Below are positions 1-64,000 of a stretch of DNA of 64,000 nt, piece by piece. This stretch comes from Streptacidiphilus melanogenes (GTDB taxonomy: Bacteria > Actinomycetota > Actinomycetes > Streptomycetales > Streptomycetaceae). The stretch spans positions 267,927 to 331,926 of the forward strand of contig NZ_BBPP01000001.1 in the NCBI RefSeq assembly GCF_000787835.1. Direction: 5' to 3'. Position numbers and translations under genes: made by a program. How positions within the stretch are numbered: position 1 is the first letter of the stretch; each line of letters starts with the position of its first letter. The notes below the pieces were generated by a model. That model was not told the origin of the DNA. It saw only the letters and a list, made by a program, of their open reading frames with translations, and searched no databases.

Positions 1-2093
1 TGGGCCCGGATCGGGACGGCGGACGGGACCGGGACGAGTCGCCCGCGTCCGGGCCTGCCGCCGTGCCCGCGTCCTGTGGCCCGGACCGCGCGTCGCCCGC
101 CTCCGGCGCAGCCGCGCCACGCCTTCGGATCAGCCGCTTCGGCGTCGCGCTGTGGGCCGCCGGCCTGCTCGCGCTCGCCGCCTACCTGTGGGCGCTGACC
201 CGGGTCGCCCCGGCTGCCCTGGACCGGATGGGCGGACTCGGGCTCGTCTCCGTGCTCCCGCCGGTCGCGCCGGCCGCGGCCTGCGCGCTGGGCGTGCTGT
301 TCTTCCTGGCGCTCAACTCCGTCGTGGCGCGACCGGGACTCCAGCTCTTCCTGCTGCTGGCGGCGGTTCTCGCGCTGCACGGCGCGGCCGCGCTGGTCGA
401 GCCGGTGCCGCGCTTCCCCACCGCCTACCAGCACCTGGGTTTCGTCGACTACATCGAGCGCACCGGGCACACCCTGCCGCTCTGGGACGCCCGCTTCAGC
501 TGGCCCGGCTTCTTCGGGCTGGCCGCACTGCTGCTGCGCACGGGCGGCGTCGACGACCCGCTGCCGGTGCTGCGCTGGAGCCAGGTCGGCTCCCAACTGC
601 TCTGCCTGGCGGCGCTCGCGGTGCTGCTGCGCTCGCTGGGCCTGCCGCGGCGGACGCGCTGGTGCGCGCTGTGGTTCTTCGTGGTGGCCTCCTGGGTCGG
701 CCAGGACTACTTCTCGCCGCAGGCGTTCACCTACGCGCTCTACCTCGCCTTCCTGGCCGTGGTGTCGACCGCCTTCCGGGCCCCGGAGGCGGTGGGTTCG
801 CGGAGCCTCGGCCGGTTCGAACGGGCCCTGCTGCTGGGCCTGTTGACCGCGCTGTTCCTGGCCGCCGTCACCGCGCACCAGTTGACTCCCTTCGTGATGA
901 TCGCGGCCGTCGGGACGCTGCGCCTGGCCCGGCGCACCACGCTCAGCCTCTGGTTCGCCGTGCTGCTGGCCGCCCTGGCGGCCGGTTGGATCAGTCTCGC
1001 GGCGGAGGGCTTCTGGTCCGGCCACCTCGACACCATCTTCGGCGGCCTGGGGCAGCTCGGCGGCAACGTCAGCAGCGGCGTCGCGGACCGGGTGAGGGGC
1101 GACCCGGCGCACCAGGCCGTGCTCTACCTGCGCGTGCTGCTCAGCGGCGCGTGGTTCGGCCTCGCCGTGCTCGGCTGGTGGCGCCGCAGGCGCGCCGGCC
1201 ACGGCGAACGAACGCTGCTGGTGCTGGCGTTCATGCCGTTCTTCACCCTCGGGATGCAGAGCTACGGCGGCGAGATCGCCCTGCGGGTCTTCCTGTTCGC
1301 GCTGCCCGGCGTCGCCCCGCTGGCCGCCTGCTTCTTCTACCCCTCCGAACGGCGGCCGCGCCCCGGCCGGGCGATGTCCGCGCTGGCCGTCGGCTGGGCC
1401 GTGGTCGCGGTGGCGGGGTTCGGCGTCGCCCGCTACGGCAACGAGCAGTTCGAACGGGTCACCGGCGGCGAACTCGCGGCGCTGGGCTGGGTCTACCGGC
1501 ACGACCAGCCCAGTGCGCGGGTGCTGTACCTCGGACCGGTCGGGAACCCCAGCACCACGCCCGCCATCCCGTGGAACCAGCGCGGCATGGACACCATCGC
1601 GTACGTGGGCGCGGCGGCCCCGGTCGACCCCGCCGACGTCGGATCGCTGGAGGCGGCGCTCCGGGCGGCTGGACCGCAGAGCTACCTCGTCGTCACCAGC
1701 ACCGAGGGAGCCGACCTCACCGCGAACGACGGCTACGCCGCCGACTGGTACGCCCGCGCCCGCACGGCCCTCGACACCGACCCTCGTCTGGTCCCCGTCG
1801 TCAGCGCTCCCGACGCGGCCCTCTACCGTCTGGCCGCGCCCCCGCCCGGTCCGGTGCCGACGGACATCGGCGTCGGTCCTGTCGGTCCGCTCGTCCACTG
1901 GACGGCTTGGACGATCGCGGAGGGGGCCCTGCTCGCGGTCCTGGCGCCCCTGCTGCTCTGGTACGAGGCGGTCCGGCTGCGGGCGGGCGCGGCGCCGGCC
2001 GGGCGCGCGAGGTGGGCGTTCCTGCTGCTGGGCGGAGGGCTGGTCGGCGGGTTCCTGGTGGCCGTCGTGGAGCGCTTCCTCACCCTGCGGTAG
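1..2093 (+). CDS. Polytopic membrane protein, putative GT-C-like/polysaccharide assembly (5' end uncertain)
   Basis: The frame has a GTG at 63 but is open back to base 1 without a stop, so the true start may lie outside the window. From the GTG there are 676 residues: a TM segment near residues 28-45, many hydrophobic helices to about residue 460, a soluble stretch at about 460-600, and two more helices at the C-terminus. A short Asp-bearing loop after the second TM pair and a DYFSPQAF motif near residue 218 resemble the lipid-linked-sugar membrane transferase/polymerase class, but no family signature is decisive. It converges with the glycosidase-like gene at 2103, 9 nt away. The role in envelope or exopolysaccharide assembly is inference. 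Confidence 0.6.
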   Translation, partial: GPDRDGGRDRDESPASGPAAVPASCGPDRASPASGAAAPRLRISRFGVALWAAGLLALAAYLWALTRVAPAALDRMGGLGLVSVLPPVAPAAACALGVLFFLALNSVVARPGLQLFLLLAAVLALHGAAALVEPVPRFPTAYQHLGFVDYIERTGHTLPLWDARFSWPGFFGLAALLLRTGGVDDPLPVLRWSQVGSQLLCLAALAVLLRSLGLPRRTRWCALWFFVVASWVGQDYFSPQAFTYALYLAFLAVVSTAFRAPEAVGSRSLGRFERALLLGLLTALFLAAVTAHQLTPFVMIAAVGTLRLARRTTLSLWFAVLLAALAAGWISLAAEGFWSGHLDTIFGGLGQLGGNVSSGVADRVRGDPAHQAVLYLRVLLSGAWFGLAVLGWWRRRRAGHGERTLLVLAFMPFFTLGMQSYGGEIALRVFLFALPGVAPLAACFFYPSERRPRPGRAMSALAVGWAVVAVAGFGVARYGNEQFERVTGGELAALGWVYRHDQPSARVLYLGPVGNPSTTPAIPWNQRGMDTIAYVGAAAPVDPADVGSLEAALRAAGPQSYLVVTSTEGADLTANDGYAADWYARARTALDTDPRLVPVVSAPDAALYRLAAPPPGPVPTDIGVGPVGPLVHWTAWTIAEGALLAVLAPLLLWYEAVRLRAGAAPAGRARWAFLLLGGGLVGGFLVAVVERFLTLR

Positions 2094-2102
2094 CCGTGGC
2101 TC

Positions 2103-3410
2103 TCACGGGGTGAACCAGACGATGCCGTACGGGGGGAGAGCGAGTGTGCGGCCGCCCACGGAGGTGCGGACGGCCTGCGCGGTGGTGTTCACGGCGACGC
2201 CGCGCGCGGCCTGGGCCAGCACCAGGACGCGCGGGTCGGCCGCTTCGAGCGGCACCAGGTCCGCCGTCGGCGGGAACCAGCGGGCGAACCCCTGCAGCAG
2301 CGCGAGGGGCGGCAGAGCCGTCCCCGTGCTGCTCCACAGGCAGCCGGGGCAGGCGGCGGTGCCGGTCTCCGGGTTCCAGTAGAACGCGGCGGCGACGTGC
2401 CCCTGCGCGAGGGCGATCATCCCGGCGGCCAGGACCGCGTCCCGCTCCGGCTCCGACCAGCCCGAGCCGGACGGCTCGACGTACCACTCCGTCCACCACA
2501 GCGGCAGCGACGTGCGGGCGTGGATCCACTGGCTGACGGCGGTGAACTTCGCCGTGGCGGCGAACGGGCCCTGCTCGGCGTCGCGGGCGTCACGGGGCAC
2601 GGTCGAGCCGTCGACGGCGACGAAGTCGGCCCCGGCCTTGTGCTGGAGCCAGTAGTCGAACGCGGTGACCACTCGCTCGTCCAGCATCCCCCAACGGCCG
2701 TTCACCGACGAGCCGTGGCCCTCGTCCTCGGCGGCGGTTCCGGAGGCGAAGCTGTCCATGGGGAGATAGGGGCCGCCCACCTCGATGTCCTGCCGCACGG
2801 CTTTGAGCGCGCGGTACACGTCGTTGTAGAGCGCGGTGTACGCGGCCGCGTCCCACTGGTCCGCGCCATTGTCGAAGAAGCCCTTGAACTCGTTCCACAC
2901 GACGAAGTCGCGCACCTGCGGGTACCTGCGGGCGACGGTCGCCGCGAGCGCGGCGAAGTCCGCGTCGTGGGCGGGGGAGGGCGCGGTCTCCAACGTCGAC
3001 CAGTCCGTGGCGCCGGGCTTGCCGCCCTTCATCCAGTCCGGCGCACAGCAGAGCGTGATGATCGGCGTGCCGCCGCTGCGGGTGATCAGCGCGACCCGCG
3101 CGTCGAGCCGCGCGAAGTCGTAGACCCCGGGCGACGGCTCGGGATTGTCGGCGCCCCAGCCCATCAGCGCCTGCACCTGCGGCAGCGGCTGCTCCGCGAT
3201 CAGCCGCTGCGCGGCGGCGTTGCCGTCGGCGCTGTACTGGGTGTGCGTGAACCCCCACCCGGGCGCCGTCGCGCCAACGCCTCCGCCCCCAGCGACCGGC
3301 GTCCCACTGGCCCGCCACAGCGCGAGCAGGCAGCCGAGCACCACCAGCCCGACCACCACCCCACCGCGCCTCCGGCGCCGCCCCCCGGCGTGCTCCCCCA
3401 CACCTCCCAT
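2103..3410 (-). CDS. Membrane-anchored clan GH-A glycosidase-like protein (GH39/xylosidase-like)
   Basis: 435 residues. An Arg-rich N-terminus is followed by one hydrophobic segment (about residues 17-32), then an extracytoplasmic TIM-barrel-like domain. The acid/base candidate is E174 in a VVWNEF motif, and the nucleophile candidate is E308 in WWTEWY; this NE...E arrangement is the clan GH-A pattern seen in GH39/GH5-type enzymes. It would act outside the membrane on an unknown glycan. No clear Shine-Dalgarno precedes the ATG. It lies downstream of the cobalamin operon on the same strand but across a 94-nt gap. Pairing with the convergent membrane protein suggests polysaccharide processing; the substrate cannot be read from sequence. 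Confidence 0.7.
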   Translation of the reverse strand: MGGVGEHAGGRRRRRGGVVVGLVVLGCLLALWRASGTPVAGGGGVGATAPGWGFTHTQYSADGNAAAQRLIAEQPLPQVQALMGWGADNPEPSPGVYDFARLDARVALITRSGGTPIITLCCAPDWMKGGKPGATDWSTLETAPSPAHDADFAALAATVARRYPQVRDFVVWNEFKGFFDNGADQWDAAAYTALYNDVYRALKAVRQDIEVGGPYLPMDSFASGTAAEDEGHGSSVNGRWGMLDERVVTAFDYWLQHKAGADFVAVDGSTVPRDARDAEQGPFAATAKFTAVSQWIHARTSLPLWWTEWYVEPSGSGWSEPERDAVLAAGMIALAQGHVAAAFYWNPETGTAACPGCLWSSTGTALPPLALLQGFARWFPPTADLVPLEAADPRVLVLAQAARGVAVNTTAQAVRTSVGGRTLALPPYGIVWFTP

Positions 3411-3504
3411 GAAAACACGTCAGATGCGCCCACCGACCAGGGCGTGAAGGGTCATTCGGTCGCTTTCGGGTGTCCGGTTCCCGCGTAGGCGATCCACGCC
3501 ACGG

Positions 3505-3900
3505 TCAGTCGCGGATGTCGCCGTCGATGTAGACCCATGCGCCGTGGTCGCGGCGGAAGCGGCTGTGTTCGTGGAGGGCGCCGGTTGACCTGCCCTCGCG
3601 GTAGTGGGCGCGGAACTCGACCGTGCCCTCCTGGTGGAAGGGGCCGCCCTCCGTGGTGCAGAGGATCTCCAGGCGCTCCCAGTGCAGGCGGTGGTCGAGG
3701 TCGAGGGAGGCGGGGCGGGTTTCCGGGGCCCAGGTGCGCAGGAGGTAGGGGGCGTCGTGGCGGGCGAAGGCCGCGAAGCGGGAGCGCATGAGCTGTTCCG
3801 CCGTCGGGGCCTGGGCGGTGCCCGCGTGGAAGGGGCCGCAGCAGGAGGCGTAGGGCTTGCCCGTGCCGCAGGGGCAGGGCGCGGTGGAGCTGGTGGTCAT
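3505..3900 (-). CDS. YchJ-like SEC-C zinc-motif protein
   Basis: 131 residues. The N-terminus carries a SEC-C metal-binding motif (CPCGTGKPYASCCG, C-x-C-x8-CC pattern, residues about 9-22) followed by the YchJ middle domain (MRSRFAAF, then W..ETR). SEC-C motifs bind zinc, as in the SecA C-terminus; the function of free-standing YchJ proteins is not established. Its ATG lies 4 nt past the cobB stop, so it should be co-transcribed as the last gene of the riboswitch-led cobalamin operon. A metal-handling role linked to cobalt chelation would be speculation. Confidence 0.8.
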   Translation of the reverse strand: MTTSSTAPCPCGTGKPYASCCGPFHAGTAQAPTAEQLMRSRFAAFARHDAPYLLRTWAPETRPASLDLDHRLHWERLEILCTTEGGPFHQEGTVEFRAHYREGRSTGALHEHSRFRRDHGAWVYIDGDIRD

Positions 3901-3904
3901 GGCG

Positions 3905-5296
3905 TCATTCTGCCGCGTGGGCGGCGGCGTGCTGGACGAGGCGGAGGGCGACGGACGGGGCGGCCGTCCAGTGGAGGTGGAGGTAGGAGGCGTGGAGGGA
4001 CGCGGCGGTGAAGCCCTCCGTGGTCAGCTTGCCGTCGTGAGTGCGCCAGCCCCACGCGGGGGAGGGGCCGGAGCCCGGCGTGGTGCGGGTGCGGTGGAAC
4101 TCGTGGCCGGGGAGGCGCAGGCCGGCCGGGGCGAGGGGGCTGTCGCCGAGGGCGACGGCCTCCCGGTAGCCAAGGGTGAGGCGGGGGGACATCTCCGCCT
4201 CGGCGTCGAGGACGCCGCACATCGGCCGGCCGTCGAGTGCACGGCAGAGGTAGAGGAGACCGGCGCACTCCGCCGCGATCGGTGCTCCGGACGCGGAGAG
4301 AGCGGTGATCTCGTCGCGGAGCGCCCGGTTCGCGGAGAGCTCGGTGGCGTACACCTCAGGGAAGCCGCCCCCGATGACCAGCGCGGACGTGCGCTCAGGG
4401 AGCTTCTCGTCGTGAAGCGGGTCGAAGGTGACGACCTCCGCGCCCGCCGCCGTCAGCAGCTCCGCGTTCTCGGCGTAGGAGAAGGAGAACGCTGCACCGC
4501 CCGCAAGCGCGACCACCGGTCGCGGTTGTGACGGGGCGTCCGAATGGAGAGCAGCGATCTCGTCAGCCGCATCCCAGGGCAGGTCGGGCAGTGCGGGGGC
4601 ACTGCGGGCGAGCGCGAGCAGCGCGTCCAGGTCCACCCCCGCCGCGACCAGCTCGCCCATCTCCCGGACCGCCTGCAACGCGGCGGAGTCCCGCTCCACC
4701 GCGGGCACGAGCCCGAGATGGCGCGACGGGGTCGCCACCGCGTCGGACCGCCGCAGCGCGCCCAGCACCGGCACGCCGCCGCCCTCCTCCAGGGCCTCCC
4801 GCAGCAGCGCCTCGTGCCGGTCGGAGGCGACCCGGTTCAGGATCACCCCGCCCAGCCGCACCTCCGGGTCCCAGGAGGCGAAGCCGTGCACCAGCGCCGC
4901 CACCGAGCGGCTCTGCGAGGAGCCGTCCACCACCAGCACCACCGGCGCCCGCAGCAGCTTCGCGACATGCGCCGTCGAGGCCAGCTCGCCCCGGCCGCCC
5001 GCGCCGTCGAACAGGCCCATGACGCCCTCGACCACCGCGACGTCCGCGCCCGCCGCGCCGTGCAGGAACAGCGGCGCGATCCGCTCCGGACCGCTCAGGA
5101 AGGCGTCGAGGTTGCGCCCCGGACGCCCGGTCGCGAGCGCGTGGTAGCCCGGGTCGATGTAGTCCGGTCCGACCTTGTGCGGCGAGACCCGCAGCCCGCG
5201 CGCCGTGAGCGCGGCCATCAGGCCGGTCGCCACGGTCGTCTTGCCCGTGCCCGACGCGGGCGCGGCCAGGACGACGCGCGGCACGGCCGTTACCAC
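3905..5296 (-). CDS. cobB: Cobyrinic acid a,c-diamide synthase (or hydrogenobyrinate a,c-diamide synthase)
   Basis: About 463 residues from a GTG that overlaps the cobO stop (GTGGTAA); a second GTG at 5284 is possible. It amidates side chains a and c of the corrin ring using glutamine and ATP. Visible features: dethiobiotin-synthetase-like P-loop ASGTGKTT (residues 14-21), KVGPDYIDPGYH (41-52), VEGVMGLFDG (89-98), and a C-terminal type 1 amidotransferase domain with nucleophile C344 in AAECAGLLYL. The length fits the family. The open frame extends about 135 codons upstream through cobO, but that portion is a shadow. Part of the riboswitch-controlled operon. Confidence 0.93.
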   Translation of the reverse strand: MVTAVPRVVLAAPASGTGKTTVATGLMAALTARGLRVSPHKVGPDYIDPGYHALATGRPGRNLDAFLSGPERIAPLFLHGAAGADVAVVEGVMGLFDGAGGRGELASTAHVAKLLRAPVVLVVDGSSQSRSVAALVHGFASWDPEVRLGGVILNRVASDRHEALLREALEEGGGVPVLGALRRSDAVATPSRHLGLVPAVERDSAALQAVREMGELVAAGVDLDALLALARSAPALPDLPWDAADEIAALHSDAPSQPRPVVALAGGAAFSFSYAENAELLTAAGAEVVTFDPLHDEKLPERTSALVIGGGFPEVYATELSANRALRDEITALSASGAPIAAECAGLLYLCRALDGRPMCGVLDAEAEMSPRLTLGYREAVALGDSPLAPAGLRLPGHEFHRTRTTPGSGPSPAWGWRTHDGKLTTEGFTAASLHASYLHLHWTAAPSVALRLVQHAAAHAAE

Positions 5297-5886
5297 TCGA
5301 TGCCCCGCTGCCCCTTGCGGCCCGCGTCCATCGGGTGCTTGACCTTGGTCATCTCCGTCACCAGGTCGGAGGCCGCGACGAGCTTCTCGGGGGCGTAGCG
5401 GCCGGTGATCACGATGTGCTGCGAGCCGGGCCGGTTCGCCAGCACCTCCAGCACCTCGTCCACGTCGATCCAGCCCCAGTGCAGGGGGTAGGTGAACTCG
5501 TCGAGCACGTAGAAACGGTAGGTCTCGGCGGCCAGGTCGCGCTTGACCTGCTCCCAGCCCTCGCGCGCCGCGTCCTCGGACTCGGCGATCTCGCGCTGGA
5601 CCCAGGACCAGCCCTCGCCCATCTTGTGCCAGGCGACGGTCCCGCCCTCGCCGCTCGCGCCCAGCACCTTCAGCGCGTGCTCCTCGCCCACCTTCCACTT
5701 GGCGGACTTGACGAACTGGAACACCCCGATCGGCCAGCCCTGGTTCCAGGCGCGCAGCGCCATCCCGAAGGCTGCGGTCGACTTGCCCTTGCCGGGGCCG
5801 GTGTGGACGGCGAGCACGGGCAGGGTGCGGCGCTGACGCGTGGTCAGGCCGTCGTCGGGAACGCTGGTCGGCTGTCCCTGGGGCAT
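5290..5886 (-). CDS. cobO: Cob(I)yrinic acid a,c-diamide adenosyltransferase
   Basis: 198 residues, typical length for CobO/BtuR. It transfers the 5'-deoxyadenosyl group of ATP to Co(I) corrinoids. The P-loop GPGKGKST lies at residues 30-37, followed by the family motifs GWPIGVFQFVK and VLDEFTYPLHWGWID. It starts at ATG 5886, 2 nt past the stop of the chelatase subunit gene, and its TAA overlaps the GTG of cobB, so the genes are probably translationally coupled. Confidence 0.95.
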   Translation of the reverse strand: MPQGQPTSVPDDGLTTRQRRTLPVLAVHTGPGKGKSTAAFGMALRAWNQGWPIGVFQFVKSAKWKVGEEHALKVLGASGEGGTVAWHKMGEGWSWVQREIAESEDAAREGWEQVKRDLAAETYRFYVLDEFTYPLHWGWIDVDEVLEVLANRPGSQHIVITGRYAPEKLVAASDLVTEMTKVKHPMDAGRKGQRGIEW

Positions 5887-5888
5887 CG

Positions 5889-7940
5889 CTACGCCGCCTT
5901 CTTCTGCATCGTCATCGTCTGTACCAGCGCGGTCATCGTGTCCGCGCGCAGGTCGTCCAGCCGGACGGCCGGGGCCTGCAGGTGCCTGGCCAGCTCGCCG
6001 GCGAGGCCGAGCCGCACCGGACCGCTCTCGCAGTCCACCACGACGCTCGCCGCACCCGAGGAAGCGAGCAGCCCGGCGGCGCGTCGCGCGTCGTCCAGCG
6101 CGGAGCGGGCGCCGGTGGCGCGGCCGTCCGTCACCAGCACGACGAGCGGGCGGCGCAGCGGGTCGCGCAGCCGCTCGACGCGCAGCGTCTCGTGGGCGCG
6201 CAGCAGCCCGGCCGCCAGCGGGGTCCTCCCGCCGGTGGGCAGCAGCTCCAGTCGAGCCGCGCCCGCCTCGACGGACGACGTGGGCGGCAGCAGCAGCTCG
6301 GCGGACCCGCCCCGGAAGGAGATCATCCCGATCTTGTCCCGCCGCTGGTAGGCGTCCATCAGCAGCGACAGGACCGCGCCCTTGACCGCCGACATGCGCT
6401 GCCGCGCGGCCATCGACCCGGAGGCGTCGACGACGAACAGCACGAGGTTGCCCTCACGTCCCTCCCGGACCTGTTGGCGGAAGTCGTCGCGGCGCAGCAC
6501 CAGCGCCCGCCCGCTGCGGCCGCGCGCGAGCTGGTGCGGCGCGGCGGCCTGGAGCGTGGCGGCCAGGTGCAGGCGCTGGAGCGCGCCCGAGGGACGCGCG
6601 GCGCGGATGGTGTGGCCGCCGTCCGTCTCGGCACGTGAGCGGCGTCCCTGGACGCCCTGGCCGGTGCCGGGGACCTTGAACAGCCGCGTCCGGTAGGGCT
6701 GGTCGGCCGCGACGGGCGCCGCCTCGCGCGGCGCGGGCGCACCGGCGGCGGGCTGCTGCGGCTGGTCGGCGGGCGCCTCGGCCGGGCTCTCCGGGGCGGA
6801 GGACTCCAGCTCCGGCCCGTTCGGCGCGTCCTGGCCCCCGCCTCCGCCGCCCCCGTTGTCGGGACCGTCCGGCCCGTCGCCGTCGGGATCGCCCTCCGGA
6901 TCGGTCTCGGGGTCCTCCCCGGCGAACTGCTGGAGCGTCTCGTCCAGCTTCTCCTCGTCCAACCCCGGTGCGTCGAACGGGTTGCGACGCCGCCGGTGCG
7001 GCAGCGCGAGCTGCGCGGCGACGCGCACGTCCTCCGCCAGCACCTGCGTCCGCCCGGCCCAGGCCGCGAGCGCGACGGCGGTGCGCGCCATCACGATGTC
7101 CGCGCGCAGCCCGTCCACCTCGAACGCCGCACACACGGCGGTGATCTGCCGCAGCGCGGCGTCACCCAGCAGCACCTGCGGCAGCAACTCCCGCGCCGTG
7201 ACGATGCGCTGAGCGAGCGCCCGCTCGTCCTCCCGCCAGCGGGCGGCGAAGCCGTCCGGGTCGGCGTCGTAGGCGAGACGCCGCCGCACGACCTCGGCCC
7301 GTTGCTCCGGCTCGCGCGTCGCCGCGATCTCGACGGTGAGCCCGAAGCGGTCCAGCAGCTGCGGCCGCAGCTCGCCCTCCTCGGGATTCATCGTCCCGAC
7401 CAGCAGGAAGCGCGCCGCGTGCCGCACGGAGACGCCTTCGCGCTCGACGTAGGAGCGGCCCATGGCGGCCGCGTCGAGCAGCAGGTCGACGAGGTGGTCG
7501 TGGAGCAGGTTGACCTCGTCGATGTAGAGCACGCCGCGGTGGGCGGCCGCCAACAGGCCGGGCTCGTAGGCCTTGACGCCCTCGGCGAGCGCGCGCTCCA
7601 GGTCCAGCGAGCCCACGATGCGGTCCTCGCTGACGCCGACGGGCAGCTCGACCAGCGAGGTCGGCCGCTCGCTCACCGAGGAGACGACGTGCGGCCCGTC
7701 CGGACACTGCGGGTCCGGCGCGGCCGGGTCGCAGGCGAACCGGCAGCCGGCCACGACGCCGATCGCTGGCAGCAGCCCCGCCAGCGCACGGACCATGGTC
7801 GACTTGGCGGTGCCCTTCTCGCCGCGCACCAGCACGCCTCCGACCTGCGGCGAGACCGCGTTCAGCAGCAGCGCGAGCCGTAGGTCGTCCATGCCGACGA
7901 CGGCGGTGAAGGGGTAACGGGCATCGGTCAGGTCGGTCAT
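5889..7940 (-). CDS. Fused ChlI-ChlD-type cobaltochelatase ATPase subunit
   Basis: 683 residues from the ATG at 7940, which shares one base with the cobN stop (TGATG). N-terminal AAA+ domain with Walker A GEKGTAKST (residues 40-48) and a Walker B-like LYIDEVNLL; a long acidic/Gly/Pro linker around residues 330-420; C-terminal von Willebrand A domain with MIDAS motif DASGS. In actinomycetes such fused magnesium-chelatase-like proteins are thought to stand in for CobS/CobT and to power CobN. It works at the cobalt insertion step of the aerobic pathway. The open frame runs on into cobN, but that upstream part is spurious. Confidence 0.92.
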   Translation of the reverse strand: MTDLTDARYPFTAVVGMDDLRLALLLNAVSPQVGGVLVRGEKGTAKSTMVRALAGLLPAIGVVAGCRFACDPAAPDPQCPDGPHVVSSVSERPTSLVELPVGVSEDRIVGSLDLERALAEGVKAYEPGLLAAAHRGVLYIDEVNLLHDHLVDLLLDAAAMGRSYVEREGVSVRHAARFLLVGTMNPEEGELRPQLLDRFGLTVEIAATREPEQRAEVVRRRLAYDADPDGFAARWREDERALAQRIVTARELLPQVLLGDAALRQITAVCAAFEVDGLRADIVMARTAVALAAWAGRTQVLAEDVRVAAQLALPHRRRRNPFDAPGLDEEKLDETLQQFAGEDPETDPEGDPDGDGPDGPDNGGGGGGGQDAPNGPELESSAPESPAEAPADQPQQPAAGAPAPREAAPVAADQPYRTRLFKVPGTGQGVQGRRSRAETDGGHTIRAARPSGALQRLHLAATLQAAAPHQLARGRSGRALVLRRDDFRQQVREGREGNLVLFVVDASGSMAARQRMSAVKGAVLSLLMDAYQRRDKIGMISFRGGSAELLLPPTSSVEAGAARLELLPTGGRTPLAAGLLRAHETLRVERLRDPLRRPLVVLVTDGRATGARSALDDARRAAGLLASSGAASVVVDCESGPVRLGLAGELARHLQAPAVRLDDLRADTMTALVQTMTMQKKAA

Positions 7941-10900
7941 CACTCGTCCCCTTCCAGATCGCCTTCGAGCTCCAGGTAGGTGGCCCGCAGCTGGTCCAGG
8001 GTCTCCTGGTCCGGCTCCGCCCAGAGCTTGCGCTCCGCCGCCTCCAGCAGCCGTTCGGTGATGCCGCGCAGCGCCCAGGGGTTGGACCTGCGCATGAACT
8101 CCTGGTTGGTGGGGTCGAAGACGTACTCGGCGGCGAGCTTCTCGTACATCCAGTCGTCGACCACGCCCGCCGTGGCGTCGTAGCCGAAGAGGTAGTCGAC
8201 GGTCGCGGCCATCTCGAACGCGCCCTTGTAGCCGTGGCGGCGCATGGCCGCCATCCAGCGCGGGTTGACCACGCGGGCGCGGAACACGCGGTGCGTCTCC
8301 TCGCCCAGCGTGCGGGTCTTGACCTGGCTGGGCGTGGCGCTGTCGCCGACGTAGGCGGCGGGGGACTCGCCGGTCAGGTGGCGGACCATGGCCACCATGC
8401 CGCCGTGGTACTGGAAGTAGTCGTCCGCGTCGACCAGGTCGTGCTCGCGGGTGTCGACGTTCTTCGCGGCCACCGAGATGCGGCGGAACGCCTGCTCCAT
8501 GTCCCCGCGCGCCGCCTGGCCGTCGAGGCCGCGTCCGTAGGCGTAGCCGCCCCAGACGGCGTAGACCTCGGCCAGGTCGGCGTCGGAGCGCCAGTTGCGG
8601 GCGTCGATCAGCGGCAGCAGGCCGGCGCCGTAGGCGCCGGGCTTGGAGCCGAAGATGCGGGCCGTCGCGCGGCGGCGGTCGCCGTGCTCGCCCGTGTCCT
8701 CGTCGACGTGGGCGCGCACGTAGTTGGCGTCGGCGGGCTCGTCCAGCTCGGCCACGGCCCGCACCGCGTCGTCCAGCAGGGCGACGACGTGCGGGAAGGC
8801 GTCGCGGAAGAAGCCGGAGATGCGGACGGTCACGTCGATGCGCGGACGGCCGAGCTCGTCCAGCGGCACGACCTCGAAGCCGGTGACCCGGCGCGAGGCG
8901 TCGTCCCACACCGGGCGGCAGCCGAGCAGCGCCAGGATCTCGGCGATGTCGTCGCCCTGGGTGCGCATGCAGGAGGTGCCCCAGACCGTGAGGCCCACGG
9001 ACTTGGGGTAGGCGCCGGTGTCGTCCAGGTAGCGGGCGACGAGTGAGTCGGCGAGCGCCTGCCCGACCTCCCAACTCAGACGCGACGGGATGGCCTTGGG
9101 GTCGACCGAGTAGAAGTTCCGGCCCGTGGGCAGCACGTTGACCAGCCCGCGCGTGGGCGAGCCGGACGGCCCGGCCGGAACGTAGCCGCCGCGCAGCGCG
9201 CGCAGGATGTGATCCAACTCGTCCGTGGTGCGGGCGAGTCGCGGCACGACCTCCTCGGCTGCGAACTCCAGCACGGCGACGGCGGTGTCCAGCGGGCCGC
9301 CGAGCACCTCCAGGACCAGGGAGGGCGCGGCCTCGACGGCCCAGTCCCGCGCCTCCATGCCCTCGGCGAGCCGGCGGCACAGCTGCTCCAGCAGGTCCAG
9401 CGCGTCCGCACCGGTCCGGGCGGGGCCGTCCACCAGTGCGCCCAGCGCCTCCGACACGGCGACGACGGCGCCGGGCTCGGCGAGCAACTCCTTCTCGACC
9501 AGCCCGAAGTGGGAGGCGAGCGCGGCCCGCAGACCCGGTAGCGCGTCGGCGCGCCCGCCCCAGATCTGCGCCGAACGCAGCACCGCCAGCACCAGGTTGA
9601 CCCGCGCCTCGCCCTCCGGGCCGCCGCCCAGGATGTGCAGGCCGTCGCGGATCTGCACGTCCTTGATCTCGCACAGGTAGCCGTCGATGTGCATGACGAA
9701 CTCGTCGAACTCGGCGTCGTCCGGCTGCTCGTCCACGTGCAGGTCGTGGTGGAGCTCGGCGGCCTTGACGATGGTCCAGATCTGCGCGCGCACGGCCGGG
9801 GCCTTGGCCGGGTCCAGGTCGCTGACGAGCGCGTACTCGTCGAGCAGCTGCTCCAGCTTGGCCAGGTCGCCGTAGGTGTCGGCGCGGGCCATGGGCGGCA
9901 CCAGGTGGTCGACGATGGTCGCGTGGCCGCGTCGCTTGGCCTGCGTGCCCTCGCCCGGGTCGTTGACGATGAACGGGTAGATCAGCGGCAGTTCGCCCAG
10001 CACCGCGTCCGGCGCGCAGCCGCGCGACAGGCCGAGTCCCTTGCCCGGCAGCCACTCCATCGTGCCGTGCTTGCCGAGGTGGACGACCGCGTCGGCGCCG
10101 AACCCGCCCGACGACGTCGCAGCCTCCAGCCAGCGGTAGGCGGCCAGGTAGTGGTGGGACGGCGGCAGGTCCGGGTCGTGGTAGATCGCGATCGGGTTCT
10201 CGCCGAAGCCGCGCGGCGGCTGGATCATCAGCACCACGTTGCCGAAGGCGAGCGAGGCGAGCACGATCTCGTCGCCGTCGACGTAGAGCTGGCCGGGGGC
10301 CTCGCCCCAGTGCTCCAGGACGCCCTCGCGCAGCTCCTCGTCCAGCGCGTCGAACCAGAGCTGGTAGTCCTTGAGCGGGACGCGCGCGGGCGCGGCCCGC
10401 AGCTGCTCCTCCGTCAGCCACTCCACGTCGTGGCCACCCGCCGCGATGAGCGAGTGGATCAGCTCGTCGCCGCCCGCGGGGTAGCCGTCGACGGTGTAGC
10501 CCGCGCCGCGCAGCGCGTCGAGCAGGCGGACGGCCGAGGCCGGGGTGTCCAGGCCGACGGCGTTGCCGACGCGGGAGTGCTTGGTCGGGTAGGCGGTGAA
10601 GACGATCGCGAGCTTCTTCTCGGCGTTCGGCTTGTGGCGCAGCGCCGCGTGCCGCAGCGCGATCCCGGCGACCCGCGCGGCGCGCTCCTCGTCGGCGACG
10701 TAGACGGGGATGCCGTCGGCGCCGGTCTCCTTGAACGAGAACGGGACGGAGATCAGCCGGCCGTCGAACTCGGGGATGGCGACCTGCATGGCCGCGTCCA
10801 TCGGCGACAGCGCGGCGTCCGACTCGTCCCAGACCGCGCGCGAGGTGGTCAGGCAGAGCCCCTGGATCACGGGGATGTCCAGCTCGGCGAGCTGCCCGAT

Positions 10901-11725
10901 GTCCCAGCTCTCCTCGCCGTCCCCGCCCGCCGACGCGTCGGCGGCCACGGTCCCACCGGCGGCCAGCACGGTCGCGACCAACGCGTCGCACCTCCCCACC
11001 AGCTCGAACAGCCCGGCGTCCGCGCCGCGCAGCGAACCGCAGTAGATGGGCAGGGCGTTGCCGCCCCGGGCCTCGATCGCCTCTGTCAGGGTGTCCACGA
11101 AGGCGGTGTTCCCGGACAGTTCGTGGGCGCGGTAGAAGAGCACCCCCACGGTGGGGCGGCCATCCCGCAGTTCAGCGTCCCCCCGAACGCCGAACTGCGG
11201 CATGGCCTCGGGCGGGGCGAAGCCCTCGCCGGTCAGCAGGACCGTGTCGGACAGGAACCGGGCCAGCTCGGCGAGGTTGGCCTGGGCGCCCTCGACGAGG
11301 TAGCGCAGTGCCTCGGCGACGACACCGGCCGGGGCCGAGGACATCCCCATCAGCTCGGCGTCGGGCACCGCCTCGCCGCCCAGCAGCACGGTCGGCAGAC
11401 CGGACGCGGCGATCGCCGCCAGTCCGTCCTCCCAGGCGCGGCGGCCGCCGAGCAGGCGGACCACGACCACGTCCGCGTCGGCGAGCAGCCCGGGGAGCTC
11501 GGCGGCCACGTCCGTCCTGGTCGGGTTGCCGATCAGGTAGCGCGCGCCGGACGCGCGGGCCGCGAGCAGGTCGGTGTCGGCGGTCGACAGCAGCAGGACG
11601 GTGGTCCCGCGCTCCGCCGCGCCGTCCTGCCGACTCCCGGCTTCCTGGGACCTGGCTTCCTGGGTAGGGGCCACCCGGTCAACTCCCTTGTTCACAGTGC
11701 TTGTCGATGTGGTCTCGGTGCTCAT
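7940..11725 (-). CDS. cobN: Aerobic cobaltochelatase large subunit CobN
   Basis: 1261 residues from ATG 11725, which overlaps the cobQ stop as ATGA. It belongs to the CobN/BchH family and inserts Co2+ into hydrogenobyrinic acid a,c-diamide together with ATPase subunits. Family stretches visible: [33 protein letters not shown] (metal/tetrapyrrole region with H-x-x-K-H) and [14 protein letters not shown] near the C-terminus. The size fits family members (1200-1275). It lies between cobQ and the chelatase ATPase gene, with overlaps at both ends. Confidence 0.95.
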
Positions 11726-13221
11726 GCGGGCGCCCCCGGGGGGACGAACGGCAGGCCCTGCGGCGCGCCGTCCTCGATCAGCCGCCACAGCGCGTCGGTG
11801 TCGGCGTGCTCGGCGATCAGGTCGCCGAGCCGGTCCAGCCGCTCCTCGCGGGCGGCGGCGAAGCAGGTGTCGGGCGCGGGGACGAAGTCCCGTCCGGAGG
11901 CCGCGGCGATCTCGCGCAGGAAGGCGCGGCGGAAGCCGTCGTTCTCGAGCGCGCCGTGCCAGGTCGTGCCCCAGACGGAGCCCGCGCGGCAGCCGTCCAG
12001 CCACGGTTCCCCGCCCTCGACGGCGGCGACGCCGTGGTGGATCTCGTAGCCGTGCACGACCTCGCCGTAGCCCTCGCCGACCGGCCGGGCCAGCGTCTTC
12101 TCCCGCGCGAACGTGATGTGCACGGGCAGCAGTCCGAGCCCGTCCACCGCGCCCTGCTTCGACTCGAAGCGGTCGTCGATCGTCCGCGCCAGCATCTGGT
12201 AGCCGCCGCAGACGCCCAGCACGGGCAGGCCGCGCGCCGCCCGCTCGGCGACGGCCCGGTCCAGGCCCTGGTCGCGCAGCCAGGCGAGGTCGGCGACGGT
12301 GGCGCGGGTGCCGGGCAGGACGACCAGGTCGGCGTCGGCCAGCTCCTCGGGCCGGGTCGCCCAGCGGACCAGCACGCCCGGCTCCTGCGCGAGCGCGTCG
12401 ATGTCCGTGAAGTTCGACAGACGCGGCAGCCGCACCACGGAGACCCGCAGCACGTCGGAGCCGACCGCAGGACCGGAGGAGCCGCGCGCCATGACCCCGG
12501 CCAGGTCGAGGGAGTCCTCCGCGTCCAGCCACAGGCCGGGCAGCATCGGCAGCACACCCAGCGCCGGACGGTGCGTCACCTGGCGCAGCATGTCCAGGCC
12601 GGGCCGGAGCAGCCGCGCGTCGCCGCGGAACTTGTTCACCAGCCACCCGGCGATGTGCGCCTGGTCCTCGGCGGAGAGCAGCGCGAGGGTGCCGAACATG
12701 GATGCGAAGACGCCGCCGCGGTCGATGTCACCGACTACCACCACGGGCAGGTCGGCGGCGACGGCGAGGCCCATGTTGGCGATGTCGCGGTCGCGCAGGT
12801 TGATCTCGGCGGGGGAGCCGGCGCCCTCGCAGATCACCACGTCGTGACGGCTGCGCAGGTCGGCGAGGCAGTCGAGGGCGATCCGCAGCAGCGCGGGCTT
12901 GCGGTCGCGGTAGTCCAGCGCGCCGACCTCGGCGACGGGCTTGCCCAGCACGACGACCTGGCTGCGCCCGTCGCCGCCGGGCTTGAGCAGCACCGGGTTC
13001 ATCGCCGCCTCCGGCTCGAGCCCGGCCGCGGCCGCCTGCATCGCCTGCGCGCGGCCGATCTCGGCGCCGTCCAGGGTGACGAAGGAGTTCAGCGACATGT
13101 TCTGTGCCTTGAACGGCGCGACCTTGACTCCCTGCCGCCTCAGCCAGCGGCAGATGCCCGCCGTGACGACGCTCTTGCCCGCGTCCGATGTCGTCCCGGC
13201 GACCAGCAGTGCGCCGCTCAC
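11722..13221 (-). CDS. cobQ: Cobyric acid synthase
   Basis: 499 residues. It catalyses the four ATP- and glutamine-dependent amidations (b, d, e, g) of adenosylcobyrinic acid a,c-diamide. P-loop-type motif GTTSDAGKS (residues 9-17), [13 protein letters not shown] (37-49) and [14 protein letters not shown] (161-174) are classic CobQ signatures. The C-terminal amidotransferase domain has nucleophile C338 in GVCGGYQML and a downstream HGYEIHHG. The ATG overlaps the cobD stop by ATGA and its own stop overlaps cobN. Confidence 0.96.
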
Positions 13222-14168
13222 TTCCTCGCCCCCTTCAGCAGGGCCACCGTCACGGTGGCCGCCAGCGCCAGCGCCCCGACCCGGCGCGACAGCCGGCAGG
13301 CGCGTTCCACGTCCGCGACCGCGACCGGTCGCAACTCGGCCCCGAGCACCGGTCGGTGTTCGGTTCTGTCCCCGTACTGGAGCGTGCCCCCGAGGCGGAC
13401 GCCCAACGCGCCCGCGAAGGCCGACTCGGCATGCCCGGCGTTCGGGCTCGGGTGTGACGCGGCGTCACGCCGCCACACCCGCCAGGTCCGGCCCCGGTCC
13501 TCGCTCGCGGCGACGGTCAGCAGCGCGGTGAGCCGCGCGCCCGGCCACCCCACGACGTCGTCCAGGCGGGCCGAGGCCCACCCGAAGCGGATCAGCCGCG
13601 GCGAGCGGTGACCGACCATCGCGTCCAGGGTGTTGACGGCCCGGAAGGCGAGCAGGCCGGGCGTCCCGGCGAGGGCGCCCCAGGCGAGCGCGTTGACGAC
13701 GGCGTCGGCGGTGTTCTCGGCGACGGACTCCACGACGGCGCGTGCGAGCTGCTGCTCGTCCAGCCGGCTCGGGTCGCGCCCGCACAGGTGCGGCAGGCGG
13801 CCGCGCGCTGCCTCGACGTCCCCGCGCTCCAGCGCGCCCGCGATGACGCGCGCCTCACGCGTGAGCGACGCGCCGCCGAGCACGGTCCACGTCGCGGCGG
13901 CGGCGAGGGCCGCCTGCGCGGCGGGGGAGCGCCGCGTCGCGCACTGGGCGACGAGCGCGGCGGCCGTGACGCTGCCGACGGCGGCGAGTGTGAAGGCGGC
14001 TCCCGCGCCGCGATGGTCGCGGTACAGGCGCTTCTCCAACGCGCCAGCGAACCGTCCGAAGCCCGCTACGGGATGACCACGTCGGGGGTCGCCGAACACG
14101 GCGTCGGCGGCGTAACCCGCCAGGGCCCCGAACGCGAAGGCATAAGCGCTGCGCGCGCGACTGCGCAC
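13218..14168 (-). CDS. cobD: Adenosylcobinamide-phosphate synthase CobD/CbiB
   Basis: 316 residues from a GTG at 14168. Integral membrane protein that attaches the aminopropanol arm to adenosylcobyric acid. Family motifs: [19 protein letters not shown] near residues 21-39, [13 protein letters not shown] in the middle, and [21 protein letters not shown] toward the C-terminus. First gene of the cobalamin operon, directly downstream of the riboswitch. A GAGGA lies upstream of the GTG. The 12-bp palindrome CGCACCGGTGCG covers the start codon and might take part in riboswitch-controlled initiation. Confidence 0.94.
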
Positions 14169-14194
14169 CGGTGCGTGTCCTCACTCAGGGTCCG

Positions 14195-14375
14195 CGCCCT
14201 GGATCGACGATCCGAAGGCGAGAGTCTCCTGGCTTCCGGATCGACGCACCGGCGGGCCTTCCAGCAGCATGGCGCTGCCGTGACCGTCGTTCGCAGGTGC
14301 TCCCCGGTGACAGTGGCGGGACCGCGCCGGATTCGCACCGGCTTCCTCTCCTTGCCTCCGATTGGCGTAAAGATC
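14195..14375 (-). promoter_or_regulatory. Cobalamin (adenosylcobalamin) riboswitch
   Basis: Read on the minus strand, this leader holds the conserved blocks of cobalamin riboswitches: GCCGGTGCGAATCCGGC followed by the GGTCCCGCCACTG segment, and further downstream a B12 box of the form AGCCAGGAGACTC (14223-14235 complement). It ends about 30 nt before the cobD GTG. Established knowledge: adenosylcobalamin binding represses downstream expression. No terminator with a U-run is evident after the box, so control of translation initiation is more likely. Outer boundaries are approximate. Confidence 0.93.
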
Positions 14376-14430
14376 CCACCATGTCGCCGGAGGCAGCGTC
14401 AACCGGCCCCGCCGGTGTCACCGGTCACTG

Positions 14431-14586
14431 TCAGGAGCGCGGCTTGTTGAGCAGTTCCACGGCCTTCTGGAGGGCCTGATCGGCGGGGCTCGCGGGCGGA
14501 CGGAGGACATGATCCTCGAACCAGGAGAGACCGAGGATGAGGAAGAGTCCCAGCGGGGCGACAAGCAGGCACAAGATGACAGACAT
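14431..14586 (-). CDS. 51-residue single-pass membrane peptide
   Basis: The ATG at 14586 opens a 51-residue frame: a hydrophobic helix (about residues 3-22), then a short tail ending in an amphipathic ALQKAVELLNKP stretch. The frame extends upstream to another ATG (81 codons), but that part is hydrophilic and low in order. The ribosome site is weak. It lies between the oxidoreductase gene and the cobalamin riboswitch. The membrane helix and the ordinary codon bias support a real gene; no function is recognised. Confidence 0.5.
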   Translation of the reverse strand: MSVILCLLVAPLGLFLILGLSWFEDHVLRPPASPADQALQKAVELLNKPRS

Positions 14587-14620
14587 GGGCACCCCAAGGT
14601 GTCGAATGCTGCTGCGGCCT

Positions 14621-14640
14621 GGACGGACCCCGATCCGTCC
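14621..14640. terminator. Short hairpin downstream of the oxidoreductase gene
   Basis: GGACGGA and TCCGTCC arms with a 6-nt loop, 76 nt past the oxidoreductase stop codon on its strand. No T-run follows. It could end that transcript or be a leader structure of the small membrane-peptide gene. Confidence 0.35.
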
Positions 14641-14715
14641 TTCCACAAGCGTCCGACAAACGGAACATTTCTGCACCTTGGGGAACCACCAGGGGCGGGG
14701 GGTCGCGCCCTGCGG

Positions 14716-16116
14716 TCAGTACCTGCCTGAGATCGCGTCCGCGACCTTCGCCACGGGGGAGGTGTGCGCGCGGCCGTCGCGTTCCTGGCGGTCGGCGAAG
14801 TGGTAGGCCGCGTACATACCGTGGACACCCATCCAGCGCAGCGGCTCCGGCTCCCACTTGCGGACCTTGTGGTCCACCCACGGCAGCGCCGTCAGCTCCG
14901 TGTGCTCGCCCAGCACCAGGTCGCGCAGCGTCCGCGCGGCGAGGTTGGTCGTGGTGACGCCGCTGCCGACGTAGCCGCCGGCCCAGCCGAGGCCGGTCGC
15001 GGGGTCGGCGGCGACCGTCGAGCACCAGTCGCGGGGCACGCCCAGCACGCCCGACCAGGCCTGGTCGACGGCGACGCCCTCGGCCGCGGGGAAGAAGCGG
15101 GTCAGGATCTCCGTCAGCTGCTCGACGGTCTTCGGCTGGGTCGAGCCGTCGTTGTCGGTGCGCGAGCCGAAGCGGTAGGGGACGCCGCGCCCGCCGAGGG
15201 CGATCCGGTCGTCCGCGGTCCGCTGCGCGTACATGTACGCGTGCGCGAAGTCGCCCAGCGTCTCGCGGCCGTCCCAGCCGACGGAGTCCCAGAACGAGGC
15301 AGGGAGCGGCGCGGTGACGATCATGGAGGAGTTCATCGGCAGCCACGAGCGCTTCTCGCCCTGCAGGTTGGCGGTGAAGCCCTCGGTGCAGCGCAGCACG
15401 AACTTCGCGGAGACGGTGCCGCGTCCGGTGACCGCGCGGGCGGGGACCGTGCCGCGGGTCGGGTGGATCTCGGTGACCGCCGTCTGCTCGTAGATCTTCA
15501 CGCCCAGGCGCTCGGCCGCCCGCGCGAGGCCGAGGACCAGCTTGGCGGGCTGGATGCGGGCGCCGTGCGGCGTCCAACTCCCCCCGAGGACACCGGAGAC
15601 GGCGATCCGCTCGGACGCCTCCGCGGCCGTCAGGCGCTGCACCTCCGTCTCGCCGTAGGCGTGCTCGCCGGCCACGAAGGCGTCGAGGCGCTCGACCTGC
15701 GCGGGGGTGAGCGCGACCTCCAGGACGCCGCCCTTGGTCTGGTCCGCCTCGATGTCCTCCGCGGCGCAGACGCGCAGCACCTCGTCCACGGAGGCGTTCA
15801 TCGCCTGCTGCATGGCGACGGCGCGCGGCTTGCCGTAGCGCTTGGCGAAGACCGAACGCCCCGCGAAGCCGTTGTAGAGCCAGCCGCCGTTGCGCCCGGA
15901 GGCGCCGTAGCCGCAGAAGCGCTGCTCCAGGACGGCGACCCGGAGTGCGGGATCGGCCTGCTTGAGGTAGTAGGCCGTCCACAGGCCGGTGTAGCCGCCG
16001 CCGACGACGGCGACGTCGACCTCGGTGGAGCCCTCCAGCGCGGCGCGCGGCACGGGGAGGCCGATGGCGGAGTACCAGAAGGAGACACCGCCGTTGACGG
16101 TGGTGGACGTGGCCAC
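14716..16116 (-). CDS. FAD-dependent oxidoreductase, DAO family (gamma-glutamylputrescine oxidase-like)
   Basis: 466 residues from a GTG at 16116; upstream in-frame residues look non-coding. Rossmann FAD motif VDVAVVGGGYTGLWTAYYL with a following CGYGASGRNGG, typical of DadA/PuuB-like flavoproteins. Likely oxidises an amine or a gamma-glutamyl amine, giving aldehyde, ammonia and H2O2. A glutamine synthetase-like/amidohydrolase pair lies 3 kb away on the other strand. In gamma-glutamylation pathways such synthetases make the substrate for this oxidase class, so a polyamine or amine catabolic link is plausible but inferred. Short GCTGTCTTG repeats lie upstream at about 16150-16180. Confidence 0.85.
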   Translation of the reverse strand: MATSTTVNGGVSFWYSAIGLPVPRAALEGSTEVDVAVVGGGYTGLWTAYYLKQADPALRVAVLEQRFCGYGASGRNGGWLYNGFAGRSVFAKRYGKPRAVAMQQAMNASVDEVLRVCAAEDIEADQTKGGVLEVALTPAQVERLDAFVAGEHAYGETEVQRLTAAEASERIAVSGVLGGSWTPHGARIQPAKLVLGLARAAERLGVKIYEQTAVTEIHPTRGTVPARAVTGRGTVSAKFVLRCTEGFTANLQGEKRSWLPMNSSMIVTAPLPASFWDSVGWDGRETLGDFAHAYMYAQRTADDRIALGGRGVPYRFGSRTDNDGSTQPKTVEQLTEILTRFFPAAEGVAVDQAWSGVLGVPRDWCSTVAADPATGLGWAGGYVGSGVTTTNLAARTLRDLVLGEHTELTALPWVDHKVRKWEPEPLRWMGVHGMYAAYHFADRQERDGRAHTSPVAKVADAISGRY

Positions 16117-16377
16117 GTAAGACCTGCTTCCGTCTGCAACTCGGCTGAGCTGTCTTGGCTGTCTTGCTGCTGTCCTGCTCGGGTGCGGGCACGCTATCCG
16201 GGCCTGCGAGCTGCGGCAATGCACAGAGTGTCAAGGTCCGGGCGAGTTCTTCGGACAAACCGTCGACTGGACGGGCGGCGTGTCGACCCGCCCCGTTAGG
16301 ACCTCTCCCGGTGGCGGGCGGCTTCCCGGGGTACTGGGATGGAGAGAACATCCGCGAGCGTCCATCGGGAGAGCGAC

Positions 16378-17496
16378 ATGCGTTGGGGCAAGGCAGCCGT
16401 CGTGGTCACCGCCTCCGCCGTCGGCGCGGGTGTGGTGGCGCTCATCGCGGGACGAGTGGTCTCGGAGATCTCGGTGCGGGCCGGCGGCGCGGCGCCCGCC
16501 TCGGCCGGGGGCCTGCGCGTGCACTCCGTGGAGCCGGACCGGGTGGAGCTCACCCGCGCCCCCGAGACGGAGCGCCCGGGCGTCTGGGCGCTGGAGTGGG
16601 GCGCCGACGGCCATGTCGTCGTCGGCGACGTGCTCGCCCGGACCGCGCAGACCGTCGTCCGCGCGGTCCTTCCGGGCGGCACGGCGCTGCCGGAGCCCGG
16701 CGAGAAGGTGGTGCTGACGCCGTGGGTGCTGCGCGGGGATCCCCGCTCCGCGCTGGGGCTGGACTTCTCCGAGACGGCCGTCGCCACCGAGCTGGGCGCG
16801 ATGCCCGCGTGGTACCTCCCGGGCCTGCGCGACCCGTGGGTGATCGCCGTCCACGGCATGGGCGCGGACCGGGCCCAGGTGCTGCCGCTGCTGCCGGTCT
16901 TCGAGGACTTCAAGCTGCCGGTGCTGAGCGTCAGCTACCGCAACGACCCCGGCGCCCCGCCGTCGCCCGACGGCATCGGACACTTCGGCGAGACGGAGTG
17001 GCGCGACGTCGAGGCGGCGATCCGCCTGGCCGTGGACTCCGGCGCGAGCCGCGTCCTGCTGTACGGCTGGGGCCTCGGCGCGACGATGGCCATGTACGCC
17101 GCGGAGCGCTCCGCCTGGCGCGACTACGTGCGCGGCCTCGTCCTCGACTCCCCGGTCCTCGACTTCCGCACCTCGACGCGGCGACGGGCCACCCGGCTGG
17201 GCGTCCCGCAGCCCCTCGCGGAGCTCGGCACACTGGCGGCCCAGGGCCGCGCCGACGTCGACACCGCCGGCTTCGACCACCTCGCCTCCGGCGACGGCCT
17301 CCACGTCCCGGCCCTGGTCCTGCACAGCCCCGACGACACCATCGCCCCGATCGAACCCGTCCGCCGCCTCGCCCGCCGCCGCGACGACCTCGTCCTCTTC
17401 CGCGAGTTCCCGGGCACGGAGCACGAGGCGTTGTGGAACGCCGACCCGCACGGCTACGAGGACGTCCTGCGACGGTTCGTCACGCCGCTGCTGTAG
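16378..17496 (+). CDS. Alpha/beta-hydrolase fold membrane-anchored protein lacking the nucleophile serine
   Basis: 372 residues from ATG 16378, preceded by GGGAGAG at 5-nt spacing (an upstream ATG at 16339 lacks this). N-terminal hydrophobic segment (about residues 6-24), then an alpha/beta-hydrolase core: oxyanion region VIAVHGMGADR (155-165), nucleophile elbow at 230-234 reading GWGLG instead of the usual GxSxG, an Asp in HSPDD (319/320) and His349 in GTEHEA. The acid and base are kept but the nucleophile position is Gly232, so ordinary esterase chemistry is unlikely. It faces the oxidoreductase gene divergently across about 260 nt. Substrate unknown. Confidence 0.8.
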   Translation: MRWGKAAVVVTASAVGAGVVALIAGRVVSEISVRAGGAAPASAGGLRVHSVEPDRVELTRAPETERPGVWALEWGADGHVVVGDVLARTAQTVVRAVLPGGTALPEPGEKVVLTPWVLRGDPRSALGLDFSETAVATELGAMPAWYLPGLRDPWVIAVHGMGADRAQVLPLLPVFEDFKLPVLSVSYRNDPGAPPSPDGIGHFGETEWRDVEAAIRLAVDSGASRVLLYGWGLGATMAMYAAERSAWRDYVRGLVLDSPVLDFRTSTRRRATRLGVPQPLAELGTLAAQGRADVDTAGFDHLASGDGLHVPALVLHSPDDTIAPIEPVRRLARRRDDLVLFREFPGTEHEALWNADPHGYEDVLRRFVTPLL

Positions 17497-17702
17497 GACC
17501 CGGCGCTCCTTGGGCGGCCGCGGAGGTCCCTTGCCCGGTCGGCGCCGAGGTTCGTGCCGGGCCCGCGGTGCGCGAACCCTACTCCCCGGTCACGGTGTGC
17601 GGAGTGCAACTTCCCTGCTCTCTCGTCCCGCCCGCCGCAGGCGGAACTGCGCCACGCCTGAGAATGTGACAAGTTGCCGTATGACGGGGAAGACTGCACC
17701 GC

Positions 17703-19124
17703 GTGACGTCCCGGAATCCGCGTGACCGTGATGCCGATATCCCTGCCGCCCGTGTGGCCCGGCTGCCCCGCCCGAAGGGGCAGGTGCGCCGGACGCCGCC
17801 GGCTGATCTGCCCGGACCGGGCAGCCTCGCGCCCCCGGCGCGGCGTCTGCTCGCCGACGCGGTGCGCGTCGCCCGCTGGGCGGGCGAACTCGCCGCGGTG
17901 GACCGGCGCGGGGACCTGCTGCCGACCGATGCCGCGGAGGCGGCGACGGCGCTGGACCTGACCGTGGACCAGGCCCTTGCGGCCTGGGAGCGGGCGCGGC
18001 TGACCGGGCTGGTCGAGCTGCGGGGCGCCGGGGCGGGCCCCGGCTGGCGGCTGCACGCCTGGGCGCACGACGACGAGGCGGTGCTGCGCGGCTGGGCCGC
18101 GCTGTTCGACGCGTGGACGCTGCTGGTCTCCGTCCCGGACCGGGCGCTGACCCGGCTCGCCGGACAGGCCGTGGACCACGCGCCGCAACTGCTCTCCTTC
18201 CTGCACCTGGTGGACGCCCCGGTCGCCGAGACCGAGCTGCTGGAGCTGCTGCGCCGCGGCCTGGAGGAGCAGTGGCACGCCGGTCTGCACCCGACCGCAG
18301 CCACCCCGGTGCCGCACGCCGCCCTCGCCGTCTCCGCCGTCCGCGCCGACGCGCGGGACGGCGAGGCGGGCCAACCCCCCTCGCAGGGCGAGATCGTGGC
18401 CGTGCTGCGGTGGATGCTGGACGGCTTCAGAGCCGTCGGGGCCGTGGTCCGCAGAACCGGACAGCAGGATGTCGAGGACAGCTTCGAGCTGACCCCGCTC
18501 GGCCACTGGGCGGTCCGCGCCAAGCTGGAGGAGATCTGCACCGTCGCGCAGACCGCCGCCGGTCACATCGAGCAGTCCGCCCACGAGCTGCTGGCCGCCT
18601 GCGCCGGCTACTCGCCCGGGCCGGCCCGCGCCGAGTACCGGGCCTGGCTGGCGGCGCGTCAGGTGGACCGCGCCGTCGCCGACCTGCTGGACGTGGCCCG
18701 CGGTGAGGACGCGCTGCTGCGCGGCCTCGCCTTCGAGGCGCTGCGCGTCGCCGGGCAGTCGGCCGAGCCGTCCGTGCGGCAGGCCGTCGAGGAGGCGATG
18801 CTGCGCCCGTACGCGCTGCTGTGGCTGGCCGAGCACAGCGACGAGGGCGTGCTGCCCGCGGACGTGCTGGGCAAGCAGGACGCCGCCTGGCTCTGGGTCG
18901 ACACGGGCGCGGCGGTGCTGGAGCACGGCGACACCGGGATGCTGGTCCGCCACGTGCAGGGGGCGGCCGACGGCGACCCCGGGCGCCTCTTCGCACTCGC
19001 GCGCCAGGTGGGTCACCCGCGCGCCGGGCATGTCCTGGCCGCCGTGGCGTCCGCGCACCCCGATCCTGGAGTGGCGAGGGCCGCCCGGCGCAGCGCGTTC
19101 AGCGTGCACGACGGCGGCGCCTGA
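17703..19124 (+). CDS. Unknown conserved-looking cytoplasmic protein with possible N-terminal winged helix
   Basis: 473 residues from GTG 17703; no clear ribosome site, so translation could be leaderless or start at a nearby codon. Residues about 60-120 alternate helices with an Arg-rich turn (LDLTVDQALAAWERARLTGL) and look like a winged-helix domain. The remainder is alpha-helical, with HEAT-like helical pairs in the last third (about 300-470). No catalytic motif is visible. It precedes the glutamine synthetase-like gene by 71 nt on the same strand, so they may share a transcript. I do not recognise the family. Confidence 0.65.
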   Translation: MTSRNPRDRDADIPAARVARLPRPKGQVRRTPPADLPGPGSLAPPARRLLADAVRVARWAGELAAVDRRGDLLPTDAAEAATALDLTVDQALAAWERARLTGLVELRGAGAGPGWRLHAWAHDDEAVLRGWAALFDAWTLLVSVPDRALTRLAGQAVDHAPQLLSFLHLVDAPVAETELLELLRRGLEEQWHAGLHPTAATPVPHAALAVSAVRADARDGEAGQPPSQGEIVAVLRWMLDGFRAVGAVVRRTGQQDVEDSFELTPLGHWAVRAKLEEICTVAQTAAGHIEQSAHELLAACAGYSPGPARAEYRAWLAARQVDRAVADLLDVARGEDALLRGLAFEALRVAGQSAEPSVRQAVEEAMLRPYALLWLAEHSDEGVLPADVLGKQDAAWLWVDTGAAVLEHGDTGMLVRHVQGAADGDPGRLFALARQVGHPRAGHVLAAVASAHPDPGVARAARRSAFSVHDGGA

Positions 19125-19195
19125 CCACCGGCCCGACGGCCGGCATGACGACCGGCCCGACGATGGTCGGGTCGCGACCCGGAGAGGGGCCGACG

Positions 19196-20602
19196 GTGGA
19201 CCAGGACGGAGTGTCGCGCGGGCCGGGCTCGTCGCGTGGGCCGCAGAGGCCACGCGTGCCGGAGGCGCCGCACGACCAGTCACGCGAGGAGGCCCGCGCG
19301 GAGGCGCGACTGACCGCCGCGCGGCTCAGCGACGAGGGCGTCGTCGCGCTCGCCCTCACCTGGATCGACAACGCGGGCGTCGCCCGGGTCAAGGGCCTGC
19401 CGCTGCGGCGGCTGCCGGAGGCCGCGGTGGAGGGGGTCGGCATGTCGCCGGTCTTCGACGTCTTCCTGGTCGACGACGCGATCACCAGCAGCCGCCACCT
19501 GGGCGGCCCCGACGGCGATCTGAGGCTCTTCCCGGCGCTGGACCGGGCCGTCGCGCTGGCGGCCCAGCCCGGCTGGGCTTTCGTGCCCGCCGACCGCTAC
19601 CGGCAGGACGGTCTGCCGCACCCCGCCTGCCAGCGCGCCTTCGCGGCGCGGACCGTCGAGCGCGCCGAGGAGCGCGGGATCACCTTCCGCGCCGCGTTCG
19701 AGACCGAGTGGATCGTCCAGCGCGCCGAGGACGGCTCCTACCCGACCGACGGCCCCGCCTACGGCCTGCACCGGATCACCGACTGCTCCGACTACCTGCG
19801 CGATGTGCTGCTGGCACTGGAGGCCGCCGGGCTGACCGTCCTCCAGGTCCACCCCGAGTACTCGCCGGGGCAGTTCGAGGTCTCCGTCGCCGCGGGGGAC
19901 CCGCTCGGCGCGGCGGACGACGCGGTGCTGGTCCGCACCACGATCCGCGGGGTCTCCGCGCAGCACGGCCTGCGCGCGTCCTTCGCCCCGGCGTTCGAGC
20001 CCGGCGGCGTCGGCAACGGCGGCCATCTGCATCTCAGCGCCTGGCGCGACGGACGCAACCTGCTGGCCGCAGCGGAGCCCTCCGGGGACGGCGCGGCGTT
20101 CCTGGCCGGGGTGCTGCGGGAGCTGCCCGCGCTGCTGGCGCTCGGCGCGCCCAGCCCCGCGAGCTACCTGCGGCTGGTTCCCTCGCACTGGGCCGGCTGC
20201 TTCCAGTGCTGGGGCGTGGAGAACCGCGAGGCTGCGCTGCGGCTCGTCCAGGGCGGGGACGAGCAGGCCAACGTCGAGGTCAAGTGCTTCGATCTGGCGG
20301 CCAACCCGTATCTCGCCGTGGGCGGCGTGATCGCGGCGGGTCTCGCGGGCCTGGAGGCCGGGGCGACGCTGCCCGAACCCGTCCAGGGGGATCCGGCCCT
20401 GCTGCCACCGGAGCGCAGGCCCGCCCGTCTGCCCACCACCCTCGACGAGACCCTGACGGCCTTCCGCGCCTCCACCGTCCTCCGCGACGCCCTCGGCGAC
20501 GTCCTCTTCGAGGCGATCGCCTCCGTCCGCGCCGCCGAGAGCGCGGCCTACGGCACGCGTCAACCCGAGGACGTCGTCGCCGCCACGAAGTGGCGCTACT
20601 GA
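19196..20602 (+). CDS. Glutamine synthetase-like ligase (gamma-glutamyl-amine synthetase/FluG C-domain type)
   Basis: 468 residues from a GTG at 19196 with GGAGAGG 8 nt upstream; the frame runs further 5' but that is shadow of the previous gene. GS core motifs: AFETEWIVQ metal-site region, GNGGHLHLS (about 274-282), ENREAALRL, and VEVKCFDLAANPYLA, where the usual Arg of the glutamate site is Lys, as in FluG/GlnA-like branches. Likely ATP-dependent ligation of glutamate to an amine rather than ammonium assimilation (inference). Its TGA shares a base with the ATG of the amidohydrolase gene (TGATG). Confidence 0.88.
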   Translation: MDQDGVSRGPGSSRGPQRPRVPEAPHDQSREEARAEARLTAARLSDEGVVALALTWIDNAGVARVKGLPLRRLPEAAVEGVGMSPVFDVFLVDDAITSSRHLGGPDGDLRLFPALDRAVALAAQPGWAFVPADRYRQDGLPHPACQRAFAARTVERAEERGITFRAAFETEWIVQRAEDGSYPTDGPAYGLHRITDCSDYLRDVLLALEAAGLTVLQVHPEYSPGQFEVSVAAGDPLGAADDAVLVRTTIRGVSAQHGLRASFAPAFEPGGVGNGGHLHLSAWRDGRNLLAAAEPSGDGAAFLAGVLRELPALLALGAPSPASYLRLVPSHWAGCFQCWGVENREAALRLVQGGDEQANVEVKCFDLAANPYLAVGGVIAAGLAGLEAGATLPEPVQGDPALLPPERRPARLPTTLDETLTAFRASTVLRDALGDVLFEAIASVRAAESAAYGTRQPEDVVAATKWRY

Positions 20603-21759
20603 TGTGCCCGGCCGAGCCGCCCGTGGTCGCCCATCAGGCACGATCCGGTGTGCCCCGGCTGCCGGGACGGCCTGTGCTGGTCGATCAGCACTGTCACAGC
20701 GTGGTCGGGGCCGAGCTCGGGGCGGGGGCGTTCGCTTCGCTGCTCAGTGAGTCGGACCGGCCGCCAGCGGTGGGGGCGACACCGTGGGACTCGGCTGTCG
20801 GGCTGGCCGTGAGGCGGTGGTGTGCGCCGGAGTTGGGGCTGGAGCCGTTCGCGTCCGTCGAGGCGTACCTGGAGCGCAGGCGGGAGCTCGGGGTCGCCGA
20901 GGCGACCCGGCGGCTGCTGCGGGCGGCGGGGCTCGGCGTCTGCCTCGTGGACACGGGGCTGACGGAGGCCGCCGGAGTGCCGCTCCTCTCCCCCGAGGAG
21001 CTCGGCGGCCTCGCGCACGCGGACGTGCGCGAGATCGTGCGGATCGAGCGGGTCGCCGAGCAGGCCGCGCCGCCCGGCACGGGCGCGCACGCGTGGGCCG
21101 CGACCGTCGGCGCCGCGCTGAGGCGGGCCGCCGGGCGCGCGGTGGGGCTCAAGTCCGTGGTGGCGTACCGCTGCGGGCTGGACTTCGAGCCGAGGCGGCC
21201 CGCCCCCGCCGAGGTCGCCAACGCCGCGGCGCTGCACCTGGCGTCCGGCGGCGGGCGGCTCACGCACCCGGTGCTGCTGCGCCATCTGCTCTGGGAGGCG
21301 CTGGAGCTGGGTCTGCCGCTCCAACTGCACACCGGCTTCGGCGATCCGGACCTGGTGCTGCACCGCAGCGACCCGTCGCTGCTGACCGGTTTCATCAGGG
21401 CCGCCGAGCCTTTCGGCACGCCGCTGGTGCTGCTGCACGGCTGGCCCTACCACCGCCAGGCCGCCTGGCTCGCCCAGGCGTTCCCGCACGTGTACTGCGA
21501 CCTCGGGCTGACCCTCACCTACGTCGGCACCGCGGCACGCCGCGTCCTCGCGGAGACGCTCGAACTCGCGCCGTTCCACAAGCTGTTGTTCTCCACCGAC
21601 GCCTACGGCCTGCCCGAGCTCTACCTGGTGGGCGTGGCGGCCTTCGCCGACGCGCTCGACGCCTGGCTCGCCGAGGCCGTGCCGGTCCCGGCCGAGGCGG
21701 CCCGGATCGCCGCGCTCGTCGGCGGCGGGAACGCCCGCAGACTGTACGGACTTTCTTGA
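20602..21759 (+). CDS. Amidohydrolase-family metal-dependent hydrolase (FluG N-domain type)
   Basis: 385 residues, starting in the TGATG overlap with the preceding ligase gene. Metal-site features of the TIM-barrel amidohydrolases: DQHCHS (H-x-H near residues 29-33), LQLHTGFGD, LLHGWPYHR, CDLGL and FSTDAYG (Asp near residue 333). In fungal FluG a domain like this is fused N-terminal to a GS-like domain; here the two are separate, coupled genes in the opposite order. It probably hydrolyses an amide or lactone product of the same pathway; substrate unknown. Confidence 0.88.
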   Translation: MCPAEPPVVAHQARSGVPRLPGRPVLVDQHCHSVVGAELGAGAFASLLSESDRPPAVGATPWDSAVGLAVRRWCAPELGLEPFASVEAYLERRRELGVAEATRRLLRAAGLGVCLVDTGLTEAAGVPLLSPEELGGLAHADVREIVRIERVAEQAAPPGTGAHAWAATVGAALRRAAGRAVGLKSVVAYRCGLDFEPRRPAPAEVANAAALHLASGGGRLTHPVLLRHLLWEALELGLPLQLHTGFGDPDLVLHRSDPSLLTGFIRAAEPFGTPLVLLHGWPYHRQAAWLAQAFPHVYCDLGLTLTYVGTAARRVLAETLELAPFHKLLFSTDAYGLPELYLVGVAAFADALDAWLAEAVPVPAEAARIAALVGGGNARRLYGLS

Positions 21760-21951
21760 ACGCGCTGGAACGTCCCATTTGAAGCTGAATTGATATCCCG
21801 TCACTTCATCACCCGGCATAACGGTTGGGTAACCCGTCGTTCCTTCCCGTAGCTGCCACCCCCGTGAGTGTGGTCGAGTCCCTTGCGGCCTGTACGCAGG
21901 CCGGCACGGCGCAACGAACCGGTGGACATCCACACTTCCGGGGAGGACCCG

Positions 21952-24555
21952 TTGACGATCCCGCACCACGGCCGCAGGCGCCTTGTCCTGCTCGCCACCG
22001 CCACCGCCGCAGCAGGCGCGCTGGCGGCCACGACTCCCGCGATCGGCATGCCGGTCCACCACGTGCACCCCGTGAGCGGCGGTGTGCACGCCCAGGTGAG
22101 CACCGGCGGCGACGGTGACGGCGGGGAGGAGTCGGACGAGATAGCCGAGGGCGCCGACCAGCGCGCCGAGGAGCGCAACTCCCCGGGCGTCGTGCAGCCG
22201 GGAGCGTACGGCGCGGCCTGGGCGGCGATGGAGAACCTCCAACGCACCGGCGGCGACTGGCGCCAGGTGACCCGGCTCCCGTACAACTCGGACGACCCGC
22301 GCTACCGCGACTACAACTCCAACTCGACCGCCGGCATGGGCCTGGTGACCGGCCGCGCCGCGGCCGTCGCCGCGGACAGCCACGGCGACGTGTACGAGGG
22401 TGCGGCCGGCGGCGGCGTGTGGCGCTCGACCAGCGGTGGCGGCCACTGGCAGTCCATCAGCGACCGGCTGCCCGCGCAGGCGACCGGCGCGCTCACCCTG
22501 GACGGCAGGGGCCGGCTCTGGCTCGGCACCGGTGAGGCGACCACCAACGCGGACGCCTACCTCGGCAGCGGCGTCTACGTGCTGGACGACCCCTCCCGCG
22601 GCAGCTTCTCCCCGCGTGAGCGCGTCGGTGGCGACGAGCTGCAGAGCAGCAGCATCCACGAGCTGCGCATCTCGGGCGACAAGATCTGGGCGGCCACCAC
22701 CGAGGGCCTGTGGTCGCACTCGGTCACCAACCTCCGTGGGCCGTGGAAGCTGGAGTTCGCGCCGAACCCCGACTACCTGCCGGGCCACTCCCTGGCCGGC
22801 GACTCCAACGCCGCCTACGAGAACATCGTCAGCGACATCGCGTTCGACCCGGCCGACCCGAACCACGTGCTGGCGGCGATCGGCTGGCGCTCGGGCGCGC
22901 TGCCCAACGGCTCCGACTACGGCGGCTACTACAGCAACACCGGCGGCACCTGGCAGCGCGTCACCTCCGGGCTCGGCGACCTGCCGACGGACGCCGACGA
23001 CGTGGGTGCGGTCACCTTCGCCGCCTCCGCTGACCACCAGCGCTACTACGCCCTCACCCAGTCGCCGAACTCGCTGAACGCGGGCGCCGGGCTGGGCGGC
23101 ATCTACGTCTCCAAGTCGGGCTCGCCGTTCGGCCCCTGGACCAAGCTGGCGGACGCCTCCTCGCTGGCCGGGTCCGGATCGGTGCTGGACAGCCCCGGGA
23201 ACCAGTCCTGGTACGACGAGTCGCTGATCGTGGACCCGAAGGACCACGACCACGTCTACGCGGGCCTGGAGGAGGTCTTCGAGACCAAGGACGGCGGTGC
23301 CACCTGGACCACCCCCGGCCCGTACTGGAACTTCCCGCTGTCCTGCTGGAGCCTGGACCCGAACGCGCAGAGCGGCACCTGCCCGCAGACCACGCACCCG
23401 GACCAGCACGGCCTGGCCATCGGCAGCATGAACGGCCAGAGCTACGTCTTCGCCGCCAACGACGGCGGCCTGTACAAGCGTCCGGTGGACGGGCAGGCCA
23501 ACTCCCTCGGCCACGCCACCGACTGGACCTCGCTCAACGACGGCACCATCGACACCCTGCAGTTCTACTCGGTCGGCGTCGGCGCCGACCCGGCGGGCAA
23601 GGGCGAGGTCGTCACCGGCGGTCTGCAGGACAACGGCCAGTCGGTGCTGCGGGGTTACGGATCCAGGGCCGTCGACACGGTGATGGGCTCCAACTTCGGC
23701 GGCGACGGCGGCATGACGCTGGTCGACCCGACCAACGGCTGCAACGAGGCCCAGGAGTACGTCTACCTGGAGATCAACGTCACCCAGGACTGCGCCGCCA
23801 ACAACGGCCTGGGTGCGCCGACCACCTACGACGTGCCGCCGCCGGACAACGCCACCTCCGCGGCGCGCTTCATCGCGCCGCTGGCGACCGACCTGAAGAA
23901 CCCGAACCTGTGGGTCGCGGGCGGCCAGCACGTCTGGGTGCAGAACCAGGGCTTCGCCATCCGCTCGTCCTCGGCCTGGACCAGCGCCTTCGACCTGGGC
24001 GCCGGGCACGTGGCGACGGCGGTCGCCTCCTCCGGCGGCAAGGTCTACGCGGCCTGGTGCGGCCCGTGCAACAGCCAGGGCTTCACGCACGGCGTGGCCG
24101 TCGGCAACGCGGACGGCACCGGCTGGCAGCAGCTCGCCCTGCCGGCGAACCTGCCGAACCGCTACATCAGCGACATCGCCGTCGACCCGGCGGACAGCTC
24201 GCACGCCTACCTGACCTTCAGCGGCTTCTCCCGCGACTGGAACGAGGGTCCGGGCTCGGGCGTCGGCCACGTCTTCGAGACCCACGACTCGGGCGCGACC
24301 TGGACGGACGTCTCGGCCAACCTGCCGGACGTCCCGGTCGACTCGATCGCGCTGACCCCGGCCGGAGGCCTGCTCGTCGGCACGGACCTCGGTGCGGTCT
24401 ACCGCGCCCCGGGCCGCAGCCAGTGGCGCGCGATCGCCGAACTCCCGGCGGTCTCGGTCGACCAGATCCTGCTCGGCCCCGACGGCCGCGTCTACGCGGC
24501 CACCCACGGGCGCGGCATCTACGCGATCGACCTGCGCGACCTCGGCCGCGGCTGA
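21952..24555 (+). CDS. Secreted multi-repeat BNR/sialidase-like propeller protein (VPS10/GH74-like fold)
   Basis: 867 residues from a TTG at 21952, chosen because GGGGAGGA lies 4 nt upstream; GTG 21922 is the alternative. A signal peptide (HGRRRLVLLATATAAAGALAATTPA) directs export. The mature protein has repeated BNR/Asp-box-like turns such as GGVWRSTSGGGHW, GGTWQRV, KDGGATWTT and DSGATWTDV spread over the length, implying one or two seven-bladed propellers as in sortilin or GH74 xyloglucanase folds. Two Cys pairs occur in the centre. I see no assured catalytic acid pair, so carbohydrate binding or hydrolysis is inference. Followed by a strong terminator hairpin. Confidence 0.82.
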   Translation: MTIPHHGRRRLVLLATATAAAGALAATTPAIGMPVHHVHPVSGGVHAQVSTGGDGDGGEESDEIAEGADQRAEERNSPGVVQPGAYGAAWAAMENLQRTGGDWRQVTRLPYNSDDPRYRDYNSNSTAGMGLVTGRAAAVAADSHGDVYEGAAGGGVWRSTSGGGHWQSISDRLPAQATGALTLDGRGRLWLGTGEATTNADAYLGSGVYVLDDPSRGSFSPRERVGGDELQSSSIHELRISGDKIWAATTEGLWSHSVTNLRGPWKLEFAPNPDYLPGHSLAGDSNAAYENIVSDIAFDPADPNHVLAAIGWRSGALPNGSDYGGYYSNTGGTWQRVTSGLGDLPTDADDVGAVTFAASADHQRYYALTQSPNSLNAGAGLGGIYVSKSGSPFGPWTKLADASSLAGSGSVLDSPGNQSWYDESLIVDPKDHDHVYAGLEEVFETKDGGATWTTPGPYWNFPLSCWSLDPNAQSGTCPQTTHPDQHGLAIGSMNGQSYVFAANDGGLYKRPVDGQANSLGHATDWTSLNDGTIDTLQFYSVGVGADPAGKGEVVTGGLQDNGQSVLRGYGSRAVDTVMGSNFGGDGGMTLVDPTNGCNEAQEYVYLEINVTQDCAANNGLGAPTTYDVPPPDNATSAARFIAPLATDLKNPNLWVAGGQHVWVQNQGFAIRSSSAWTSAFDLGAGHVATAVASSGGKVYAAWCGPCNSQGFTHGVAVGNADGTGWQQLALPANLPNRYISDIAVDPADSSHAYLTFSGFSRDWNEGPGSGVGHVFETHDSGATWTDVSANLPDVPVDSIALTPAGGLLVGTDLGAVYRAPGRSQWRAIAELPAVSVDQILLGPDGRVYAATHGRGIYAIDLRDLGRG

Positions 24556-24571
24556 ACCCCCGGCGCGCCCA

Positions 24572-24608
24572 CGCGGCCCGCGTCCGCCTTTGGCGGACGG
24601 GGGCCGCG
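24572..24608 (+). terminator. Strong GC hairpin terminator
   Basis: A 17-bp stem with one mismatch (arms 24572-24588 and 24592-24608) closed by a TTT loop, 17 nt after the stop of the secreted propeller gene. No long T-run follows, as is common in actinomycetes. Confidence 0.75.
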
Positions 24609-24658
24609 CGGTTTCCGGTAGCGTCGAAGCACCCTGTCGCCTGCCCCGGGAGGCTCCC

Positions 24659-25009
24659 GTGCCGCAGATCCTCGTCGACCACTCCGCCGAACTCGCTTTC
24701 GACCGCAGGGCTTTCGCCAAGGACCTGCACCCGCTCATCGCCGAGGTGATCGACGCCAGGATCTCCGAGTGCAAGACGGTCTTCCGTCCGGCCCCCGAGT
24801 CCTTCGTCGGCGACGGCTCCGCCGGGCACCCCGTGGTCCTGCTGGAGATCAAGCTCCTCTCCGGTCGCAGCGCCGACCTCCGCGCGGACCTGTCCGCCCG
24901 CGTCCTCGCCCTGCTCCAGGCCCATGTGACCGTTCCGGCCTCGCTGGCGGTCGAGATCACCGAACTCGACCGCGCCACCTACCGCTCCGTCCACCCGGTC
25001 GGTGCGTAG
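24659..25009 (+). CDS. 5-carboxymethyl-2-hydroxymuconate delta-isomerase family protein
   Basis: 116 residues from GTG 24659 with GGGAGG 5 nt upstream. The mature N-terminal residue after the initiator is Pro (PQILVDHSAEL), the catalytic Pro position of the tautomerase/CHMI superfamily. The length and the C-terminal VEITELDRATYRS stretch fit CHMI. Established members isomerise CHM in homoprotocatechuate breakdown. No other aromatic-degradation gene is nearby, so the physiological substrate is uncertain. Confidence 0.82.
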   Translation: MPQILVDHSAELAFDRRAFAKDLHPLIAEVIDARISECKTVFRPAPESFVGDGSAGHPVVLLEIKLLSGRSADLRADLSARVLALLQAHVTVPASLAVEITELDRATYRSVHPVGA

Positions 25010-25068
25010 CAGCCCGCAGGCGGTCGAGAGCGGCCCCCGAGGGCGCTCACGGAAGGAGATCCGCACCC

Positions 25069-25473
25069 TTGACCGCATACGAGCTGCGCCCGGTCGGGCA
25101 TGTCGAGTCCGTCCTGGCCGACCGGGCGGGGGCGCCGCGCCAGCCCGACGAGGGGGCGCCCGACGCCTGGCTGGTCTTCGACGACGTGTACGCCGCCGCC
25201 CTGGACGGGCTGGCGGCGGGCATGGACGTGCTGCTGCTCACCTGGCTCGACCGTGCGGACCGCGACACGCTGGCCGTGCGCCCGCGCGGGGACGCCGCGC
25301 GGCCGCTCACCGGCGTCTTCGCCACGCGCGCGCCCGACCGGCCCAACCCGATCGGTCTGCACGACGTGCACGTCCTCGCCGTCGAGGGCACGCGGGTCCA
25401 CGTCCGCAACCTCGAAGCGATCGACGGGACGCCGATCCTGGACGTCAAGCCGCTGCTCACCAGGGATCGCTGA
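25069..25473 (+). CDS. TrmO/TsaA-like tRNA (t6A37) methyltransferase family protein
   Basis: 134 residues from TTG 25069, with GGAAGGAG 10 nt upstream and no better start. The UPF0066 beta-barrel signatures are present: YELRPVGHVES at the N-terminus, FATRAPDRPNPIGLHDV near residues 83-99, and DGTPILDVKPLL at the end. Characterised members use SAM to N6-methylate t6A37 in tRNA. The bacterial C-terminal extension is missing, so this is a minimal-domain version. Confidence 0.87.
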   Translation: MTAYELRPVGHVESVLADRAGAPRQPDEGAPDAWLVFDDVYAAALDGLAAGMDVLLLTWLDRADRDTLAVRPRGDAARPLTGVFATRAPDRPNPIGLHDVHVLAVEGTRVHVRNLEAIDGTPILDVKPLLTRDR

Positions 25474-25496
25474 GCAGGTCGCCGGAGCCGGAATTT

Positions 25497-25512
25497 ATCT
25501 GAGTAGTCAGAT
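25497..25512. promoter_or_regulatory. Perfect palindrome ATCTGA-N4-TCAGAT, candidate operator
   Basis: Six-base perfect arms around GTAG in an AT-richer patch, 57 nt upstream of the NAD(P)-binding protein gene and followed by a MarR-type regulator gene. Spacing and symmetry suit a dimeric winged-helix regulator. Binding is inferred only from position and symmetry. Confidence 0.5.
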
Positions 25513-25568
25513 GTTATGAGGGGCGGAAGCGCGGAGATTCCGTCGCTCATGACATGGAGGCGCAGCTC

Positions 25569-26219
25569 ATGGCCAAGATCGCCGTTCTCGGAGCCAAGGG
25601 TGCCATCGGGTCCCGGGTCGTTGCCGAGGCCCTGCTCCGGGGCCACGAGGTCACCGCCGTCGTACGGGACCCCGCCGCCTACCGCCCGGAGGACGGCGTC
25701 GCCGCCGTCCTCGCCGGGGACGCACTCGACCCCGCGTCCGTCGCGAAGATCGCCGCCGGGCAGGACGTACTGGTCAGCGCCGTCGGCGGCGGTGACGGCC
25801 CGGGGCACGCCGCACTCATCGAGCCTGCGGCGCAGGCGCTCGTCGAGGGCCTGCGCGGGCTGGGCACGGGCGCGCCGCGCCTGATCGCCGTCGGCGGGGC
25901 CGGCAGCCTGGAGACCGCGCCCGGTGTGCGGGTCTGGGACGCGCCCGGCCTGCCGGACTGGCTGCTGCAGATCATGCACGCCCACGGCGACGCGCAGGCG
26001 TACTACAACACCGTCGACGACGTCACCTGGACCGTGCTCAGCCCTGCCGCGCTCATACAGCCCGGCGAGCGCACCGGCGCTTACCGCACCGGCACGGAGC
26101 AGCTGGTCGTGGACTCCGCGGGCGAGAGCCACATCAGCACCGAGGACTACGCGGTCGCCCTCGTCGACGAGATCGAGCGGCCCGCCCACCTCGGTCGTCG
26201 CTTCACCGTCGGCCGATAG
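25569..26219 (+). CDS. NAD(P)H-binding NmrA/YwnB-like oxidoreductase
   Basis: 216 residues from ATG 25569, with GGAGG 9 nt upstream. The N-terminal Rossmann motif GAKGAIGSRVV (GxxGxxG) followed by VTAVVRDP is typical of atypical short-chain dehydrogenases (SDR_a5/NmrA group). The C-terminal half has the YYNTVDDVTWTVLSPAAL and EDYAVALVDEIE stretches of this family. The lack of a YxxxK catalytic pair suggests a redox sensor or a quinone/flavin reductase-like role. Likely controlled by the downstream MarR gene. Confidence 0.85.
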   Translation: MAKIAVLGAKGAIGSRVVAEALLRGHEVTAVVRDPAAYRPEDGVAAVLAGDALDPASVAKIAAGQDVLVSAVGGGDGPGHAALIEPAAQALVEGLRGLGTGAPRLIAVGGAGSLETAPGVRVWDAPGLPDWLLQIMHAHGDAQAYYNTVDDVTWTVLSPAALIQPGERTGAYRTGTEQLVVDSAGESHISTEDYAVALVDEIERPAHLGRRFTVGR

Positions 26220-26304
26220 TCACCGACCCGGACTCGCCCCGGAGGGTAGTCGGCGACGAACGGGCGGTAACGTTTGCACGATCCCCTGGGGAAGGAGCCG
26301 CACG

Positions 26305-26799
26305 ATGACCGCTGCCAGCATCAGCATCCAGACCGCCGCCGACGCCGTCGCCGACGAACGCGTCCAGGCGTTCGGGGTTCTGCTGACGGCGGCCGCAAGG
26401 TTGGAGCGACTGCTCGGGGCGGCGATGGAACGCGAGAGCGGCATCTCGCACGCGATGTTCGAGGTGCTGCTCCGGCTCGCCGCCGCGCCCGAGGGCGCGA
26501 CCATGGGGGACCTGTCCCGTGACGCCGTCCTCACCAGCGGTGGGGCGACCCGCCTGGTGGACCGGATGGTCGAGGCAGGCCTGGTGCTGCGCGAGCGCTC
26601 CCGGACGGACCGCCGGATCCAGATCGTCACCATCACGCCGCTCGGCGAGCGCAAGCTCGCCGAGGCGGCGCGCCGACATGCCGCCGCCATCGACGAGCAC
26701 GTCTTCGAGGTCCTGAAGCCGGAGCAGCTCGCCGCCACCATCGCGGGCCTGGACGAGCTCGGCCGCCACGCCCAGGAGGCGCTGCCCCCGCTGGGGTGA
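26305..26799 (+). CDS. MarR-family transcriptional regulator
   Basis: 164 residues from ATG 26305, with GAAGGAG upstream at 7-8 nt spacing. Winged-helix core: SHAMFEVLLRLAAAPEGATMGDL, recognition helix region SGGATRLVDRMVEAGLV, and the Asp/Arg wing motif RSRTDRRIQIVTITPLGERKL. It sits 85 nt downstream of the NAD(P)-binding protein gene on the same strand. The palindrome at 25497 is a reasonable target. Confidence 0.92.
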   Translation: MTAASISIQTAADAVADERVQAFGVLLTAAARLERLLGAAMERESGISHAMFEVLLRLAAAPEGATMGDLSRDAVLTSGGATRLVDRMVEAGLVLRERSRTDRRIQIVTITPLGERKLAEAARRHAAAIDEHVFEVLKPEQLAATIAGLDELGRHAQEALPPLG

Positions 26800-26849
26800 G
26801 CGGGCGGCTCCGCCCTGCGGGGGCGGCGAGTGAGGCTTCCGCGCCCGTC

Positions 26850-27139
26850 GTCGGCCCGGGCGGGCTCGGCGCCCTGCCCTGCGCTGCTCCCGCTGGTTCG
26901 AGCGGGAGGTCGCGCCCGCTGCGGACGTCTAGAGCCGGAGGCCCGGCCCGGGCGGCTCGGCGCCCCGGTCTGCGCTGCTCTCGCTGGTTCGAGCGGGAGG
27001 TCGCGCCCGCTGCGGACGTCTAGAGCCGGAGGCCCGGCCCGGGCGGCTCGGCGCCCCGGTCTGCGCTGCTCCCGCTAGTTCGAGCGGGAGGTCGCGCCCG
27101 CTGCGGAACGTCGAGAGCCGGACGCCCGGCCCGGGCGAG
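26850..27139. repeat. 91-bp direct tandem repeat, about three copies, each with an internal hairpin
   Basis: Units start at 26881, 26972 and 27063 (exact 91-bp period). Copies 1 and 2 are nearly identical; copy 3 has an inserted A and scattered changes; a degenerate half copy begins near 26850. Each unit carries arms CTCCCGCT / AGCGGGAG around a 6-nt loop (887-908, 978-999 and 1069-1090, plus 26000). Copy 2 has a C-to-T change that still allows a G-U pair. It fills the gap between the convergent MarR and MFS genes; the short frames through it are not credible genes. Confidence 0.85.
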
Positions 27140-27153
27140 TGAAGGCCTTGGAA

Positions 27154-27195
27154 CGCCGGTGACCGCCGTCCGCGAAGCGGAGGCGGTCACCGGCG
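27154..27195. terminator. Bidirectional hairpin terminator between MarR and MFS genes
   Basis: Outer 14-bp stem (CGCCGGTGACCGCC with its complement) continuing into an inner CCGC-GAA-GCGG stem, 14 nt past the MFS stop codon. Confidence 0.7.
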
Positions 27196-27208
27196 GCCTG
27201 CCGAGGGG

Positions 27209-28462
27209 TCAGACGCGGCCCTCGGCCGGGAGCGGCGCGTCGGGCGTGACCGGCTCGCTCGCGGCGTCCGTCGCCGCGGCCTGCGGCAGGCGCTGCTCGC
27301 GGCGGGTGACCAGGTAGAGGGCGCTGACGGCCAGCAGCGCGGCGGCCGCGTAGGCGATGTCGCGGTAGAAGACCGCGGTGATGAGGGCCGAGCCGGTCGC
27401 CATGCCGAGGGCCTGGCCGCACGTCGTCAGGAAGATGTCCGCGCCGGACACGCGGCCCAGCAGCTCCTTGGGAGTGGTGAGCTGAACCGCGGTCATGGAG
27501 CCGACGATGATGCACGGCAGGGCGAAGCCCATGCACAGGGCGCCGAGCAGGACGACCGCCGTCAGCGGAGCCGCGAAGGCGAGCGCTCCGGCGCCGCAGA
27601 GGGCGAGACCGAGGGCGGTCAGCCGCCCGGGGCCGAGGGGCTTGATCAGCGAGCCGACCAGCAGTCCGCCGACGATGCCGGAGACGCCCATCACCGTCAC
27701 CAGCACGCCCATCCACGTCGGGGCGCGGTGCAGGCCGACGGTCACCACCGCGAAGCCCAGGGTCTCGAACATGCCCGCTACGAACAGTCCGACGAAGAGC
27801 GTGGTGCTGAGCTGCCGCAGCGACGGGGTCCGCAGCAGGAACCGGAAGCCGGCGGTGGTCTGCCCGCGACGGCTGACGCCGTCGGCCGCCGGACGCGGGT
27901 CGTCGACCTTGACGAAGGCCCAGCACAGCAGGCCCGCCGCGAACGAGGCGGCGTCGATCCCGGCCACCGCGCCGCCGCCGAAGGCGGTCAGCAGACCGAT
28001 GCCCAGAGCGGGCGTGATCAGCCGCTGGCCCTGCGTCAGCGCCTGCGACAGCCCGTTGGCGGCGGCGAGCTGCTCCGGCTCCACCATGGCGGGCAGCAGG
28101 GCCGTCATCGCGGAGTCGGTGAGCGAGACGGCCAGGCCGTTGACGAACATGACGGCATATATCAGCCATACGTCGTCCGGACCGTGCACCTGGGTGAGCG
28201 CGAGCACCGCCAGACCGGTCACGGCGTTGGTCGCCATCAGCAGCGGCTTGCGCCGCGTCCTGTCCACGACGTATCCGGTGACGGGGGAGAGCAGCGTCCC
28301 CAGGATCAGGCTGAGCATGCACAGGCCCGCCTGGGCGGTCGACCCGGTGAGCTCCTTCACCCACACGCCCGAGGCGAGCCAGAGGGCGTAGTCGCCGATG
28401 GTGCTGAGGGTGTTGCCGAGGAAGTACAGGCGCATGCGGGGTTGCGAGAGCAGGGTGCGCAT
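27209..28462 (-). CDS. MFS transporter (drug efflux-like)
   Basis: 417 residues from ATG 28462, preceded by GGAGGGG; an ATG at 28489 would place that site inside the gene. About 12 hydrophobic helices. The inter-helix loop 2-3 motif VVDRTRRKPLLMATN resembles MFS motif A, and TDSAMTALLPAMV fits the DHA3/macrolide-efflux type. Substrate unknown. The ArsR-like regulator gene lies 114 nt upstream on the same strand and is the probable controller. Confidence 0.88.
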   Translation of the reverse strand: MRTLLSQPRMRLYFLGNTLSTIGDYALWLASGVWVKELTGSTAQAGLCMLSLILGTLLSPVTGYVVDRTRRKPLLMATNAVTGLAVLALTQVHGPDDVWLIYAVMFVNGLAVSLTDSAMTALLPAMVEPEQLAAANGLSQALTQGQRLITPALGIGLLTAFGGGAVAGIDAASFAAGLLCWAFVKVDDPRPAADGVSRRGQTTAGFRFLLRTPSLRQLSTTLFVGLFVAGMFETLGFAVVTVGLHRAPTWMGVLVTVMGVSGIVGGLLVGSLIKPLGPGRLTALGLALCGAGALAFAAPLTAVVLLGALCMGFALPCIIVGSMTAVQLTTPKELLGRVSGADIFLTTCGQALGMATGSALITAVFYRDIAYAAAALLAVSALYLVTRREQRLPQAAATDAASEPVTPDAPLPAEGRV

Positions 28463-28576
28463 GGGTGGGTGATCCCCTCCGGGAGACATGGGCAGGGCAT
28501 GGGCATGACAGACAGACCCTCGCCGGGAGACGGGGTTGGTGCTGGACGTTCGGCGGAGCGCTCGGCTCTCCGGTGC

Positions 28577-29191
28577 TTACTCCGGTTCTGACTCCGGTGC
28601 TGACTCGGGCTCGAGGGCGAAGGGGATGTTCGAGACGACGACCTCGAACGGCACCGTGCCCTCCGGCCTGGCGGCCGGATCCTCGATCCGGTCCTGGTAG
28701 CGCAGCAGGATGGCGACGATCTCGTCCTTGACCTGCGCCATCTCCTCAGGGGTGACGAAGAGCAGCGCCTGCCCCTCGCCGGTCGCCCGGCGGACGGTCT
28801 CGGGGTACTGGTCGCGCGTCGCCTGGTACCGGCGCCGCCGCTCGTCCCAGCGCTCGCTGAACACCGCGGTCAGGGCGCGGGCTGCCTGCGCGACGTTCGG
28901 GTCCTCGTCGTTCTCGTCGATGCTCATCCCGGCGCCGTCCAGCCGCCAGGGCCGCTCGCGGCCCACGCCGCCCTCGGCCTGGGTGACGTAGCCGTGCGAG
29001 GCGAGCGTCCGCAGGTGGTACGAGGCGTTCGAGGCGTTCCCGCCGATGATCTCGGCGGCCTCCGTCGCGGTGAGCGTCCCGCGCAGCGCCAGGGCCTCCA
29101 GCAACGCGATCCGTGCGGGGTGCGCCAGGGCCCGGAGGCTCCGCGGATCGCGGACGGACCGGAGGGGAGGGTTCGGCTCGGTGCGGCTCAT
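28577..29191 (-). CDS. ArsR-like winged-helix transcriptional regulator
   Basis: 204 residues from ATG 29191; the upstream frame is shadow of the LRR gene. N-terminal HTH: LRALAHPARIALLEAL, then GTLTATEAAEIIGGNASNASYHLRTLASHGYV and wing. The C-terminal part (about 100-204) is an acidic, helical effector domain (WDERRRRYQATRDQYPE) common in ArsR-type regulators of MFS pumps. No metal-binding CxC motif is present, so it is not a classic metal sensor. The 38-bp palindrome lies 27 nt upstream of its start, consistent with autoregulation. Confidence 0.88.
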   Translation of the reverse strand: MSRTEPNPPLRSVRDPRSLRALAHPARIALLEALALRGTLTATEAAEIIGGNASNASYHLRTLASHGYVTQAEGGVGRERPWRLDGAGMSIDENDEDPNVAQAARALTAVFSERWDERRRRYQATRDQYPETVRRATGEGQALLFVTPEEMAQVKDEIVAILLRYQDRIEDPAARPEGTVPFEVVVSNIPFALEPESAPESEPE

Positions 29192-29217
29192 GGGTTGAGC
29201 GTAGCGAGTCGGCACGC

Positions 29218-29255
29218 CAATGGAAAGACTTCTTTCGAAAGAAGTCTTTCCATTG
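29218..29255. promoter_or_regulatory. 38-bp perfect palindrome upstream of ArsR-like gene
   Basis: Nineteen-base arms meet with no spacer at TTTC|GAAA. It is AT-rich against a very GC-rich background and includes nested TTTC/GAAA half-sites, so it could hold two adjacent dimer sites. It lies 27 nt before the regulator ATG and 13 nt after the LRR stop. It may be an operator, a terminator for the LRR gene, or both. Confidence 0.7.
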
Positions 29256-29268
29256 CGTTCCGCCGGTC

Positions 29269-29988
29269 TCAGCTCAGGACGAAGCAGCCCCGCGTCTCCA
29301 GGGCGGCCAGCAGCTCCGGAGCGGGCTCCACTCCGGTCCAGCGCAGGTCGAGCTTCTCCAGGGCGGGCAGCTCGGCGATCCACCCCGGCGGGGCGGTGAG
29401 GCGGTTGCCGCGAAGGTCGAGGTGGCGCAGCCGCGGGAGCCCCCGCAGGGCCCCGGGCACGGCGTCCAGGCGGTTGTCCCGCAGCTCCAGCACCCGCAGC
29501 TCGCGCAGCGCGCGGAACGAGTCCGGCAGCGCGGTCAGCGCGTTGCCGCGCAGGTGCAGCTCCCGCAGTCGCCCCAGCTCGCCGACCGCGTCGGGGAGCG
29601 CCGTCAGCCCGCAGTCCTGCGCCCGCAGCTCGACCAGCCCGGCCATCCGCCCGACCGCCTCCGGCAGCGCGCCGAGCGGGTTCTCGCCGACGTTGAGGTA
29701 CCGCAGGGCGGTGAGCCGCCCGAGCGCCTCCGGCAGCGCGGTCAGTCGGTTGTCGTGCAGGTACAGGCAGTCGGACAGCCCACCGAGCAGCCCGAGCTCC
29801 TCGGGCACGGACGTGAGTGCGTTGTGTCCCAGGTCCAGCACCCGCAGCCGCCGCAGCGCACCGATCCGCGCCGGGAGCGAGCCGATCCCGGTGTCCGCGA
29901 GGATCAGCACCTGCACGTCGGGATCGGCCCACACCTCCTCCGGGACCTCGTCGAGCCGCTGCCGCCAGAGGTTGATCGTGCGCGTCAT
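29269..29988 (-). CDS. Leucine-rich-repeat protein
   Basis: 239 residues from ATG 29988 with GAGGAGG 5 nt upstream. About eight consecutive 23-residue LRRs of bacterial type (LPxxLxxLxxLxxLxLxxNxL), covering residues about 20-230, e.g. LRELHLRGNALTALPDSF. No signal peptide or membrane segment, so it is cytoplasmic and probably a protein-interaction scaffold. Partner unknown. It is separated from pssA by a terminator hairpin. Confidence 0.88.
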   Translation of the reverse strand: MTRTINLWRQRLDEVPEEVWADPDVQVLILADTGIGSLPARIGALRRLRVLDLGHNALTSVPEELGLLGGLSDCLYLHDNRLTALPEALGRLTALRYLNVGENPLGALPEAVGRMAGLVELRAQDCGLTALPDAVGELGRLRELHLRGNALTALPDSFRALRELRVLELRDNRLDAVPGALRGLPRLRHLDLRGNRLTAPPGWIAELPALEKLDLRWTGVEPAPELLAALETRGCFVLS

Positions 29989-30028
29989 CCGGGCCTCCTC
30001 GGCGCCGTCACCGGAACGGGAGCATGCG

Positions 30029-30065
30029 CGAGGGCGCCCGACCGTCGTACGGTCGGGCGCCCTCG
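30029..30065. terminator. Perfect 17-bp hairpin terminator after pssA
   Basis: Arms 30029-30045 and 30049-30065 around a CGT loop; perfect GC-rich stem 20 nt downstream of the pssA stop codon on the minus strand. Confidence 0.8.
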
Positions 30066-30085
30066 TGATGGCGGAACGTGTTCGC

Positions 30086-30976
30086 TCAGTGCGTCGCGCT
30101 GCGCGCCTCCGCGCGCTTGGCGCGGACGTCGCCGACCTTGCGGCGGATGACCATGAGCGGGGCCATCAGGGCCAGGGTGACCTGGAGCGAGGCGCCGATC
30201 TGGAGCAGCGTCGCACCGCCCGGCAGACCCGTCGCCCAGGCGGCGAGGCAGCCCATGGAGACGACGATCCACACCAGCGTGGCCGTGGCCAGCTTGCCCT
30301 GTGGCTTCGGGTACTCGACCTGGCTGACCATCAGCGCCGAGACCGCGACGATGCCGACCGCGCCCAGCACGAACTGCGGGTTCAGCAGCACGATGGAGAT
30401 CACCGTCAGCGCGCCCATCGGCGAGGGCATGCCCTGGAAGACGCCGGGACGGGCGGCCGTGCAGGAGAAGCGTGCCAGGCGCAGTACGACGGCCAGCAGC
30501 ACCATGATCGCGATGCCCGCGCTGACGCGCTGGTGCGCGCCGCCGGCGGTCATGCCCCAGACCACGACGAAGTAGGCCGGCGCGATGCCGAAGCTGATCA
30601 GGTCGGCCAGGTTGTCCAGCTCCGCGCCCAGCGCGGACGAGCGCAGCTTGCGCGCCACCAGCCCGTCGAACAGGTCGCACATGGAGCCGATCAGCAGCAG
30701 CGTGACCGCGGCCGCGGCGCTGCGGCGGTCGCCGCTCGTCGCCACACCGGTGAGGTGCGGGATGAGGACGCCCGTCGTGGTGCAGTAGATCGCCAGGAAG
30801 CCGCAGACGGCGTTGCCCAGGGTGAACAGGTCGGCCGTGGAGAGGTGCTGCGGGGACAGCGGGCGGCGCAGCTCGCGGTCGCGGGCCCAGCGCAGCCGGC
30901 GCGCGACGCGCTCCTGCTCCTCGTCGTCCTGTTCGGCGTAGCCCTGCTCGAACCGCTCGGGGTCAGTCACGGTCAA
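30086..30976 (-). CDS. pssA: CDP-diacylglycerol-serine O-phosphatidyltransferase
   Basis: 296 residues, several TM helices. It makes phosphatidylserine from CDP-diacylglycerol and serine in the membrane. The CDP-alcohol phosphotransferase motif D-G-x2-A-R-x8-G-x3-D-x3-D is visible in the DLFDGLVARK ... ELDNLADLISFG stretch around residues 101-130. Its start lies inside the end of the psd gene (14-nt overlap), so the two are co-translated. Hydrophilic first 40 residues are cytoplasmic. Confidence 0.94.
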   Translation of the reverse strand: MTVTDPERFEQGYAEQDDEEQERVARRLRWARDRELRRPLSPQHLSTADLFTLGNAVCGFLAIYCTTTGVLIPHLTGVATSGDRRSAAAAVTLLLIGSMCDLFDGLVARKLRSSALGAELDNLADLISFGIAPAYFVVVWGMTAGGAHQRVSAGIAIMVLLAVVLRLARFSCTAARPGVFQGMPSPMGALTVISIVLLNPQFVLGAVGIVAVSALMVSQVEYPKPQGKLATATLVWIVVSMGCLAAWATGLPGGATLLQIGASLQVTLALMAPLMVIRRKVGDVRAKRAEARSATH

Positions 30977-31619
30977 GGCGAGTCACCCCTGCCGTCGTCT
31001 TCTGTCCCACCTCGACGCCGGGCTGGACGCCCGCAGGGAGGTAGGTGTCCACGCGCGAGCCGAAGCGGATCAGGCCGACCCGCTCGCCGCGCTGGACCTT
31101 GGTGCCGCTGGTGACGTAGGGGACGATGCGGCGGGCCACCGCGCCCGCGATCTGCACCATCTCGATGTCGCCGAGCTCGGTGTCGAAGTGCCAGACGACG
31201 CGCTCGTTGCGGTCGCTGTCCTTGTTGAACGCCGGCACGTAGCCGCCGGGGACGTGCTCCACGGAGCGCACCACGCCGTCCAGCGGGGCGCGGTTGACGT
31301 GCACGTTGAGCGGGCTCATGAAGATCGCCACACGGGTGCGGCCGTCCGGCCAGGCGTCGATGCTCTGGACCACGCCGTCGGCCGGGGAGATCACCCGGCC
31401 GGCGCCGAGCTCACGCTCGGGGTCGCGGAAGAACCAGAGCATGCCCGCGCTCAGCGCGGAGGCCGGCACCGCGGCCAGTGCCCATCTGCCGTTGCGCCGG
31501 GTGAGGGCGGTGCATGCGGCGGCCGTGAGCACGGTGGGGACGAGCCAAGGGGACGCTCCGCGGGCCAGGGTCACGCGCGGCCGGGGGGCGTCGGTCGGAT
31601 GGGACGGACGAAGGGGCAT
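30963..31619 (-). CDS. psd: Phosphatidylserine decarboxylase proenzyme (short type)
   Basis: 218 residues from ATG 31619; a longer frame to 31826 looks non-coding. It decarboxylates phosphatidylserine to phosphatidylethanolamine. N-terminal hydrophobic segment (about 23-55), FFRDPER, then PADGVVQSID and FMSPLNVHVNRAPLDG. The self-cleavage serine is in RFGSRVD (the Gly-Ser form of short PSDs rather than LGST), and cleavage would give the pyruvoyl group. Cotranscribed with pssA. A small inverted repeat lies just upstream at 31633-31651. Confidence 0.94.
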   Translation of the reverse strand: MPLRPSHPTDAPRPRVTLARGASPWLVPTVLTAAACTALTRRNGRWALAAVPASALSAGMLWFFRDPERELGAGRVISPADGVVQSIDAWPDGRTRVAIFMSPLNVHVNRAPLDGVVRSVEHVPGGYVPAFNKDSDRNERVVWHFDTELGDIEMVQIAGAVARRIVPYVTSGTKVQRGERVGLIRFGSRVDTYLPAGVQPGVEVGQKTTAGVTRLDRD

Positions 31620-31632
31620 CGAAGACCTTTGT

Positions 31633-31651
31633 CGCGACCGACAAGGTCGCG
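31633..31651. promoter_or_regulatory. Inverted repeat CGCGACC-N5-GGTCGCG before psd
   Basis: Seven-base perfect arms 14 nt upstream of the psd start codon. In the leader it could fold near the ribosome site or act as an operator. The rest of 31652-31930 shows no gene I can support; it should contain the psd promoter. Confidence 0.35.
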
Positions 31652-31931
31652 GTGTCGAGGGGTTCGGGGACGGCTGCGGCCTTGATGACACTTGGCCGTC
31701 CGAGGGGATGCTATCGGCAGCGGGTGGTGCCGAAGCAAGCTCCGGGAACCCTAGTGGGGTGCTCCCGCGTTTCTCTCGGCTTTCTCTTGCTCCGCCAAGG
31801 TAAGCCGCTTGAGCGGCCAGGTCCAAGGGTTGTAGGCGAACGGTGACAAACCCCTCAGATCATTGGCCAGTTCATCGGCCTTTCTTGGCCTCCTCTTGGC
31901 GCCGGGGAAAGTTGGTCACTACAAGGAAGCA

Positions 31932-31960
31932 GGGGCGTGGACCATTTCGATCCACGCCCC
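31932..31960 (-). terminator. Hairpin terminator after the acyl-CoA dehydrogenase operon
   Basis: Ten-base perfect arms (GGGGCGTGGA and its complement) around a 9-nt loop, 53 nt past the acyl-CoA dehydrogenase stop codon on the minus strand, followed by a T-rich stretch. Confidence 0.65.
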
Positions 31961-32012
31961 CGTGCTGCCAAGTGCGCCATGCTCCCCAGCCTGCGCTCCC
32001 GGCAAGTCTGGA

Positions 32013-33221
32013 CTACTCGGCGAGCTTGTACTCCTCCAGCAGGCGGCGACCCACGATCATCTTCTGGATCTCCGCAGTACCTTCACCGATGAGCAGCATC
32101 GGGGCCTCGCGGTAGAGGCGCTCGATCTCGTACTCCTTGGAGAAGCCGTAGCCGCCGTGGATCCGGAAGGAGTCCTCGACGACCTCCTTGCAGTACTCCG
32201 AGGCCAGGTACTTGGCCATGCCGGCCTCGAGGTCGTTGCGCTGGCCGGAATCCTTCTTGCGCGCGGCCATCACCATCATCTGGTGCGCGGCCTCGACCTT
32301 GGTCGCCATCTCGGCCAGCTTGAACTGGATGGCCTGGTGCTCGGCGATCTTCTTGCCGAAGGTCTGGCGCTGCTGGGCGTAGCGGATGCCCAGCTCGAAG
32401 GCGCGCTGCGCGACGCCGCAGCCGCGGGCGGCGACGTTGACGCGGCCGACCTCGACGCCGTCCATCATCTGGTAGAAACCGCGGCCCGGGACGCCGCCCA
32501 GGATGCGGTCGGCGGGCAGCCTGACGTCCTCGAGCACCAGCTCGGTGGTGTCGACGCCCTTGTAGCCCATCTTCTCGATCTTGCCGGGGACGGTCAGGCC
32601 CTTGACCGTCTCGTTCGGGCCGAAGCCCGGCGTCTTCTCGATCAGGAAGGTGGTGAGGTTCTTGTAGGGGGAGGAGTGGCCCTCGTCCGTCTTGACCAGG
32701 CAGGCGATCACGGAGGACGTGCCGCCGTTGGTCAGCCACATCTTCTGGCCGTTGAGGACGTAGAACTCGCCGCTCTCGTCCTTGACGCCCTTGGTGGAGA
32801 TCGCGGAGACGTCGGAGCCGAGGCCCGGCTCGGACATGGAGAAGGCGCCGCGGATCTCGCCGATGGCCATGCGCGGCAGGAAGTAGTCCTTCTGCTCCTG
32901 CGTGCCGTGGGCGTTGATCATGTAGGCCACGATGAAGTGGGTGTTGATGATGCCGGACACCGACATCCAGCCGCGGGCGATCTCCTCCACGGTCAGGGCG
33001 TAGGTGAGCAGCGACTCGCCGAGGCCGCCGTACTCCTCCGGGATCATCAGGCCGAAGATCCCCATCTCCTTGAGGCCCTCGACGATGTCGGTGGGGTACT
33101 CGTCGCGGTGCTCCAGCTCGGTGGCGACCGGAATGATCTCCTTGTCGACAAAGCTGCGAACGGTCGCGAGGATCTCCTGCTGGATCTCGTTGAGACCTTC
33201 GGTCTGGGCGAGGCGTCCCAT
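32013..33221 (-). CDS. Acyl-CoA dehydrogenase, probable (2S)-methylsuccinyl-CoA dehydrogenase
   Basis: 402 residues. Standard acyl-CoA dehydrogenase domains: helical N-terminus, FAD region FSMSEPGLGSD and MWLTNGGTSSV, and a C-terminal helical domain with IHGGYGFSKEYEIER, whose Glu fits the catalytic base position. In the ethylmalonyl-CoA pathway this class oxidises methylsuccinyl-CoA to mesaconyl-CoA. The assignment rests on its position directly after the MaoC hydratase, lyase, mutase and ccr genes. It is a 400-residue form rather than the longer proteobacterial Mcd. Confidence 0.88.
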   Translation of the reverse strand: MGRLAQTEGLNEIQQEILATVRSFVDKEIIPVATELEHRDEYPTDIVEGLKEMGIFGLMIPEEYGGLGESLLTYALTVEEIARGWMSVSGIINTHFIVAYMINAHGTQEQKDYFLPRMAIGEIRGAFSMSEPGLGSDVSAISTKGVKDESGEFYVLNGQKMWLTNGGTSSVIACLVKTDEGHSSPYKNLTTFLIEKTPGFGPNETVKGLTVPGKIEKMGYKGVDTTELVLEDVRLPADRILGGVPGRGFYQMMDGVEVGRVNVAARGCGVAQRAFELGIRYAQQRQTFGKKIAEHQAIQFKLAEMATKVEAAHQMMVMAARKKDSGQRNDLEAGMAKYLASEYCKEVVEDSFRIHGGYGFSKEYEIERLYREAPMLLIGEGTAEIQKMIVGRRLLEEYKLAE

Positions 33222-33300
33222 GGGTCGTGTCCTTCTCTTCTGTCCGAGCGCCCCACGGGCGTGGCATACACCGTGGAGCGCTCGAGCACTGTGGGGAGGG

Positions 33301-33804
33301 TTACGGCTGCTCGCGCAGCTCGGGGCGACCGGGCTGGTCGCCGCCGCGCTCCTTGAGGTACTGCTCGGTGGGGACCATCACCTTGCGGCGGAAGACGCAG
33401 ACGAGCGTCCCGTCCTGGTTGTAGCCCTTGGTCTCGACGTACACGATGCCGCGGTCGGGCTTCGAGGTCATCTTCTTGTCGAGGACCTCGGTCTGGCCGT
33501 AGATGGTGTCGCCGTGGAAGGTCGGCGCGACGTGCTTGAGCGACTCGATCTCCAGGTTGGCCAGGGCCTTGCCGGAGACGTCCTCCACGCTCATGCCGAG
33601 CAGCAGCGAGTAGATGTAGTTGCCGACCACGACGTTCTTGCCCTGCACGGTGGTGGTCGCGTAGTTCGCGTCCATGTGCAGCGGGTGGTGGTTCATGGTC
33701 AGCAGACAGAAGAGGTGGTCGTCGTACTCGGTGACGGTCTTTCCTGGCCAGTGCTTGTAGACCGCGCCGACCTCGAACTCCTCGTAGGTGCGTCCGAACT
33801 GCAT
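33301..33804 (-). CDS. MaoC-like enoyl-CoA hydratase, probable mesaconyl-CoA hydratase
   Basis: 167 residues, a single hot-dog domain. The hydratase-2-like motif NHHPLHMDANYA (about 37-48) and VVVGNYIYSLLLGM follow family patterns. In the ethylmalonyl-CoA pathway this enzyme hydrates mesaconyl-CoA to beta-methylmalyl-CoA. It starts 3 nt after the lyase gene stop. Proteobacterial Mch is about twice as long, so this is a one-domain version. Confidence 0.87.
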   Translation of the reverse strand: MQFGRTYEEFEVGAVYKHWPGKTVTEYDDHLFCLLTMNHHPLHMDANYATTTVQGKNVVVGNYIYSLLLGMSVEDVSGKALANLEIESLKHVAPTFHGDTIYGQTEVLDKKMTSKPDRGIVYVETKGYNQDGTLVCVFRRKVMVPTEQYLKERGGDQPGRPELREQP

Positions 33805-33807
33805 GCT

Positions 33808-34767
33808 CTACTCCGGGATCTCGAACTTGGTGGTGCGCTGCATGCCGGCGGCGCGTCCCTTGCCCGCGATGACCAGGGCCATCTTGCGGGAGGCCTCGTC
33901 GATCATCTCGTCGCCGAGCATCGCGGAGCCCTTCTTGCCGCCCGCCTCGGAGGTGCACCAGTCGTAGGCGTCCAGGATCAGCTCGGCGTGGTCGTAGTCC
34001 TCCTGGGAGGGGGAGAAGACCTCGTTGGCGGCGTCGACCTGGCCGGGGTGCAGCACCCACTTGCCGTCGAAGCCCAGCGCGGCGGAGCGGCCGGCGACCT
34101 CGCGGTAGCCGTCGACGTTCTTGATCTGCAGGTAGGGGCCGTCGATGGCCTGCAGGTCGTTGGCGCGGGCGGCCATCAGGATGCGCATCAGGATGTAGTG
34201 GTAGGCGTCCGCCGGGTAGCCGGGCGGCTGCTCGCCGACGACGAGGGACTTCATGTTGATCGAGGCCATGAAGTCGGCCGGGCCGAAGATGATGGTCTCC
34301 AGCCGCGGCGAGGCCTGGGCGATCTCGTCGACGTTGATCAGACCACGCGCGTTCTCGATCTGCGCCTCGATGCCGATCTTGCCGACCTCGAAGCCCATGG
34401 TCTTCTCGATCTGCGTCAGCAGCAGGTCCAGCGCGACGATCTGCTGGGCGTCCTGGACCTTGGGCAGCATGATGCAGTCCAGGTTCTGGCCCGCGCCCTC
34501 GACGACGGTGACGACGTCACGGTAGGTCCAGTGCGTGGTCCAGTCGTTGACGCGGACCACGCGGGTCTTGCCGGTCCAGTCGCCGTTGTTCAGGAACTCG
34601 ACGATGGTGTGGCGGGCGCCCTCCTTGGCCAGCGGCGCGCAGGCGTCCTCCAGGTCCAGGAAGACCTGGTCGGCGGGGAGGCCCTGGGCCTTCTCCAGGA
34701 AGCGCGGGTTGGAGCCCGGGACAGCCAGGCAGGAACGGCGCGGACGCAAGCGGTTCACAGTGCTCAT
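33808..34767 (-). CDS. CitE-like CoA-ester lyase, probable beta-methylmalyl-CoA/malyl-CoA lyase
   Basis: 319 residues. HpcH/HpaI aldolase fold: RRSCLAVPGSNPRFLEKA at the N-terminus, DLEDACAP (metal/phosphate loop), and GIEAQIENARGLINVDEIA with the Mg2+-binding Glu. In pathway context it cleaves beta-methylmalyl-CoA to glyoxylate and propionyl-CoA. Its ATG overlaps the mutase stop by ATGA, indicating translational coupling. Confidence 0.9.
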   Translation of the reverse strand: MSTVNRLRPRRSCLAVPGSNPRFLEKAQGLPADQVFLDLEDACAPLAKEGARHTIVEFLNNGDWTGKTRVVRVNDWTTHWTYRDVVTVVEGAGQNLDCIMLPKVQDAQQIVALDLLLTQIEKTMGFEVGKIGIEAQIENARGLINVDEIAQASPRLETIIFGPADFMASINMKSLVVGEQPPGYPADAYHYILMRILMAARANDLQAIDGPYLQIKNVDGYREVAGRSAALGFDGKWVLHPGQVDAANEVFSPSQEDYDHAELILDAYDWCTSEAGGKKGSAMLGDEMIDEASRKMALVIAGKGRAAGMQRTTKFEIPE

Positions 34768-36806
34768 GAGGCGAGGGTCTCTTCCTTGATGTCCGTGGTG
34801 GTGAAGATCGGGTCCAGGCCGTTGGCCAGACGGATCTCGTCGACGATACGGCCGATGATCGCGGTGATCCCGAAGTCCTTCGGAGTGAACACCGCCGCCA
34901 CGCCCTGGGCAAGCAGGGCCTGCTCGTCCGCGGCCGGGATGATCCCGCCGACGACGACCGGCATGTCCTCCACCCCGGCGCGTCGCAGCCGGTGGAGCAC
35001 GTCCGGCACCAGCTCGGCGTGGGCGCCCGAGAGGATCGACAGGCCGACGCAGTGGACGTCCTCGGCGATGGCCGCGGCCGTGATCTGCTCAGGCGTCAAC
35101 CGGATGCCTTGGTAGACGACCTCGAAGCCGGCGTCGCGGGCCCGGACGGCGATCTGCTCGGCGCCGTTGGAGTGACCGTCCAGGCCGGGCTTGCCGACCA
35201 GCAGCCGGAGCTTGCCACTCCCGAGCTCCTCGGCCGTGCGGGCGACCGCCTCACGCACCGTCAGGAGTTCGGAACCGCTCTCCGGGTCGATCACGCCGGT
35301 GATCGGCGCGCCGCCGACGCCCGTGGGCGCGCGGTACTCGCCGAAGACGTCGCGCAGCGCCTCGGCCCACTCGCCGGTGGTGACGCCCGCACGGACGCAG
35401 TCCAGGGTGGCGGCCATCAGGTTGGCGTCGGTGGCGGCCTGCGCCTTGAGCTCGGCCAGCGCCGCCTGCGCGGCGGCCTCGTCCCGCTCGGCCACCCAGC
35501 TCGCGAAGGCCTCGGCGACGGCGCGCTCGGCGTCCCCGTCCACGACCATGATCGCGGTGTCCAGGTCGGCCGTCAGCGGGCTCGGCTCGGTGGTCTCGTA
35601 GCAGTTGACGCCGACGACCTTGTCCTCGCCCGACTCGATCCGCCCGCGGCGCTCGGCGTGCGAGGCCACCAGCGCGGCCTTGAGGTAGCCGGACTCGACG
35701 GCGGCCACGGCCCCGCCCATCTCCTGCACCTTGGCGATCTCCGCCTCGGCGCCCTCGACCAGCTCGGCGACCTTGCCCTCGACCACGACGCTGCCGGTGA
35801 ACAGGTCCCCGTACTCCAGCAGGTCCGACTCGAAGGCCAGCACCTGCTGGATCCGCAGAGACCACTGCTGGTCCCAGGGCCGGGGCAGGCCCAGCGCCTC
35901 GTTCCAGGCCGGCAGCTGCACGGCCCGGGCCCGCGCGTCCTTCGACAGCGTCACCGCGAGCATCTCCAGCACGATGCGCTGGACGTTGTTCTCCGGCTGC
36001 GCCTCGGTAAGGCCGAGCGAGTTCACCTGGACGCCGTAACGGAATCGCCGCTGCTTGGGGTCGGTGACGCCGTAACGCTCCAGCGTCACCTTCTCCCACA
36101 GCTGCGAGAAGGCCCGCAGCTTGCACATCTCCTCGACGAAGCGGACGCCCGCGTTGACGAAGAAGGAGATCCGGCCGACCACCTCGCCCATCTGGTTCGG
36201 CTTGACCTGGCCGCTGTCGCGGACCGCGTCGAGCACGGCGATGGCCGTGCACATCGCGAAGGCCAGCTCCTGCACCGGCGTGGCCCCGGCCTCCTGCAGG
36301 TGGTAGCTGCAGATGTTGATCGGGTTCCACTTGGGGATGTTGGCGACCGTGTACGCGATCATGTCGGTGGTCAGCCGAATGGAGGGCCCGGGCGGGAAGA
36401 CGTGCGTCCCGCGCGACAGGTACTCCTTGATGATGTCGTTCTGGGTGGTCCCGGTCAGCTTGGCGATGTCCGCGCCCTGTTCCTCGGCGACCACCTGGTA
36501 CATCGCCAGCAGCCACATGGCCGTGGCGTTGATGGTCATCGAGGTGTTGGTGCGCTCCAGCGGGATGCCCTCGAAGAGGGTCCGCATGTCGCCCACGTGG
36601 CTGACCGGGACCCCGACCCGCCCGACCTCGCCGCGGGCGAGGACGTGGTCGGGGTTGTAGCCGGTCTGTGTCGGCAGGTCGAAGGCGACGGAGAGGCCCG
36701 TCTGACCCTTCGCCAGGTTCTTCCGGTACAGCTCGTTCGAGGCGGCCGCGGAGGAGTGCCCCGCGTAGGTCCGCATCAGCCAGGGCCGGTCCCGATGGAC
36801 AGTCAT
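34764..36806 (-). CDS. ecm: Ethylmalonyl-CoA mutase (coenzyme B12-dependent)
   Basis: 680 residues from ATG 36806. The N-terminal TIM-barrel CoA-mutase domain includes AFDLPTQTGYNPDH (41-54) and NICSYHLQEAGA (164-175). The C-terminal B12 domain includes D543-G-H545-x2-G base-off motif, S590-x-L592 and VVVGG (617-621). It rearranges ethylmalonyl-CoA to methylsuccinyl-CoA. Placement next to ccr separates it from methylmalonyl-CoA mutases, and single-chain architecture fits MeaA/Ecm. It is the apparent B12 consumer in this window. The frame extends upstream of 36806 into ccr, but that is shadow. Confidence 0.94.
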   Translation of the reverse strand: MTVHRDRPWLMRTYAGHSSAAASNELYRKNLAKGQTGLSVAFDLPTQTGYNPDHVLARGEVGRVGVPVSHVGDMRTLFEGIPLERTNTSMTINATAMWLLAMYQVVAEEQGADIAKLTGTTQNDIIKEYLSRGTHVFPPGPSIRLTTDMIAYTVANIPKWNPINICSYHLQEAGATPVQELAFAMCTAIAVLDAVRDSGQVKPNQMGEVVGRISFFVNAGVRFVEEMCKLRAFSQLWEKVTLERYGVTDPKQRRFRYGVQVNSLGLTEAQPENNVQRIVLEMLAVTLSKDARARAVQLPAWNEALGLPRPWDQQWSLRIQQVLAFESDLLEYGDLFTGSVVVEGKVAELVEGAEAEIAKVQEMGGAVAAVESGYLKAALVASHAERRGRIESGEDKVVGVNCYETTEPSPLTADLDTAIMVVDGDAERAVAEAFASWVAERDEAAAQAALAELKAQAATDANLMAATLDCVRAGVTTGEWAEALRDVFGEYRAPTGVGGAPITGVIDPESGSELLTVREAVARTAEELGSGKLRLLVGKPGLDGHSNGAEQIAVRARDAGFEVVYQGIRLTPEQITAAAIAEDVHCVGLSILSGAHAELVPDVLHRLRRAGVEDMPVVVGGIIPAADEQALLAQGVAAVFTPKDFGITAIIGRIVDEIRLANGLDPIFTTTDIKEETLAS

Positions 36807-36841
36807 CTTCGTCTGCTCTCCGACTACTCGACTCGAACCGA

Positions 36842-38188
36842 CTACTCGCCGCGGAAGCGGTTGATGGCGGTCAGGTGCTTGGCGCGCAGCTCGTGGTCCG
36901 TGACACCGAGGCCCTCCTCGGGCGCCAGGCACAGGACGCCGACCTTGCCCTGGTGCTTGTTGTGGTGGACGTCCAGCGACGCCTGACCGGTCTCGGCGAG
37001 GGAGTAGGTCTTGGACAGGGTCGGGTGGATCTTGCCCTTGGCGATCAGGCGGTTGGCCTCCCACGCCTCGCGGTAGTTGGCGAAGTGCGAGCCGACGATG
37101 CGCTTGAGCGACATCCACAGGTAGCGGTTGTCGTACTGGTGCATGTAGCCGGAGGTGGAGGCGCAGGTGACGATGGTGCCGCCCTTGCGGGTGACGTAGA
37201 CCGAGGCGCCGAAGGTCTCGCGGCCCGGGTGCTCGAAGACGATGTCGACGTCCTCACCGCCCGTCAGCTCGCGGATCTTTCCGCCGAAGCGCTTCCACTC
37301 GCGCGGGTCCTGGTTCTGCTCGTCCTTCCAGAACCTGTAGCCCTCGGCGCTGCGGTCGATGATCGCCTCGGCGCCCATGGCCTCGCAGATCTTGGCCTTG
37401 GCCTCGCTGGAGACCACGCAGATCGGGTTGGCGCCGCCGGCCAGGGCGTACTGGGTGGCGTAGGAGCCGAGACCGCCGCTGGCGCCCCAGATCAGCACGT
37501 TGTCGCCCTGCTTCATGCCGGCGCCGTTGCGGGAGACCAGCTGGCGGTAGGCGGTGGAGTTGACCAGGCCCGGCGACGCCGCCTCCTCCCAGGTGAGGTG
37601 CTTCGGCTTGGGCATCAGCTGGTTGGACTTGACCAGCGCGACCTCCGCGAGACCGCCGTAGTTGGTCTCGAAGCCCCAGATGCGCTGCTCGGGGTCCAGC
37701 ATCGTGTCGTTGTGGCCGTCGGCGCTCTCCAGCTCGACGCTGAGACAGTGGGCGACCACCTGGTCGCCGGGCTTCCAGGCGTGCACGCCCGGCCCGGTCC
37801 GCAGCACGACACCGGCCAGGTCGGAGCCCAGGACGTGGTACGGCTGGTCGTGGCGGGCGGCTTCGGGGCTGAGGCGGCCATAGCGCTCCAGGAAGGAGAA
37901 GGTGGAGACCGGCTCGTAGATCGAGCTCCACACGGTGTTGTAGTTGACCGCGCTGGCCATCACGGCGACCAGGGCCTCGCCCGGGCCGAGCTCCGGCAGG
38001 GCGATCTCGTCCAGGTGCAGGGACTTGCGCGGGTCCTTGTCGCGGCTCTCAAGGCCGGCGAACATCTCCTGCTCGTCCTTGTGGAGCGTGATCGCGCGGT
38101 AGGACTCCGGGAGCTCCAGCGCCGCGTAATCAGCGGCGGTGGTGTCCGGGTTCTGGATCGCGGCGAGAATTTCCTTCATGGCTGCCAT
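36842..38188 (-). CDS. ccr: Crotonyl-CoA carboxylase/reductase
   Basis: 448 residues from ATG 38188 (GGAGG 5 nt upstream); a second ATG at 38179 is possible. It reductively carboxylates crotonyl-CoA to ethylmalonyl-CoA with NADPH. MDR fold with nucleotide-binding WGASGGLGSYATQ (234-246). The four CO2-binding residues known from Kitasatospora setae (N81, F170, E171, H365) appear as N84, F173, E174 and H368, a constant +3 shift, which would vanish with the second ATG. First gene of the five-gene ethylmalonyl-CoA operon. Its upstream region contains candidate operators. Confidence 0.96.
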   Translation of the reverse strand: MAAMKEILAAIQNPDTTAADYAALELPESYRAITLHKDEQEMFAGLESRDKDPRKSLHLDEIALPELGPGEALVAVMASAVNYNTVWSSIYEPVSTFSFLERYGRLSPEAARHDQPYHVLGSDLAGVVLRTGPGVHAWKPGDQVVAHCLSVELESADGHNDTMLDPEQRIWGFETNYGGLAEVALVKSNQLMPKPKHLTWEEAASPGLVNSTAYRQLVSRNGAGMKQGDNVLIWGASGGLGSYATQYALAGGANPICVVSSEAKAKICEAMGAEAIIDRSAEGYRFWKDEQNQDPREWKRFGGKIRELTGGEDVDIVFEHPGRETFGASVYVTRKGGTIVTCASTSGYMHQYDNRYLWMSLKRIVGSHFANYREAWEANRLIAKGKIHPTLSKTYSLAETGQASLDVHHNKHQGKVGVLCLAPEEGLGVTDHELRAKHLTAINRFRGE

Positions 38189-38413
38189 GGCTGCCTCCGG
38201 CGGCGGCGTACCTGCGTGAGGGGTGCAGGGTGCGTCAGTGGGACGGGGGGCGGTCTTCGGTGTGGCCGGGAGCGGACGCCGGCTACGTCAGTCGCGGGGT
38301 GCTGTCGAGCTGTTGCTTGGGACTGCGGCCTGCGCAGGGGTGGCGCGCGGGCGGGAGGTCGAGGCGCGCCGGGTGGGGAGCCGCGGCGCCGCGACCAGTG
38401 GGTAACAACGTAC

Positions 38414-38468
38414 TGGCACCCTGTGCCACTCGTAAAGACACTGCGTGCCACCAATTGCATCCAGTGTC
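38414..38468. promoter_or_regulatory. Candidate ccr operator region
   Basis: The 380-nt gap upstream of ccr holds no gene. It contains the perfect inverted repeat TGGCAC-CCT-GTGCCA (38414-38428) and a second pair, GACACTG (38437-38443) with CAGTGTC (38462-38468). A further TGGCAC-type half-site lies between them. The TetR gene is immediately upstream of this region, so these are plausible TetR sites. No promoter hexamers can be fixed with confidence. Confidence 0.5.
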
Positions 38469-38496
38469 ACGTGAGCGTCATCACCTTGCAACACGA

Positions 38497-38536
38497 CACA
38501 GCAGCCCCTCGCCGGACCTGGCGAGGGGCTGCTGTG
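38497..38536 (-). terminator. Perfect 17-bp hairpin terminator after the TetR gene
   Basis: Arms 38497-38513 and 38520-38536 around a 6-nt loop, 33 nt past the TetR stop. It separates the dehydrogenase-TetR unit from the ccr promoter region. Confidence 0.75.
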
Positions 38537-38568
38537 CGTGGGTGCTGTGTGGCCGGTGTGACCTGCGG

Positions 38569-39399
38569 TTATGCCTCGTTCTGGCCGGTCAGGGCGGCGC
38601 GGATGCCGGCCATGACCTCGTCCAGCGGCGCGTCTGCGCGGGCCACGGTGATGACGTAGTCGCCACCATTGGCGGCACTGGGTGCCAGCTGGAGTGCCGG
38701 GCGTTCGCCGCGGCGGGTGGAGAGGTCGCCCCAGAACGTCCGCCGGATCGCCTCGAAGGCGTGGTCCAGCTGCGCCTCCACCTCGCCCCGGCCGCCGGCC
38801 CGCAGCCAGCGGCGCAGCACGTGGTTGTGGGCCGCGACGACGGCTGCGGCCGAGACCTCGGCCAGCATCGCGTCGTCGCCCTGGTCGGTGTCGAAGCGAC
38901 CGAGCAGGTAGCGCGTGAACAACCGCTCGTAGCGGGCGACCACGGCGATCTCCCGTTCGCGCAGCGTCGGCACCTGGCGGATCAGCCGGTAGCGCGCCAC
39001 CGAGACCGAGGGGGTCGCCGCGTACATCCGCAGCACCTCCTTGATGCCCCGGCAGACCACGTCCAGCGGATGCTCGCTCGGGTCGGCGCTGGCCAGCAGG
39101 TCGGCGACGCGGACCAGGGTGTCGTCGTGGTCCGGGAAGATCGCCTCCTCCTTGGACCGGAAGTACCGGAAGAAGGTGCGCCGGGCCACGCCCGCCGCCG
39201 CGGCGATCTGGTCGACCGTCGTCTCCTCGTAGCCCTGGGAGGCGAACAGCTCCATGGCCGCAGCGGCCAGCTCCTGGCGCATCAGCTGGCGTTGGGCCGT
39301 CGCCCGGCGGCCGGGGCCGCCGTTCGTGCCGGACGTCCCCGCGTCGCTCGCGGCGCCGTCCAGGCCCGCCTGCTCCAGCAGCTGCTCTTCCGTGGTCAT
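38569..39399 (-). CDS. TetR-family regulator, probable regulator of the ethylmalonyl-CoA genes
   Basis: 276 residues from ATG 39399; longer frame upstream is shadow. After a disordered first 35 residues comes the TetR HTH: QELAAAAMELFASQGYEETTVDQIAAAAGVARRTFFRYFRSKEE. The C-terminal helical ligand domain is unusually extended and ends in a Pro/Ala-rich tail. It starts 20 nt after the hydroxyacyl-CoA dehydrogenase stop and lies directly upstream of ccr, both on the minus strand. The ligand may be an acyl-CoA intermediate (inference). Confidence 0.92.
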   Translation of the reverse strand: MTTEEQLLEQAGLDGAASDAGTSGTNGGPGRRATAQRQLMRQELAAAAMELFASQGYEETTVDQIAAAAGVARRTFFRYFRSKEEAIFPDHDDTLVRVADLLASADPSEHPLDVVCRGIKEVLRMYAATPSVSVARYRLIRQVPTLREREIAVVARYERLFTRYLLGRFDTDQGDDAMLAEVSAAAVVAAHNHVLRRWLRAGGRGEVEAQLDHAFEAIRRTFWGDLSTRRGERPALQLAPSAANGGDYVITVARADAPLDEVMAGIRAALTGQNEA

Positions 39400-39419
39400 G
39401 ACCGGAAGGCTACCTGGCC

Positions 39420-41195
39420 TCATCGACGCGCGTGGTCGCGGAAGCCGCGGCCGGTCTTGCGGCCCAGGCAGCCCGCGGTCACCAGGTGCTCCAGCAGCGG
39501 CGCAGGCGCCAGGCCCGGCTCGCGGAACTCGGCGTGCAGCACCTTCTCGATCGTCAGCGAGACGTCCAGGCCGACCACGTCCAGCAGCTCGAACGGGCCC
39601 ATCGGGTAGCCGCAGCCGAGCTTCATGGCGGTGTCGACGTCGTCGACCGAGGCGTAGTGCTCCTCGATCATCCGCACGGCGTCGTTGAGGTAGGGGAAGA
39701 GCAGCGCGTTGACGATGAAGCCGGCCCGGTCGCCGCACTCCACCGGGTGCTTGCGGACCTTGCCGCACAGGTCGAGCACGGTCGCGGTGACGTCCTCGGC
39801 GGTCAGGACGGTGGAGACCACCTCGACCAGCTTCATGGCCGGGGCCGGGTTGAAGAAGTGCATGCCGATGACGTCCTGGGGACGGCTGGTGGCCGTCGCG
39901 CACTGGATCACCGGGAGCGAGGAGGTGGTCGTCGCCAGCACCGCGCCCGGCTTGCAGATCTTGTCGAGGGCGGCGAACAGCTCGCGCTTGACGTTCAGGT
40001 CCTCGGCGACGGCCTCCATGGCCAGGTCGACGCTGTGGAGGTCCTCGTAGCTGCCGCTCGGGGTGACCCGGGCCAGCGCCGCGTCGCGGTCCTCCTCGGA
40101 CAGGCGGCCCTTGCCGACCATGCGGTCCAGCGACTTCTGGATCGCGGCCTTGGCCTTGTCCGCCTTCTCCTGGCTGCGGGCGACGATCGTGACGTCGTAG
40201 CCCGCCTTGGCGAAGACCTCCGCGATGCCGGTCGCCATCGTGCCGGAGCCGCAGACGCCGACGCTGCGCACCTCGCGTCCGGCGACGCGGAGCTTGGCCG
40301 CGGCGCCCGGGTCGGCGACGACCTCGGAGGAGCCGGGGGCGGCGTAGGTGTAGAAGCCACGGCCCGTCTTGCGGCCCAGCAGCCCGGCGGAGGCCAGCTG
40401 ACCGAGGATCGGCGCGGGCGCGTGGAGGCGGTCGTGCGACTGCGCGTACATCGCCTCCAGCACGGTCTTGGCGGTGTCGACGCCGATCAGGTCGAGCAGG
40501 GCCAGCGGGCCCATCGGCAGACCGCAGCCGAAGCGCATGGCGGCGTCGATGTCCTCGCGGCTGGCGTAGCGCGACTCGAACATCGCGGCGGCCTGGTTGA
40601 GGTAGGCGAAGAGCAGGCCGTTGACGATGAACCCGGCCCGGTCCCCGGCCGCGACCGGCGACTTGCCGAGCGAGCGGGCGAACTCCGCCGCGTCGTCCGC
40701 CGCCTGCGGCCCGGTCAGCACCGTGCGGACCACCTCCACCAGCTGCATCACCGGCGCGGGGTTGAAGAAGTGCAGCCCGAGGACCCGCTCCGGGCGGCCG
40801 GTCGCGGCCGCGATCCGGGTGACGGACAGGGCCGTGGTGCCGGTCGCGAGGACGGTCTCCGGCGGGCAGATCTTGTCCAGCTCGGCGAAGAGCTCGCGCT
40901 TGAGCTCAAGCTGCTCCGGAAGCTCCTCGATGACCAGCTGCGCCTCGGCGGCGGCGGCCAGCTCGTCGGTCACCCGGATCCGGCCGAGCAGCTCCGTGCG
41001 CTCCTCCTCGGTGAGACGGCCGCGCCGCACCGAGTGTGCGGTGGCCTCCTCGATCCGGGCGCGGGCGGCGTGCGCGTCGGCGGCGGTGGCCTCGATGCCG
41101 ATCACCTGACGGCCGCTGCGGGCCGTGATCTCGGCGATTCCGGCGCCCATGGTGCCGAGGCCGACGACGGCGACGGTAGGGAAGGGACTGGTCAT
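39420..41195 (-). CDS. Double-headed 3-hydroxyacyl-CoA dehydrogenase (3-hydroxybutyryl-CoA dehydrogenase type)
   Basis: 591 residues from ATG 41195: two complete tandem HADH units. Unit 1 (about 1-290) has the NAD motif GLGTMGAGIAE (12-22), HFFNPAPVM (142-150) and N192. Unit 2 (about 308-591) has GVCGSGTMATGIAE, MHFFNPAPAM and FIVNALLFPYLND. Both keep Ser, His, Glu and Asn catalytic positions, although unit 1 has TTALS where the family usually has SSLS. It likely reduces acetoacetyl-CoA or oxidises 3-hydroxyacyl-CoA, feeding crotonyl-CoA to Ccr. It is probably cotranscribed with the TetR gene. Confidence 0.92.
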   Translation of the reverse strand: MTSPFPTVAVVGLGTMGAGIAEITARSGRQVIGIEATAADAHAARARIEEATAHSVRRGRLTEEERTELLGRIRVTDELAAAAEAQLVIEELPEQLELKRELFAELDKICPPETVLATGTTALSVTRIAAATGRPERVLGLHFFNPAPVMQLVEVVRTVLTGPQAADDAAEFARSLGKSPVAAGDRAGFIVNGLLFAYLNQAAAMFESRYASREDIDAAMRFGCGLPMGPLALLDLIGVDTAKTVLEAMYAQSHDRLHAPAPILGQLASAGLLGRKTGRGFYTYAAPGSSEVVADPGAAAKLRVAGREVRSVGVCGSGTMATGIAEVFAKAGYDVTIVARSQEKADKAKAAIQKSLDRMVGKGRLSEEDRDAALARVTPSGSYEDLHSVDLAMEAVAEDLNVKRELFAALDKICKPGAVLATTTSSLPVIQCATATSRPQDVIGMHFFNPAPAMKLVEVVSTVLTAEDVTATVLDLCGKVRKHPVECGDRAGFIVNALLFPYLNDAVRMIEEHYASVDDVDTAMKLGCGYPMGPFELLDVVGLDVSLTIEKVLHAEFREPGLAPAPLLEHLVTAGCLGRKTGRGFRDHARR

Positions 41196-41329
41196 GGCGT
41201 GACTCCTGGGAAGCAGGGAGTACGCCGCGGTCGTTCCGCTCCGACGCGGCGGCGATGAGAGGTGAAGAGAGGCCACGGCGCGACTGAGGACCGTGGTGAA
41301 AGAGATCAAAGGACGCCGAGGGCGCAGGC

Positions 41330-42703
41330 TCAGCGTGACGAAGTACCCAGACCTTCCGTCGCGGCGGCTCCCAACGCCGACGGAGGTGGTGCAGCAACGA
41401 TACCCCGCTTACCGCCCGGTAGGAAGAGCGCTCCGAACGTGAGGGCGAGCTGGAGCGCGGTGCCGAGTGGCATCGCCAGCCACACGCCCTGGACTCCCAT
41501 GACCCGGTCCAGCGCCCAGGCGAGCGGGATCTGCGCGGCCGCGCCGAGCACGGTGATCCGCAGCATGACGGCCGCACGCCCCGTCGCCAGCAGCGCCCCT
41601 GCGAGGGCGACGACGCCCGCGAGCGCGAGCAGGTAGCCGGCGAGGTAGCGGAACAGCACCACGCCGGCGTGCAGGACGGCCGCGTCCCCGGTGAACACCC
41701 GCAGCAGCGGCTCCGGCGCGGCCAGCAGGACCGCGTCCGCGACGAGCGCGGCGGCCCAGGCCAGCTGCAGCGCCTGCCGCCGGATCGACGCGAGCGCCTC
41801 CGGCGTGCGGCCCAGCCGGATCGAGGCGGCCTGGCGGACGGCGTAGAAGGCCATCGTCGCCACCAGCATGACCTTGGTGCCGATCCCGTACGCGGCCAGC
41901 GGAACGGCGCCGAAGCGGGCCGTCAGGGCGACCATGGCCAGGCCGATCAGCATCCGCGCGACGAAGTCCGCGGACGTCGGCAGGCCGACGCGGAGGATGC
42001 GGCGGGCGGCCTCGGCGGGCCGCAGGCGGGTCGCCGGCTCCGCGCGGTGCAGCAGGCGGCGGGCCCGCCGGAGGCTGACGAGCAGCGGCGCGACACGGGA
42101 GGCGACCAGCGCGAGCGCGGCGCCGGTGACGCCGAGGCGCGGCGCGCCGCACAGGCCGTAGATCAGCACCGGGTCGAGCACCAGCAGGGTGGCGTTGGCG
42201 AGCAGGGCCATCCGCATCGGGGTGCGGGTGTCGCCGAGACCCTTGAAGATCCCGTCCACGACGTTCTGTGCGAAGTAGACGGCGACGCCCGGCATCGAGA
42301 CGGCGAGGAAGGCGGCGGCGGCCCCGCTCTGCGCTCCCTCGCCGCCGGTCAGGACGGCCGCCAGCGGCTCGCGCACGGCCCAGCCGCCGAGCGCAACGAG
42401 CGGGGTGACGGCCAGCCAGAGCAGCCAGGCCGCCCGCGCGGTGGCGCGCAGCGCGCCGCGCTCCGCAGCGAGCAGCACGGTCGTGCCGACGCCGATCGCC
42501 AGCACCACGCCGAGCAGCACGTTCTCGACGGTGGTCGCGACGGCGACGGCCCCGATCGCGGTCCGCCCGAGGCGGGCGACCCAGAACGTGTCGACGATCC
42601 CGGCGACGACGCCCGACAGCAGTTCGACGTAGACGGGCCCCGCGAGGGCGAGCAGGGCTGTACTCGTCGAAGGAGTGCGGGACGTGTCGGTGGGGGAGGG
42701 CAT
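41330..42703 (-). CDS. MATE-family efflux transporter
   Basis: 457 residues, 12 predicted helices in two halves, as in the DinF/NorM class: ALLALAGPVYVELLSGVVAGIVDTFWVARLG at the start and GLGDTRTPMRMALLANATLLVLDPVLIYGL mid-protein. Exports drugs or metabolites using an ion gradient; substrate unknown. It diverges from the PadR gene, with the 41-bp palindrome lying 6 nt before its start codon and including its ribosome site, so binding or folding there would block expression. Confidence 0.92.
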   Translation of the reverse strand: MPSPTDTSRTPSTSTALLALAGPVYVELLSGVVAGIVDTFWVARLGRTAIGAVAVATTVENVLLGVVLAIGVGTTVLLAAERGALRATARAAWLLWLAVTPLVALGGWAVREPLAAVLTGGEGAQSGAAAAFLAVSMPGVAVYFAQNVVDGIFKGLGDTRTPMRMALLANATLLVLDPVLIYGLCGAPRLGVTGAALALVASRVAPLLVSLRRARRLLHRAEPATRLRPAEAARRILRVGLPTSADFVARMLIGLAMVALTARFGAVPLAAYGIGTKVMLVATMAFYAVRQAASIRLGRTPEALASIRRQALQLAWAAALVADAVLLAAPEPLLRVFTGDAAVLHAGVVLFRYLAGYLLALAGVVALAGALLATGRAAVMLRITVLGAAAQIPLAWALDRVMGVQGVWLAMPLGTALQLALTFGALFLPGGKRGIVAAPPPSALGAAATEGLGTSSR

Positions 42704-42709
42704 GGGCAG

Positions 42710-42750
42710 GAGGCTACCTCTATTCGAGTGTCTCGAATAGAGGTAGCCTC
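42710..42750. promoter_or_regulatory. 41-bp hairpin palindrome between MATE and PadR genes
   Basis: Perfect 19-base arms (42710-42728 and 42732-42750) around TGT. It contains the inner site TATTCGAG-TGT-CTCGAATA. It lies in the divergent control region, and its left edge is 6 nt from the MATE ATG. A PadR dimer (or two) is the expected ligand by position. As RNA, the MATE leader would fold into a 19-bp stem that holds its AGG-type ribosome site. Confidence 0.75.
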
Positions 42751-42788
42751 AGAATGGTCTTCCCCGAGGTGTGGAAAGGAGAGGGTCG

Positions 42789-43316
42789 TTGCTCGCGCTC
42801 GCCGTCCTCGGTTTCCTCGCGGAGGAGCCGCTCCACGCCTACGAGCTGCGGCGGCGCATCTCGGACCTGATGGGCCATGCCCGCCCAGTCAGCGACGGCG
42901 CCCTCTATCCGGCCCTCAACCGGCTCCTCAAGGCCGGTCTCCTCGACCGCCGCGCGGAGGAGAGTGGCACCGGCCCGACCCGGCAGGTCTTCACCCTCAC
43001 CCCTTCCGGCCGCGAGGAGCTTCTCCGGCGTCTCGCCGAGCCGAGCGAGATCGAGATCTCCGACGGCTCGTCCTTCTTCACCCTGCTGGCCTTCCTCGGC
43101 CACCTCCCCGAACCCGCCGCCCAGGCCCGGGTGCTCCGCCGCCGCCTGGACTTCCTGACCACTCCGGCGAGCTTCTTCCACGAGGACGGCAGGCCACTGC
43201 GCGCGGCCGACGTCACCGACCGCTACCGCCGCGGCATGCTGGTGATGGCGAGGGCCCAGAGCAAGGCCGAACGTGACTGGCTGACAAGCGAGTTGGCCGA
43301 GCTCGATCGCTCCTGA
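42789..43316 (+). CDS. PadR-family transcriptional regulator
   Basis: 175 residues from TTG 42789, chosen because GGAGAGGG precedes it and the product then starts exactly at the family's LALAVLGFLAEEPLHAYEL. A GTG at 42771 would include the ribosome site in the gene. The winged helix runs to about residue 75 (DGALYPALNRLLKAGLL, then VFTLTPSGREELL), followed by a PadR C-terminal helical dimerisation domain. PadR proteins typically repress an adjacent pump; the divergent MATE gene fits that. Confidence 0.9.
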   Translation: MLALAVLGFLAEEPLHAYELRRRISDLMGHARPVSDGALYPALNRLLKAGLLDRRAEESGTGPTRQVFTLTPSGREELLRRLAEPSEIEISDGSSFFTLLAFLGHLPEPAAQARVLRRRLDFLTTPASFFHEDGRPLRAADVTDRYRRGMLVMARAQSKAERDWLTSELAELDRS

Positions 43317-43340
43317 GAGAGCGGCCCGCGCACGACCGCG

Positions 43341-44069
43341 TCAGCTGTGGTCGTGGGCGTGCTCCGTCGCCGCGCGGGCGAAGGCCTCGACGAAGGGGTG
43401 GGGGCGGGAGCCGTCGCCGGCCAGCTCCGGCTGGAAGAGGGTGGCGAGGAAGAACGGGTGGGTCGACGGGGGGAGTTCGGCGATGCGCGGGTCGCCCGCG
43501 GCGTCGTGGCCACTGAAGACGAGGCCGTGGGCCGAAAGACGGGCGGGGAAGTCCGGGTGGAGCCCGTAGTTGCAGTGGTACCGCTCGACGCTGGCCTCCG
43601 CGCCGAGGAGGCGCTCCGCGAGGGTGCCGGGGGCCGGTGTGATCGGGAGCTCGTGGCCGACGAGGCTGCAGGCCAGCGGAGCGATCAGCGGGTGCTCGGC
43701 ATCGGGGTCGTTCTCGGCGTGCGCGGCGTCGGTGAGGCCGCAGACCTCGCGTGCGAACTCCAGCAGGGCGTGCTGGAAGCCCGCGCAGGTGCCCAGGAAG
43801 GGGATGCCGTTCTCGCGCGCCGCGCGGGCGGCGGCGAGGGCGCCCGCCTCCGAGCGGTAGGGGCTTCCGGGCAGCAGCCACACGCCGTCGAAGCCGTCCA
43901 GCGCCTGGGGGGAGTCGACCTCGTCCGTGCCGATCCAGTAGAGGTCGAGGGCCAGGCCGTCACGGTCCAGCAGGGCGGCGGCCAGCTGCGGAATGCGCTG
44001 GTGGGAGCGGACCTTGGGATCGCGGTCGCCGACCAGGGCGACGCGGGGAGCGGTGGTGTTCGTCGTCAT
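43341..44069 (-). CDS. CTP-synthase C-terminal-domain-like glutamine amidotransferase
   Basis: 242 residues from ATG 44069. Type 1 amidotransferase fold: VALVGDRD, GVWLLPGSPYRSEAG (oxyanion strand), nucleophile C95 in LGTCAGFQHALLEF, and FQPEL where most class I enzymes have HPE. The catalytic His is therefore replaced by Gln, while the Glu stays. Proteins like this are stand-alone relatives of the CTP synthase glutaminase domain; function unknown. It diverges from a LysR gene that probably controls it. Confidence 0.82.
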   Translation of the reverse strand: MTTNTTAPRVALVGDRDPKVRSHQRIPQLAAALLDRDGLALDLYWIGTDEVDSPQALDGFDGVWLLPGSPYRSEAGALAAARAARENGIPFLGTCAGFQHALLEFAREVCGLTDAAHAENDPDAEHPLIAPLACSLVGHELPITPAPGTLAERLLGAEASVERYHCNYGLHPDFPARLSAHGLVFSGHDAAGDPRIAELPPSTHPFFLATLFQPELAGDGSRPHPFVEAFARAATEHAHDHS

Positions 44070-44114
44070 GCGTCCATCGTGGGCGGGCACCGCGGTTCAG
44101 GTCCAACGATGATC

Positions 44115-44129
44115 GATGGTGTGTCCATC
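44115..44129. promoter_or_regulatory. Inverted repeat GATGG-N5-CCATC in the LysR divergent region
   Basis: Five-base arms with outer ATCG/CGAT flanks (44112-44135), lying within 25 nt of the LysR start. The asymmetric T-N-A type spacing is compatible with a LysR recognition site; inferred from position. Confidence 0.35.
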
Positions 44130-44139
44130 AGCGATACTG

Positions 44140-45030
44140 ATGGACGTGGACCCTCAGCAGCTGCGCACCTTCGTCGCCGTCGTCCGGTTGACCTCCTTCT
44201 CCGCCGCCGCCCGGGAGCTCGGTTACACGCAGTCGGCGGTGTCGCAGCAGATTGCCGCGCTGGAACAGGAGTTGCGCGCCCCACTGCTGGAACGCCGCCC
44301 CGTCGCCCCGACGGAGGCCGGCGCGCGGCTGCTGGAGCACGCGCCCGGCATCCTGCTCCGCCTCGACGCGGCGCGCGCGGACGTCGCCCGCGTCGGCGGC
44401 TCCCCCCGGGGACACCTGCGGCTCGGCGTCACCGCCCTCGCCGCGCCCGGGCCGACCGCCGCCGCCCTCGCCGCCACGCGGCGCGAACTGCCGCGTGCGG
44501 AGCTGGAGATGGCCGTGCTGGGTCGGCCCGCCGCGGTCGCCGCCGTGGCGGCGGGCGAGCTCGACGCAGCCGTCGTCGACGGGCTCGCCGCCCCCAGCGA
44601 CCCGCTCGCCCTCCCCGCCGCCGCGCCCGTCACCGCGCGGCGGGTGACCGAGCGCCCGCTGGCGGTGCTGCTCCCGCTCGACCACCCGCTGGCCCGGCGC
44701 TCCCGCCTGCGGCTCGCCTCCCTCACCGACGCCGGCTGGCTCGACGCCCCGGACGCCGCGATCCCCCTCACCGACCTGCGCACCGCCACCGGCTCCGACG
44801 CCTTCCCGGCCACTCTCACCCTCACCGGCCCGGACCTGCGCGCGCTCACCGCCTGCGTCGCCGCGGGCCTCGGCCTCGCCCTCGTCCCTGCCCCGCCCGC
44901 GCAGCTCCCCGACGTCACCGCCGTCCCCCTCGCCGACCCGGGCCTGCTCCACCGCACCGAGGTTGTCTGGTCGGGCGCGCCGACAGAGCCCGCGCGGGTG
45001 TTCGTGGAGGCGCTCGCGGGGGCGGAATAG
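44140..45030 (+). CDS. LysR-family transcriptional regulator
   Basis: 296 residues from ATG 44140 (GTG 44146 also possible). N-terminal HTH: LRTFVAVVRLTSFSAAARELGYTQSAVSQQIAALEQEL, with RPVAPTEAGARLL closing the linker. Residues about 90-290 form the periplasmic-binding-protein-like effector domain. Divergent from the amidotransferase gene, 70 nt apart, the usual LysR/target layout. Confidence 0.93.
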   Translation: MDVDPQQLRTFVAVVRLTSFSAAARELGYTQSAVSQQIAALEQELRAPLLERRPVAPTEAGARLLEHAPGILLRLDAARADVARVGGSPRGHLRLGVTALAAPGPTAAALAATRRELPRAELEMAVLGRPAAVAAVAAGELDAAVVDGLAAPSDPLALPAAAPVTARRVTERPLAVLLPLDHPLARRSRLRLASLTDAGWLDAPDAAIPLTDLRTATGSDAFPATLTLTGPDLRALTACVAAGLGLALVPAPPAQLPDVTAVPLADPGLLHRTEVVWSGAPTEPARVFVEALAGAE

Positions 45031-45165
45031 CCGTTCGGGCACGACCCCCGGGATGGCTTGACGGGAATCGTCCGGATTCGCTCCCCGGACCGGAAACCCC
45101 GCCCTGACCTGGTGCGATGGGTGGTCCCGTGATCCGGTACTGTCGCCCCGCCGATTGGGGGTTCC

Positions 45166-46347
45166 ATGACCGACACGCCGCCGCCGAACGACGCCGTCCC
45201 GCCGCCGAGTGCACCCGTCCCGCCGCCGGAGGTGACGGACGGCGCGCCGATCCAGGACGCCGTGCCCGGCCACGGGTGGGCCGCCCCGGGGTATCCCGCG
45301 CCGGGGTACCCAGCCCCGGGGTACCTGATGCCGCCGATGCCCGACCCGGCGGGCGGTCGGAGCGGGGTCGCGACCGCGTCCTTCGTGCTGGGCCTGCTGG
45401 GCCTCTTCCCGCTGGGCCTGATCCTCGGCATCGTCGCCCTGGTCCGGATCGGGCGCACCCGGCAGCGGGGCAAGGTCCTCGCGATCCTGGGGGTGGTCTT
45501 CTCCAGCCTCTGGCTGCTGGGAACCGTGCTGTCGGTGCTCCTCGCCGCGGTCTCCCTCTCGATGACGCAGAGCCACAGCTCCGCTCTGCCCGGCATCGGC
45601 GCGGGCGCGCACCAGCGGGTCGGGGACATGGCGCTCGGCACCTGCTACAACGAACCCGCGAACGCGCAGTCCGTGGACTGGGTGACCGTCGTGCCCTGCT
45701 CGGACGCGCACCAGCGGCAGTTGTTCGCCCGGATCACCGTGACCGGGACCTATCCGGGCCTTGACGAAGCGAAGCGGCAGTCCCAGATCCTCTGCAACCA
45801 GGCCCTCTACGGGGACTACGTCGACCCCTGGGCGCTGGGCGCCAACGGCGCCGTCCTGCACTACTACTACCCCGAGGAGCAGGCCTGGCAGAGCGGCGAG
45901 GGCGACGTCTGGTGCACGGTCGGAGCCCGGAGCGGGTTTCCCGACCTGAACCGCGACCTGCGGCAGTCGGCGTCCACGTTCAGTCCCCGGCAGCGGGCCT
46001 TCCTGGACGCCGTACGCCAGACGGGTCTGCTCCGTCGCGAGCTCGAGGACACCCCCGAGGCCGCCTGGACCCACGGCCAAGGGATCGCCGCACAACTCGC
46101 GGTGGCGGACCGGGCCGAGGCGACGGCGCTCGGCTCCCTGTCGGCGCTGGACACCGGCTCCCTGCGGGCGGCGTCCGCGCAACTCGCCCAGTACGACCTC
46201 GCCGAGGCCGCCCGTGCCGACGCCCTCGCCAAAGCCACCTCTCAGGGGGACTGGTTCATGAAGTCGACGACCGGCTTCTGGGATCAGGATCTGCAGGACG
46301 AGTTCGACCTGATCCGCACCGAGATCGGGCTCCCCTCCATCGGGTGA
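45166..46347 (+). CDS. DUF4190 membrane protein with extracytoplasmic C-terminal domain
   Basis: 393 residues. Pro-rich cytoplasmic N-terminus with PGYPAPGY repeats (about 41-60), a DUF4190-type pair of TM helices (about 68-125) separated by RIGRTRQRGKVLA, and a long outer domain containing two Cys pairs (CYNEP...PCSDAH, a septum-formation-like pattern) and a helical C-terminus. Common in actinomycetes; exact role unknown. It converges with the Nudix gene, 9 nt away. Confidence 0.8.
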   Translation: MTDTPPPNDAVPPPSAPVPPPEVTDGAPIQDAVPGHGWAAPGYPAPGYPAPGYLMPPMPDPAGGRSGVATASFVLGLLGLFPLGLILGIVALVRIGRTRQRGKVLAILGVVFSSLWLLGTVLSVLLAAVSLSMTQSHSSALPGIGAGAHQRVGDMALGTCYNEPANAQSVDWVTVVPCSDAHQRQLFARITVTGTYPGLDEAKRQSQILCNQALYGDYVDPWALGANGAVLHYYYPEEQAWQSGEGDVWCTVGARSGFPDLNRDLRQSASTFSPRQRAFLDAVRQTGLLRRELEDTPEAAWTHGQGIAAQLAVADRAEATALGSLSALDTGSLRAASAQLAQYDLAEAARADALAKATSQGDWFMKSTTGFWDQDLQDEFDLIRTEIGLPSIG

Positions 46348-46356
46348 GCCCGCCTG

Positions 46357-46890
46357 CTACTGCTGCGCGGCGCGCCAGGCCTGCAGCCGGCGCCAGGCCT
46401 CGAGGCCGTCCGGGACGACGTCCCAGCCGGGGAGGGCCGTCGCCAGTTCCGCCTCCGTCAGGAAGGCGTGCCAGGCGACCTCCTCCGGCTGCGGGGCGAC
46501 GTCGACCGGCGTCGTCGCGCGGTAGACGGCGGAGAACCACGCGTGGTCCGGGCTGGTGTAGAGGAAGGTGAACAGGTGCTCCGGCTCGATGCCGGTGACG
46601 CCCAGCTCCTCCTCCGCCTCGCGCTTGGCCGCCTCGTCGTAGGACTCGCCGGTGCCGACCACGCCGCCGACGAAGACGTCGTACAGGGACGGGAAGACGA
46701 TCTTCTGCGGGGTGCGGCGGTGCACGAAAACCCGGCCGTCCGCGTCCGTGGCCAGGATGAAGACGCAGCGGTGCCGCAGTCGCTTCGCCATCACCTCGGC
46801 GCGCGGCGCCCGGCCGACGACGCGGTCCTCGGCGTCGACCACGTCGAGGATCTCGTCGGCATTCAGTGGTGCTTCGGGGTGTTCGGTCAC
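46357..46890 (-). CDS. Nudix hydrolase
   Basis: 177 residues from GTG 46890, overlapping the stop of the upstream gene (GTGA). The Nudix box is intact: GGVVGTGESYDEAAK then REAEEELG (G-x5-E-x7-R-E-x2-E-E-x-G). The RRTPQKIVFPSLYDVFVGG lead-in places it near the YfcD/IPP-isomerase-like group. It would hydrolyse a nucleoside-diphosphate-linked substrate using Mg2+; substrate unknown. Coupled to the acetamidase/formamidase gene. Confidence 0.9.
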   Translation of the reverse strand: MTEHPEAPLNADEILDVVDAEDRVVGRAPRAEVMAKRLRHRCVFILATDADGRVFVHRRTPQKIVFPSLYDVFVGGVVGTGESYDEAAKREAEEELGVTGIEPEHLFTFLYTSPDHAWFSAVYRATTPVDVAPQPEEVAWHAFLTEAELATALPGWDVVPDGLEAWRRLQAWRAAQQ

Positions 46891-47906
46891 GGCAGCAAGG
46901 ATGCCGCAACCTCCCGCAGGTGGGCGTGCAGGCCCCGGTAGGGGTCGCGGCCACGCGGGAGGTAGGCCTTCCGGACCTTGGCCACCGAGGTGTAGTTGGT
47001 GTCGCAGACGTTGGCCAGCGGCGACTCCACCGCCTGGGAGAGGAACTGGTAGGCGTCCATCGCGGAGAAGCCGTAGTCGGCCACCAGCCACTGCACCAGG
47101 TCGAGTTGGGCGATCCGGAAGGCGTCCTCCAGTGGACGCGCCGAGCCTGTCGAGATCAGGTGGGTGTCCGACTCGATGCGCGGCCACGGCGTGGCGACGC
47201 CCTTGAGCAGGTCCACGACGACCACCGTCTCCATCGCGCACTCCACCGCGACGCCGCAGGTCTCGCCCTCGCCCTGGCGGGCGTGGCCGTCGCCGAGGCT
47301 GAACAGCGCGCCCTCGACGTTGACGCCGAGGAAGCAGGTGACCCCGGCCCGCATCTCCGGCGTGTCGAGGTTGCCGCCGTGCGCGTCCGGCACCAGCGCC
47401 GAGCGGACCTCCAGATTGGCCGGGGCGACGCCGACGGTGCCGTGCATGGGGTCCATCGGCAGGTCCAGCACCAGCTCGCTGTCGTGCGCGGAGAAGCGGC
47501 ACAGCCGCTTCGCCCGGTCGAGTTCCCAGATCCAGACGCGTTCCGGCAGCGGGTCCTGGAGCGTCGCGGTGGCGTGCGTGGAGGTCAGCGCGCCGAACAG
47601 GGGGACGGTGGTGGAGGCCGCCCAGTCGCGGGCGGGTTCGACGGAGACGAAGTGGACGGCGAGGGTGTCGCCGGGCTCGGCGCCCTCGACCCAGAACGGG
47701 CCCGTCTGCGGGTTGAGGAAGGGGAACTCGCACACCTCGGAGACGAGGGTGCGCTCGGACGTCACCCGTCCCGCGAAGCAGTCCTCCGTGGTCAGGTCCA
47801 GCACCGTCCCCGGCGTGATGCGGGCCACGGGCGCCGCCCCGCCGAAGGTCCAGGCGTACTCGTCGGGCTTGGGACGTACGGTCAGCCGGGGGCGTTCGCT
47901 CGTCAT
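46887..47906 (-). CDS. Acetamidase/formamidase family protein
   Basis: 339 residues from ATG 47906. FmdA/AmdA family features: N-terminal FGGAAPVARITPGTVLDLTTEDCF, GPFWVEGAEPGDTLAVHF (about 76-93), HGTVGVAP, and LGDGHARQGEGETCGVAVE, which carries the conserved metal/substrate His and Glu. Hydrolyses short amides to acid and ammonia. Nitrogen scavenging is the likely role. It shares an overlap with the Nudix gene and diverges from the SRPBCC gene. Confidence 0.93.
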   Translation of the reverse strand: MTSERPRLTVRPKPDEYAWTFGGAAPVARITPGTVLDLTTEDCFAGRVTSERTLVSEVCEFPFLNPQTGPFWVEGAEPGDTLAVHFVSVEPARDWAASTTVPLFGALTSTHATATLQDPLPERVWIWELDRAKRLCRFSAHDSELVLDLPMDPMHGTVGVAPANLEVRSALVPDAHGGNLDTPEMRAGVTCFLGVNVEGALFSLGDGHARQGEGETCGVAVECAMETVVVVDLLKGVATPWPRIESDTHLISTGSARPLEDAFRIAQLDLVQWLVADYGFSAMDAYQFLSQAVESPLANVCDTNYTSVAKVRKAYLPRGRDPYRGLHAHLREVAASLLP

Positions 47907-48021
47907 GCGGTCACCTTGGCAGCGGAGGCGCCGAAGCCGCCAGAGGGCCGGTGTGGTTGGCTTGTTCCGGAACTTCTTCCTCCCAACATTCCGGATCTCT
48001 CTTTCGAGCAAGGAGCACGTC

Positions 48022-48462
48022 ATGGGCCAGGTCTACGCCGTCACCGAGCGGGTCATCGAGGCCGCCCCCGAGCAGGTCTTCGACGCGGTCGCCGACTACG
48101 AGAAGGTCCGTCCGACCCTGCTGCCGTCCCAGTACAGCGAGTACCAGGTCCGCGAGGGCGGCCGAGGCGCCGGCACCGTCGTGCACTGGAAGCTGCAGGC
48201 CACCGAGAAGCGCGTGCGCGACTGCCTGTTCAGCGTCACCGAGCCGTCGCCGGGCCGTCTGGTGGAGTCGGACGCCAACTCCTCGATGGTCATCACCTGG
48301 ACGGTCACCCCGGCGGGCGAGGGCACGTCCAAGGTCGTCGTCGAGACCACCTGGCAGGGCGCGGGCGGCATCGGCGGCTTCTTCGAGCGCACCTTCGCGC
48401 CCAAGGGCCTCAACCGCATCCACGACGAGGTGCTGGGCCGCCTGGCGACCGCCGTCGCCTGA
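48022..48462 (+). CDS. SRPBCC (polyketide cyclase/START-like) family protein
   Basis: 146 residues from ATG 48022 with AAGGAG at about 6 nt. The helix-grip fold pattern is clear: VYAVTERVIEAAPEQVFDAVADYEKVRPTLLP at the start and a C-terminal helix ending FAPKGLNRIHDEVLGRLA. Such proteins bind hydrophobic ligands; ligand unknown. Apparently monocistronic. Confidence 0.88.
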   Translation: MGQVYAVTERVIEAAPEQVFDAVADYEKVRPTLLPSQYSEYQVREGGRGAGTVVHWKLQATEKRVRDCLFSVTEPSPGRLVESDANSSMVITWTVTPAGEGTSKVVVETTWQGAGGIGGFFERTFAPKGLNRIHDEVLGRLATAVA

Positions 48463-48627
48463 CCGCGGACCGCCTCCGGCACTCCGGACGGGTGAATCTG
48501 ACAACCGATCGCCCAAGCGGATTTGTCGACATGGCGTCACATCGCCGCAGGTGAAGCTCGATCGGCCGGTTCGGTGCGATGATCCCACCGGTCCGGCCGA
48601 TCGGATGCAGGCTGCAAGGATCGCGGC

Positions 48628-51078
48628 ATGCCAGTGATCGACGACGCCGTGCACGGCACAGCCGCGGTCGACGCAGCCGCGGTCCAGCCCCTCGAGTCGG
48701 CGGCGGCGCCCCCGGCTCCCGGCGTGGCGGAGCGGGAGTCGCCCACGCGGATCCGGCTGATCTTCGTCGGGCTGATGCTGGCGCTGCTGCTCGCCGCCCT
48801 CGACCAGACCATCGTCGCCACCGCGCTGCCGCGGATCGTCGGCGACCTCGACGGCCTCAGCCGGATGAGCTGGGTCGTCACCGCCTACCTGCTCGCCTCC
48901 ACCGTCGGCCTGCCCGTCTACGGCCGGCTCGGCGACATGATCGGGCGCAAGCCCGTCTTCCAGTTCGCCATCGTCGTCTTCCTGGTGGGCTCCGCGCTGT
49001 CGGGCATCTCGCACAGCATGAACGAGCTGATCGCCTACCGCGCCCTCCAGGGCATCGGCGGCGGCGGGCTGATGATCGGCGTGCAGGCGATCATGGCGGA
49101 CGTGGTCTCGCCGCGCGAGCGCGGCCGCTACATGGGCCTGATCGGCGCCGTCTTCGGGCTCTCCTCCGTCGCCGGACCGCTGCTGGGCGGCTGGCTCACC
49201 GACGGGCCCGGCTGGCGCTGGTGCTTCTGGGTCAACCTGCCGGTCGGCGTCATCGCCCTGCTCGTCGTCACGCTCGTGCTCCCGCGCCGCACCCGGCGAG
49301 GCGGCGCCCGGGAGGCGGGCCGACTGGACTGGCCCGGCGCGCTGCTGCTCGCCGCCGTCGGCACCTGCCTGGTGCTGGCCACGAGTTGGGGCGGCAGCCG
49401 CTACGCCTGGCACTCCCCGGTCATTCTCGGGCTGATCGGGGGCTCGGTGCTGGCGACAGCGCTCTTCGTGCCCGTCGAGCGGCTGGCCGAACGACACGGC
49501 TACGCGCCCGCGATCCCGCTGCGGCTCTTCCGCGACAGCGTCTTCACCGTCTCCGGGCTGATCGGCCTGGTGGTCGGCGTCGGCCTGTTCGGCGCGGCCA
49601 GCTATCTGCCGAGCTTCCTGCAGATGGTCGACGGCGCGAGCGCCACCGGCTCCGGCCTGAAGATGCTGCCGCTGATGGGCGGCGTCGTGGTGGGCTCCAT
49701 CGGCACCGGCCAGCTGATCAGCCGGACCGGCCGCTACAAGATCTACCCCGTGCTGGGCGGCGCGCTCGGCGCGGCCGGCATGGTCCTGCTCGGCCTGCTG
49801 GACGCCCGCAGTTCCTACGCGGTGCAGAGCGTGGCCATGGCGGTGCTCGGGCTGGGCGTGGGACTCGCGCTCCCGGTGCTGGTCCTGGCCGTGCAGAACT
49901 CCGTCTCCCCGGGCGACATCGGCGCGGCCACCTCGGCCAACAACTACCTACGGCAGATCGGCGGTTCGGTCGGTGCAGCGGTCTTCGGCACGATCTTCTC
50001 CTCCCGCTTCGCGCACCAGCTCACCCAGCGCGGCCTGCGGGCGGACAACTCGATCACCCCGGAGCTGGTCCACCACCTCCCGCCGCCGCTGCGCGACGCG
50101 TACGTGCAGGCCTTCGCCGCCGCGATGCCACGCGTCTTCCTCTACCTGGCGCCCGTGCTGGCGCTGGGCTTCCTGCTCGGCTTCCTGCTGAAGGAGAAAC
50201 CGTTGGTGACCCACGCCGGCCCGGAGGACTTCACCTCGGAATCCGTCACCTCCCCCTCGTCCTCCCCCTCGTCCTCCCTCTCCGCTCCGTCCTCCGTGCC
50301 GCCGCAGGCGCCGACGACCGGCACGCCGGTCACCGGGGCCGTGCTGCAGACCGACCGGACGGGGGTGCCACGCGCCGTGCTGACCCTGGTCGACCTCGAC
50401 GGCCGCCAGATCGCCCGCACCGGCAGCGGCGGCGACGGCCGCTGGGCGCTGGCCGCTCCGCGCAACGGCAATTACGTGCTCATCGCGGCGGCCCCGGGCC
50501 ACCAGCCGCAGGCGGTCACGGTCACGGTGGGCGGCCGCCCGGTCGAGGTCGACGTCGTCCTCGGCGGCACCGGCCGCCTGGCGGGCGCGATCCGCAGCGC
50601 GGAGGGCGCGCCGGTGGCCGGCGCCTCGGTCACGCTGACGGACGGTCACGGCGAGGTCGTGGCCAGCGCCCACGCCGACTCCGACGGCGCATACGCGTTC
50701 CGCGACCTGGTCTCCGGCGTCTACACCCTGACCGTCAGCGCCCGGGCGTACCGCCCGGCGGCGACGGCGGTGGACGTCGCGCCCAACATCGAGACGCGCC
50801 AGGACATCACCCTGTCCGGCAGCGGCACCCTGCGCGGCACCGTCCGCACCACGGCCGGACGGCCGGTCGCCGACGCCCGGGTCACCCTGCTGGACGCGGC
50901 GGGCGCGGTGGTCGCGGCCGCGCTGACCGGCGAGGACGGCGCGTTCCGTTTCACCGATCTGGAGCCGGGTGAGTACACCGTGATCGCGGCGGGCTACCCG
51001 CCGGTCGCCACCGCCCTCCGCCTCGAGGACGGCCACACGGAACGGGATCTCCATCTGTCCCACCGCCTCGACGACTGA
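48628..51078 (+). CDS. DHA2-type MFS transporter fused to three carboxypeptidase-regulatory-like repeats
   Basis: 816 residues from ATG 48628 (AAGGA upstream). Residues about 30-525 are a 14-TM DHA2 drug/H+ antiporter: LDQTIVATALPRIVGDLDG and GRLGDMIGRKP (motif A). A Ser/Pro linker (about 530-560) leads to three roughly 83-residue beta-sandwich repeats (about 560-646, 647-730, 731-816), each with G-x-V-x(n)-PVAGA/VTL ... DGxYxFxDLxxGxYTL character. Such repeats are usually extracellular, but the standard 14-TM topology would leave this C-terminus in the cytoplasm. Substrate and repeat function unknown. Confidence 0.9.
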   Translation: MPVIDDAVHGTAAVDAAAVQPLESAAAPPAPGVAERESPTRIRLIFVGLMLALLLAALDQTIVATALPRIVGDLDGLSRMSWVVTAYLLASTVGLPVYGRLGDMIGRKPVFQFAIVVFLVGSALSGISHSMNELIAYRALQGIGGGGLMIGVQAIMADVVSPRERGRYMGLIGAVFGLSSVAGPLLGGWLTDGPGWRWCFWVNLPVGVIALLVVTLVLPRRTRRGGAREAGRLDWPGALLLAAVGTCLVLATSWGGSRYAWHSPVILGLIGGSVLATALFVPVERLAERHGYAPAIPLRLFRDSVFTVSGLIGLVVGVGLFGAASYLPSFLQMVDGASATGSGLKMLPLMGGVVVGSIGTGQLISRTGRYKIYPVLGGALGAAGMVLLGLLDARSSYAVQSVAMAVLGLGVGLALPVLVLAVQNSVSPGDIGAATSANNYLRQIGGSVGAAVFGTIFSSRFAHQLTQRGLRADNSITPELVHHLPPPLRDAYVQAFAAAMPRVFLYLAPVLALGFLLGFLLKEKPLVTHAGPEDFTSESVTSPSSSPSSSLSAPSSVPPQAPTTGTPVTGAVLQTDRTGVPRAVLTLVDLDGRQIARTGSGGDGRWALAAPRNGNYVLIAAAPGHQPQAVTVTVGGRPVEVDVVLGGTGRLAGAIRSAEGAPVAGASVTLTDGHGEVVASAHADSDGAYAFRDLVSGVYTLTVSARAYRPAATAVDVAPNIETRQDITLSGSGTLRGTVRTTAGRPVADARVTLLDAAGAVVAAALTGEDGAFRFTDLEPGEYTVIAAGYPPVATALRLEDGHTERDLHLSHRLDD

Positions 51079-51336
51079 TCCCAGTCAGATGGCGGTGCCC
51101 CCGCCGGAAGGCTGGGGGAGCACAGCCCTGCGCGTTCGAAGCCCCACCTGCGTGGGATGAGGGCGGCGGAGCCGCAGACCGGCCGAGCCCCGCGCCCCTG
51201 GACAGTGCAACGTCCGTCGCTGTTAACGACACAAGTCCCTCACAAGTGACGCTCCATCACCCGTCGCGGTAGAAGAATCCACCGCCCGGGTGAGCGCGAG
51301 CGTTCCTTTCCCGCCCACCGGCATAGGTTGCGCGAC
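51079..51336. promoter_or_regulatory. Control region of the exopolysaccharide operon with CACAAGT direct repeat
   Basis: No gene. CACAAGT occurs at 51230-51236 and 51241-51247, an exact 11-bp period (one helical turn), about 95 nt before the first glycosyltransferase start. Such spacing is typical of response-regulator tandem sites. Promoter hexamers are not clear. Confidence 0.4.
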
Positions 51337-52533
51337 GTGCCCAGTTGTGAACCCTTGACCATCCTCCATGTCTCGCAGCCCGTCGACGGCGGCGTCGCCC
51401 AGGTCGTCGCCGATCTGGTGCGCGGTCAGGTCGCGGACGGGCACACCGTGGTGGTGGCCTGCCCGTGTCCGGAGGGCGGGCGGTTGTCGCGGGAGGTGAG
51501 CGCCGCGGGCGCGCGGCTGGTGCCGTGGGGCGCGGAACGCGCCCCTGGCGCGGGGCTGCCGCAGGAGCTCACCGCGCTGCGGCGCATCGTCGCGGACGCG
51601 CGCCCGGACCTGGTGCACCTGCACAGCAGCAAGGCGGGGCTGGTGGGGCGGATGGCGATCCGCTCCCGTGTGGCGACGGTGTTCCAGCCGCACGCGTGGT
51701 CGTTCGAGGCGGTGGCGGGGCCCGCAGCCAAGGCGATCGCGCGGTGGGAGCGCTGGGCGACACGGTGGAGCGACCGGCTGGTGTGCGTCAGCGAGTCGGA
51801 GCGGGCCCACGGCCAGGCCGCGGGGCTGCGGGCCCGCTGGGCGCTGGTGCCGAACGGCGTGGACCTGACCCGCTACGATCCGGCCGCACTGCCGTCCAAG
51901 CAGCGTGCCCGGCGCGGGCTCGGACTGTCCCAGCACGCGCCGCTGGCGGTGTGTGTGGGGCGGCTGTGCCGGCAGAAGGGGCAGGACCTGCTGCTCCGCG
52001 CCTGGGGCGAGGTGCTGGCGGAGCTGCCGCACGCGCGGCTGGCCCTGGTCGGGGACGGGCCGGACCGTGGCGCGCTGGAGGAGCAGGCGGCGCAGCTGAC
52101 GGTGCCGGAGAGCGTCGTGTTCGCCGGGCGGGTGGAGGATCCGCGACCGTGGTACGCGGCCTCGGACATCACCGTGCTGCCGTCCCGTTGGGAGGGGATG
52201 GCGCTGGCGCCGCTGGAGGCGATGGCCTGTTCGCGTCCGGTGGTCCTGTCGGACGTCGCTGGGGCCCGGGAGATCCTGGGCGACCAGCAGTTTCCGGTGC
52301 CGGTGGGGGACACCAGGACGCTCGCGACGTCACTCGTCCGGCTGATGTCGGATCTGGAGCTGGCCGCCGAGCTCGGACGACGTTCCCGTGCCCGCGCCCA
52401 GGAACGTCACGACCTGCGTGCCACAAGGATGTTGATGGGTGAGGTGTATGCGGCGGTGCTGCAGTCGCGGCGCGTTCCCGCGCCCGCCGCGCCGAGGGCC
52501 GCGCAGGGCCATCGGGTCGGAAAGTCTGACTAA
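51337..52533 (+). CDS. GT4-family glycosyltransferase
   Basis: 398 residues from GTG 51337 (TTG 51328 is an alternative; neither has a clear ribosome site, so leaderless translation is possible). GT-B fold: ILHVSQPVDGGVAQVVADL acceptor loop, HLHSSKAG, VPNGVDLTRYDP, VCVGRLCRQKGQDLLLRA, and the E-x7-E-type nucleotide-sugar motif in PSRWEGMALAPLEAMA. Cytoplasmic transfer of a sugar onto the lipid-linked repeat unit is expected. First gene of the exopolysaccharide operon. Confidence 0.92.
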   Translation: MPSCEPLTILHVSQPVDGGVAQVVADLVRGQVADGHTVVVACPCPEGGRLSREVSAAGARLVPWGAERAPGAGLPQELTALRRIVADARPDLVHLHSSKAGLVGRMAIRSRVATVFQPHAWSFEAVAGPAAKAIARWERWATRWSDRLVCVSESERAHGQAAGLRARWALVPNGVDLTRYDPAALPSKQRARRGLGLSQHAPLAVCVGRLCRQKGQDLLLRAWGEVLAELPHARLALVGDGPDRGALEEQAAQLTVPESVVFAGRVEDPRPWYAASDITVLPSRWEGMALAPLEAMACSRPVVLSDVAGAREILGDQQFPVPVGDTRTLATSLVRLMSDLELAAELGRRSRARAQERHDLRATRMLMGEVYAAVLQSRRVPAPAAPRAAQGHRVGKSD

Positions 52534-52686
52534 TGGTCAATGGCGTGAAACCACTTGCCGCCCCCGAGATTCTGAGTAGAAATTCTGTAATGTCCTATTT
52601 GCCTGCATCATTCCTTTCCCCGTGAGACGGCGTCGATGCCGACCACGGCGGCAGGTGCTACCTCCGGCAGGGGAGTACGTGCGCGG

Positions 52687-54186
52687 ATGACCACGATCGA
52701 CAACGAGGAAGTGCCCACGGGCATGGGGGCGGTGGGTCTCGCACACGCCCGCGGGCACGGCTCCGGCCTCTCCTCCCCGGCCAGCACCCCGGCGGTGCGC
52801 GGCGGTACCGGCGTCCCGGTCACGCTGCTCGCGGTCGACATGCTGGCCGGCGTCGGCGCGCTCGCGGTGGTCCTCCCGGGGGGCGCCGTGGCCACCCTGC
52901 GCGCCGCATGCGGACTGCTGCCGGTCCTGGTGCTGATGTACTCCACGGGCGGGCAGTACCGGCTGCGTCTCGCGCCCTCGGTGCTGGACGAACTGCCGGG
53001 TCTGGCCGGGCGCGCCGCCATCGCCCTCGCCTTCGCGCTCACCCTGGAACGCTGCCTGCAGACCCTGTTGCTGCCCTTCGCCCTGCCCACGGTCATCCCG
53101 GCCGACATCCGCGTGCTGACGCTGCTCCTCGGAGTCCATCTCGCGCTGGACTCCGCCGGTCGCGCGGCCGTCTACCGGTCGCTGCGCGCGCGACGCCGTC
53201 GCGCCCCCCGGCCGACCCTCATCGCCGGAGCGGGCCACGTCGGCCAGCGGGTCGCCGCCGCGCTGCTGGAGCACCCGGAGTACGGGCTGCGCCCGGTCGG
53301 GTTCGTCGACGCCGACCCGCTCTTCCTGCCCGCCGACTTCCCCGTTCCGGTGGTCGGCGGACCGGAGGCCCTGATCCGCGAGCTGCCGCGGGGCGGCATC
53401 CGCGACGTGATCCTCACCGGCGGCGGCGCCGACGAGGACTGGGCCCCGCAGATGCTGCGCACGGCCACGGACTTCGGCTGTGACGTCTGGTTCGTGCCGT
53501 CCTTCCCCGACTACGCCGCCTTCGAGCACGCCGGCCGTCGCACCGCCGTCGGCGACCACCTGTGGGGCTTCCCCTGCCTGCGGCTGGGCAGCAGCCCGAT
53601 GGAGCGGCCCAGCTGGGCGGTCAAGCGGGCGTTCGACGCGTGCTGCGCGGGCCTCGGGCTGCTGGTGCTCTCCCCGGTGCTGCTGCTCTGCGCGGGTGCC
53701 GTGCGGCTCGAGGGCGGCCCCGGGGTGATCTTCCGTCAGGAGCGGATCGGCCTGGACGGAAGGCCCTTCACGGTGCTGAAGTTCCGCACGCTCCGGCCGG
53801 TCGACGAACACGAGTCGGCCACCCGCTGGAACATCTCCGACGACCACCGGCTCGGCCCGGTCGGGCGGTTCCTGCGCCGCGCCTCGCTCGACGAACTGCC
53901 GCAGCTCTGGAACGTGCTGCGCGGCGAGATGAGCCTGGTCGGCCCGAGGCCGGAGCGCCCGTACTTCGTGATGCGCTTCGCCCAGGCCTACCCGCGCTAC
54001 CGCGAGCGCCACCGCGTCCCGGTCGGCCTGACCGGTTTCGCCCAGGTCAACGGCCTGCGCGGGGACACCTCCATCGAGGACCGGGCGCGGTTCGACAACT
54101 ACTACATCGACAGCTGGAGCCTGTGGCAGGACGTCAAGATCCTGCTCCGCACGGTGCTCGCTGTTCTGCGGACGGACGGGAGTTGA
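52687..54186 (+). CDS. Exopolysaccharide polyprenyl glycosylphosphotransferase (WbaP/ExoY type)
   Basis: 499 residues from ATG 52687; ATG 52636 is an alternative. N-terminal four-to-five TM region (about 45-160), CoA-binding-like domain LIAGAGHVGQRVAAALLEHPEYGLRPVGFVD, and a C-terminal bacterial sugar transferase domain: KRAFDACCAGLGLL, FRQERIGLDGRPFTVLKFRT, SLDELPQLWNVLRGEMSLVGPRP. It starts repeat-unit synthesis by moving a sugar-1-phosphate to undecaprenyl phosphate. An AT-rich 150-nt gap precedes it and may hold a second promoter. Confidence 0.94.
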   Translation: MTTIDNEEVPTGMGAVGLAHARGHGSGLSSPASTPAVRGGTGVPVTLLAVDMLAGVGALAVVLPGGAVATLRAACGLLPVLVLMYSTGGQYRLRLAPSVLDELPGLAGRAAIALAFALTLERCLQTLLLPFALPTVIPADIRVLTLLLGVHLALDSAGRAAVYRSLRARRRRAPRPTLIAGAGHVGQRVAAALLEHPEYGLRPVGFVDADPLFLPADFPVPVVGGPEALIRELPRGGIRDVILTGGGADEDWAPQMLRTATDFGCDVWFVPSFPDYAAFEHAGRRTAVGDHLWGFPCLRLGSSPMERPSWAVKRAFDACCAGLGLLVLSPVLLLCAGAVRLEGGPGVIFRQERIGLDGRPFTVLKFRTLRPVDEHESATRWNISDDHRLGPVGRFLRRASLDELPQLWNVLRGEMSLVGPRPERPYFVMRFAQAYPRYRERHRVPVGLTGFAQVNGLRGDTSIEDRARFDNYYIDSWSLWQDVKILLRTVLAVLRTDGS

Positions 54187-54190
54187 CGGG

Positions 54191-55585
54191 GTGTCCCCAC
54201 AACTGGGACAGCGGGCCCGGCCGGGAGGCGCGCTGCGGGGCGGGTCGGCCGCGGGGCTGCTGCCGCGGGTGCGCGCGGCGCTGAGCCCGGCGCAGCTGGT
54301 CGCGCTGACGATCCTGCTGGTCTGCGTGCCGACGGGGGAGCAGGACGTGACCGCCGCGGTGCACGTGACGCCGGCGGACGTCGGGTCGACGGTGCTGGTC
54401 GCGGCCACGCTGCCGCTCGCGCTGTGGCGGCGGACGCGCTTCCTGGGCCACTCGACGGCGCTGCTCCTCGGCGGCGTGCTGCTGGCCGTCGGCATGGCGA
54501 CCGCTGCCTCGCAGGACCCGCACGAGAGCCTCTCGGGCTTCGTGCGCTTCGTGCAGATCTTCGTGATCGTGCCGGCCGCCGTCGCCTACGCCGTCCGCGA
54601 CCGCCGCGACCTGAGGCTGGCGCTGACCGCCTTCGCGGCGGCCGCGCTGGTCGAGGGCGCGGTCGGCGTCGAGCAGTACCTGACCGGAACCGGCGCGTCC
54701 TACGCGGGCGGAGACTCCCGCGCGGTCGGCACCTTCGGTGCGCAGGACGTGATGGCGATGTCCGTGGTGGTCAGCTTCGGTCTGCTGGCCGCGCTCGGCC
54801 TGTCGTTGGAGGCGCGCCGCGAGCGGCGGCGCAGGGCCTCGGCCTGGTGGACGCTGGCGGCCGCGGCCCTGGCCGTGCCGCTCGCGCTCTCCTTCAGCCG
54901 CGGCAGCTGGATCGCCACGGCCGTCGCCGTGACGCTGATGCTGGCGCTCGCCGACGTCCGGCTGCTGCTGCGCGGCGGCGTCGTCCTGGCGGCGGCCGGG
55001 GTCGTGCTGCTCGGCGGGCTCACCGCCGCAGGCGTGGTCGGCAACGGCAACGGCGGGGACGGCACGGTGGCGGCCAGGCTCAGCAGCATCGGCTCCGTCA
55101 CCGGTGAGGCCGACCAGTCCGTGACCGACCGCTACGACCTGTGGACCACCGCCGGACGGATCTGGCGCGAGCATCCGCTGACCGGCGTCGGCCCCAAGGA
55201 GTTCCCCGCCTTCCGCGACGCCCACGCCCCACTGCGGCTCTCCTCCGGCAGCGACACCGCCGGCGCGGGCGCGGGCTTCTCCCGCGAACCGCTGCTGTCG
55301 CCCCACAACATGTACATGCTGGTCCTCAGCGAGCAGGGCCTGATCGGCATCACCGCCTTCGCCGCGCTGATGCTCGGGACGTTGCTCGGCGCGCGCCGCA
55401 CGCCCGTCGTGGTCGGGCTGCTGATCTGGCAGCTGGTCGACTTCCTCTACGGCGACATCGGAGGCACCACCACCGTGCTGGTCTCGGTGGTGGTGGGCCT
55501 GTGCGCGTCGGCCGTGGCCCGGGGCGGACTGCCGGCCATCCCCGGACCGCGCAGTGAGCCCAGCTTGTGGGAGGCGACGCGGTGA
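54191..55585 (+). CDS. O-antigen-ligase-like polysaccharide polymerase (Wzy type)
   Basis: 464 residues from GTG 54191, 4 nt after the previous stop. About 11-12 TM helices with a large outer loop (about 285-370) containing the Wzy/WaaL-type WREHPLTGVGPKEFP and a HNMYML motif, both hallmarks of the O-antigen ligase/polymerase family. Likely polymerises flipped repeat units outside the membrane. Its stop overlaps the GTG of the flippase gene. Confidence 0.9.
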   Translation: MSPQLGQRARPGGALRGGSAAGLLPRVRAALSPAQLVALTILLVCVPTGEQDVTAAVHVTPADVGSTVLVAATLPLALWRRTRFLGHSTALLLGGVLLAVGMATAASQDPHESLSGFVRFVQIFVIVPAAVAYAVRDRRDLRLALTAFAAAALVEGAVGVEQYLTGTGASYAGGDSRAVGTFGAQDVMAMSVVVSFGLLAALGLSLEARRERRRRASAWWTLAAAALAVPLALSFSRGSWIATAVAVTLMLALADVRLLLRGGVVLAAAGVVLLGGLTAAGVVGNGNGGDGTVAARLSSIGSVTGEADQSVTDRYDLWTTAGRIWREHPLTGVGPKEFPAFRDAHAPLRLSSGSDTAGAGAGFSREPLLSPHNMYMLVLSEQGLIGITAFAALMLGTLLGARRTPVVVGLLIWQLVDFLYGDIGGTTTVLVSVVVGLCASAVARGGLPAIPGPRSEPSLWEATR

Positions 55586-57621
55586 GCGTCACCACCGCGG
55601 AGGACGCGACCGAGGAGGAGACCGGGGAGGCGGCCGTGCCCGCCGCCGAGCGGGGCCGCGGCTTCGTGGCCAAGGCCTTCGGCGTCACCGCGCTGTTCAG
55701 CGCGGCCGGTTCGGTCCTCGGCCTGGTGCGCGACCTGCTGCTGGCCCGCTTCTACGGAGCGGGCTCCGCGACCGACGCGTTCCTGGTCTCCTGGACCGTC
55801 CCCGAGACGGCGGCGCCGCTGCTCATCGAGGACGGCATGGCCTTCCTGACCGTCCCCGCCTTCAGCGCCGCGCTCGCGGCGCGCGGGCAGTCGGACGGCG
55901 GCCCGTCGGAGCGCGGCTCGTCGGCAGAGCACGGCGGGGACGCCGCCGACCCGGTCCGCGCCCTGGTCGCTGCGACGTTGCCGCCGCTGGCACTGGCACT
56001 GGCACTACTGTCGGCCCTGGTCGCGCTCGGCGCGCCGGTCATGGTCCACGTCCTCGCCCCGGGACTGGCGGACCCGCGGCTGGCGGTCGTCTGCACCCGG
56101 CTCGCCGCCGTCACGGTGCTGCCGTTCGGCCTCGTCGGCTACCTCGGTGCGGGCCTGCGCTCGCACCACCGCTTCACCCTGCCGGGCGCGGTCTACATCG
56201 CCTACAACGCCGGAATCCTGACGGTGATGCTGCTGCTCCACGCCAGCCTCGGCGTCCGCGCCGCGGCGGGCGGGGTGGCGCTCGGCAGCGTGCTGATGGT
56301 GGCCGTGCTGCTGCCCGCGTTCGCGCGCCACGTCAGCCGGGTGACCGTGCGTCGACTGCGCGCCGAGGCGCGCGGGTCGTGCGGGTGGCAACCGGTGCTG
56401 AACCCGATGGCGGTGCTGCCGGTGGTGCTGTTCACACTGACACGGCAGGCGCAGGTCTTCGTCGAGCGGTTCATCGGCTCCTCGCTGCCGCCCGGCACCA
56501 TCTCGCATCTGAACTACGCCGAGAAGGTCGCCCAGAACGTGATGATCATCGGGATCCTGGTCTGCACGGTGACCTTCCCGCTGATCGCCCGCGCGCTCGC
56601 CGAGGGCGACGTCCTGGGCGCGCGGACCCGCGTCGAGAAGGACCTCGGCGTCGTCGGCGCCGTCGTGCTGGCCGGCACGGTCGTCGTCTTCGCCTGCGCG
56701 CCGCAGCTGGTCGCGGTCCTGTTCGAGCGTGGGGCCTTCACCGCCGCCGACACCGCCGCGACGGCGCTGCTGATGCGCGTCTACTGCCTCGGCCTGCTGG
56801 CCCAGGGCCTGGTCGGCGCGCTGATCCGCCCCTACCTCGCGGCCCGTCCGGCGGTCGGCTTCGGCGGCGAGGGCCGCGCCCGCCCGCTCGACCGGACGGA
56901 CTGGCTGCCGATCTGGGCGATGGGCGCCGGTCTGCTGGTGACCATCGCGGTCGCCGCCGGTCTGACGCCCCACGTAGGCGCGGCCGGGCTCGCGGCCGGC
57001 AACGCCACCGGCATCAGCGTCACCGCCGTCCTGCTGCTCAGGGCCCTGCGGGCACGCGGCATCCCGGTGCGGCCGCGCGCCGTCCTCGGCGGCCAGCTGC
57101 GGCTGCTGCTGGCCGCGGCGGGTGCCGCCGTGCCCGCCTGGCTCGCCGCCAACATCCCGGGCCTGGACGCCGTGGGGGCGTTCCCGCCGTTGGTGCTCGG
57201 CACGCTCGCGGGACTGCTGTCCTTCCTCGCCCTGGCCGCGGCGTTGCGAGCCCCCGAGATCACCGGTGTCACCGGGGTGCTCGGCCCCGTGCGGGACCGG
57301 CTGGCCGCCGCCCGGCCGCCCGCCGCCGTGCGGCGTCGACGGCGCGGTCCGACTGGCGCGGCGCGACCCCGCTTCACCAGGCGAGGACAGGGCGAGCCCA
57401 CGCCCGCGCGCGGCTCCGGCGCGCGGGCACAGGGGCCTCAGGGTCCGGGTCATCGCAGCCCCGGGGCGCGAGCACCCGGGGACGGGCGCCGGGCGAACGC
57501 CCCAGGCGGCCGGCACGGGACCGGCCAGCTCGGCGCGGGCCCGCACGGGCTCGGTCCACACGGGGTCGGTCAACACAGCACAGGGATCGAACGAGCGACG
57601 GGAGAGGCTGATGGTCGCTGA
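55582..57621 (+). CDS. MurJ/MviN-family lipid flippase, probable Wzx role
   Basis: 679 residues from GTG 55582 (GTGA overlap; GGGAGG 7 nt upstream). The core (about 25-575) has 13-14 helices with MurJ features SVLGLVRDLLLARFYGAGSATDAFLVSW and a later ARPAVGFGGEG loop. A low-complexity Gly/Ala/Arg tail (about 585-679) ends with PHGLGPHGVGQH-type repeats. Located inside a polysaccharide operon between polymerase and deacetylase, it probably flips the lipid-linked repeat unit rather than lipid II. The end overlaps the deacetylase start by 11 nt. Confidence 0.9.
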   Translation: MSVTTAEDATEEETGEAAVPAAERGRGFVAKAFGVTALFSAAGSVLGLVRDLLLARFYGAGSATDAFLVSWTVPETAAPLLIEDGMAFLTVPAFSAALAARGQSDGGPSERGSSAEHGGDAADPVRALVAATLPPLALALALLSALVALGAPVMVHVLAPGLADPRLAVVCTRLAAVTVLPFGLVGYLGAGLRSHHRFTLPGAVYIAYNAGILTVMLLLHASLGVRAAAGGVALGSVLMVAVLLPAFARHVSRVTVRRLRAEARGSCGWQPVLNPMAVLPVVLFTLTRQAQVFVERFIGSSLPPGTISHLNYAEKVAQNVMIIGILVCTVTFPLIARALAEGDVLGARTRVEKDLGVVGAVVLAGTVVVFACAPQLVAVLFERGAFTAADTAATALLMRVYCLGLLAQGLVGALIRPYLAARPAVGFGGEGRARPLDRTDWLPIWAMGAGLLVTIAVAAGLTPHVGAAGLAAGNATGISVTAVLLLRALRARGIPVRPRAVLGGQLRLLLAAAGAAVPAWLAANIPGLDAVGAFPPLVLGTLAGLLSFLALAAALRAPEITGVTGVLGPVRDRLAAARPPAAVRRRRRGPTGAARPRFTRRGQGEPTPARGSGARAQGPQGPGHRSPGARAPGDGRRANAPGGRHGTGQLGAGPHGLGPHGVGQHSTGIERATGEADGR

Positions 57622-58453
57622 ACCGCTTCGGGGTGGGCTGCAGGCGGCGGGGGGCACGCCCCCGCCGGTGGACGCGGAAGAGCCGGCCAGACCGGACGTC
57701 GTCGCCCAGCCGCAGCCGGACGGGAGCGCCTCGCCGCGCCCCGCACTGCTCGGCCGCCCGCCGTGGACGCTGATGTACCACTCCGTCGACTCCGGCCCGC
57801 AGGACCCGTACCTGCTCACGGTCTCGCCGCAGCGCTTCGCCGCGCAACTGGCCTGGCTGCACCGGAACGGCCTGCGCGGGGTGTCCATGCGCGAACTGGT
57901 CCGCGCCTACGAGCAGCGCACCACCGACGGGTTGGTCGGCCTGACCTTCGACGACGGCTACGCCGACTTCCCGCGCCGGGTGCTCCCTGCCCTGCGGGCC
58001 CACGGCTTCACCGCGACCCTGTACGTCGTCGCCGGGCGCATGGGCGGTCACAACGTCTGGGACGCCGACGCCCCGCGCAAGCCGCTGGTGACCATCGAAC
58101 AGGTACGTCAACTGGCCGATGCCGGGGTGGAGATCGGCTCGCACGGGCTCAGTCACCGGCGGATGACCGGCCTCGGCGAGGAGGAGCTGGCCACCGAGGC
58201 GCGGCGCAGCCGCGAGGTGCTGGAGAGCGTCGTCCAGCGGCCCGTCACCGGCTTCTGCTACCCCTACGGGGCCGTCGACGCCGCCGCCGAGCGGGCCGTC
58301 GCCGCCGCGGGCTACGACTACGGCGCGGGCATCCGCCACCAGTCCACGACCAGCCGCTGGGCGCTGCCGCGGTGCTATGTCGGCGAGCGTGACGGCGGTC
58401 TGCGCCTGCGCGCCAAGCGCCTGCGCCACGCGTTGCGGGGGTGGTCCGCGTGA
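57611..58453 (+). CDS. Polysaccharide deacetylase (NodB/CE4 domain)
   Basis: 280 residues from ATG 57611 with GGGAGAGG upstream. NodB motifs: LTFDDGYADF (motif 1, Asp-Asp metal/base pair), EIGSHGLSHRRM (motif 2, H-x3-H), CYPYGAVDAA (motif 3) and a later YDYGAG. No signal peptide or TM is evident; the first 45 residues are disordered. It would deacetylate an N-acetylated sugar in the exopolysaccharide, pointing to an amino sugar in the repeat unit (inference). The TGA overlaps the next GTG. Confidence 0.92.
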   Translation: MVAEPLRGGLQAAGGTPPPVDAEEPARPDVVAQPQPDGSASPRPALLGRPPWTLMYHSVDSGPQDPYLLTVSPQRFAAQLAWLHRNGLRGVSMRELVRAYEQRTTDGLVGLTFDDGYADFPRRVLPALRAHGFTATLYVVAGRMGGHNVWDADAPRKPLVTIEQVRQLADAGVEIGSHGLSHRRMTGLGEEELATEARRSREVLESVVQRPVTGFCYPYGAVDAAAERAVAAAGYDYGAGIRHQSTTSRWALPRCYVGERDGGLRLRAKRLRHALRGWSA

Positions 58454-59706
58454 GCGGCCCCCGGCTGCGGGTCCTGCACGTCGTCACCGGCCTGCACGCG
58501 GGCGGCGCGGAGCAGCAGCTGCGACTGCTGCTGCGTCACCTGCCCGCCGGGATCGACTGCGAGGTCGTCGCGCTGTGCGACGCGGGCGCCGTGGCCGACG
58601 GCCTGCGCGCCGACGGCGTCACCGTGCACGAGCTGGACATGCGTGGCAACCGGGACCTGACGGCGCTGCCGCGCCTGGTCCGGCTGATCCGCGAGGGCCG
58701 CTACGACCTGGTGCACTGTCACCTGTACCGCGCCTGCGTCTACGGCCGGGTCGCCGCCCGGCTCGCGGGCGTCCGCGCGGTGCTGGCCACCGAGCACTCG
58801 CTCCAGCCCGGCCTGCTGGAGGGCCGGCGCACCGGCGCGACCGTGCGGCGGCTCTATCTGGCCACCGAGCGGCTCGGCCAGGTCACCATCGCCGTCTCCG
58901 AGGCGACGGCCCGTCAACTGCGGACCTGGGACGTGCCGGAGGAGCGCATCAGGGTCGTGCCCAACGGCATCGACCCCGCCGCGTACCGGGTCGAGCCGAC
59001 GCCCCGCGCGTCCCTCGGCCTGCCCGCCGACGCCTTCGTCGTCGGCGCGGTCGGCCGCCTCGTGCCCGGCAAGCGGTTCGACGTCCTGGTGGACGCGGTC
59101 GCGCTGCTCCCGCCCGAGGCGCACCTCCTGGTCGTCGGCACCGGACCCGAACGCGAGGCGCTGCTCGCGCAGGCCCGCGAGCGCGGCGTCGCCGACCGGG
59201 TCGTGCTGACCGGCGAGCGGGACGACGTGCCGGCGCTGCTGGCCACGATGGACGCGCTCGCCGCCCCCTCGGCGGGTGAGACCTTCGGCCTGGTCCTCGT
59301 CGAGGGCCTCGCCTCCGGCCTCCCCGTCTTCTGGTCCTCCGGCCCGGCGCTGGCCGAACTCCCGGTCCAGGAGCAGCTCGCCCTCGGCCGCGGCGGCAGC
59401 GCCCGCACCGAACCCACCGCCGCCGCGTACGCGGCGGCCCTGCGCCCGCTCCTCACCCGCCGTCCACCCCGCACCGTCGGCCCGGTCCCGGGCCGCTACG
59501 ACATCACCCGCCTCGCCCCCCGCGTCGCCGCGGTCTACGCCGAACTCGCGTGCGAGACCGCGCCGCGCGGCGGGAGTGTCCGGGCCGGGGGGACCGTCGG
59601 GGCACGACTCCAGGTGCCGCCCGCCCCCGTCCCGGCGCGGCCGGGCCCCGTGGCCGCCGCGCCGAGTGCATCGAACGTCACCGCATCGCACACCCGAAGG
59701 AGATGA
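58450..59706 (+). CDS. GT4-family glycosyltransferase (second)
   Basis: 418 residues from GTG 58450 in the GTGA overlap. LHVVTGLHAGGAEQQLRLLLRHL, HCHLYRACVYGR, VVPNGIDPAAY, VGAVGRLVPGKRFDVLVDAV and PSAGETFGLVLVEGLASGLPV are GT-B/GT4 signatures, with donor-site Glu residues in the last. About 50 C-terminal residues are low-complexity. Likely adds a second sugar to the lipid-linked repeat unit. Confidence 0.92.
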   Translation: MSGPRLRVLHVVTGLHAGGAEQQLRLLLRHLPAGIDCEVVALCDAGAVADGLRADGVTVHELDMRGNRDLTALPRLVRLIREGRYDLVHCHLYRACVYGRVAARLAGVRAVLATEHSLQPGLLEGRRTGATVRRLYLATERLGQVTIAVSEATARQLRTWDVPEERIRVVPNGIDPAAYRVEPTPRASLGLPADAFVVGAVGRLVPGKRFDVLVDAVALLPPEAHLLVVGTGPEREALLAQARERGVADRVVLTGERDDVPALLATMDALAAPSAGETFGLVLVEGLASGLPVFWSSGPALAELPVQEQLALGRGGSARTEPTAAAYAAALRPLLTRRPPRTVGPVPGRYDITRLAPRVAAVYAELACETAPRGGSVRAGGTVGARLQVPPAPVPARPGPVAAAPSASNVTASHTRRR

Positions 59707-59709
59707 CCC

Positions 59710-60432
59710 GTGCCCGACAGCGAGAAGCAGACCGCAGCCGCACCGTCAGCACCCGCGTCGCACGCCGCCGAGCGCCGGTCCGCGCTGCTGCGCTCGGCGC
59801 TGCGCCGGTGGTGGCCGCTGCTGGTGGCGGTGCCCGCGGGCGCCATGGCCGGTGGGGCGTACGCGCTGGTGGCCACCCCGCAGTACCAGTCCGACGCCTA
59901 CGTGATGGCCGTCGCCGACCAGGGCGCGGACAGCGCCTCCGCCGTCAGCTTCGCCTCGGCCTACGGCCGGGTCGTCGCGCAGCCGGAGATCCTGGCGAGC
60001 GCGGCCGCCGACACCGGTGTGCCGATGGGTGAGCTGGCCAAGGACGTCCAGGCACAGACCTCCCCGGACGCGCCGATGATCCAGATCACCGGCAGCGCGA
60101 GCTCCGCCCGGCTCGCCGCCGACGAGGCGAACGCGGTGGCCCGTTCGTTGGTCGACTTCGGCGGGACCACCGCGCAGCAGACGCACGTGCGGCTGATCGC
60201 GCTCGCCCAGGCCGCCGCGCCCGCGGCCCCGTCCTCGCCGTCCCGCAGCCTGGACGCCGCCGTCGGCGGCGCGGCGGGACTGCTGCTGGGCAGCCTTGCG
60301 CTGCTGACCCGTCCGGCGGCGGGAGGCGCGGCCGCCGAGCGCGGGGCACGGGGCGCCGCGACGCCGACCGGACCGGTCGACCCGGCGAACGTGCCCGAGC
60401 AGCAGCGCGAGTCCGCGGGGACGGGCGCATGA
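59710..60432 (+). CDS. Wzz-like chain-length/lipopolysaccharide biosynthesis membrane protein
   Basis: 240 residues from GTG 59710, with GAAGGAG 7 nt upstream. Two TM helices (about 38-58 and 177-198) flank an extracytoplasmic domain that begins ATPQYQSDAYVMA, the usual Wzz lead-in. A short disordered tail follows. No Walker motifs or Tyr cluster, so the kinase half of two-domain co-polymerases is absent. Expected to set polymer length with the Wzy-like protein. Confidence 0.85.
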   Translation: MPDSEKQTAAAPSAPASHAAERRSALLRSALRRWWPLLVAVPAGAMAGGAYALVATPQYQSDAYVMAVADQGADSASAVSFASAYGRVVAQPEILASAAADTGVPMGELAKDVQAQTSPDAPMIQITGSASSARLAADEANAVARSLVDFGGTTAQQTHVRLIALAQAAAPAAPSSPSRSLDAAVGGAAGLLLGSLALLTRPAAGGAAAERGARGAATPTGPVDPANVPEQQRESAGTGA

Positions 60433-61607
60433 CGACGGCGGTCCGCTCCGACGCGGCCGACGGCGGCCCCGCAGACGCCGCGCCGCGGTACGAGACCGAG
60501 GTCGTCCGCGACGGTCGCGCGCTGGAGGCGCTCGCGGGGGAGTGGAACGAGCTTCAGGAGCGCAGCCCCGGGGCGACGCCGTTCCAGTGCCACGCCTGGC
60601 TCTCCTCCTGGTGGCACAGCTACGGCCGACCGGGACGCCTGCGCGTGGTGACGGTCCGTCGGGACGGGGGGCTGATCGCGGTCGCGCCCTTCTACTGCGA
60701 CGGCGCGGTCCTGCGGCCGCTCGGCGCGGAGATCACCGACTTCCACGACGTGCTGCTGGACCGCGCGTGCCTGGACGAGGCGGCGCGGCGGCTGGCCGCC
60801 GCGCTCGCGGCGGAGCTGCGCGGCCCGTTCGCCCGGATCGACCTGCCGGAGGTCCGCGCGGACGCGGCGATCCATGCCGTGCTGGCCCACTGGCCCCGTT
60901 CGGCCCGCAAGCTGCCCGCATCCCTGGTCCAGCATCTGCCCAGCATGCCGATGGAGGAGCTGCTGACGCGGCTGCCCGGCCGCACCGCGCAGCGCACCAG
61001 GGTCAAGCTCCGCAAGCTGGCCGCGGCCGGCGTCGAGGTCCGTCTGGTGCCGCCGTGGGAGGCCCCGGAGTCGGTCGACCGCATGCTCGCCCTGCACGCC
61101 CTCCAGTGGCGTGACCGTGGCGCGACCCCGGAGCACATGCGGGAACGCTTCGCGTCCCACCTCCGCGCGGCGGCCACCGGCATGGCCGCGACCGAGCGCG
61201 CCCAACTGCGCGAGTACCGGCTCGACGGGCGTCTCATCGCCTGCGACCTGATGCTCCAGAGCCAGGCGATGGTCGCGCTCTACGTCTACGGCGTCCACCC
61301 CGAGGCGCGGGAGCGCGTCGACATCGCCGGCATGCTCTTCGGCGAGTCCCTCACCCACGCGGTCAACACCGGGCGCACGGAGGTGAGCCTGCTGCGCGGC
61401 GACGAGCCGTACAAGCAGCGCTGGCGTCCGGACCCGGCGCCCAACGAGCGCCTGCTCCTCGGGTCGGCCCCGACCGTCGCGGTCACCGTCTGCCTGGCGC
61501 GCGCGCAGGACCGGGCGAAGGACGTCGCCCGCCGTCGCATGCCGTGGCTGCGGGAGGTCAGGAACCACCTGCGCGTGGTCAAGGGCCGGGTCCTGCGGCA
61601 CGGATGA
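60429..61607 (+). CDS. CelD-like GNAT acyltransferase (Acetyltransf_6/FemAB-like)
   Basis: 392 residues from ATG 60429 overlapping the previous stop (ATGA). Two-lobed GNAT architecture; ATPFQCHAWLSSWWHSYG near residues 48-65 is characteristic of the cellulose-biosynthesis CelD group; the C-terminal lobe includes REYRLDGRLIACDLML and GDEPYKQRW (about 330). It likely acylates a sugar of the exopolysaccharide or its lipid-linked precursor (inference). Last gene of the operon, followed by a hairpin. Confidence 0.85.
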   Translation: MTTAVRSDAADGGPADAAPRYETEVVRDGRALEALAGEWNELQERSPGATPFQCHAWLSSWWHSYGRPGRLRVVTVRRDGGLIAVAPFYCDGAVLRPLGAEITDFHDVLLDRACLDEAARRLAAALAAELRGPFARIDLPEVRADAAIHAVLAHWPRSARKLPASLVQHLPSMPMEELLTRLPGRTAQRTRVKLRKLAAAGVEVRLVPPWEAPESVDRMLALHALQWRDRGATPEHMRERFASHLRAAATGMAATERAQLREYRLDGRLIACDLMLQSQAMVALYVYGVHPEARERVDIAGMLFGESLTHAVNTGRTEVSLLRGDEPYKQRWRPDPAPNERLLLGSAPTVAVTVCLARAQDRAKDVARRRMPWLREVRNHLRVVKGRVLRHG

Positions 61608-61610
61608 GCC

Positions 61611-61657
61611 GCGGCTCCGCCGCGTGGCGGCTCTTCGCGTCCACGCGGCGGAGCCGC
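61611..61657 (+). terminator. Perfect 17-bp hairpin terminator of the exopolysaccharide operon
   Basis: Arms 61611-61627 and 61641-61657 with a 13-nt loop, starting 3 nt after the acyltransferase stop codon. Confidence 0.85.
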
Positions 61658-61694
61658 ACGTCGCAGTGGGCCCCGCGTCTTCTAGTCTCCCTGT

Positions 61695-62027
61695 GTGGCC
61701 GTCACCCGCTCCGTCCTGCTCTTCGTCCTCGCCGCGATCGCCGAGATCGGTGGCTGCTGGCTGATCTGGCAGGCGGTGCGCGAGCACCGAAGCTGGCTGT
61801 TCGCCCTCGGCGGCGTCCTCGCCCTCGGCGCGTACGGCTTCGTCGCCGCCGCCCAGCCCGACTCCCACTTCGGCCGCGTCCTCGCCGCCTACGGCGGCGT
61901 CTTCGTCGCCGGCTCCCTCGCCTGGGGCATGCTCGTCGACGGCTTCCGCCCCAGCATGTGGGACTTCGTCGGCGCCGCCGTCTGCATCGTCGGCGCCAGC
62001 ATCATCATCTACCAGCCGCGCGCCTGA
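61695..62027 (+). CDS. YnfA-family (UPF0060) small membrane protein
   Basis: 110 residues, four TM helices. The family motif [12 protein letters not shown] opens the protein, and [39 protein letters not shown] closes it. Related to SMR-type small transporters; substrate unknown. It starts at GTG 61695 (or 61693). A TAGTCT box ends about 7 nt before the start codon and no ribosome site is present, so the mRNA may be leaderless. Confidence 0.93.
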
Positions 62028-62097
62028 GGCCGGTCCGGTCACGACACGCGCGCTGACTGTCGCCGTGAGGCGGTGACCAGCGCCTACGGTGGCGTTC

Positions 62098-62859
62098 ATG
62101 CGTTCCCGCGTCTCCCTTCGGGCTGTGATCACGGCGCTGCTGCTGGTCGGTCTCGCGCTCGTGGGGGCCGCCGCGCGGGAGGCGCGGCCGGCGCCGTTCG
62201 GGGACGACGTGGTGGGGGCCGGTCGGGCGCAGCGGGGTGGGGCTGATGCGTTGCGGGTGGGGGCCGGCGGGGAGGTGCAGGGGTACGACGCGGCCAGTGG
62301 GCGTCTGGTGTGGAGCTACCGCCGGGGCGGGCACCGGCCGCTGCGGCTCGTCGCGGTGGGCGCGACCACGGTCGCCCTGTGGGACGACGGGATGCTGACC
62401 GGGATGGAGCCCGAGCCGGCCGTGGTGCGGTGGCACCGGTACGTGCCCGGGGTGGGGGCGGGGACGCCCCTGGTGCTGGTGCCGCTGGGCGCAGGAGAAA
62501 CGTTCCTGGTGCTGACCCACGACGTGGTGATGACCTACAACACCGGCGACGGAACCCTCCGCACCTCGACCCTGCCCTCCACCGGCTGCTTCTTCCGCGA
62601 CTCGGGCCCGGCCGGGCCCGTGCACGTGGGGGCGTGGGTGCTGGCCCGGCGCGACTGCGCAGCCGGGGCCGGGAGGACCGAGCTGGAGGGGTTCGACCTG
62701 GACGGGCGGCGCTGGCACGACTCCGCCCTCGCCCCGGTACGGATGGGCGCGGGAGCCGAAGGCGACGTCGAGGTGCTCGTCGTGCCGCGCAGCCTGCCGT
62801 ACGCCGTGGACCCCACCACCGGCCGTCCGGCCACGGAATGCGTTTGCGCAGCCCGGTAG
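62098..62859 (+). CDS. Exported PQQ-like propeller protein
   Basis: 253 residues from ATG 62098 (GTG 62089 possible). An N-terminal signal/anchor (about 8-24) precedes PQQ-type blade sequences such as VQGYDAASGRLVWSYRRG and later YNTGDGTLR. Two Cys residues in the centre and two at the C-terminus. At most three or four blades, so a short member. Function unknown. Confidence 0.75.
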   Translation: MRSRVSLRAVITALLLVGLALVGAAAREARPAPFGDDVVGAGRAQRGGADALRVGAGGEVQGYDAASGRLVWSYRRGGHRPLRLVAVGATTVALWDDGMLTGMEPEPAVVRWHRYVPGVGAGTPLVLVPLGAGETFLVLTHDVVMTYNTGDGTLRTSTLPSTGCFFRDSGPAGPVHVGAWVLARRDCAAGAGRTELEGFDLDGRRWHDSALAPVRMGAGAEGDVEVLVVPRSLPYAVDPTTGRPATECVCAAR

Positions 62860-62862
62860 ACT

Positions 62863-62879
62863 GGAGGCTTGTTGCCTCC
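62863..62879 (+). promoter_or_regulatory. Small hairpin in the leader of the ABC-F gene
   Basis: GGAGGC and GCCTCC around TTGTT, just after a TAGACT box (62857-62862) and about 95 nt before the ABC-F start. ABC-F leaders often carry attenuator structures, but no short leader peptide is certain here. Confidence 0.35.
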
Positions 62880-62973
62880 TGCTGCATAGGCCCGTACGGA
62901 CGGTCCTGGCCGCATCCGACCGCGAGCGCGCCGACGCGCACCCTCGCGCACCGTCCCCGGGAGTAGTTTCACC

Positions 62974-64000
62974 ATGATCGTCGCCAGCGAGATCGAGCTG
63001 CGCGCAGGCGCCCGCATCCTGATCGAGTCGGCGACCTTCCGTGTCGCCGCCGGTGACCGGATCGGGCTGGTCGGCCGCAACGGAGCGGGCAAGACGACGC
63101 TGACCAAGGTGCTCGCAGGCGAGGGCCAGCAGGCCGGCGGCACGGTGACCCGCAGCGGTGAGATCGGCTACCTGCCGCAGGACCCGCGCACCGGCGACCT
63201 CGACGTGCTCGCCCGCGACCGCGTCCTGTCGGCCCGCGGTCTCGACGAGGTGCTGCGCAAGATGCGCCTCAACGAGGACAAGATGGCGAACGGCAAGGGC
63301 GCCACCCGCGACCAGGCGATGAAGCGCTACTCGCGCCTGGAGACCGAGTTCCTCACCAAGGGCGGCTACGCCGCCGAGGCCGAGGCGGCCACCATCGCCG
63401 CGAGCCTGGGTCTGCCGGACCGCGTGCTGGGCCAGCCCCTGCACACCCTCTCCGGCGGTCAGCGCCGCCGTGTCGAGCTCGCCCGCATCCTCTTCTCGGA
63501 CTCGGACGTCCTGCTGCTGGACGAGCCGACCAACCACCTGGACGCCGACTCGATCCTGTGGCTGCGCGACTACCTGAAGTCCTACAAGGGCGGCTTCATC
63601 GTCATCTCCCACGACGTCAACCTGGTCGACGAGGTCGTCAACAAGGTCTTCTACCTGGACGCCAACCGCACCTGCATCGACGTCTACAACATGGGCTGGA
63701 AGCTCTACCTCCAGCAGCGCGAGGCCGACGAGAAGCGCCGCAAGCGCGAGCGCGCCAACGCCGAGAAGAAGGCGCACCAGCTCAACTCGCAGGCCGACAA
63801 GATGCGCGCCAAGGCCACTAAGACCGTCGCCGCGCAGAACATGGCCCGCCGCGCCGAGAAGCTGCTCTCCGGCCTGGAGGCGGTGCGCCAGAGCGACCGC
63901 GTCGCCAAGCTGCGCTTCCCGACCCCGGCGCCCTGCGGCAAGACGCCGCTGACGGCCGACGGCCTGTCGAAGTCCTACGGCTCGCTGGAGATCTTCACCG
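62974..64000 (+). CDS. ABC-F family ATP-binding protein (3' end outside the window)
   Basis: ATG 62974 (GGGAG 10 nt upstream); 342 residues are visible and the frame is open at the right edge. First ABC module: Walker A GRNGAGKTT (34-42), signature LSGGQRRRVELAR, Walker B VLLLDEPTNHLD and the switch His in ISHDVNLV. The charged interdomain linker (about 245-315, KRRKRERANAEKK) follows, then the second module begins with LTADGLSKSYG. No TM region. ABC-F proteins act on ribosomes in antibiotic protection or translation rescue; which applies here is not visible. Confidence 0.93.
   Translation, partial: MIVASEIELRAGARILIESATFRVAAGDRIGLVGRNGAGKTTLTKVLAGEGQQAGGTVTRSGEIGYLPQDPRTGDLDVLARDRVLSARGLDEVLRKMRLNEDKMANGKGATRDQAMKRYSRLETEFLTKGGYAAEAEAATIAASLGLPDRVLGQPLHTLSGGQRRRVELARILFSDSDVLLLDEPTNHLDADSILWLRDYLKSYKGGFIVISHDVNLVDEVVNKVFYLDANRTCIDVYNMGWKLYLQQREADEKRRKRERANAEKKAHQLNSQADKMRAKATKTVAAQNMARRAEKLLSGLEAVRQSDRVAKLRFPTPAPCGKTPLTADGLSKSYGSLEIFT

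Follow-up and report, generated by a model that had tools for sequence, protein, structure and literature searches.

Which lipid-linked molecule is handled by a MurJ-family flippase whose gene lies within a polysaccharide operon? The question is raised by a block of eight genes in a 64 000-nucleotide stretch of the Streptacidiphilus melanogenes genome (hereafter, the window; the assembly comprises 8.77 Mb in 107 contigs). The evidence discussed below indicates that this block is likely to encode a Wzx/Wzy-type exopolysaccharide system that is conserved across Streptomycetaceae and in which a dedicated MurJ-family protein, denoted MurJ2, appears to take the place of Wzx.

A compact block of eight genes

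The block occupies positions 51337-61607 on the plus strand of the window, and Pfam and NCBIfam profile searches assign all eight genes to the families named in a preliminary description of this DNA. The first gene, GT4a (51337-52533), encodes a cytosolic GT4 glycosyltransferase of 398 aa (PF13692, 3e-37; PF13439, 1e-29), and is followed by the initiator, a polyprenyl-phosphate hexose-1-phosphate transferase of 516 aa (52636-54186; PF02397, 1e-64; TIGR03025), by a Wzy_C protein of 464 aa with at least 8 transmembrane (TM) segments in the hydropathy profile, which is a Wzy-like polymerase or ligase (54191-55585; PF04932, 5e-15), and by MurJ2, a MurJ-family protein of 679 aa that ends in a C-terminal tail of low complexity and is the presumed Wzx (55582-57621; PF03023, 8e-39). 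The remaining genes encode a CE4 polysaccharide deacetylase of 280 aa (57611-58453; PF01522, 3e-29), a second GT4 glycosyltransferase, GT4b, of 418 aa (58450-59706; PF13439, 1e-28), a kinase-less Wzz-like chain-length protein of 240 aa (59710-60432; PF02706) and a cytosolic GNAT acyltransferase of 392 aa that belongs to the CelD/BioF2-like family and has no TM segments (60429-61607; PF13480, 3e-25). The tight packing that had been described from the initiator onward is confirmed, with successive gaps of 4, -4, -11, -4, 3 and -4 nt. GT4a stands apart, 102 nt upstream of the initiator, and heads the block in 44 of the 46 inspected relatives.

The hairpin said to end the operon exists as a perfect inverted repeat with 17-bp arms and a 13-nt loop (61611-61657, plus strand), beyond the expectation from shuffled sequence, and is one of six inverted repeats in the window whose arms measure 13 bp or longer. 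There is no T-run at the hairpin, and comparison of the loci finds none at the matching position in the three nearest relatives, so that it is at most an ordinary, terminator-like element.

An MFS gene precedes the block and ynfA follows the GNAT gene, and these two are its neighbours only in Streptacidiphilus and near relatives. The MFS gene (48628-51078) encodes a DHA2-type efflux protein with fused C-terminal CarboxypepD_reg/SdrD_B-like repeats and its position immediately 5' of the block is conserved in Streptacidiphilus and in genus group g15. Elsewhere in the window, a cobalamin riboswitch (Rfam RF00174, 85.6 bits) lies on the minus strand at 14200-14374.

Conservation across Streptomycetaceae

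The block genes have orthologues in three Streptacidiphilus species (S. anmyonensis, S. jiangxiensis and S. fuscans), in which synteny covers the block as well as its flanks (SRPBCC, MFS, ynfA and PQQ genes). In comparisons with S. anmyonensis and S. jiangxiensis, dN/dS lies within the 0.10-0.36 range for all eight genes, which are thus real and subject to purifying selection.

The distribution extends far beyond the genus. MurJ2 is present in all 14 genus genomes and in 163 of the 200 Streptomycetaceae genomes, which does not support a rare or strain-specific glycan. The eight genes are colinear in 41 of the 46 inspected loci, three more loci contain seven genes and no recognizable GNAT, and Streptomyces linear plasmids carry the block in identical order. 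The eight-gene arrangement is, then, a conserved trait of Streptomycetaceae.

In the other two of the 46 loci (L062:6087-9852 and L070:5427-9692), CE4, GNAT and MurJ2 occur alone, without the initiator, Wzy or Wzz. This association suggests that the three proteins form a functional module, and MurJ2 may therefore serve other lipid-linked units as well. The neighbours of these variants are a PucR regulator and an arginase in L062, and an aminotransferase and a molybdopterin oxidoreductase in L070.

Enzymes of the block and the predicted pathway

The initiator scores above the cut-off of the general EPS sugar transferase model (TIGR03025, 355 vs 296 bits) and that of PF02397, and below those of WcaJ (320 vs 411) and WbaP (TIGR03022, 221 vs 403), so that its original label, ‘WbaP-type', does not hold. 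The catalytic region, DE...GPRPERP, is invariant in 24 sequences. At least two further initiator loci exist in the same genome (G000:C77:13974-18604 and G000:C94:98188-118466, denoted L102 and L101, respectively), one of which has a BY-kinase-type protein and the other a PF01943 flippase at a distance of about 19 kb; the one clear BY-kinase-type protein of the genome is encoded on contig C77, near another initiator than that of the block. The Wzz-like protein of the block has two TM segments (36-56 and 181-201) and, according to hydropathy and Pfam analysis, no kinase domain; its match to PF02706 is short and scores 30.8 bits against a cut-off of 25.5. Matches to the models of the XrtA/PEP-CTERM clusters (EpsB_2, stp2, pepcterm_polyde and PEP_O_lig_1) are all far below the cut-offs.

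The CE4 motifs TFDDG, GSHxxxH and YPYG, which comprise the Asp-His-His metal site and the catalytic Asp, are invariant in 27 sequences. Hydropathy analysis detects neither a signal peptide nor a TM segment in CE4 and GNAT, and accordingly these enzymes most likely modify the lipid-linked unit prior to flipping. Of the N-deacetylated, possibly O-acylated amino sugar that had been proposed as a component of the glycan, deacetylation and acylation both appear plausible given the invariant CE4 residues; the acyl group may go on O or N, with the pairing of CE4 with GNAT favouring N.

Taken together, the family assignments support a complete route of polymer assembly, as originally proposed. The initiator would load a hexose-1-phosphate on undecaprenyl phosphate, and GT4a (which probably contributes a sugar residue to the lipid-linked unit) and GT4b would lengthen the product into a short repeat. 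In the cytosol, CE4 would then strip the N-acetyl group from an amino sugar within this repeat, which the GNAT would acylate, perhaps at the freed amine, both steps taking place prior to export. The modified unit would be turned across the membrane by MurJ2 and polymerized by the Wzy_C protein, with the Wzz-like protein setting the chain length.

The final location of the polymer is a sub-question within the exopolysaccharide explanation. Wzy-type polymers of Gram-positive bacteria are often linked to the cell wall, and an LCP enzyme encoded outside the block could link the product of the same pathway to peptidoglycan, rather than leaving it as free exopolysaccharide. The Streptomyces lividans genes SLIV_24125/24130 (MurJ and O-antigen-ligase genes), which are possibly an orthologous pair, are upregulated in a cell-wall-stressed strain (PMC10768272), in line with wall linkage; against it, no LCP gene is found among the block genes and the scanned neighbours, and we regard wall attachment as possible but not as the expected outcome.

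A rival to the exopolysaccharide explanation would be a glycoprotein or glycolipid product, with the Wzy_C protein acting as a ligase that moves a lipid-linked oligosaccharide to a protein or a lipid. The PF04932 family, for which this protein scores above the cut-off, includes ligases, and its top NCBIfam match is a putative O-glycosylation ligase model, albeit with a score of 40.7 against a cut-off of 188. Such a product seems improbable because a Wzz-like protein is encoded in every complete block, which suits chain-length control and not the transfer of single units, and because the block contains no conserved acceptor protein.

MurJ2 is distinct from the housekeeping MurJ

The preliminary description took the MurJ-like protein for a paralogue of the essential MurJ, and the genome does encode a separate housekeeping MurJ (contig C85, 839 aa). 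The latter scores 410 bits with the MurJ equivalog model (TIGR01695, cut-off 235.55), whereas MurJ2 matches this model over its full length with 164 bits, and MurJ2 together with three orthologues spans 157-175 bits, so that all four fall below the cut-off. With the MurJ superfamily model PF03023, MurJ2 reaches 133.9 against a gathering score of 27.4, which places a MOP-superfamily flippase in the cluster; the Pfam scan yields no match of MurJ2 to PF01943 or PF13440. MurJ2 is the sole flippase inside the block, and the Wzx-type proteins of the genome (PF01943) are encoded on contigs C94 and C99.

Phylogenetic analysis, which had been proposed as a check, points in the same direction. In a tree of 66 proteins, a branch with 100/100 support sets the 19 MurJ2 sequences apart from the rest, and a joint clade of MurJ2 with the housekeeping MurJ of the family is rejected (p-AU 1.8e-7); hence MurJ2 did not arise as a recent copy of the housekeeping gene at the family level. 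The identity between MurJ2 and the housekeeping MurJ of the same genome is 20%. The deep placement of MurJ2 is limited by long branches, which meet near two MurJ paralogues of the actinobacterial family f19 (L112:1856-8708 and L116:663-7161), the nearest outsiders. Glycan genes are found near both of these paralogues: L112 has an initiator and a GT4, and L116 has a GT4 as well as a weak match to Wzy. More generally, extra MurJ-family copies are common in Actinomycetota, several of them adjoining GT4 or initiator genes, so that glycan loci with a MurJ paralogue are not rare and the use of such a paralogue as Wzx had been called ‘unusual' with some overstatement.

R24, D25 and D39 are kept in all 20 MurJ2 sequences examined, and the position of Escherichia coli R270 is K in all 20. 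Two other residues differ, with S or A in place of R18 and E in place of N49. By-eye alignment indicates that the housekeeping MurJ of the same genome retains R18 and R24; the gaps at these positions in the housekeeping rows of the residue alignment, which begin past residue 25, reflect trimming. Loss of R52 and R270 was considered as a diagnostic of MurJ2 and rejected because actinobacterial housekeeping MurJs also vary at both positions. In MurJ, the R24-D25-R255 triad touches the pyrophosphate (PMC11706664); given that R24 and D25 are kept, a polyprenyl-pyrophosphate substrate with a different sugar head would fit MurJ2. The AlphaFold model of MurJ2 (four sequences) has a mean pLDDT of 36 and is unusable, so that the fold assignment rests on sequence. 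We found no MurJ2-class protein with a tested substrate.

Multiple lipid II flippases occur in some bacteria, and MurJ2 does match the MurJ model along its entire length, but the notion that it is another such flippase (for example, for sporulation peptidoglycan) that lies in a glycan operon by chance is very hard to reconcile with the equivalog scores of all four orthologues, the distinct clade, the changes at R18 and N49, and the translational packing of the gene with exopolysaccharide genes and its retention with them family-wide. By these sequence comparisons, MurJ2 is a MurJ-family paralogue distinct from the essential MurJ, and presumably a dedicated flippase for the lipid-linked unit of the exopolysaccharide.

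Linkage to chaplin genes

On two Streptomyces plasmids, annotated chaplin genes adjoin the block, and, of the first 26 loci, 12 have chaplin genes in the vicinity according to a similarity search. As the control, 18 whole genomes were scanned with PF03777. Of the 11 genomes from genus groups g13 and g6, 10 encode between one and four chaplins within 12 kb of MurJ2, compared with a chance of ~1-2% per genome for a random position; these genomes share ancestry and may not represent ten independent events. In groups g1, g15 and g18, the same scan shows no chaplin within 12 kb of MurJ2 in any of the seven genomes, that of the window included; this linkage is absent in Streptacidiphilus. The chaplin genes (loci L009-L011, L058-L061, L066-L069, L071, L140-L143, L145, L146, L152, L154 and L155) are mostly divergent from GT4a; in L009, L059 and L061, one chaplin lies 3' of GNAT on the same strand. 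The named Streptomyces plasmid sequences sit among those of g13 in a tree, and a single ancestral linkage may have been retained in the two genus groups and the plasmids.

In Streptomyces coelicolor, chpF is SCO2705, and chpA and chpD are SCO2716 and SCO2717. Locus-tag interpolation places the S. lividans pair SLIV_24125/24130 roughly in the SCO2705-2717 stretch, which provides a lead (PMC10768272). The linkage with chaplins is a new observation and the most useful lead from this analysis. Proximity to these genes points to a role at the surface of aerial hyphae or spores, and we tentatively propose that the block might produce the glycan matrix that seats chaplin amyloids on the aerial hyphae and spores of Streptomycetaceae, its exporter coming from a MurJ-derived flippase lineage specialized away from lipid II.

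Comparison with characterized systems

The nearest tested systems are the imp and wps-1 clusters of Actinoplanes missouriensis, which, together with wps-3, are likewise actinomycete Wzx/Wzy clusters; deletion of wps-1 distorts the sporangia, and imp and wps-1 are both needed for normal sporangia (PMC13390465). Like the block, wps-3 encodes a GT4, an O-antigen-ligase-like Wzy, a Wzz, a polysaccharide deacetylase and a BioF2-like acyltransferase (PMC13390465). The wps clusters differ from the block in gene order and in having extra genes, and, unlike MurJ2, the Wzx proteins predicted for wps-1 to wps-3 are assigned to IPR050833, with 11-13 TM segments, in a paper that makes no mention of MurJ (PMC13390465).

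The Caulobacter holdfast (hfs) system resembles the block in its lipid-linked glycan route and in combining a deacetylase, HfsH, with a GNAT, HfsK (PMC5362036, PMC8449245), and HfsK has been proposed to acylate the amines exposed by HfsH (PMC5362036). The CE4 of the block matches the HfsH model with 6e-13 and the initiator matches the HfsE model with 1e-43, both under the cut-off. The holdfast system differs in that it is Gram-negative, includes anchor proteins and has hfsK outside the hfs locus.

Among Streptomyces, the ebosin (ste) cluster of strain 139 is, by its description, an exopolysaccharide cluster that shares with the block genes for a sugar transferase (ste5) and for Wzz (ste8), and differs in having 27 ORFs, an ABC transporter and a sugar-nucleotide gene. 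MatAB, from Streptomyces, is a locus for a surface polysaccharide and includes a deacetylase domain of the NodB type (PMC4391728), comparable to CE4, which also weakly matches PgaB of Ica/Pga-type poly-GlcNAc synthesis. Both MatAB and the Ica/Pga type differ from the block in that they are synthase systems, with the deacetylase fused to a GT2 synthase and no initiator, flippase or Wzy. A single-protein counterpart is S. coelicolor Q9KYG0 (TC 8.A.3.4.1), a Wzz-like protein of 239 aa with two TM segments, encoded beside GT and polysaccharide deacetylase genes (PMC3924187), and, matched by description, probably the orthologue of the Wzz-like protein of the block. Q9KYG0 has been noted only in a 2013 transporter census, which left its MOP partner open (PMC3924187). 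The literature searched, largely from outside subscription journals, yielded no characterization of the block, including in connection with a Streptomyces MurJ, Wzx or SCO2706-2711.

Implications

The system described here occurs in about four fifths of the Streptomycetaceae genomes, and a characterized product is apparently absent from the papers searched. MurJ2 is a natural case of a MurJ-family protein that has apparently been re-aimed at another lipid-linked sugar, and as such is useful for learning what determines the choice of substrate in MOP flippases. For the biology of the family, the chaplin link in part of it turns the presence of this block into a testable question, namely, what glycan lies beneath the chaplin layer on aerial hyphae and spores.
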